From the NCBI GenBank assembly GCA_030613505.1, contig JAUWLW010000041.1:1-24037 (forward strand): a DNA stretch of 24,037 nt, read 5' to 3'. Position numbers and translations under genes: made by a program. Origin of the DNA: Candidatus Zixiibacteriota bacterium (GTDB taxonomy: Bacteria > RBG-13-66-14 > B26-G2 > WVWN01). The notes beneath the pieces are model-generated. The model made no database searches. It was not told the DNA's origin and saw only the letters and a program-made list of their open reading frames with translations. Shown here one piece after another: positions 1 to 24,037 of the stretch (position 1 is the stretch's first letter; every line of letters begins with the position of its first letter).

Positions 1-141
1 GCGCGCGTCAAGGCGTCGAAGGAGGAGCTCCTTCGCCAGGCCGAGGACGTGATCCGCAAAGCCCGTGCGGAGACGCAATTGCTAATGAAAGAGGGCTTCA
101 TCAAGCTTGAGACCGCCGAACGCGTCGTGACGGGTGGGTAG
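1..141 (+). CDS. C-terminal end of an unidentified protein (5' truncated)
   Basis: An open frame enters from the left edge and stops with TAG at 139-141, giving 46 residues. The visible tail is rich in Lys, Glu, Arg and Ala and looks helical, possibly coiled coil (it includes EELLRQAEDVIRKARAE). The codon use is GC-rich like the neighbours. A strong terminator follows 26 nt after the stop, which supports this being the real end of a transcription unit. I do not recognise the family, and the missing N-terminus prevents a functional call. Confidence 0.7.
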   Translation, partial: ARVKASKEELLRQAEDVIRKARAETQLLMKEGFIKLETAERVVTGG

Positions 142-167
142 CGGGCCCCGGACCTGTTTCGATATAG

Positions 168-194
168 AAAGGCAACCCCTGGGGGTTGCCTTTT
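168..194 (+). terminator. Rho-independent terminator after the partial gene
   Basis: A perfect 12-bp stem (AAAGGCAACCCC at 168-179 pairing with 182-193) with a very tight loop is followed by TTTT. It lies 26 nt after the stop codon of the partial upstream gene and before the promoter of the nucleotidyltransferase, so it separates two transcription units. Confidence 0.9.
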
Positions 195-235
195 CGATCT
201 CCGATTGGACCGGGGGGTTGGCGCCCCCATAGCCC

Positions 236-265
236 TTGACGCCCGCCCCCCCCGTACCATATAAT
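236..265 (+). promoter_or_regulatory. Consensus sigma-70-type promoter of the MNT/HEPN unit
   Basis: TTGACG at 236-241 and a perfect TATAAT at 260-265 are separated by 18 nt. Transcription would start near 272, which is exactly the GTG start codon of the next gene, so the mRNA is probably leaderless. The TTG of the -35 box is in frame with the gene and could be mistaken for its start codon. Confidence 0.8.
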
Positions 266-271
266 CAGGCC

Positions 272-628
272 GTGGCTCGAGACGAGGACAGCTTAGCCGA
301 GGAGGCGACGTGGCGCCGGGCGTTGCGGGAATTTGCGGCCGCGGCCCGGGAACGCTTCGGCGGCGCGGTGGAGCGCGTCGTCCTGTACGGCTCGCGCGCG
401 CGGGGAGACGATGTTGCCGACAGCGACGTCGACGTCATCGTATTCCTGGCCGAGGGTACGGACCTCGCCGAGGCGCGCGGCGTCCTATCGGACCTCAGCT
501 GCGCCGTCGCGGCCCGATACGGGTTCCGGTTTCTCATCCAGGCCCTTGCCTTCACCGAGGAATCTTTCCGTCGTCAAGCGAGCTATTTCTTCATAAAAAA
601 CGTTAACAAGGAGGGCGTGCCGATATGA
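272..628 (+). CDS. MNT-type nucleotidyltransferase (putative antitoxin of a HEPN/MNT pair)
   Basis: A 118-residue minimal nucleotidyltransferase of the Pol-beta superfamily. The signature is visible: G40-S41 in YGSRARGD, followed by D52 and D54 in SDVDVIVFL, the metal-binding acidic pair (GSX10DXD). In the studied MntA/HepT systems this enzyme is the antitoxin and AMPylates a tyrosine on the HEPN toxin. The stop overlaps the ATG of the HEPN gene (ATGA, 625-628), as is usual for such pairs. I prefer GTG at 272 over an in-frame TTG at 236 because that TTG lies inside the -35 hexamer and the stretch between is promoter sequence (TATAAT at 260-265). No Shine-Dalgarno precedes GTG 272, so leaderless translation is likely. 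The family call is firm. The antitoxin role comes from known relatives and gene order. Confidence 0.88.
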   Translation: MARDEDSLAEEATWRRALREFAAAARERFGGAVERVVLYGSRARGDDVADSDVDVIVFLAEGTDLAEARGVLSDLSCAVAARYGFRFLIQALAFTEESFRRQASYFFIKNVNKEGVPI

Positions 629-1038
629 CCCTCCTCGAGACGGTCAAACACTACTTAACGACGGCGCGCGAGGCGCTCGCCGCGGCGGAGCGCAACTTAG
701 CCGCGGGCGCCTACCGGAGCGCGGTCCACGAGGCTTATTACGCCGCTTTTTACGCCGCGACCGCGGCCCTCGCGACGCGGGGACTACATTATAAACGGCA
801 CGCGGCCGTCGTCGCCAATTTCAACCGCCTTTTCGTCTACGAGGAGACGTTGTTCGAAGCCGAAATGGCGGGGCGGCTCCAACGGTTGTTAGACGCGCGG
901 CTCCACTTTGACTACGAGCCGATACCCGCGGAGGAAAACGCTGCTGACGCCGCGCTGGCGGCGGCGAACGCTTTCGTAACCGGGGTCCTCCCGTACGTGG
1001 AGGAGTGGCTTAAGACGGCCGCCGATAAACAACCGTAA
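625..1038 (+). CDS. HEPN-domain protein (putative toxin partner)
   Basis: A 137-residue, all-helical HEPN-domain protein of the type found next to MNT nucleotidyltransferases. Visible family features are the AYYAAFYAATAAL helix near residues 37-49, the KRHAAVV segment around residues 57-63, and the RLHFDYEP turn near residues 92-99, followed by a final amphipathic helix. A strong ribosome site AAGGAGG (608-614) lies inside the end of the MNT gene, and the ATG overlaps its stop, so the two are translationally coupled. Known HEPN toxins are RNases with an Rx4-6H motif. Here the only Arg-x6-His spacing is R52-x6-H59, and the usual late-helix motif is not evident, so catalytic activity is uncertain. 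It could be a toxin or a structural HEPN partner. Confidence 0.85.
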   Translation: MTLLETVKHYLTTAREALAAAERNLAAGAYRSAVHEAYYAAFYAATAALATRGLHYKRHAAVVANFNRLFVYEETLFEAEMAGRLQRLLDARLHFDYEPIPAEENAADAALAAANAFVTGVLPYVEEWLKTAADKQP

Positions 1039-1049
1039 CTTCTGAACTT

Positions 1050-2501
1050 ATGCCCGACACTTTCCACAACTACATAAACGGCGCGTGGATGCCCGCGGCA
1101 GGCGGCGAGCTCCACGAGAACGCCAACCCCGCCGACATCCGCGAGCTGGTGAGCGTCCACTCGCGCGGCGGCCGCGGCGACGCCTTTGCCGCCGTCGAAG
1201 CCGCGAAGAAAGCGTTTCCGTCCTGGCGCGACGCGCCAGCGCCCGCTCGGGGCGAGTACCTGGCCCGGGCGGCGGCCTTGCTCCGCGAGCGCGCCGACAA
1301 CATAGGCCGCGACTTCACCCGCGAGGAGGGCAAGACCCTCCGCGAGGCGCGGGGCGAGACGCTGCGCGCGGCGCAGATATTCGACTTCTTCGCCGGCGAG
1401 GGGCGGCGGGTGGGTGGCCGGACCTTCGCCGCCGACGGCCGCGACACCTTCCTCTACACCCTTCGCGAGCCGCTGGGCGTCGTCGCCCTCGTCACGCCGT
1501 GGAACTTCCCCGTCGCCATCCCGGCGTGGAAGCTCGCGCCGGCGCTGGTCGCGGGCAATACGGTCGTCCTCAAACCGGCGACGAACACGCCGCTCACCGC
1601 GGTGCGCCTGTTCGAGTGCCTGGCGGACGCCGGCTTGCCGGTGGGCGTGGCCAACCTGGTCTACGGCCCGGGCGCCGAGCTGGGCGACGTCTTCTGCGAG
1701 AGCGAGGACGTTAAAGCGATATCGTTCACCGGCTCGAGCGAGGTGGGGAAAGGATTGGCGGCCAAGGCCCACCAACGCCTCGTCAAGGTCCAGCTCGAGC
1801 TGGGCGGCAAGAACCCTCTCATCCTGGCCGACGACGGCGACCTCGAGCGCGCGGTGGCGTACGCCGCCGACGGCGCCTTCGGCTCCACCGGCCAGAAGTG
1901 CACCGCGACCAGCCGGGCCATCGTCCCGCGCGGCCGGCTGGAGGAGTTCGCCGCCAAGCTCGGCGCCGCGGCCAAGCGGATAGTCGTCGGCAACGGCCTG
2001 CGCGACGACGTCGATATGGGCCCGCTGGTGGACGCGGCTTCGCTGGAGCGCGTCCTCAACTATATCGAGGTCGGGAAGAAAGAAGGCGCGACGCCGGCCT
2101 GCGGGGGCCGGCGCCTGGACGACGGCGAGCTGGCGCACGGCTTCTTCGTCGAGCCGACCGTCTTCGTGGGCGTCACGGCCGAGATGACTATTTGGCGGGA
2201 GGAGATCTTCGGGCCGGTGCTCGCGGTCGCGACGTACGACGACTTCGACGAGGCGATAGCGCTCGCGAACGATACCGCCTACGGCCTGTCGGCTACGCTG
2301 GTAACCAAGAGCCTTAGGCGGGCGATGAGGTATATAAAACAGATCGAGGCCGGCGTCGTGCACGTCAACTCGCCCACCGTCGGCGCGGCGTGCCACGTCC
2401 CCTTCGGCGGCTACAAGGAGTCGTCCTCCGGCTCACGGGAGCAAGGGCAAGAGGCGCTGGAGTTCTTCACGCAGCTCAAGACGGTGTACTTGGATATTTA
2501 G
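1050..2501 (+). CDS. Aldehyde dehydrogenase, alpha-ketoglutaric semialdehyde dehydrogenase type
   Basis: A 483-residue NAD(P)+-dependent aldehyde dehydrogenase of full length. Catalytic elements are in place: TPWNFP with N152, the general base E250 in QLELGGKNP, and the nucleophile C284 in GQKCTATSR. The EEIFGPVL motif and the C-terminal PFGGYKESSSGSREQG are also present. The GQKCTATSR and SSSGSREQG wording matches the YcbD-like group that oxidises 2,5-dioxopentanoate (alpha-ketoglutaric semialdehyde) to alpha-ketoglutarate, the last step of pentose (Weimberg) and glucarate degradation. Substrate specificity is inferred from remembered family similarity. The gene starts 11 nt after the HEPN gene with no visible Shine-Dalgarno sequence, so it may be co-transcribed with the HEPN/MNT pair by read-through. 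A KdaD-like dehydratase that would produce its substrate lies at 12555-13412. Confidence 0.88.
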   Translation: MPDTFHNYINGAWMPAAGGELHENANPADIRELVSVHSRGGRGDAFAAVEAAKKAFPSWRDAPAPARGEYLARAAALLRERADNIGRDFTREEGKTLREARGETLRAAQIFDFFAGEGRRVGGRTFAADGRDTFLYTLREPLGVVALVTPWNFPVAIPAWKLAPALVAGNTVVLKPATNTPLTAVRLFECLADAGLPVGVANLVYGPGAELGDVFCESEDVKAISFTGSSEVGKGLAAKAHQRLVKVQLELGGKNPLILADDGDLERAVAYAADGAFGSTGQKCTATSRAIVPRGRLEEFAAKLGAAAKRIVVGNGLRDDVDMGPLVDAASLERVLNYIEVGKKEGATPACGGRRLDDGELAHGFFVEPTVFVGVTAEMTIWREEIFGPVLAVATYDDFDEAIALANDTAYGLSATLVTKSLRRAMRYIKQIEAGVVHVNSPTVGAACHVPFGGYKESSSGSREQGQEALEFFTQLKTVYLDI

Positions 2502-2521
2502 ACTTCGGCGGGACGCGATAA

Positions 2522-2547
2522 AAAAGCCGCCCGTGTGGGCGGCTTTT
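2522..2547. terminator. Bidirectional terminator between convergent genes
   Basis: The stem AAAAGCCGCCC (2522-2532) with loop GTGT pairs with GGGCGGCTTTT (2537-2547). A-tracts and T-tracts on both sides let it work on either strand. It lies between the dehydrogenase stop (2501) and the stop of the minus-strand beta-helix gene (2568). Confidence 0.9.
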
Positions 2548-2567
2548 AATCGCGGCGTTTTGCGAGG

Positions 2568-3413
2568 TTATTTAAAGAACGTCTTGAGGAAACCCAGCGA
2601 GTAGTTGGGGACCTTGCCGCCCTCGCGCCACGGCCCCGTTAGGAAGGGCGTGTAATCTACTTCGCCTTTTGTGCGGTTGTCGTGGTAGTCGTAAATCCTC
2701 ATATTAATTACGTCCGGCCGCGGCGTTCCCCACCAACAGTTCGTGGCGTCGACGTTGTTGCTCGAGCCGTTGTAAAAATTCCACATCCCGTCGCGGTTGC
2801 TTAAGTCGCAATAATTCATATTCACGTAGCTTCGAAGGCCTAAGGCCTTTACGCCGGCGAACCCGTTTTTCTCGACGGTCAAATGATAGAATTTGGCGCG
2901 GGAATCGCTGGCGAGGACGCCGTTGTTCAGGCAGTAGCGGATGATCGTGCCGTCGAAGGAGGAGCTGGAGGAGCCCATCGAAGTCGTGTTTTGAAGGCGT
3001 AGGCCGTTGGTGGCGAATTCGATTATCGCGTTCTCAAGGATAATCTGATTCGACCTCTCCACGACGATGGCGCCCCAGTCGCCCATCTTCTTTACGCCGT
3101 TGGCGGAGGTGAATTTGACCGGCAAGCCGGTACTACCCTCGGCGACGAGTGCGCCGCTGCGCACTACCAGCTCGGCACCGTCCTCGTAGCCGCCGGTCCC
3201 CTTTACGTCGTAAAACCGAACCTCGACGCCCGCCTCTATCGTCAGCGTCGCGCCTTCCTTGATAGCTACGTCGCCGTGTATGTAAACCGGCCCGCCGCTG
3301 CGCTTCCACGTCGTGTCGGTCACGATATCTCCGGCGTGGACGTCGACCGCGGCAAACGCGGCGCCGGCCGATAGCGCCAGCGCCAGGGGGATTATGATAA
3401 GCTTCCTAAACAT
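2568..3413 (-). CDS. Secreted right-handed beta-helix protein with C-terminal SLG-x-[IL]-K tail
   Basis: A 281-residue exported protein. It begins with a clear signal peptide (MFRKL, hydrophobic core, likely cut after AFA near residue 22). Short repeating strands follow: VYIHGDVAIKEGATLTIEAGVEVRF, then IILENAIIEF, IIRYCLNNGV, LTVEKNGFAGV and MNYCDLSNRDG. These are typical of right-handed parallel beta-helix (pectate-lyase-like) surface proteins. NCWWGT near residue 226 is a common capping motif in these families. The last ten residues, SLGFLKTFFK, resemble the tail of the secreted protein at 7602-8420 (SLGRIKALYK). A ribosome site GGAGGAG precedes the ATG by about 10 nt. The gene stands alone between its own promoter and a shared terminator. 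No catalytic residues can be assigned, so it may be a cell-surface or adhesive protein rather than an enzyme. Confidence 0.85.
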   Translation of the reverse strand: MFRKLIIIPLALALSAGAAFAAVDVHAGDIVTDTTWKRSGGPVYIHGDVAIKEGATLTIEAGVEVRFYDVKGTGGYEDGAELVVRSGALVAEGSTGLPVKFTSANGVKKMGDWGAIVVERSNQIILENAIIEFATNGLRLQNTTSMGSSSSSFDGTIIRYCLNNGVLASDSRAKFYHLTVEKNGFAGVKALGLRSYVNMNYCDLSNRDGMWNFYNGSSNNVDATNCWWGTPRPDVINMRIYDYHDNRTKGEVDYTPFLTGPWREGGKVPNYSLGFLKTFFK

Positions 3414-3449
3414 GGTGCGCTCTCCTCCTCTCCTCTCAGAGCAAGTTGA

Positions 3450-3478
3450 AGTCTATCACAGAACGTACCCCCTTGCAA
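3450..3478 (-). promoter_or_regulatory. Probable promoter of the beta-helix gene
   Basis: On the minus strand TTGCAA (3478-3473) is followed after 17 nt by TAGACT (3455-3450). Initiation would fall near 3443, leaving a leader of about 30 nt that carries the GGAGGAG ribosome site. The match to consensus is partial. Confidence 0.45.
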
Positions 3479-3491
3479 CCATAATATCCTT

Positions 3492-3507
3492 AAAAAACGG
3501 CCGGCCG
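3492..3507 (-). terminator. Weak terminator-like site after the glycosyltransferase gene
   Basis: Read on the minus strand, the palindrome CGGCCGGCCG (3507-3498) is followed by six Ts (3497-3492). It is 77 nt beyond the stop of the minus-strand glycosyltransferase gene. The stem is short, so termination here is uncertain; I see no better site in the 170-nt gap. Confidence 0.3.
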
Positions 3508-3583
3508 AAATAAACGTGCCGCGGCCGCGAGAGCCGCGTAAGGGAGCGCTTTTCTTAGGTTTCGCGCGCCCTATTCGGGAATA

Positions 3584-5269
3584 CTAACGCCCCGGGCGCG
3601 GCGAAGGGATTTCCAAAAACCAGACGTGCCACGGCGGGATGGTGGGGCCCGTTAGGCTCGAGCCACCGGCCGGCCCCACGTCCACGACGTCGAAATCGCG
3701 GGCCAGCGTCGTCGTCAGGCCCAAGATGTAGTCGTCGCGCTCGCCGGCGGCCGGGGGCAGCTCGCTCACGAAGTACGCCCGCCGGACGCCCCGCGTCGCC
3801 AGCTTCTCCGCGACATCCGCCAGCTGCTCCTCCTCCGTAACCAGCACGAAGGGTTGGCGGAAGTACAAAGGCGCGACGTACGCCGGGAAATACCATTTAT
3901 TGGTCAAAACCGGCGCCGCGGCGCGGGAGCTAACGTCGGCGACGAGGTCGCGGTGCGCGGCCTTGGTCGCGGCCAGGCGCGCCAGGCCAAAGAGCTGCGT
4001 CGCCGCGGACAGCGCCGCGAGCGCGATCACGAAGGCTGCGCGGAGGGTACGGCCGCGCCCGCCGTTCCCCTCGGCTACCCGGGCCAAAGCGACGGCCGCC
4101 GCCGGTAAGACGTACAGCAGGAACCGGGGCCCCCAGGCGTAGCCGCTGGTATCGGGTATGACGACGAACAGCGTAACGGCGAAGGCCGCCGCGGCGACGT
4201 AGAAAGATTTCTCGAGCGCGTCGGCGCCGCGGAAGGAGCGTCGCACTTCGGCTCGAGCCAGGAAGACGAGGCCGAAGGCCGCCGGAAAAGCCGCCGCCAG
4301 CGGCGTCGCGTGGCCGTGGAAAAATTGCCAATACGCGAGAGTCAGCGGCACAGCGCCGGCGGCGGCGACGTAGGCGCCGGGCCGCCATTTTAACCCAATT
4401 AGCGCGAACGACAGTATGCCGGCCGCGGCCGCGCCCAAGTACCAGGGGAAGACGGGCACCAGCGAGTGGCCTACGCCGTATAGGAACGTAGCCGGGCCGC
4501 GGGGCGCGCCGTAGCCGAGGTTGGCGCCCAGGCGCATGAACGCCGGTTGGCCCCACGCCGCGTGCATAAATAACTCGAGGCCGACGACGGTTATAGCGAA
4601 GGCCGCGGCGGCCCAGGCCGCCGTCCGGACCCGGTCCCCTTTACTAAATATGAATAATGCGGCCGCGCTCCACGCCGCGAGCCAGTAGAACTCGGGCCGG
4701 AGGGCCGCGCCGAAGGCCCAAACTACGCCGGTCAAAACCAACCGCGCCGGCGACCGCCTAAGGAGCAGCGCGAAGCCGCCCAACCACAGCGCGACCGCCG
4801 CCGTGTGCTCCCAGTAGCATAGGCTGTAGAAGAATATGGGGCTGGCGAAGGCGACGACGGCGCCGGCGAACCAGGGCCGGCGCGCGCCGAACGCCCGGGC
4901 GAGCTTTACCGTTAAAAGCACCGTCGCGGCGCCGGCCGCCAGCGGTAAGAAGTAAAGGCCGCGGAAGCCGAGGAGGAGCCACCCGGGCGCCGACGCCAGC
5001 GCGAACAACAGCGGGTGCGGCGCGTAGAGCTCGCCGCCGCGCAGCTCGAAGAAGCGCTCGACGACGGCGTAGCGGCGCTCGAGGCCCAGCTCGTCGCCGG
5101 GCCAAACTATGCGCGCGTCGCGAAAGCCGCTCTCGGCCAGCGCGCGGAGCTGGATGAACTTCACGCCCTCGTCCGAGGAGAAGAACGCGTCCGCCGGCAG
5201 CCAAACGAAGACCAGCGCCGCCGCGGCGACGACGAAAAGGAGTATAACGAGTAAGGAGGGTCTAGACAT
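3584..5269 (-). CDS. Polytopic GT-C-like glycosyltransferase (LA_3751/LA_3752-like)
   Basis: A 561-residue integral membrane protein with roughly ten to twelve hydrophobic segments. It starts with MSRPSLLVILLFVVAAAALVF and a first periplasmic loop, and ends in a soluble C-terminal domain of about 130 residues. The loop after helix 1 contains SSDEGVKFIQLRALAESG and a WPGDELGLERRYAV segment. This acidic first loop is typical of GT-C lipid-linked sugar transferases (PMT/ArnT-like) and resembles the LA_3751/LA_3752 family. Such enzymes move sugars from polyprenyl donors to lipids or proteins outside the membrane; the acceptor here is unknown. I start it at ATG 5269. The frame can be extended to TTG 5314, but that TTG is the -35 box TTGACG of its own promoter. 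No Shine-Dalgarno is visible and the leader would be only about 10 nt. Confidence 0.78.
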   Translation of the reverse strand: MSRPSLLVILLFVVAAAALVFVWLPADAFFSSDEGVKFIQLRALAESGFRDARIVWPGDELGLERRYAVVERFFELRGGELYAPHPLLFALASAPGWLLLGFRGLYFLPLAAGAATVLLTVKLARAFGARRPWFAGAVVAFASPIFFYSLCYWEHTAAVALWLGGFALLLRRSPARLVLTGVVWAFGAALRPEFYWLAAWSAAALFIFSKGDRVRTAAWAAAAFAITVVGLELFMHAAWGQPAFMRLGANLGYGAPRGPATFLYGVGHSLVPVFPWYLGAAAAGILSFALIGLKWRPGAYVAAAGAVPLTLAYWQFFHGHATPLAAAFPAAFGLVFLARAEVRRSFRGADALEKSFYVAAAAFAVTLFVVIPDTSGYAWGPRFLLYVLPAAAVALARVAEGNGGRGRTLRAAFVIALAALSAATQLFGLARLAATKAAHRDLVADVSSRAAAPVLTNKWYFPAYVAPLYFRQPFVLVTEEEQLADVAEKLATRGVRRAYFVSELPPAAGERDDYILGLTTTLARDFDVVDVGPAGGSSLTGPTIPPWHVWFLEIPSPRPGR

Positions 5270-5285
5270 TAGGGATGCGCGGCCG

Positions 5286-5314
5286 ATGGTAGCACGCCGA
5301 CCGGGAGCCGTCAA
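5286..5314 (-). promoter_or_regulatory. Promoter of the glycosyltransferase gene
   Basis: On the minus strand TTGACG (5314-5309), 17 nt, then TACCAT (5291-5286). Expected initiation near 5279 leaves a leader of about 10 nt before ATG 5269. It is divergent from the promoter at 5338-5366, forming a compact two-way regulatory region. Confidence 0.55.
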
Positions 5315-5337
5315 TTGCGCCGACGCGTAAACCGAGC

Positions 5338-5366
5338 TTGCCCCCGCGGCGCCGTTATGTTACAAA
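5338..5366 (+). promoter_or_regulatory. Probable promoter of the S9 peptidase gene
   Basis: TTGCCC (5338-5343), a 17-nt spacer, then TACAAA (5361-5366). The start of transcription would be near 5373, just before the ribosome site GAGGTG (5374-5379) and ATG 5385, so the leader is very short. The match to consensus is moderate. Confidence 0.45.
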
Positions 5367-5384
5367 AAATGCCGAGGTGCGAAT

Positions 5385-7328
5385 ATGCCACGGAAATTCA
5401 TCGCGATAGTCTTCGCCGTAGTCGTCTGCTGCGCCGCGGCCCGCGGCTACACCATCCAGCAATATCTAAATATCCACGGCAACTACCAGGGTTACTGGCT
5501 GCCCGACGACGAGGTAATTTTCCGAAATAAAACGACCGGCGTAACGCAGGCCTGGCGCACGAACGCGGCGACGGGCCGGCCGGAGCAGATAACCTTCTTC
5601 GACGAAGGCGTGGCCTACGCCGTCGCGCACCCGGTCACCGGCAAGGTCCTGGCCGGAGCCGACGTCGGCGGCGACGAGCGCGACCAGCTCTACCTAATGA
5701 ACGACGACGGCTCGAGCGTCGAGGCGCTGACCGACAACCCGGAAGTCATATACCGCTACGGCGACTGGAGCCGCGACGGCCGCTACCTGGCCGTCGGCGC
5801 CAACGAGCGCGACGAGCGCTACTTCGACGTATACGTCTACGACGTGGAAACCGGCGAACGCCGTCTGGTAATGCAGCACGACGGCTACAACGAGGCGCTC
5901 GCCTTCTCGCCCGACGGCTACGAGCTTATTTTCTACCGCTACAACGGCTCGCAGGACGGCGACCTATACCTCATCGATTTGGAGACGGGCGAGACGCGGC
6001 ACCTCACGCCGCACGAGGGCGAGCTCGAAATAGGCGCCGTGGCCTGGGACGCCGACGGCTACGGCTTCTACTTCACCTCCGACGAAGGCCGCGACTTCCT
6101 CTCGCTCGCCTATTACGACCTGGCCCTCGGAGAATATGAGTGGCTCGAGACGCCGCCCTGGGACGTCCGCCAGCTCGAGACGTCGTGGAGCGGCCGCTAC
6201 CTGTTGTGGACGACGAACGAGGACGGCTACACGGTCCCCCACCTCCGCGACCTTAAAAGGAAGAAGGACGTGGCGCCGCCGGAGCTCCCCGCCGAGGGTG
6301 TGATGTGGGGCATACGCTTCTCGCCGGACGAGGAGGAGGTCGTGTTTACGTTCTCGTCGCCGACGACGCCGACAGACGTTTACGCGTGGGACATAAGGGG
6401 CGAGACCGTGGAGCGGGTTACGGAGGCTGCGCTGGCCGGCGTCGAGGCCGGGTCGTTCGTCGCGCCCGAGCTCGTCTTCTACGCCTCCTTCGACGGGACG
6501 ACGGTCCCGGCCTTCCTCTACGTCCCACCGGGCGTCGCGGACGACCGCTCCACCCCGGTCGTCGTCCACGCCCACGGAGGGCCCCAAATACAGCAGCGGC
6601 CTTATTTCAGCGCCATCTACCAATATTTCCTGGACGCCGGCTACGCCGTCTTCGTCCCCAACTTCCGCGGCTCGATGGGGTACGGCAAGACGTACGCCGA
6701 CGCCGATAACGTCGAGAAGCGGATGGACGCGGTCCTCGACGTCTACGAGGGGTGGTGGTACCTGGCCCGGCTGCCGTGGTGCGACCGCTTCAAGATCGCC
6801 ATCTACGGCTCGAGCTACGGCGGTTTTATGGTCCTGTCCCAGCTCACGCAGCGGCCTTACCACTGGGCCGCCGGGATAGACGTCGTCGGCATCGCCAACT
6901 TAGTCACCTTCTTGCAGAACACCGGGCCGTGGCGGGTCTCGCTGCGCGAGGACGAGTACGGCTCGCTCACGGAGGACCGCGAGTTCCTGGAGGCCGTCTC
7001 GCCCGTAAACCACATCCAGGACATCCGCTCGCCGCTGATGGTGATACACGGTGCCAACGACCCGCGCGTGCCGGTGGGCGAGGCCGAGCAGATAGTCGAG
7101 GCGGCGCGCGTGGTCCTGGGCGACGATAAGGTCCTCTACCTGCGCTACGACGACGAGGGACACGGCCTGGCCAAACTCGAGAACCGCCTCGACGCCTACC
7201 CCAAGATGGTCCAATTTTTGGAGGAGGCGTTCGCCGCGCGCGAGCCGTTCAAGGCGAGGCTGGAGAAGGAGGTAGAGGACGCGGAGCGCGCGCTCAAGGA
7301 GATGGAGGGGGAAGCCAAAGGGGAATAA
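5385..7328 (+). CDS. Secreted S9-family (prolyl oligopeptidase / acylaminoacyl-peptidase-like) serine peptidase
   Basis: A 647-residue exported peptidase. The signal peptide spans about residues 1-21 (MPRKFIAIVFAVVVCCAAARG). Residues 25-370 form a WD40/TolB-like beta-propeller, with repeated SPDGYELIFYR, WSRDGRYLAVGAN and FSPDEEEVVFTFS motifs. The C-terminal 270 residues form the alpha/beta-hydrolase domain. The catalytic triad is visible: S477 in YGSSYGGFM, D559 in HGANDPRVP and H593 in DDEGHGL. HAHGGPQ near residue 398 fits the oxyanion region. Family members cleave short peptides that enter through the propeller. With the signal peptide it should act in the periplasm or outside the cell. 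The final 30 residues are charged and helical (EKEVEDAERALKEME), an unusual extra tail. GAGGTG lies 5 nt before the ATG. Confidence 0.93.
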   Translation: MPRKFIAIVFAVVVCCAAARGYTIQQYLNIHGNYQGYWLPDDEVIFRNKTTGVTQAWRTNAATGRPEQITFFDEGVAYAVAHPVTGKVLAGADVGGDERDQLYLMNDDGSSVEALTDNPEVIYRYGDWSRDGRYLAVGANERDERYFDVYVYDVETGERRLVMQHDGYNEALAFSPDGYELIFYRYNGSQDGDLYLIDLETGETRHLTPHEGELEIGAVAWDADGYGFYFTSDEGRDFLSLAYYDLALGEYEWLETPPWDVRQLETSWSGRYLLWTTNEDGYTVPHLRDLKRKKDVAPPELPAEGVMWGIRFSPDEEEVVFTFSSPTTPTDVYAWDIRGETVERVTEAALAGVEAGSFVAPELVFYASFDGTTVPAFLYVPPGVADDRSTPVVVHAHGGPQIQQRPYFSAIYQYFLDAGYAVFVPNFRGSMGYGKTYADADNVEKRMDAVLDVYEGWWYLARLPWCDRFKIAIYGSSYGGFMVLSQLTQRPYHWAAGIDVVGIANLVTFLQNTGPWRVSLREDEYGSLTEDREFLEAVSPVNHIQDIRSPLMVIHGANDPRVPVGEAEQIVEAARVVLGDDKVLYLRYDDEGHGLAKLENRLDAYPKMVQFLEEAFAAREPFKARLEKEVEDAERALKEMEGEAKGE

Positions 7329-7383
7329 AAACTTACCGGTTAAATGAAAACGCCGCCCCGCGGCTCGGGCAAGATAGACCAGT

Positions 7384-7411
7384 AGCGGGGGGGTTTTAAA
7401 CCCCCCCCGCT
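7384..7411. terminator. G7/C8 hairpin, possible terminator of the S9 peptidase gene
   Basis: AGC plus seven Gs (7384-7393), a TTTTAAA centre, then eight Cs and GCT (7401-7411) form a very stable, nearly symmetric stem about 55 nt after the peptidase stop. There is no U-run after it, so it may act as an mRNA 3'-end stabiliser or a weak terminator instead. Confidence 0.5.
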
Positions 7412-7428
7412 TCCGATATTAAGGGGGT

Positions 7429-7479
7429 GGCGTCGGATGTTACCATCCGACGCCCTAGCCTTCAGGTGGTAACACCTGA
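7429..7479. repeat. Intergenic palindromic repeat, copy A (two hairpins)
   Basis: Two adjacent perfect hairpins. The first is GGCGTCGGATG, loop TTAC, CATCCGACGCC (7429-7454). The second is TCAGGTG, loop GTAA, CACCTGA (7462-7479). The first recurs with one change at 11133-11158. The second shares the CACCTGA/AGGTG theme seen at 11067-11086 and 12538-12549. This looks like a dispersed, REP-like intergenic element. Confidence 0.75.
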
Positions 7480-7511
7480 CGGCACGGCAGCTCGATAGCT
7501 ATTAAAATAGG

Positions 7512-7540
7512 TTGACAAGGGGGCGGCGCAGGTATAATAT
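7512..7540 (+). promoter_or_regulatory. Promoter of the SLGRIKALYK secreted protein gene
   Basis: TTGACA (7512-7517) is perfect. Downstream is TATAATATA (7533-7541). The perfect TATAAT gives a 15-nt spacer, while TAATAT (7535-7540) gives the ideal 17. The promoter at 15418-15446 has the same TTGACA-to-TAATAT spacing. A leader of about 55 nt leads to AGGGAG (7591-7596) and ATG 7602. Confidence 0.8.
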
Positions 7541-7601
7541 AGGTCTCGTCTGATAGGGAAATATTCGGGGAAGTTTCGGGAGATAAGGTAAGGGAGTTAT
7601 T

Positions 7602-8420
7602 ATGAATAGGATAATTACGCGACGGGCGAGCGTGGCCTTGACGGCCGCGGTCGCGTTAATTGCTACCCAGTACGCGGTCGCGGACTACCCCAGCATTGTC
7701 AGCTCGTTCCGGATGAGCGGTACGACGGAGCCCCGCGCTCGCGGGATATACGCCGGCGGCGGCTTGGGCGTGGGCGGGATATTCTACGAGGGCCCCGGCC
7801 GCCACTCGCTCCGAGTCTTCGCCTCGGGCGGCAGCCTGGTGGCGACGTATCCCATGCCGGGGGGCGTCATGTTGGGCGACGCCGACCGCGCGCCGGAGGG
7901 GTACGCCGGGTGCTTCGCCGTCGTCGACGAGGGCTCCCACGACCTGAAAGCCTACACCATGACGGGGAGCCTTTACGGCGTCATCCGAACTCTCTCGAGC
8001 GACGTCGTCGCGTACGCCTGCGGCGGCCACGTAGTGGACTACCTGTATTTGGGGACGACGGACGGCAAGGTTTTTCGTTATACGCCGGCGTGGAGTTTCT
8101 TGAACTCGTTCTGGACCGGCGTGCCGACGGCGGACCTCGCCGCGGGCAAAGGTTACGACGGCCGCTGGGGGAACGGGGGCGTGCTGGGCCCGGCGCGGGC
8201 GCCCGCCGACCTCGCGGCGTACCAGGGCGATGCGGGAAGGTTTTACGCCTCGTTCGCGCTCTCGGGCAGCGCGAGCCGGGGCGCGGTATACTGTGCCCCC
8301 TCCATGATGTGGTGCCTCCGGGACCTGGGGACGGAGATCTGGGCGTACGAGATCTACACCGGTCCGCTAATGCCCGTCGAGCCCGCGTCGCTGGGGCGTA
8401 TCAAGGCGTTGTATAAATAA
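7602..8420 (+). CDS. Secreted protein of unknown function with propeller-like repeats and SLGRIKALYK tail
   Basis: A 272-residue exported protein that I cannot assign to a named family. The signal peptide covers about residues 1-27 (MNRIITRR, then a hydrophobic stretch ending in YAVA). The mature part has short repeated strand patterns such as LRVFASGGSLVATYPMP, LKAYTMTGSLYGVIRTL and LYLGTTDGKVFRYTPAW. These resemble beta-propeller blades that track a moving text-like value. Four cysteines (including C231 and C238 in YCAPSMMWC) may form disulfides outside the cytoplasm. The protein ends in PASLGRIKALYK, similar to the C-terminus of the beta-helix protein at 2568-3413. It is monocistronic, with a strong promoter and a shared terminator 25 nt after the stop. 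Start chosen by the AGGGAG site 5 nt upstream. Confidence 0.8.
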   Translation: MNRIITRRASVALTAAVALIATQYAVADYPSIVSSFRMSGTTEPRARGIYAGGGLGVGGIFYEGPGRHSLRVFASGGSLVATYPMPGGVMLGDADRAPEGYAGCFAVVDEGSHDLKAYTMTGSLYGVIRTLSSDVVAYACGGHVVDYLYLGTTDGKVFRYTPAWSFLNSFWTGVPTADLAAGKGYDGRWGNGGVLGPARAPADLAAYQGDAGRFYASFALSGSASRGAVYCAPSMMWCLRDLGTEIWAYEIYTGPLMPVEPASLGRIKALYK

Positions 8421-8444
8421 GGCAACCGAAAACGTTTAAAGAAA

Positions 8445-8466
8445 AAGCTGCCCCGCCGGGCGGCTT
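8445..8466. terminator. Bidirectional terminator between convergent genes
   Basis: AAGCTGCCC (8445-8453), loop CGCC, GGGCGGCTT (8458-8466), with one G-T pair. T-tracts follow on the minus strand (TTTTT) and, more weakly, on the plus strand. It overlaps the stop codon of the minus-strand MurJ gene and ends the plus-strand secreted-protein gene. Confidence 0.8.
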
Positions 8467-10018
8467 ATTTCTTCCTCAACTTTGCCCACACGCTCCGCGC
8501 TAAATCCACCACCTCCCCTTCCCGCATCGCGAACATCAATATAAAATACAACGCCGCCCCCGCCGCGGCCGACGCCACCGCCACCACGAACGGCTCGAGG
8601 CGCGCCGGGCCCCCTATCCCCCAATCCAATCGCGACAGCCACCACACCAGCGCCGCCATCGGCGCCGCCGCCAGGAGCGCCCGGGCGGCAGTCGCCGCCA
8701 CCCGCCACTCCAACGTCAAACGCTCGGCCCGGGCGAGGAGCGCGAAGACCGCGACGAACCACAACAGCGCCACCGCCCCCCGCGCCAGCGCTATCCCCCA
8801 ATAACTCCACAGCGCGGCGAAGCCCCGGTCGAAGGCGTACGTCGCGACGACGGCCCCCACCGCGATAAGCGAGTACCCCAGGTACCGCTTGTACGAGTAC
8901 GCGACGTAGCGGATGAGGTTCGTGGCGACGAGGAAGAGGAGACCTACGGCGTAGGCCGCGACCGCCGGCCTCGCCAGCGCCAGCGACGCCTCGTCGAACT
9001 TGCCGCCGACGAAGAGGAAGCGGATGAGCGGCTCCGCCAGGATTACGAGGCCCACCGACGCCGGGACGTAGAAGATGGCGAGCTGGCGCAGGACGCGGTT
9101 GAAGCGCTCGTTTATTTCGCCGCGGGCGGCTCGAGCCGCGGCCCGCGAGAAATAGGTGAACGTCACCCGCGCCAGCGGCACCGAGAAGAACGCGATCGTG
9201 AAGCCGCTGAGGACGAAGCCGTACTTGAGCGCGGCGATGGCCCCCGGTAGCTCGAGCGTCGCGGCCACCTGGCGGTCGATGAACGTCTGGATCTGCTCCG
9301 CGGCGGCGCCGAAGGCCAGCGGCGCGGCCCAGCCGGCGAAGAGCGCCACCTCCGGCGCGCGCACGTCGAGCCTGGGCCGCCAGTGGCGCAAGCCCTTCGT
9401 GATGACGCGCGCCGTGAGGATGAGAACTTGTATGGCGGCGGCGCACACCGCGCCCAGCGCGATGGCGAACGGCCCCAGCGTCGGCGCGAACGCCAGCACC
9501 GATGCCACGACGAAGACGGGCGGGACCAGGTTCGTCAGCGCCGGGAAGACGAACGACTCCAGCGCGTTGTGCAGCGACAGGAACGTCCGCAGTACCAGCG
9601 AGAGCGCCACCGCCGGCGCGAAGACGCGCAGCAGCGACGCGGCGTAGTCGAGCTCCGCGGCGGAGGCGTCGGCCGCGAGCCACCCGGCGATGGGGCGGGC
9701 CAGCAGGAATATGGCCGCCGCCGCGGCGACGTAGAACAACACCGAGACGTTGAAGACGTTCCATATCCGCCGCCAGGCGCCGGCCTCGTCGTGCTCGGCC
9801 TGCAGCTTGTGGAACAGCGGCAAGAGCAGCGCCGCGAAGAGGTTCTGCGTGAAGACGGTGAGGAGCTCGGGGAGGACGGCTATCAGAAGGTAGAGGTCGT
9901 AGACGCGCTCGGTCCCGAAGGCGCGGGCGACGACGATGGCCTGCGCCGCCGCGCCCAGCATCGCGCCCACGTTGATAAGGCTCATGCCGGCGACGGCGCG
10001 CTTCACCGATATCGCCAT
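8465..10018 (-). CDS. MurJ/MVF-family lipid flippase
   Basis: A 517-residue membrane protein with about 13-14 hydrophobic helices, the normal size for the MurJ (MviN) branch of the MOP flippase superfamily. Visible hallmarks are the N-terminal amphipathic start with MSLINVGAMLGAAAQAIVVARAFG, the NLFAALLLPLF segment of helix 2, and the FVGGKFDEASLALA motif near residues 350-363, which matches the conserved RGKF region. MurJ moves lipid II across the inner membrane for peptidoglycan synthesis; related proteins move other undecaprenyl-linked sugars. The gene starts 8 nt after the stop of a methyltransferase gene, so the two form an operon. Because that partner is of the surface-polysaccharide type, a flippase for another lipid-linked glycan is a real alternative to lipid II. 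The stop overlaps the terminator. Confidence 0.85.
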   Translation of the reverse strand: MAISVKRAVAGMSLINVGAMLGAAAQAIVVARAFGTERVYDLYLLIAVLPELLTVFTQNLFAALLLPLFHKLQAEHDEAGAWRRIWNVFNVSVLFYVAAAAAIFLLARPIAGWLAADASAAELDYAASLLRVFAPAVALSLVLRTFLSLHNALESFVFPALTNLVPPVFVVASVLAFAPTLGPFAIALGAVCAAAIQVLILTARVITKGLRHWRPRLDVRAPEVALFAGWAAPLAFGAAAEQIQTFIDRQVAATLELPGAIAALKYGFVLSGFTIAFFSVPLARVTFTYFSRAAARAARGEINERFNRVLRQLAIFYVPASVGLVILAEPLIRFLFVGGKFDEASLALARPAVAAYAVGLLFLVATNLIRYVAYSYKRYLGYSLIAVGAVVATYAFDRGFAALWSYWGIALARGAVALLWFVAVFALLARAERLTLEWRVAATAARALLAAAPMAALVWWLSRLDWGIGGPARLEPFVVAVASAAAGAALYFILMFAMREGEVVDLARSVWAKLRKK

Positions 10019-10026
10019 CGGCCGGC

Positions 10027-10923
10027 TTAGTCCTTTCGGGCGATGATGCCTAAGATGTCGCGGGGGTTAATGCGAAGGGGGACGTTCGACAGGCCCAGCG
10101 CGCCGGTGAACTTCTCGGCGAAGTTGAAGTAGTCGCCGTAGGCGCGCATCTTGTGGGCCAGGTAGCCCAGCGTCCAGGTCTTGACCGGCTGGTGCACGTC
10201 CACCGGGACGAAGCCCGTCTCGGCCAGCATCCGCGTCGCCGTCGCGCGGTTGAAATAATAAGTGTGGAAGCGCATGACGTACCACCAGCGGCGCTTGCGC
10301 CAGCGCGCGAAGACGCTCGAGACGTCCGGGAACTCGACGTAGAGGTAGCCCCCCGGCTTGAGAAGCCCGTACGCGTAGCGCAAGTCTCGGCTGGGGTCGG
10401 CGACGTGCTCCAGGACGTGGAACATCGTCACGACGTCGAAGTGCTCGCGGGGAAGGTCGTTCTCGGCCAGGAAGACGGGGCGGATGTCGAGGCCCAGCTC
10501 GTCGCGGCCGTATCGCGCCGCGGCCCGCGTCGGCTCGACGCCGCAGCGCTCCCACCGGTCGGGCTCGAGTAGCGACAGGAAGAAGCCGTGGCCGCAGCCC
10601 ACGTCCAGGATGCGGCCTCCCCGCACGTAGCGCTCCAGCCGCTCGATGTTCCACCGGTAGGAGGCGTCCTTGGCCGGTTTCTGCTCGAGGTACGCGTCGT
10701 CCTCGACGTCGCGGTAGATCTCGGCCATAAGCTCGGTGGACTCGCGGGGGTTGGCGTATATGAGGCCGCAGGAGCGGCACTTGACGATGCGGCAGTTGAG
10801 GTTGTTGGGGTCCGACTGGCGATAGAGGTCGACGTCGCCGATGGTGTACTCGTCCACCGTCGCCGGGTAGACGACGTCGTAGTCGTCGGCGCCGCAGAGG
10901 TTGCAGTTGACGTACTCGAGCAT
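10027..10923 (-). CDS. Class I SAM-dependent methyltransferase with N-terminal zinc knuckle
   Basis: A 298-residue methyltransferase. The N-terminus carries two CxxC pairs, C7/C10 (CNLC) and C49/C52 (CRSC), which probably bind zinc. The SAM-binding motif I, ILDVGCGHGFF, lies at about residues 105-115. The later motif DVVTMFHVLEHVADP and LLKPGGYLYVEFP are typical of the Methyltransf_23 group. Such proteins often sit in surface-polysaccharide or modified-sugar clusters. Its substrate is unknown. It is the first gene of a two-gene minus-strand unit with the MurJ-type flippase 8 nt downstream. No Shine-Dalgarno precedes ATG 10923. Instead a 20-bp perfect palindrome ends 7 nt before the start, which could control translation or bind a regulator. 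Confidence 0.85.
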   Translation of the reverse strand: MLEYVNCNLCGADDYDVVYPATVDEYTIGDVDLYRQSDPNNLNCRIVKCRSCGLIYANPRESTELMAEIYRDVEDDAYLEQKPAKDASYRWNIERLERYVRGGRILDVGCGHGFFLSLLEPDRWERCGVEPTRAAARYGRDELGLDIRPVFLAENDLPREHFDVVTMFHVLEHVADPSRDLRYAYGLLKPGGYLYVEFPDVSSVFARWRKRRWWYVMRFHTYYFNRATATRMLAETGFVPVDVHQPVKTWTLGYLAHKMRAYGDYFNFAEKFTGALGLSNVPLRINPRDILGIIARKD

Positions 10924-10930
10924 GGCGGAA

Positions 10931-10950
10931 ACGCGGCCCGCGGGCCGCGT
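10931..10950. promoter_or_regulatory. 20-bp perfect palindrome before the methyltransferase gene
   Basis: The sequence ACGCGGCCCGCGGGCCGCGT reads the same on both strands. It lies between the predicted -10 box (10954-10959) and ATG 10923, so it would be in the transcript leader. It could be a dimeric repressor operator or an RNA hairpin (8-bp stem, CGCG loop) that covers the ribosome landing area. Confidence 0.65.
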
Positions 10951-10953
10951 CGT

Positions 10954-10982
10954 AATCTAACATATATTACCCGGTTTGTTAA
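10954..10982 (-). promoter_or_regulatory. Probable promoter of the methyltransferase-flippase operon
   Basis: On the minus strand TTAACA (10982-10977), 17 nt, TAGATT (10959-10954). It lies in an AT-rich patch in an otherwise GC-rich area. Transcription would start about 25 nt before the ATG and include most of the palindrome. Confidence 0.5.
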
Positions 10983-11034
10983 GAAGTTTTGTTTTGTGGG
11001 GCCGGTCTTGTGGCGCCGACTTTAGATTTCCGTG

Positions 11035-11096
11035 GGGCCGACATTCCTGTCGGTCCTCTTACTTTAAGGTGGCCACACCTGAAGGTGCGGCCCTAC
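11035..11096. repeat. Intergenic palindromic repeat, copy B
   Basis: GGGCCGACA-TTCC-TGTCGGTCC forms a hairpin. After a variable spacer comes an ACACCTGAAGGTGCGGCCCTACG block. Both blocks recur in the same order and orientation at 12503-12557. An extra AGGTG-GCCA-CACCT dyad (11067-11080) is present only in this copy. It lies between the methyltransferase promoter and the low-GC TPR gene. Confidence 0.8.
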
Positions 11097-11103
11097 GAAA
11101 ACT

Positions 11104-11125
11104 CCCCGGCGGCGTCGGGGTTTTT
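11104..11125 (+). terminator. Orphan plus-strand terminator-like hairpin
   Basis: CCCCG (11104-11108) pairs with CGGGG (11116-11120), followed by TTTTT. It points in the plus direction, yet no plus-strand gene lies immediately upstream, because both flanking genes are on the minus strand. It may be a remnant or part of the repeat block. Confidence 0.4.
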
Positions 11126-11132
11126 GCTCGGT

Positions 11133-11158
11133 GGCGCCGGATGTTACCATCCGACGCC
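11133..11158. repeat. Intergenic palindromic hairpin, second copy of the 7429-7454 element
   Basis: GGCGCCGGATG, loop TTAC, CATCCGACGCC. It differs from the hairpin at 7429-7454 by a single base in the left arm, which creates one mismatch in the stem. It ends 8 nt before the stop codon of the minus-strand TPR gene. Confidence 0.75.
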
Positions 11159-11166
11159 CGGGGCCC

Positions 11167-12429
11167 TTACCTACCCTTTTCCTCGAGCAACGTACTCGCT
11201 ACTTTAATATTCCTTTTTACAGACTCGATTTCCCGCGCCGCGCCTATTCTTTCGAAAATCGCGAGGGCCTCACCGTAAAACTCTAACGCCGACGCAGGTT
11301 CTTCTCCAATAACGTATAAGTTACCAATACTATTCAATTGATTACCTTCACCAAGAGGATTCCCGATAAGTCGGAAGATCCCCAATGCCTCGTAGGTATT
11401 CGCTAGCGCTCCTTTGAAATCGCCCATGTGCCTGAGGACGATACCTATATTGCCTAGGCTTGCCGCCTCCCCGAACCGGCTACCAATCTGCCTATGTAAT
11501 TCGAGGGCTTCCCGATGGCTATCCAATGCTCCTTCTATGTCGGCCTTTGTTTGAAGTGCGTTCCCGATGTTACCTAACTGATTAGCTTCTCCTAGCTTAT
11601 TGCCTAATCGGCGATCTATTGCGAGCGCCTCCCGGTGCGTTTTTAAAGCTTTTCCTACGTCTCCTTTTAATTTAAGGACCGTTCCGATATTACCAAGGAT
11701 ATTGGCCTCCCCGGTTTGATCGCCGGTACGCAGGTAAACTTCGAGCGCGAGTTCGTAGTGCGATAGAGCCGCGTCTAAGTCACCCTCTGTGGCAAGTACG
11801 GTGGCTTTGTTACCTTTATTCGCGACAAAAGCCACGTCGTCCCCTATATCTTTTGCTATATCGGCTCCTTCATCGTGATGACGTATTGCTGCGGCGTAAT
11901 CCCCCATATCCCTTTCCACCAAACCAAGGCCGTTAAACGCCCAAGCGCGCGCCCGGTCGTCGCAGGCATAATCGGCTAAAGTCAATGCCTTTTTATACTC
12001 TTCTTCAGAAGCCGCGAATTCGCTTAAATAACCCAATACATGACCTAACGCCTGGTGTATCGCGCTGAGTTGGGAATGGTCTTTGGTCTTGGTTAAAGCG
12101 TCTTCGAAATGCCCCTTGGCATCCTTAAACCGGAATTCCTTCATCGCCCGTAGGCCGTCGGCGTACGGGTCGCGAACCTCGTCTGGGGCTTGCGGTAACC
12201 CATCTGCGTATAAATCGAATTTAGAAGTAAGGTCTTTTATTTCTTTACCAAGCTCATCTAACGCTGCTTTTTGTTCTGCGCGGGATTCTGCTTTTTCTTT
12301 TTCTTCTCTTTTCCTCTGCTTGCGGTCGATATATAACTTAACGGCGGTAAATAGGAATCCGACTATTCCTAAAATCCCGGCTATTTTACCTATTAAAACC
12401 CAGTCCGGTACGTGTCCGTAGATTTCCAT
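11167..12429 (-). CDS. Membrane-anchored TPR protein
   Basis: A 420-residue protein. One transmembrane helix lies at about residues 11-31 (VLIGKIAGILGIVGFLFTAV). A basic and acidic coiled-coil linker follows (RKQRKREEKEKAESRAEQK), then tetratricopeptide repeats from about residue 90 to the end. Several repeats follow a 40-residue period with the wording LGNIG, GDxxxAL and HREAL. These are scaffold modules for protein binding; no enzyme domain is visible. The long soluble part should be cytoplasmic, following the positive-inside rule (RKQRKR after the helix). The coding sequence is noticeably richer in A and T than neighbours, with codons such as TTA and ATA, which hints at recent acquisition or relaxed selection. 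Directly repeated palindromic elements flank it. The -10 box TAAAAT lies 8 nt before the ATG, with no Shine-Dalgarno. Confidence 0.85.
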   Translation of the reverse strand: MEIYGHVPDWVLIGKIAGILGIVGFLFTAVKLYIDRKQRKREEKEKAESRAEQKAALDELGKEIKDLTSKFDLYADGLPQAPDEVRDPYADGLRAMKEFRFKDAKGHFEDALTKTKDHSQLSAIHQALGHVLGYLSEFAASEEEYKKALTLADYACDDRARAWAFNGLGLVERDMGDYAAAIRHHDEGADIAKDIGDDVAFVANKGNKATVLATEGDLDAALSHYELALEVYLRTGDQTGEANILGNIGTVLKLKGDVGKALKTHREALAIDRRLGNKLGEANQLGNIGNALQTKADIEGALDSHREALELHRQIGSRFGEAASLGNIGIVLRHMGDFKGALANTYEALGIFRLIGNPLGEGNQLNSIGNLYVIGEEPASALEFYGEALAIFERIGAAREIESVKRNIKVASTLLEEKGR

Positions 12430-12437
12430 ATCGCGCT

Positions 12438-12466
12438 ATTTTAAATTAGCCCGGACCTAAAAACAA
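12438..12466 (-). promoter_or_regulatory. Promoter of the TPR gene, leaderless geometry
   Basis: On the minus strand TTGTTT (12466-12461), 17 nt, TAAAAT (12443-12438), then 8 nt to ATG 12429. Initiation about 7 nt after the -10 box would fall at or next to the start codon. Confidence 0.55.
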
Positions 12467-12502
12467 CTATTATTTATCTTCATTAACAATTACGTAAAAT
12501 TA

Positions 12503-12557
12503 GGGGCCGACATTCCTGTCGGCCCTGATCGCGGCTACACCTGAAGGTGCGGCCCTA
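12503..12557. repeat. Intergenic palindromic repeat, copy C
   Basis: GGGCCGACA (12504-12512), loop TTCC, TGTCGGCCC (12517-12525), then CACCTGAAGGTG (12538-12549) and GCGGCCCTACG. The order and orientation match copy B at 11035-11096. Its last bases supply the TAG stop codon of the minus-strand dehydratase gene, so the element abuts or has invaded the 3' end of that gene. Confidence 0.8.
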
Positions 12558-13412
12558 CGGTAACCGCCTCGCCGTATTCACCAACCGGCCGAACGGCGCG
12601 GCCTCGATGGCTACCTCGTCGCCCTCCTGCAGCGTGAACCCGGCCGGCGTCATCACGCCCGTGCCGGTCAGCGCGACGCTCCCCGGCGGCAGCGGGTTGT
12701 ACCGCGTCAGGTACTCGTGCAGATATTCGATGGGGTGCCTGAGCTGCGACGTGTTGGCGCTCCCGGCGAAGACGACCTCGCCGCCCCTTTTTATAGACAT
12801 CGTTATCTCCACGTTCGCCGGCTCGAGCTGGTCCGCCGTTACGAGGCAGGGCCCCAGCGCGCAGCACGCGGTGTAGATCTTCGACTGCGGCAGGTAGAGG
12901 GGGTTCTCGCGCTCGAGGTCCCAGGCCGAGACGTCGTTGCCCAGCGTGTACGCCACGACGGCGTTCCCGACGCCGACGACGTACGCCAGCTCGGGCTCCG
13001 CGGCGGTAAGCTCCGAGTCGCCGCGGATGCCGACGTCCTCGCCCGGGCCGACGCATCGCGCCGCGGTGGCCTTGAAGAACGTCTCCGGCCTGGGCCCCGC
13101 GTGCGCCCGGGCGTAGATGTCGCCGCCCGTTCGACCGGCGTCCTCCTCGCGGTCCGCCGCGCTCGTCTTATAGGTGACGCCGAAGCCCCACACCTCCGGC
13201 GGCTCGAGCGGGATAAGCGGCCCTTCCACGCCGGCCTCCGGAACAGGCCGCTTCGTCGTGAGGTGGACGACGTCCACCAGCGTCTCCGCGGAGACGCCGG
13301 CCCGGGTGAGGAGCTCGAGCGTCGTCGCGACGCCGGCCACGACGAACCGCTCGCCCTCGTCCTCCGCCACGACGGCCCGCTCACCGTCAATCAAATATTG
13401 ATAGAGCTTCAC
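12555..13412 (-). CDS. FAH-family dehydratase, 2-keto-3-deoxy-D-arabinonate dehydratase (KdaD)-like
   Basis: A 285-residue protein of the fumarylacetoacetate-hydrolase fold. The core has WGFGVTYKTSAADREE near residues 75-90, RPETFFKATAARCVGPGED near 108-126, and LGNDVSAWDLERENPLYLPQSKIY near 157-180. Likely metal ligands are E139 and E141 (in AEPELAYVVG) and D160. The VTYK, FFKA, RCVGPGE and DLExENPLYLPQSKIY pattern is that of KdaD, which dehydrates 2-keto-3-deoxy-arabinonate to alpha-ketoglutaric semialdehyde; I recall this from the archaeal enzyme. The product would be the substrate of the dehydrogenase at 1050-2501. Start at GTG 13412: a short AAGG lies close by and a -10-like TATCCT sits 8 nt upstream, so it may be leaderless. 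It is divergent from the Mth938 gene. Confidence 0.8.
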   Translation of the reverse strand: MKLYQYLIDGERAVVAEDEGERFVVAGVATTLELLTRAGVSAETLVDVVHLTTKRPVPEAGVEGPLIPLEPPEVWGFGVTYKTSAADREEDAGRTGGDIYARAHAGPRPETFFKATAARCVGPGEDVGIRGDSELTAAEPELAYVVGVGNAVVAYTLGNDVSAWDLERENPLYLPQSKIYTACCALGPCLVTADQLEPANVEITMSIKRGGEVVFAGSANTSQLRHPIEYLHEYLTRYNPLPPGSVALTGTGVMTPAGFTLQEGDEVAIEAAPFGRLVNTARRLP

Positions 13413-13420
13413 CGACCTTA

Positions 13421-13449
13421 AGGATAAAAAACCTTCCGCCTCCGCGCAA
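13421..13449 (-). promoter_or_regulatory. Possible promoter of the KdaD-like gene, leaderless geometry
   Basis: On the minus strand TTGCGC (13449-13444), 17 nt, TATCCT (13426-13421), then 8 nt to GTG 13412. The -35 match is weak. The spacing repeats that of other genes in the window. Confidence 0.4.
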
Positions 13450-13476
13450 CAAAAAACGCGACGCCGAAAGATAGTT

Positions 13477-13485
13477 TGCTATAAT
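13477..13485 (+). promoter_or_regulatory. Extended -10 promoter of the Mth938-domain gene, leaderless geometry
   Basis: TGC followed by a perfect TATAAT (13480-13485) is an extended -10 element. No -35 box is evident 17 nt upstream. Only 6 nt separate it from GTG 13492, the same arrangement as at 260-272, so transcription should start at the start codon. Confidence 0.7.
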
Positions 13486-13491
13486 ATAGAC

Positions 13492-13842
13492 GTGGCGCCG
13501 AAGATAGATTCGTACGAGTTCGGCCGCGTAACGGTGGACGGCCGCGAGTACCGCGCGGATATAATAATCCTACCGGAGCGCGTCGTCGCGGACTGGTGGC
13601 GGGTGGAAGGCCACGGCCTGGCGCCCGGGGACCTGAAGGAGGTCGTCGAAGCCAAGGCCAAGGTCCTCGTCGTCGGCACGGGCTCCTACGGCGTGATGTC
13701 CATCCCGGGAGATACCGTCACGTACCTCGAGGGCCGGGGTATAAAGGTCGAGGCGCACGATACCGCGAAGGCGGTCCGCCGCTACAACGAGCTCGCCTCG
13801 AGCGGGGAGCGCGTCGCCGCCGGTTTGCATTTGACGTGTTAG
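13492..13842 (+). CDS. Mth938-domain (DUF498) protein
   Basis: A 116-residue protein covering the whole Mth938/DUF498 domain. Visible conserved wording includes IDSYEFGRVTVDGREY at the start, ERVVADWWRVEGH in the middle, VLVVGTGSYGVM near residues 58-69, and RYNELASSGERVAAGLHLTC at the end. The family fold is known from structures (MTH938; the mitochondrial relative is complex-I assembly factor NDUFAF3), but the bacterial function is not established. The GTG start is fixed by the TATAAT box 6 nt upstream, and no Shine-Dalgarno is present. The gene stands alone on the plus strand, divergent from the KdaD-like gene with a 79-nt gap between them. Confidence 0.88.
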   Translation: MAPKIDSYEFGRVTVDGREYRADIIILPERVVADWWRVEGHGLAPGDLKEVVEAKAKVLVVGTGSYGVMSIPGDTVTYLEGRGIKVEAHDTAKAVRRYNELASSGERVAAGLHLTC

Positions 13843-13966
13843 GTTTCATCGAGTTTTGTTGATGGAGCGAAGCAAATGTTTCAGGGCGAGGGTAAAGCCG
13901 CGTTTGGGATAACGAGGTATAGGATAAAGCAGCGTTACCGAGGCTCGAGCCGCACGCGGATGACCT

Positions 13967-14006
13967 TAAAACCCAGGTTGGCCCTGTGGGGCTGCTTGGG
14001 GTTTTT
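13967..14006 (+). terminator. Possible terminator after the Mth938 gene
   Basis: AAAACCC pairs with GGGTTTT around an inner GCCC-TGTG-GGGC hairpin, followed by Ts. It lies about 125 nt after the stop. The interrupted stem makes it less certain. The rest of the 13843-14042 gap holds no recognisable gene; it contains one GCTCGAGC at 13943. Confidence 0.4.
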
Positions 14007-14042
14007 AATCGAAGGCTGAAACCAACCGGTGAGTGTGAAGCC

Positions 14043-15356
14043 ATGAAGATATATCGGCTCATCTTTATTTCGGTATTGACGGGATTTCTAATAAATTGCT
14101 TCATACCAATTGCTTACGGTTTAACTCTAACCAAAGTGTATGAGTTGAAGGACGGCGTTGTGACCCAGAACGATCTTGCCCGGGACAACGTACCGTTCCC
14201 GTTTCCTTATATCCCGATTTATAAAGTAGATTGGGATGGCGCTATCGACCTATATGCGTTGGAAGAAGAAGGCGTGGTCGTCCACCGGTTTAATCCGACA
14301 CTATCAGACGACGTTGCTCTTTTCCCGTCGGAATCCGGCGACGTCGTCCTCGCGATGATAGGTTATCCCGGTTTTAATCCGCCCAATGTCGACCCGGTGA
14401 GAAAGAAAGTTTTTTCTAGGGAAGGCGAACAAATATACGAAGGCCAGTACCGCGGGTTTCCGCGGTTAATGAGCGACGGCGATTATTTGGTTATTTTTAT
14501 AAACGGGCAAAAGCCGCCTCCACACGTTGTTATCCCGGTCCGGCAAGAATATGTAACTATTGTTAATCTCGGCACGGGCCAAACGCTTGGAATAGATACG
14601 TCGGTAGCTTACATACACGGCGTCTCGGAGGGCGAAGGTGATGCCTTAATAGCGGTACCGGAGTATATAGGATTTTTCGAGGGGCGTGCCGGGGGAACGA
14701 AAATCTACGATGCCGAAGGGAACTTGAGATTCACACTGGACCCCGGTTTCTTGTGCGACGGCGCGGGGGGGAACATACGAGGAAAGGTCCTTTACCTCTC
14801 TGGTGAATATATAGTCCAAGCCGGGTACAAGGTACAAGAAAGAAAAGAAGTCGTTGAGGTACACGAAGGAAAGGAAACTATTTTTTTCGTCGCGGAATGC
14901 GGCCGCGGCCGGGATCGTGAGAACGGCGTACAAGTTTACGACGGCGACGGAAAGCTCTTGTGGGAAGAATACTTGGGCAAAGGCCGGGGAGACCTACAAA
15001 TCGTAGTTTCGCCAAACGCGGAATACGTGGCCGTAAATACCGGACCGAGGGCGGGAATAAAAGTCTACTCACTTAGCGATGGACGGGAGCAGTGGGAGTT
15101 TAACGGTAATATTGACGGCCTATACTTCCGCGGCGACCTATCGGATGACGGGCGGGTATTGGTAGTGTCGACTTTCGACTACGCGGACCGAGCGTCGGAG
15201 ATATACGTTATCGACGAGGGCCGGTTAGGTTCTCATATGGAAATACCAAGCGAAGGGAATTTAAGGGCGGAAGGAATCCTTGACCCCACAGCGTCGTATT
15301 TATTGGTGAACGACGATAACGGCGGCGTCGTGTATAAAGTTACGGTAGGCGAGTGA
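14043..15356 (+). CDS. Secreted protein with propeller-like repeats, unknown function
   Basis: A 437-residue exported protein. I choose ATG 14043, because it begins a good signal peptide (MKIYRLIFISVLTGFLINCF, ending near IAYG, residue 26). The frame is open further upstream, but that part lacks signal character. The mature part has repeated strand pairs such as GGTKIYDAEGNLRFTLD, GVQVYDGDGKLLWEEYLG and AGIKVYSLSDGREQWEF. This KVYD.DG...W pattern is typical of PQQ/WD40-like beta-propeller blades. Another blade reads NAEYVAVNTGPRAG. I see no catalytic motif. Base composition is somewhat lower in GC than neighbouring genes and codons are more mixed. Unlike the other two secreted proteins, it ends in VYKVTVGE without the SLG tail. 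It is monocistronic with a strong terminator. Confidence 0.75.
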   Translation: MKIYRLIFISVLTGFLINCFIPIAYGLTLTKVYELKDGVVTQNDLARDNVPFPFPYIPIYKVDWDGAIDLYALEEEGVVVHRFNPTLSDDVALFPSESGDVVLAMIGYPGFNPPNVDPVRKKVFSREGEQIYEGQYRGFPRLMSDGDYLVIFINGQKPPPHVVIPVRQEYVTIVNLGTGQTLGIDTSVAYIHGVSEGEGDALIAVPEYIGFFEGRAGGTKIYDAEGNLRFTLDPGFLCDGAGGNIRGKVLYLSGEYIVQAGYKVQERKEVVEVHEGKETIFFVAECGRGRDRENGVQVYDGDGKLLWEEYLGKGRGDLQIVVSPNAEYVAVNTGPRAGIKVYSLSDGREQWEFNGNIDGLYFRGDLSDDGRVLVVSTFDYADRASEIYVIDEGRLGSHMEIPSEGNLRAEGILDPTASYLLVNDDNGGVVYKVTVGE

Positions 15357-15384
15357 CGTCCGGGTTTAGGAGAAACCGTTATAC

Positions 15385-15408
15385 AACCGCCCGCCCGGGC
15401 GGTTTTTT
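15385..15408 (+). terminator. Rho-independent terminator
   Basis: AACCGCCC (15385-15392), loop GCCC, GGGCGGTT (15397-15404), running into TTTTTT (15403-15408). It ends the secreted-protein gene and lies just before the promoter of the GGDEF gene. Confidence 0.9.
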
Positions 15409-15417
15409 CGTTTGGCG

Positions 15418-15446
15418 TTGACAACGGCCGCCGACCGGCATAATAT
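15418..15446 (+). promoter_or_regulatory. Promoter of the GGDEF-propeller gene
   Basis: TTGACA (15418-15423), 17 nt, TAATAT (15441-15446). The ATAATATA core and spacing match the promoter at 7512-7540. A short leader leads to AGGAGG (15457-15462) and ATG 15467. Confidence 0.8.
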
Positions 15447-15466
15447 ACAAATAATTAGGAGGAACG

Positions 15467-17383
15467 ATGACGGAGCTCAGCTGGGACGCGCGGACCCGCC
15501 GCGAGACCGACCCCGAAATAAGAGAGCTGCAAGAGAAAATCAATTACGACTTCGACTTCGAGGCCGTCGTGAACGCGGTGTTCGCGCTGCTCGAGAAGAA
15601 GACGCCCTTCCGCGAGTACCGGCTGTCGGTGGTAGGCCGGGACTTGAAGAAGCGGCCCCTCATTCCTTCCGCGCCGGCGCCCAAGAAGGGCAAAGCGCGT
15701 TCGTGCCCGTTGCTCTCGTTCCCGCTGGCGCTGACCAACGACGAGATACGTTACACCTTGGACGTATACACGTTCGAGTCGCCGCAGTTCGGCCGCGCCG
15801 AGGCGGGCTTCTTCGACGAGTGCCGCAAGTTGCTCCTACAGGCCGTAAACAAGGATTACCACGAGCGGGACCATCTCACCGGCCTTTACAACCGCCAGGG
15901 CGTGTCGCCCCGCCTCGAGCGCGCGCTGGAGCGAGCGAAAGAGGGGAACGCCCCCCTGGCCGTACTCATCTTCGACCTGGACCACTTCAAAGAGGTCAAC
16001 GACACCTACGGCCACCCGGTGGGGGACTTGGTCTTACAGGATTTCGGGGGCTTGCTGGCCGACGTCTTCGGCGGGCCGCTGGTGGGCCGGTGGGGCGGCG
16101 AAGAGTTCATAGTGGTCCTGCCGGGCGCGGACTTGGACCGCGCGCGGGCCGCGGCCGAGGACGCTCGGGGAAAAACCGAGAAGGTGAAGGTCTGGGTAGA
16201 TAAAAGCGCGGGCAAGTTCGTCTCGCCCAAGTGCTCGGTGGGGGTGGCGCTCTTCCCCGACCACGGCGCCGACGCCGAGACGCTTATCCACTTCGCCGAC
16301 CTGGCGCTCTACGAAGCCAAAAAGGCCGGCCGCAACCGCGTCGAGGTTTACCCCCTCGACGCGCCGGACGTGCGCCTCACGAAGTTGAAGGAGACCGTCG
16401 ACGCCGGCGTGGTGAAACCGCTGCGCGACCTGGAGAACGAGTGCGTGGTGCAATCCCTCCGGGAGAGAGGGCTGGTCCCGGAGCTCCCGCTGGCGCTGGC
16501 GTTGTCGGACCCGCGCTTCGTCGTTTTGGACGGCAGCACGAATACGGTGAAGGTATACGACGCGAGCGCGCGCAAGTTCACGGTGGAGTTCGGCGGCCGG
16601 GGCGAGGCGGTGCACGAGCTCGAGGGCCCGGTGGACGTGGCCGCCGCCAAGGACGGCCGCGTATTCGTGGTGGACTCGCCCGCCCACGCCGTGAAGGTTT
16701 TCGACGGCGCCGGCAAGTCGTTGGGGTTCATCGGCGGCCGGGACGCCGACGGCGCTCCCATCTTCGGCTACGTGAAGGGGACGTTCAACGAGCCGGTGGC
16801 GGCGTCGCTCGACGGCGAGGGCCGGTTGCTGGTGGTGGAGCGGATGAACCGGCGGGTCCAGCGGTTCACGCCGGCGGGCGAGTTCGACGGCCTGGAGGTC
16901 CCGCTCGACGCCGCGGACGTCGCGCCGCCGTACCAACCCGACCCCCGCGACGTAGCCGCCGACGGCGACGGCAACATATACGTGCTCGACGCCGGCAACA
17001 GCGTCATCCAGAAATTCGACGGCGACGGCGCCTTCGTGAAGACGATCGGCGGCCCGGGGCCGGCGGGCGACGCGGGCCGCTTCAAAGGCGTAACCTCCCT
17101 CGCGGTGGACCGCTACGGTAAATTGGCGGGGCGGTTAAAAGCGGTGGGCGTGGCCGCGCCGGAAGTAGTCGTTACGGCCGAGGCGGGCGACGTCAACCGC
17201 CTCCAGTTCTTCGACGCCGACGGCACGTACCTCGGCCTGGTCGACTTCGCCCGCTTGACGGACAAGCTGGGCCGGTCCGTCCGGCCCGGCCGCCTGGCCG
17301 TCAGCGCCATGGGGGCTATCTTCTTGGTCGACCAGGAGAACGCGGACGTCCTCCAGCTCAGCTTCGCCGGGGAAGGGTACTAG
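15467..17383 (+). CDS. GGDEF (diguanylate cyclase-like) protein with C-terminal NHL-type beta-propeller
   Basis: A 638-residue protein in three parts. Residues 1-130 form an N-terminal region of GAF-like size. Residues about 135-300 are a GGDEF domain: DHLTGLYNR, FDLDHFKEVNDTYGHPVGD, active site GGEEF at 210-214, and the late ALYEAKKAGRNRVE. From about residue 340 to the end are NHL/SMP-30-like propeller blades (GPVDVAAAKDGRVFVVDSP, DVAADGDGNIYVLDAGNSV, PVAASLDGEGRLLVVE). The cyclase site is intact, so c-di-GMP synthesis is plausible. The inhibitory RxxD site expected just before GGEEF is replaced by FGGP. No signal peptide or transmembrane helix is visible, so the propeller should be cytoplasmic, and it follows rather than precedes the GGDEF domain, which is unusual. 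AGGAGG lies 4 nt before the ATG. The 3' end overlaps the convergent peptidase gene by 26 nt. Confidence 0.88.
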   Translation: MTELSWDARTRRETDPEIRELQEKINYDFDFEAVVNAVFALLEKKTPFREYRLSVVGRDLKKRPLIPSAPAPKKGKARSCPLLSFPLALTNDEIRYTLDVYTFESPQFGRAEAGFFDECRKLLLQAVNKDYHERDHLTGLYNRQGVSPRLERALERAKEGNAPLAVLIFDLDHFKEVNDTYGHPVGDLVLQDFGGLLADVFGGPLVGRWGGEEFIVVLPGADLDRARAAAEDARGKTEKVKVWVDKSAGKFVSPKCSVGVALFPDHGADAETLIHFADLALYEAKKAGRNRVEVYPLDAPDVRLTKLKETVDAGVVKPLRDLENECVVQSLRERGLVPELPLALALSDPRFVVLDGSTNTVKVYDASARKFTVEFGGRGEAVHELEGPVDVAAAKDGRVFVVDSPAHAVKVFDGAGKSLGFIGGRDADGAPIFGYVKGTFNEPVAASLDGEGRLLVVERMNRRVQRFTPAGEFDGLEVPLDAADVAPPYQPDPRDVAADGDGNIYVLDAGNSVIQKFDGDGAFVKTIGGPGPAGDAGRFKGVTSLAVDRYGKLAGRLKAVGVAAPEVVVTAEAGDVNRLQFFDADGTYLGLVDFARLTDKLGRSVRPGRLAVSAMGAIFLVDQENADVLQLSFAGEGY

Positions 17384-17894
17384 GGTAAAACGCCGCCCAA
17401 ACGAGGCGCAGCGCCAGGTAGAAGAGCCTTCGGAGAAGAGCGGGCGGCGACGACGTGACGCCGTTTACCGTGTCCTCGAGCGTGGAAATGGCGGCGAGGG
17501 CGGCGCCGGCCACGCGGGCACGCGCCGAATCCAGCGCGAGAACGCGGCCGTCGCTTTTTTCCACCGCGCACACGCGGCCTAACACGTCCTCGCGCCGCAC
17601 CGGCGGGTCGACGCGGGGCGAGCAGTCGCCTTTGGTAATATAGTAACCGGGCCGTTTGGCCACCACGCGGTGCACCAACGCCCGCGAGCCGGCTACGGCG
17701 GCGACGACGTCGCCGAAGTTCGGGCCGCGCCGGCCGGCCGGCACGACGACGAACGCGTCGCCCTCCCGCGCCACGGGCGCCATCGAGTTGGAGGTGACCG
17801 GCGAGCGGTAGGGGCCGCGCGCCAACTCGCGTTTTATCGTCTCGGCCGTAGCCCACGCCCGGGCCTCGGCCAGCGGCGTCGTCGCACCCTTCAC
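17358..17894 (-). CDS. Small S24/S26-type peptidase (signal-peptidase fold)
   Basis: A 178-residue protein with the core of the S24/S26 peptidase family. S37 in SNSMAP is the expected nucleophile, followed by REGDAFVVVPA. The second half of the active site is LVHRVVAKRPGYYITKGDCSPRVD, ending in VLGRVCAVE. VHR with a histidine at the lysine position recalls the ER/archaeal-type signal peptidases, which use Ser-His, but TKGD nearby could also supply a lysine. No N-terminal transmembrane anchor is visible. The C-terminus has an aromatic amphipathic stretch (RRLFYLALRLVWAAFYP). It may be a processing protease of unknown target. Start GTG 17894 has no Shine-Dalgarno and a -10 box 7 nt upstream. 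The 3' end overlaps the GGDEF gene on the opposite strand. Confidence 0.78.
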   Translation of the reverse strand: MKGATTPLAEARAWATAETIKRELARGPYRSPVTSNSMAPVAREGDAFVVVPAGRRGPNFGDVVAAVAGSRALVHRVVAKRPGYYITKGDCSPRVDPPVRREDVLGRVCAVEKSDGRVLALDSARARVAGAALAAISTLEDTVNGVTSSPPALLRRLFYLALRLVWAAFYPSTLPRRS

Positions 17895-17901
17895 GTCGCC
17901 G

Positions 17902-17930
17902 ATTTTAACACAACACTTACTCGGCGTAAA
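17902..17930 (-). promoter_or_regulatory. Promoter of the S24/S26-type peptidase gene, leaderless geometry
   Basis: On the minus strand TTTACG (17930-17925), 17 nt, TAAAAT (17907-17902), then 7 nt to GTG 17894. It overlaps a plus-strand candidate (TTAACA at 17904-17909 and TAAAAC at 17926-17931) for the divergent MTH1187-type gene, so the two promoters probably compete for polymerase. Confidence 0.6.
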
Positions 17931-17949
17931 ACCGTAAGCGAGAGACGAT

Positions 17950-18243
17950 ATGGCCGTCGTTCAGGTCACAGTAGTGCCGCTCGGCACCGCCGGGACGTCG
18001 CTCAGCCCGTACGTTAAGCGGGTGCTCGGCGTACTGGAACGTCACCCGGGAATTAAGGCCCGCGTCGGCCCCAACGGGACCACGCTGGAGGGCGACCTCG
18101 ACGAGCTCTGGCCAGTAATACGCGAGATGCACGAGGCGCCCTTCGCCGCCGGCGTCCAACGCGTTATGACGCTCGTGAACGTCGACGACCGGCGAGACAA
18201 GCCGAGCACCTTAGAGGGAAAGGTTGCCGCCGTCGCGGGATGA
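17950..18243 (+). CDS. MTH1187-family thiamine-binding protein
   Basis: A 97-residue protein matching the whole MTH1187/YkoF-like thiamine-binding family (PF01910). Conserved segments are VTVVPLGTAGTSLSPYVKRV at the start, ARVGPNGTTLEGDLDELW in the middle, and EAPFAAGVQRVMTLVNVDDRRDK at the end. Members form tetramers of ferredoxin-like folds and bind thiamine or a related small ligand; the physiological role is not settled. It is the first gene of an operon whose last gene is thiL, encoding thiamine-monophosphate kinase, which supports a thiamine link. ATG 17950 has only a weak purine-rich AGAGA upstream. The 3' end overlaps the next gene by 20 nt. Confidence 0.88.
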   Translation: MAVVQVTVVPLGTAGTSLSPYVKRVLGVLERHPGIKARVGPNGTTLEGDLDELWPVIREMHEAPFAAGVQRVMTLVNVDDRRDKPSTLEGKVAAVAG

Positions 18244-18961
18244 GAGGCCCCGGCCCTCCGGGGCCCGCGTATTCGCCGGCGACGCCGCGGCCCGCTACGA
18301 CGGCTGGTTCGAAACGCCCGCCGGCCGGTACGCGCGGGAGCTGGAGAACGAGTTGCTGACCCGGGCCGCGGGCGACGTACGCGGCGTTCGCGTCCTCGAC
18401 GTCGGCAGCGGCACCGGCCTTCACCTCGAGCTCTTCGCCGGCATGGGCGCGCGGGGCGTGGGACTCGAGCCGTCGCCCGATATGTTACAAAGGGCCGAAG
18501 AGCGATTACGAAGACGGCGGGTACACCTGGTCCAGGGTCGGGCGGAGGCGTTGCCCTTCCGCGACCGCTCCGTCGACCTCGTAACTATGGTAACATCCGT
18601 CGAATTCGTGGCCGACGCGCGCGCGGCGTTTGCGGAAGCGGCTCGAGTCTCCCGGCGGCGCGTGGTGGTAGCGGTCCTCAACGCCTGGTCGCTCTCCGCG
18701 CGCTTGCGCCGGTTGAAGAGAAACCTGGGCCCCACGCTTTTTCGCGCGGTTCGCTTCTACAACCCGCACGAGCTGCGGCGGGCCCTGACGCGGCATTTGA
18801 AGACGCCCCTCGAGATGGCGACGACGTTGCATTTTTTCCCGCTTTACGACCGGCGGCTGCGGCGGCCGTTAGCGGCGGCGGACCGATGGTTGACGCGTCG
18901 CGGCGGCCTGTGGGGAGCTTTCCTGGTGGCCTGGGCAGACGTGGAGACGCGTAAAAAGTGA
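18224..18961 (+). CDS. Class I SAM-dependent methyltransferase
   Basis: A 245-residue methyltransferase of the UbiE/Methyltransf_11 type. Motif I is VRVLDVGSGTG near residues 54-64, followed by GVGLEPSPDMLQRAEERL and VQGRAEALPFRDRSVDLVTM, the usual order for this group. The substrate is unknown. Start TTG 18224 is chosen because GAGGGAAAGG lies immediately before it and because no other start fits before the conserved core; this gives a 20-nt overlap with the thiamine-binding gene and implies translational coupling. Its stop TGA overlaps the GTG of the antiporter gene (GTGA). The C-terminus is arginine-rich. It is the second gene of the 17950-21018 operon. Confidence 0.83.
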   Translation: MPPSRDERPRPSGARVFAGDAAARYDGWFETPAGRYARELENELLTRAAGDVRGVRVLDVGSGTGLHLELFAGMGARGVGLEPSPDMLQRAEERLRRRRVHLVQGRAEALPFRDRSVDLVTMVTSVEFVADARAAFAEAARVSRRRVVVAVLNAWSLSARLRRLKRNLGPTLFRAVRFYNPHELRRALTRHLKTPLEMATTLHFFPLYDRRLRRPLAAADRWLTRRGGLWGAFLVAWADVETRKK

Positions 18962-20001
18962 AGTACGGCGCCGTACTCCTGGTATTCTTGCCGGCGGCGG
19001 CCGCGTCGCTTTATTTGGGCGGGCCGCCGGTGTTCACGTTTTTCGCCGCCGCGGTGGCGCTGGTGTACCTCGCCGCGGCCATGGGGTGGGCCACGGAGGT
19101 CCTTGCGTCGCGCGCCGGCCCCACCGTCGGCGGCTTGCTCAACGCCACCCTCGGCAACGCCGCGGAATTCATCATAGCGCTGGTCGGCGTCCGCGCCGGC
19201 CTGACCGTCGTCGTCAAGGCGTCGCTGACGGGCTCCATCCTGGGGAACTCGCTGTTGGTCCTGGGGGCGGCTTTCGTCGCCGGCGGCCTGCGCCACAAGG
19301 AGCAGAAGTTCAATCCCCGGGCGGCGAGCATGGGCGCGACGCTGATGGTGGTGGCGGTGTCGGCGCTCCTGATGCCGTCGCTGCTGCACTTCGTCGGCCG
19401 GGCGGGAGAGATATCGGAGCACCGCCTGAGCCTGGCCATATCGATAGTCCTGCTCGTCGCGTACGGCGCGAGCATCGTCTTCTCGCTCGTAACCCACCGC
19501 CACGCATTCCCCCACCATAGCGACGCCCCGCCGGCTCGCGGCAAGCGGTTCTTCTGGGCGGTGGCCATACTGGTTCTTACGACGGCGGGCATCGTCGCCG
19601 CCGCCGAAATTTTGGTGAGCGTTATCGAGGCCACGGCGCACACGTTCGGCTGGGGCGAGGTATTCATCGGCGTCGTCGTGGTCGCGATAGCGGGCAACGC
19701 CGCGGAGCACTTCGCCGCCGTACTCGTCGCCTGGCGCAACCGCATGGACCTGGCGCTCACCATAACGCAGGGCTCGTCGATGCAAATCGCGCTGCTGGTG
19801 GCGCCGCTCGTCGTCATAATCAGCTACGTCTGGCCCGAACCCCTCGACCTCATCTTCACGCCGCTGGAGGTCGCCGCGGTGGCGCTCTCGATGCTCATCG
19901 TATCGCTCATCACGGCCGACGGCGAGAGCAACTGGTTCGAGGGATTGCTGCTGCTGGCGCTGTACGCCATTATCGCCGTAACGTTCTTCTTCGCGGGTTA
20001 G
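18958..20001 (+). CDS. Ca2+/cation:proton antiporter (CaCA/CAX family)
   Basis: A 347-residue membrane protein with about 11 hydrophobic helices, the usual CAX size. The two inverted alpha-repeats are clear: LLNATLGNAAEFIIALV (G66-E70) and VAIAGNAAEHFAAV (G246-E250). E70 and E250 are the ion-coordinating glutamates of the family. A histidine-rich linker between the halves (HRHAFPHHSD, about residues 180-189) is typical of these exchangers and may sense metal. The protein should export Ca2+ or a similar cation in exchange for protons. GTG 18958 overlaps the methyltransferase stop by 4 nt, and thiL begins 6 nt after its own stop. Why an antiporter sits between thiamine genes is unclear; ion homeostasis for Mg2+-dependent kinases is only speculation. 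Confidence 0.9.
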   Translation: MKYGAVLLVFLPAAAASLYLGGPPVFTFFAAAVALVYLAAAMGWATEVLASRAGPTVGGLLNATLGNAAEFIIALVGVRAGLTVVVKASLTGSILGNSLLVLGAAFVAGGLRHKEQKFNPRAASMGATLMVVAVSALLMPSLLHFVGRAGEISEHRLSLAISIVLLVAYGASIVFSLVTHRHAFPHHSDAPPARGKRFFWAVAILVLTTAGIVAAAEILVSVIEATAHTFGWGEVFIGVVVVAIAGNAAEHFAAVLVAWRNRMDLALTITQGSSMQIALLVAPLVVIISYVWPEPLDLIFTPLEVAAVALSMLIVSLITADGESNWFEGLLLLALYAIIAVTFFFAG

Positions 20002-20007
20002 TTCGCG

Positions 20008-21018
20008 GTGAAAAAGGATATCAATCTGCGCGATTTGGGCGAGGCCGGGCTACTGGCCCGGATATTCGAGCGGCTTCCGGCTCCGGGGGCCGGCGTCCTG
20101 GTGGGGCCGGGGGACGACGCCGCGGCGTTGGCCGGCAGCGGGGAAGACGCCGTCGTCTTCGCCTCCGACGCGATGGTGGAGAGCATCCACTTCGACCTCG
20201 CGTTCGTGACGCCGGAAGACGTGGGGTGGCGCCTGACGTGCGCCAACCTGTCGGACCTGGCGGCGGTGGGCGCCGAGCCGTGGGCGGCGGTGGTGTCGGC
20301 CGCGGCGCCGCCGGCGACGCCCGCGGCGCAGCTGGATAGCTTCTTCGCCGGCGCGGCGGCGCTAGCTTCGCGGGAAGGGCTCGCGCTGGTGGGCGGCGAC
20401 GTCGTCGCCAGCCCGGGGCACCTGTTCTTTGCGATGGCTATACTGGGAAAAGCGCCGGGCGGCGCGTTCCTTACGCGCGCGGGCGCGTCGCCGGGCGACT
20501 TGCTCTACGTGAGCGGCGAGCTGGGCCTGGCGCAGGCCGGTTTGCAGGTACTGGCCGGCGAGGGTGAGTGCCGGCCGTCGGCCGCGAGCGCGGCGACGGC
20601 GCGCTACCGGCGGCCCACGCCGCGTCTCGAGCTGGGGCGGTTGCTCCGCGAGCGGGTGCCCAAGGCCGCGGTCATAGACACCTCCGACAGCCTATCGGAA
20701 TCCGCGGCGCACGTCGCCCGGGCGTCGGCGGTGGGGGTGGCGGTGGATGCGGAGTCGCTGCCCGTCGCGGAGGCGGCGCGGGACGTAGCCGGCTCGAGAG
20801 GCGAGGACGCCGTGGCTTACGCCACGGCCGCGGGCGAGGACTTCGAGCTACTGTTCTCCTGTCCGCCCGCCGAGGCCGCGGCGTTAACGCGGGCCGCGGC
20901 CGAAAAAGGCATAGAGGTTTCGCGAATCGGGGTTATTACGGAGGCGGCGAAGGGCGTCGTACTCGTGCGTAACGGCGACGTAGAACCGATGGCGCCGCGG
21001 GGGTACGCTCATTTCTGA
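20008..21018 (+). CDS. thiL: Thiamine-monophosphate kinase
   Basis: A 336-residue ThiL of normal length. It phosphorylates thiamine monophosphate to the active cofactor thiamine diphosphate, using ATP, in the cytoplasm. Family markers are LVGPGDDAAAL (D36, D37) near the N-terminus, SDAMVESIHFD, RLTCANLSDLAAVGAEPWAA, ALVGGDVVAS, and VIDTSDSLSESAAHVA followed by AAGEDFELLFSC. Metal-binding aspartates are present. GTG 20008 lies 6 nt after the antiporter stop with no good Shine-Dalgarno, so translation is probably coupled. It is the last gene of the operon that starts with the thiamine-binding protein. The stop overlaps the convergent TPR lipoprotein gene by 10 nt, and no terminator lies between them. 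Confidence 0.93.
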   Translation: MKKDINLRDLGEAGLLARIFERLPAPGAGVLVGPGDDAAALAGSGEDAVVFASDAMVESIHFDLAFVTPEDVGWRLTCANLSDLAAVGAEPWAAVVSAAAPPATPAAQLDSFFAGAAALASREGLALVGGDVVASPGHLFFAMAILGKAPGGAFLTRAGASPGDLLYVSGELGLAQAGLQVLAGEGECRPSAASAATARYRRPTPRLELGRLLRERVPKAAVIDTSDSLSESAAHVARASAVGVAVDAESLPVAEAARDVAGSRGEDAVAYATAAGEDFELLFSCPPAEAAALTRAAAEKGIEVSRIGVITEAAKGVVLVRNGDVEPMAPRGYAHF

Positions 21019-21992
21019 GTTTTACGCGGCGGCGGCAGCGAAAGCTCGCGGTATATCTCTTCGGCGGTTTTGTAGAACGCATCGTTCTCGGCGTCGATAG
21101 CGATGGCGTGGTCGACGTCGGCCTTGGCGCGCTCGAGGTCTTTGTAGAAAAGATAACATTCCGCGCGGCCGGCGTACGCCCTCGCCTTATACGAGCCGGG
21201 GCCGCGGCCCGCGATGACTTTGTCGAAATACTCCTGCGCGTCGCGGTAAATAATCGGCTTTTTAAGTAAATAATAGTAGCCAACCCAATAGTTGAAAGCG
21301 TCGCCGCGGACGGCGCCCTTGGCCTCGCGCCGGTAGTTGTTGACGGCTCTTTCGGGTTGCCCGAGTTTGAGCGTCATATCGCTTATCCCGCGAAAGGCCG
21401 CGCCGCGGGCCCGGGCGTCGCGGCCGGCGACCCTGAACGCGCGCACGTAATCGGCCAGCGCCTCTTCGCGTTCGATTAGGAATCGGAAGTACTCGGCCCG
21501 ACCCAAATAACCGTACGGGCTCGCCGGGTACTTTTTGATGCAATCGTCGGACTCCTCGAGGGCGAGGGTGCGGGGTCCGATGAAGCGGTGAGCGAGGCCT
21601 ACGAGATACAGGCCCCGCGGGTTGTCGGCGTCGAGGCGGCGGCCGGCCGTGATCTCGTCGATGGCGGTGTACGTCGCGCCGGCGTATATCAGCTCCTCGG
21701 CGCGATTGAAGTGCGTTTCGGCGCGGCAGCGCGCGAGGCCCTCGGCGGCCTCGTCGTGGACCGGCGACCGCTTGAACCCAATCGTAACCAGCTCGTAACG
21801 CCGGGCGGCCTTCTCGAACTCGTAGTCGGCCTCGTAATGACGCGCTTCGTCGAAGTAGACCTCGGCCCGTTCGCCGCAAGCGGCGGCCCAGACGCAGAGA
21901 GCAATCGCCGCGAGGACGGCGCTTCGGCGGAAGCGCCTGGCGCGGCGTAAACCGTTCGAGCGCAAGCTGTGCTTATCAAAGCCGACCTTCAT
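21009..21992 (-). CDS. TPR-repeat lipoprotein
   Basis: A 327-residue protein with a lipoprotein signal: an arginine-rich start (LRRARRFRRS), the hydrophobic AVLAAIALCVWAAAC, and lipid-anchored C39. Helix-turn-helix pairs follow, with TPR-like spacing (YEADYEFEKAARRYELV, NRAEELIYAGATYTAIDEI, GRAEYFRFLIEREEALADYVRAF, GRAECYLFYKDLERAKADVDHAIAIDA), giving about six to eight repeats. It probably acts as a periplasmic or outer-membrane scaffold. I start at ATG 21992, 7 nt after GAGG. An ATG at 21998 and a longer frame to 22091 are possible but have no better ribosome site. With ATG 21992 it overlaps the 5' end of the divergent PHP gene (21969) by 24 nt. TTG 21965 would remove the overlap but lacks a ribosome site. 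Confidence 0.78.
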   Translation of the reverse strand: MKVGFDKHSLRSNGLRRARRFRRSAVLAAIALCVWAAACGERAEVYFDEARHYEADYEFEKAARRYELVTIGFKRSPVHDEAAEGLARCRAETHFNRAEELIYAGATYTAIDEITAGRRLDADNPRGLYLVGLAHRFIGPRTLALEESDDCIKKYPASPYGYLGRAEYFRFLIEREEALADYVRAFRVAGRDARARGAAFRGISDMTLKLGQPERAVNNYRREAKGAVRGDAFNYWVGYYYLLKKPIIYRDAQEYFDKVIAGRGPGSYKARAYAGRAECYLFYKDLERAKADVDHAIAIDAENDAFYKTAEEIYRELSLPPPRKTQK

Positions 21993-22706
21993 ATCCATTC
22001 CTCGGCTTCCTACGATTCCCGGTCGGAACCGTGGGCTATCGTGGCCACCTGCCTGCGGCGGGGCCTGGGCGCCTTCGCCGTCGCCGACCATAACGCCCTC
22101 GACGGTTCGCTGGCCGCGGCGGAGCTCGTCGCCTCAGACGAGTTCGCGGACTTCATGGACCTCCATTACCCGGGCCGGCCGCACCCCAAGGCGGTCGTGG
22201 CGCAAGAGGTCAACACGCTGGACGGCGAGGCGATGGGGATGTTCATATCGAGGCCGCTGACCCGCGGCCTTCCGCTGGCCGAGACCATCGCCGAGATACA
22301 CGAGCAAGGGGGCCTGGTCAACGTGCCGCATCCGTTCGCCCGCATCGCCCACCGCCGGCCCCGGCTCGATTTCATGGAGCGGTACGCGGACGACGTCGAC
22401 GTCGTCGAGGTATACAACGCCCGGAACTTCTACGCCGCCGACGACAAGCTCGCGCTGGACTTCGCCCGGCGCCACAACCTCGGCCGGAGCGCCGGCTCGG
22501 ACGCGCATTTGCGCGGCGAGATAGGACGAGGCTTCGCGCTTATGGCCGATTTCGACGGGCCCGCCTCTTTTTTGGAATCCCTCCGGGGAGCGGTGCCCGG
22601 CGGCCGAAAGACGCCGCCCCTCGTCCCGCTCACGACCTGGGCGCGGAGCTTCCGCGCCGCGCTGGCAGACATGCGTTTCCAATACCGGCTCACCGGCCGC
22701 CCGTGA
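21969..22706 (+). CDS. PHP-domain metal-dependent phosphoesterase
   Basis: A 245-residue PHP-family hydrolase. The metal-binding motifs are all visible: D6LHIHS at the start (H8, H10), VADHN near residue 39, QEVNTLDG near residue 77, NVPHPF near 118, and SAGSDAHL near 177. Relatives include 3',5'-nucleoside bisphosphate phosphatase, histidinol-phosphatase-like and DNA polymerase PHP domains. The exact substrate is unknown, but a nucleotide or sugar phosphate is likely. The N-terminal motif forces the start to lie at or near GTG 21969; a stop (21948-21950) blocks longer versions. No Shine-Dalgarno or -10 box lies before this GTG. The start region overlaps the divergent lipoprotein gene. Confidence 0.86.
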   Translation: MLIKADLHIHSSASYDSRSEPWAIVATCLRRGLGAFAVADHNALDGSLAAAELVASDEFADFMDLHYPGRPHPKAVVAQEVNTLDGEAMGMFISRPLTRGLPLAETIAEIHEQGGLVNVPHPFARIAHRRPRLDFMERYADDVDVVEVYNARNFYAADDKLALDFARRHNLGRSAGSDAHLRGEIGRGFALMADFDGPASFLESLRGAVPGGRKTPPLVPLTTWARSFRAALADMRFQYRLTGRP

Positions 22707-22842
22707 CGACGTAACGTTAACACATTGACCTGCCGACGACAAGGGCCAACCGCGCCGGGGGATAGGGAAATTCGGCCAAACGCGAAGAACGAATACGTTT
22801 AAACGCTGAGGGCGGGAAGTTTCCTAACCGAAAAGATTAGCC

Positions 22843-22871
22843 TTGACAATGGGCTGTCATTGTGTTATATA
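22843..22871 (+). promoter_or_regulatory. Strong promoter of the first outer-membrane barrel gene
   Basis: TTGACA (22843-22848), 17 nt, TATATA (22866-22871), preceded by TGTGT as a near extended -10. Transcription would begin near 22878, giving a leader of about 85 nt before ATG 22963. The ribosome site AAGGAGG (22947-22953) is strong. Confidence 0.85.
22846..22863. promoter_or_regulatory. Inverted repeat overlapping the promoter, candidate operator
   Basis: ACAATG (22846-22851), 6 nt, CATTGT (22858-22863). A second dyad, TGACA-N6-TGTCA (22844-22859 region), is interleaved. It covers half of the -35 box and most of the spacer, a placement typical of repressor operators. Confidence 0.5.
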
Positions 22872-22885
22872 TTTACACAAGTTTA

Positions 22886-22912
22886 AGCCACCGCCGAAAA
22901 GCGGCGGAGGCT
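22886..22912 (+). other. Hairpin in the 5' leader of the first barrel mRNA
   Basis: AGCC-A-CCGCCG (22886-22896), loop AAAAG, CGGCGG-A-GGCT (22902-22912). It starts about 8 nt into the predicted transcript. Leader hairpins of this kind stabilise abundant outer-membrane-protein mRNAs; the role here is inferred. Confidence 0.65.
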
Positions 22913-22962
22913 TACGCTGGTGAGTATTAATAACGTTCCGATACCCAAGGAGGATTTGAGGA

Positions 22963-23577
22963 ATGCGTAAATGGACGGTATTAACTGCACTCTGTTTGGC
23001 CGCGGCCTCGGCTTACGGCGTCGGCGTGGGCGTGGGCGGTTTCTACGCGCTGAGCATGCCGATGGGCGACGTTGCCGATTTGTATAAGATGAACATAATC
23101 GGCTTCGGCGGCAAAGTGATGATCGGCGTTATGCCGATGCTCAACGTCGACGTCGGCTTCGGTTACCACATGAAGTACGAGAATAACCAAGAACTGGCCG
23201 CTGGGTATACCGACGATAACTGGTACCTCACGACGATCCCGATCACATTCGGCGTCTCGTACCCGATGAAATTCGACTCGATGGGCGTATACTTCGGCGG
23301 CGGCGGCGCGTTCGTAATGAAAAAAATGAACTTCGAGATTGCCGACGCCACTGGCACGGCGTACACCGAGGAATCCGAAAGCGAGAATAAACCCGGCTTC
23401 TACGTAGGCGGCGGCCTGCAGTACTTCTTCACGGACGCCCTCGCTTTGGACGTCAACCCGCGCTGGATGATGCTTCTGGACGCCAAGGACGACGACCCGG
23501 AGACGCAGGTCGACGATTCAACCTCCAACTCCATGTTCATCGACTTCCTCATCGGCGTAGATTACTACTTCATGTAA
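22963..23577 (+). CDS. Outer-membrane beta-barrel protein
   Basis: A 204-residue exported beta-barrel. The signal peptide is about residues 1-18 (MRKWTVLTALCLAAASAYG). The mature part alternates hydrophobic and polar residues in strands rich in Gly and Tyr (GVGVGVGGFYALSMPMGD, FGGKVMIGVMPMLNVDVGFGYHM, TTIPITFGVSYPM, GVYFGGGGAFVMKKMNFEI, GFYVGGGLQYFFTDALALDV). The end is FLIGVDYYFM, close to the aromatic C-terminus expected for assembly by BAM. The size fits an eight-stranded barrel of the OmpA/OmpW-like superfamily. The ligand is unknown. It has its own strong promoter, a 9-nt-spaced AAGGAGG and a strong terminator, suggesting high expression. The next gene is a close paralogue. Confidence 0.87.
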   Translation: MRKWTVLTALCLAAASAYGVGVGVGGFYALSMPMGDVADLYKMNIIGFGGKVMIGVMPMLNVDVGFGYHMKYENNQELAAGYTDDNWYLTTIPITFGVSYPMKFDSMGVYFGGGGAFVMKKMNFEIADATGTAYTEESESENKPGFYVGGGLQYFFTDALALDVNPRWMMLLDAKDDDPETQVDDSTSNSMFIDFLIGVDYYFM

Positions 23578-23599
23578 TTTCCCGGCTTTATAGTTTCGG

Positions 23600-23624
23600 C
23601 CCCGGCCCTCGGGCCGGGGTTTTT
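23600..23624 (+). terminator. Rho-independent terminator of the first barrel gene
   Basis: CCCCGGCCC (23600-23608), loop TC, GGGCCGGGG (23611-23619), then TTTTT (23620-23624). A strong perfect stem 22 nt after the stop. The next promoter starts only 2 nt later. Confidence 0.93.
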
Positions 23625-23626
23625 CA

Positions 23627-23655
23627 TTGATACGGAGATGTGAAAATATTAAATT
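23627..23655 (+). promoter_or_regulatory. Promoter of the second outer-membrane barrel gene
   Basis: TTGATA (23627-23632), 17 nt, TAAATT (23650-23655). The start of transcription near 23662 falls at the left arm of a leader hairpin. A ribosome site GGAGG (23704-23708) lies 9 nt before ATG 23718. Confidence 0.6.
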
Positions 23656-23659
23656 ACTG

Positions 23660-23682
23660 CGGTTGGTCTCAGCAACCGTTTT
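23660..23682 (+). other. Terminator-like hairpin in the leader of the second barrel gene
   Basis: CGGTTG (23660-23665), loop GTCTCAG, CAACCG (23673-23678), then TTTT. Its position at the very 5' end of the predicted leader resembles an attenuator, or a 5' stabilising hairpin with a chance U-run. Confidence 0.45.
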
Positions 23683-23717
23683 CCATAATGAAGTATTAAC
23701 CGTGGAGGTACAAATCT

Positions 23718-24037
23718 ATGGTAAAACTAGCCGCGTTAGCGATACTATTAACGGCTGCGACCGCTTACGGCGTGGGCTTCGGCTTCGGCGGCTTCGGCGG
23801 CATCGCGCTGCCGATGGGTAGTATGGCCGCTGAGGACGACGAACAGAGCGAGGCCTTGGAAGGCGGCGACCTCGGCATGAGCCCGAAGTTCGGCGGCAAA
23901 GTCTTGATAGGCGTCATGCCCGCGCTTGACGTGGAGGTGGCGTTCGCCTACCACCTGAACCACAAGCAAAAAAACTGGGAAACGATCGAAGGGATCGGCG
24001 AGCCGAAGACGACGTTGATCCCGATTACGTTCGGCGC
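23718..24037 (+). CDS. Outer-membrane beta-barrel protein, paralogue of the previous gene (3' truncated)
   Basis: Open from ATG 23718 to the right edge, 106 codons visible. The signal peptide (MVKLAALAILLTAATAYG) and the next strands follow the upstream barrel almost word for word: AYGVGFGFGGFGG versus AYGVGVGVGGFYA, LPMGSM versus MPMGDV, FGGKVLIGVMPALDVEVAFAYHL versus FGGKVMIGVMPMLNVDVGFGYHM, and IPITFG in both. The main difference is an acidic insertion after LPMG (AAEDDEQSEALEGGD), which should form an external loop. This is a tandem duplication that has diverged mostly in loops. The missing 3' end prevents a length call. GGAGG lies 9 nt before the ATG. Confidence 0.85.
   Translation, partial: MVKLAALAILLTAATAYGVGFGFGGFGGIALPMGSMAAEDDEQSEALEGGDLGMSPKFGGKVLIGVMPALDVEVAFAYHLNHKQKNWETIEGIGEPKTTLIPITFG

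Follow-up and report, generated by a model that had tools for sequence, protein, structure and literature searches.

The octamer GCTCGAGC is a HIP-like iterated palindrome, symmetric and independent of reading frame, that is over-represented at the level of double-stranded DNA throughout the genus of the bacterium analyzed here. The genome contains 916 copies in 2.86 Mb (320 per Mb), about 9–11 times the number expected from base composition. The explanation preferred here, with a probability of about 0.5, is a drive acting on DNA at the core of the word through repair or modification.

The window, that is, the whole stretch of DNA analyzed (24,037 nucleotides), comprises positions 1–24,037 of contig JAUWLW010000041.1 of a Candidatus Zixiibacteriota bacterium (assembly GCA_030613505.1; GTDB genus WVWN01). 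It is contig 42 of the 100 contigs of a bacterial MAG (G000), for which statistics were drawn from 1.47 Mb (51% of the genome, including the window), with genes predicted by our own simple caller. The same genus contains G001, G002 (CP070633, Candidatus Coatesbacteria) and G003 (WVWN01, labelled Zixiibacteriota), and G004 (CP070755, Candidatus Coatesbacteria) belongs to another genus of the same order. Since G002 and G003 share the genus of the window and G004 its order, the source organism is a relative of Coatesbacteria. The genus members are incomplete or draft MAGs (78–97% complete, G003 90%).

All 13 copies of GCTCGAGC reported in the window by the first-pass annotation are present (Table 1), whereas dinucleotide-preserving shuffles yield a mean of 1.31 and a maximum of 5. 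For the core CTCGAG the count is 44, and shuffles give 8.5; the first-pass annotation had estimated about one octamer by chance, and roughly forty cores against about eight. As had been described, the copies read nGC TCG AGC (Ser-Ser, five), CTC GAG (Leu-Glu, five) and GCT CGA GCC (Ala-Arg-Ala, two), with one more copy being intergenic, and CGA is little used, accounting for 36 of the window's 534 Arg codons. The octamer is locally frequent, with 13 copies against 7.7 per 24 kb at the genome average (Poisson P ~0.05 for 13 or more). Because the genome rate already predicts 7.7 copies, the excess belongs to the genome as a whole rather than to positions 1731–13950, and its genome-wide spread rules out a local peculiarity of the window.

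Table 1. Copies of the two iterated palindromes in the window.
Word	Position	Location	Reading or remark
GCTCGAGC	1732..1739	aldehyde dehydrogenase gene	GGC TCG AGC (Gly-Ser-Ser)
GCTCGAGC	1793..1800	aldehyde dehydrogenase gene	CAG CTC GAG CTG
GCTCGAGC	2760..2767	reverse-strand gene 2571-3413, beta-helix-like	GGC TCG AGC
GCTCGAGC	3656..3663	reverse-strand gene 3587-5314	GGC TCG AGC
GCTCGAGC	4251..4258	reverse-strand gene 3587-5314	GCT CGA GCC (Ala-Arg-Ala)
GCTCGAGC	5710..5717	S9 peptidase gene	GGC TCG AGC
GCTCGAGC	6808..6815	S9 peptidase gene	GGC TCG AGC
GCTCGAGC	9129..9136	reverse-strand MurJ-like gene	GCT CGA GCC
GCTCGAGC	9250..9257	reverse-strand MurJ-like gene	ACG CTC GAG CTA
GCTCGAGC	12821..12828	reverse-strand FAA-hydrolase gene	CAG CTC GAG CCG
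GCTCGAGC	13202..13209	reverse-strand FAA-hydrolase gene	CCG CTC GAG CCG
GCTCGAGC	13313..13320	reverse-strand FAA-hydrolase gene	ACG CTC GAG CTC
GCTCGAGC	13943..13950	intergenic	
GCCCGGGC	1263..1270 (first)		second iterated palindrome, 11 window copies; other starts 1666, 4893, 8679, 8727, 13041, 13105, 15393, 17857, 20716, 21409

Against an order-3 Markov model of the 1.47 Mb, GCTCGAGC ranks first among 41,099 octamers with a 4.61-fold excess, followed by GCCCGGGC with 4.10-fold. The first-pass annotation had named counts close to a third- or fifth-order expectation as evidence against an effect at the DNA level. The third-order result is far from such closeness. At order 5 an excess of 1.74-fold remains (1.01 at order 6), yet in a control of 150 kb from each of two plasmids of cyanobacteria the ratios of HIP1 itself are no higher than 1.29 and 1.79 (order 5) or 1.00 and 1.03 (order 6). 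Since models of high order take up the motif, the order-5 and order-6 ratios are no fair refutation. On base composition alone, CGACGTCG (661 copies, the same base make-up, mainly one phase) stands above GCTCGAGC, which thus takes the first rank only after correction for codons or context.

The commonness of the codons CTC, GAG, TCG and AGC, and the location of 289 of the 398 coding copies in the Leu-Glu phase, would fit a preference for codons and codon pairs (CTC-GAG, TCG-AGC) with no DNA-level effect. However, shuffling of synonymous codons within genes predicts 2.4, 14 and 78 copies in the three phases, against 43, 66 and 289 observed (17.6-, 4.7- and 3.7-fold), and GCTCGAGC ranks first among the octamers ranked, both by total ratio and by its worst phase. 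The phase with the 17.6-fold excess, phase 0, combines GCT (5.9% of Ala) and CGA (6% of Arg), both of them rare. The strictest null model applied keeps all dicodon counts and hence swallows part of the motif itself; it predicts 8.0, 21.4 and 124 copies, leaving an excess of 5.4-, 3.1- and 2.3-fold. The total ratio under this model is 2.59, compared to a 99th percentile of 1.76 in a sample of frequent octamers. Between genes, 61 copies are found where order 3 predicts 6.5 (about 9-fold, rank 1), including 16 against 1.5 in gaps shorter than 300 nt. The synonymous and dicodon nulls rule out such preferences as the sole cause, and an origin in codon usage is accordingly very improbable; dicodon preference in one frame, another objection anticipated earlier, does not account for the counts. 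The synonymous, dicodon and intergenic tests agree with the first-pass view of over-representation at the DNA level, in every phase and between genes.

The word consists of a strict core with variable outer bases. Substitution within CTCGAG lowers the excess to 0.7–1.6-fold, while outer-base variants stay at 2.1–2.2-fold, and single-base deviations of GCTCGAGC lie mostly at positions 1 and 8. CTCGAG with none, one or both of the matching flanks is found at 1.08, 2.15 and 4.2 times expectation in genes, and at 2.2, 2.7 and 13.9 times between genes (order 1), where the flanks jointly exceed the product of their single effects. GCCCGGGC is likewise enriched in every phase (2.6-, 3.2- and 2.9-fold), and CCCGGG under the dicodon null follows a pattern resembling that of CTCGAG (0.78, 1.03 and 2.82 with none, one and both flanks). 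The non-palindromic hybrids GCTCGGGC and GCCCGAGC reach merely 1.4–1.5-fold in G000 (GCTCGGGC, 1.39), leaving a degenerate CYCGRG (AvaI-like) site unsupported as such; in G003 GCTCGGGC reaches 2.6-fold, with 16 copies. Taken together, the flank data and the weak hybrids indicate that the unit is a G-core-C palindrome that is symmetric and has T:A or C:G as its variable pair.

This symmetry, with hybrids hardly enriched, is also consistent with the main rival to a drive, namely that GCTCGAGC is the dispersed, selected site of a putative dimeric DNA-binding protein acting in chromosome organization, recombination or DNA uptake. The flank effects resemble a binding preference around a strict core, and one enriched genome (G003) has no apparent matching methyltransferase. 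Several observations make the protein-binding explanation rather unlikely. The spacing of GCTCGAGC along contigs is random (CV 1.02), it is dispersed much as other octamers are, and neither clustering beyond theirs nor periodicity was found. Genic copies are at least as dense as intergenic ones (398 in 1.21 Mb versus 61 in 0.26 Mb), which argues against promoters, and conservation between species is no better than that of other frequent octamers. Chi and KOPS are normally non-palindromic. The same is true of DNA uptake sequences (PMC1939737), and GCTCGAGC, a perfect palindrome with no orientation, is ruled out as any of these three elements. The segregation mark proposed in the first-pass annotation is not borne out either, given a palindrome without polarity that shows no extra clustering or periodicity.

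The flanks of GCTCGAGC have no strong asymmetric extension, and similar flanks are shared by just 10 of some 100,000 site pairs, among which four are identical contexts. Because the contexts are almost all unique and the spacing is random, the octamer is not a repeat family, and a dispersed repeat or mobile element carrying it is ruled out.

Each of the four genus members (G000, G001, G002, and G003) has GCTCGAGC as its highest-ranking octamer against order 3, and in G000 and G001 it also ranks first under the synonymous null. Its ratio to the composition expectation (O/E) is 11.1 in G000, 14.4 in G001, 13.9 in G003 and 3.6 in G002, whereas in G004 it is at expectation (1.1). Another family of the phylum gives 1.5–4.6 on very small composition samples, and a weak excess is possible there. 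Codon alignments with orthologues from G001, G002 and G003 show 22 of 50 GCTCGAGC sites retained, against 12.9 expected codon-wise. A comparable excess is observed for GCCCGGGC, GCCGCGGC and CGACGTCG; since other frequent octamers are conserved to a similar extent, selection at individual sites is not demonstrated, and the conservation data do not separate a drive from ordinary composition effects.

The excess could also result from context-dependent mutation or biased gene conversion favouring G beside CYCGRG, with no dedicated enzyme. Sites do turn over between species, and several other GC-rich palindromes show a milder excess, of about 2-fold under the synonymous null. However, the most affected octamer is one specific palindrome, and G004, from a different genus of the order, lacks the excess. 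A general palindrome or GC effect is insufficient because CCTCGAGG and GCGCGCGC reach only 0.81- and 0.93-fold under the same null, and a purely mutational or conversion-based origin is thus improbable. CGATCG, the core of HIP1, is depleted in this organism (0.25–0.6-fold).

Profiles of five methyltransferase families were searched across 14 incomplete or draft genomes, and no family tracks GCTCGAGC, judging from the presence or absence of matches. A sixth profile, PF05063 (MT-A70), matched no control genome and is uninformative. No C5 methyltransferase turned up in the incomplete MAGs of the genus. G000 and G001 have many N6_N4, Eco57I and N6_Mtase enzymes. In the strongly enriched G003 (90% complete) no C5, N6_N4, N6_Mtase or Eco57I enzyme was found, with no match to PF00145, PF01555, PF07669 or PF02384. 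The sole match in this genome is a Dam-like enzyme (D12, 257 aa), under the NCBIfam dam cut-off, which is common to G000, G003 (81%), G002 (75%) and the non-enriched G004 (49%). No match to it was found in the draft MAG G001, one of the two genomes with the strongest enrichment. Its presence in G004 and the lack of a match in G001 disfavour the Dam-like enzyme as the cause. MutS1 is found in all four genus members, and Vsr is absent from those searched, ruling out Vsr-type repair. The methylation mark suggested by the first-pass annotation thus finds no candidate enzyme that follows the motif, and none of the enzymes found carries an assigned specificity that would mark CTCGAG as an XhoI-type restriction-modification target.

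An orphan methyltransferase targeting the motif could have been missed on lost contigs or in another family, which would make GCTCGAGC a HIP in the full sense of Elhai. Such a missed enzyme is a variant of the leading explanation, with which its probability overlaps. It would be in line with the incompleteness of all genomes, with the candidate enzymes nearly always present in cyanobacterial HIP genomes (PMC4390886) and with the CTCGAG-specific orphan enzyme reported in Nocardia (PMC4752239). With none of five families tracking the motif in 14 genomes, such an enzyme is considered unlikely, and a methylating enzyme for GCTCGAGC may not exist.

In the preferred explanation, a drive at the core, the repair or modification process would most likely recognize the site symmetrically, in the manner of a dimer. 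Mutations completing G-core-C would be retained and sites would ratchet up genome-wide, rather than serving a function at each single site. This would be the same kind of process as in Elhai's proposal for HIP1, where a methylated first C of the core beside the flanking G steers mismatch repair (PMC4390886). We tentatively consider it possible that a HIP system arose independently outside cyanobacteria, with GCTCGAGC and GCCCGGGC driven without a site-specific methyltransferase; if true, this would be at odds with the model that derives HIPs from methylation. HIP1, described in cyanobacteria and linked there to methyltransferases by correlation, has long been a puzzle. GCTCGAGC provides an independent, weaker and graded HIP-like case in an unrelated lineage, in which an enriched genome apparently without a matching enzyme, together with a genus-level boundary of gain, makes methylation and selection models separately testable.

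None of the papers that a literature search listed for an over-representation of GCTCGAGC was relevant. The octamer is not HIP1 proper (GCGATCGC), the word being a different one and the host a Coatesbacteria relative. Both are GC-rich palindromic octamers with a six-base core and outer G/C, enriched in all phases, and their order-5 ratios are alike (1.74 versus 1.29 and 1.79). The similarity in kind to HIP1 noted earlier is thus supported by enrichment in all phases, the strict core and outer-base variation. As in the HIP class, GCTCGAGC is the most over-represented octamer after codon or context correction and is enriched in any frame and outside genes. By Elhai's HIP measure, base composition alone, its O/E of about 11 (4.6 at order 3) is weaker than that of most HIPs; it is about tenfold below the HIP1 control (98–123), and most HIP1 genomes have values of 55–228 (PMC4390886). 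HIP1 comes close to an all-or-none pattern, with both flanks present at 93% of CGATCG sites against 28% of CTCGAG sites here, and near-misses of the HIP1 core are often depleted, unlike those of CTCGAG. HIPs of cyanobacteria are accompanied by a methyltransferase for part of the word (PMC4390886), whereas no matching enzyme was found for GCTCGAGC, which belongs to an unrelated phylum.

In Nocardia, a CTCGAG-specific orphan methyltransferase has been reported, and CTCGAG motifs are concentrated around dnaA (Blow et al., 2016, PMC4752239). The six-base core is identical, but GCTCGAGC is octameric, dispersed genome-wide and without an enzyme found. The alternative HIPs GGCGCC, rCCGGy, GCsGC and GGGATCCC have been described in cyanobacteria and are tied to a methyltransferase that can modify the word (Elhai, 2015, PMC4390886), a link not found for GCTCGAGC. 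Like them, GCTCGAGC is a different GC-rich palindrome that fills the role at a few hundred or more copies per Mb, and, as among them, part of a degenerate family is enriched, here GCTCGAGC and GCCCGGGC within GCYCGRGC.

Besides GCTCGAGC, a second palindrome, the 8-base SrfI-type site GCCCGGGC, is iterated throughout the genome. Its enrichment in the own genome extends to all phases, and the two palindromes occur together in every genus member (4/4).

Three shorter words, GATC (0.4–0.6x), CGATCG (0.25–0.6x) and CTAG (0.13–0.4x), are depleted in the 1.47 Mb of own genome formed by L001–L100 and the window, the reverse of the direction seen for GCTCGAGC. The genome depleted in GATC also encodes a Dam-like D12 adenine methyltransferase; its gene and one for a radical-SAM/spore-photolyase-like protein are arranged back to back. 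Relatives of this methyltransferase are carried by the genus members G002 and G003 and by G004, from another genus of the order. Downstream of the 16S rRNA gene, L101 contains two copies of a repeat, about 0.9 kb apart.

Coordinates of the palindrome copies, methyltransferase locus and repeat
Feature	Location	Strand
GCCCGGGC copies	window, starts 1263, 1666, 4893, 8679, 8727, 13041, 13105, 15393, 17857, 20716, 21409	
Dam-like D12 adenine methyltransferase and radical-SAM/spore-photolyase-like genes	L007 (G000:C7), 8418–10157	opposite strands
Near-identical repeat (~90 bases), starting AAAAATCCCCCGGCAGTCAAGGAGGGAGGGGGATGTCATTATTTCTTATTTCAGACC...	L101, about 405–500 and 1308–1400	that of the 16S rRNA gene

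The public record of WVWN01000053.1 (L198, G003:C55) is labelled Candidatus Zixiibacteriota; a whole-genome resource places it in one genus with the Coatesbacteria chromosome CP070633, and the label looks wrong.
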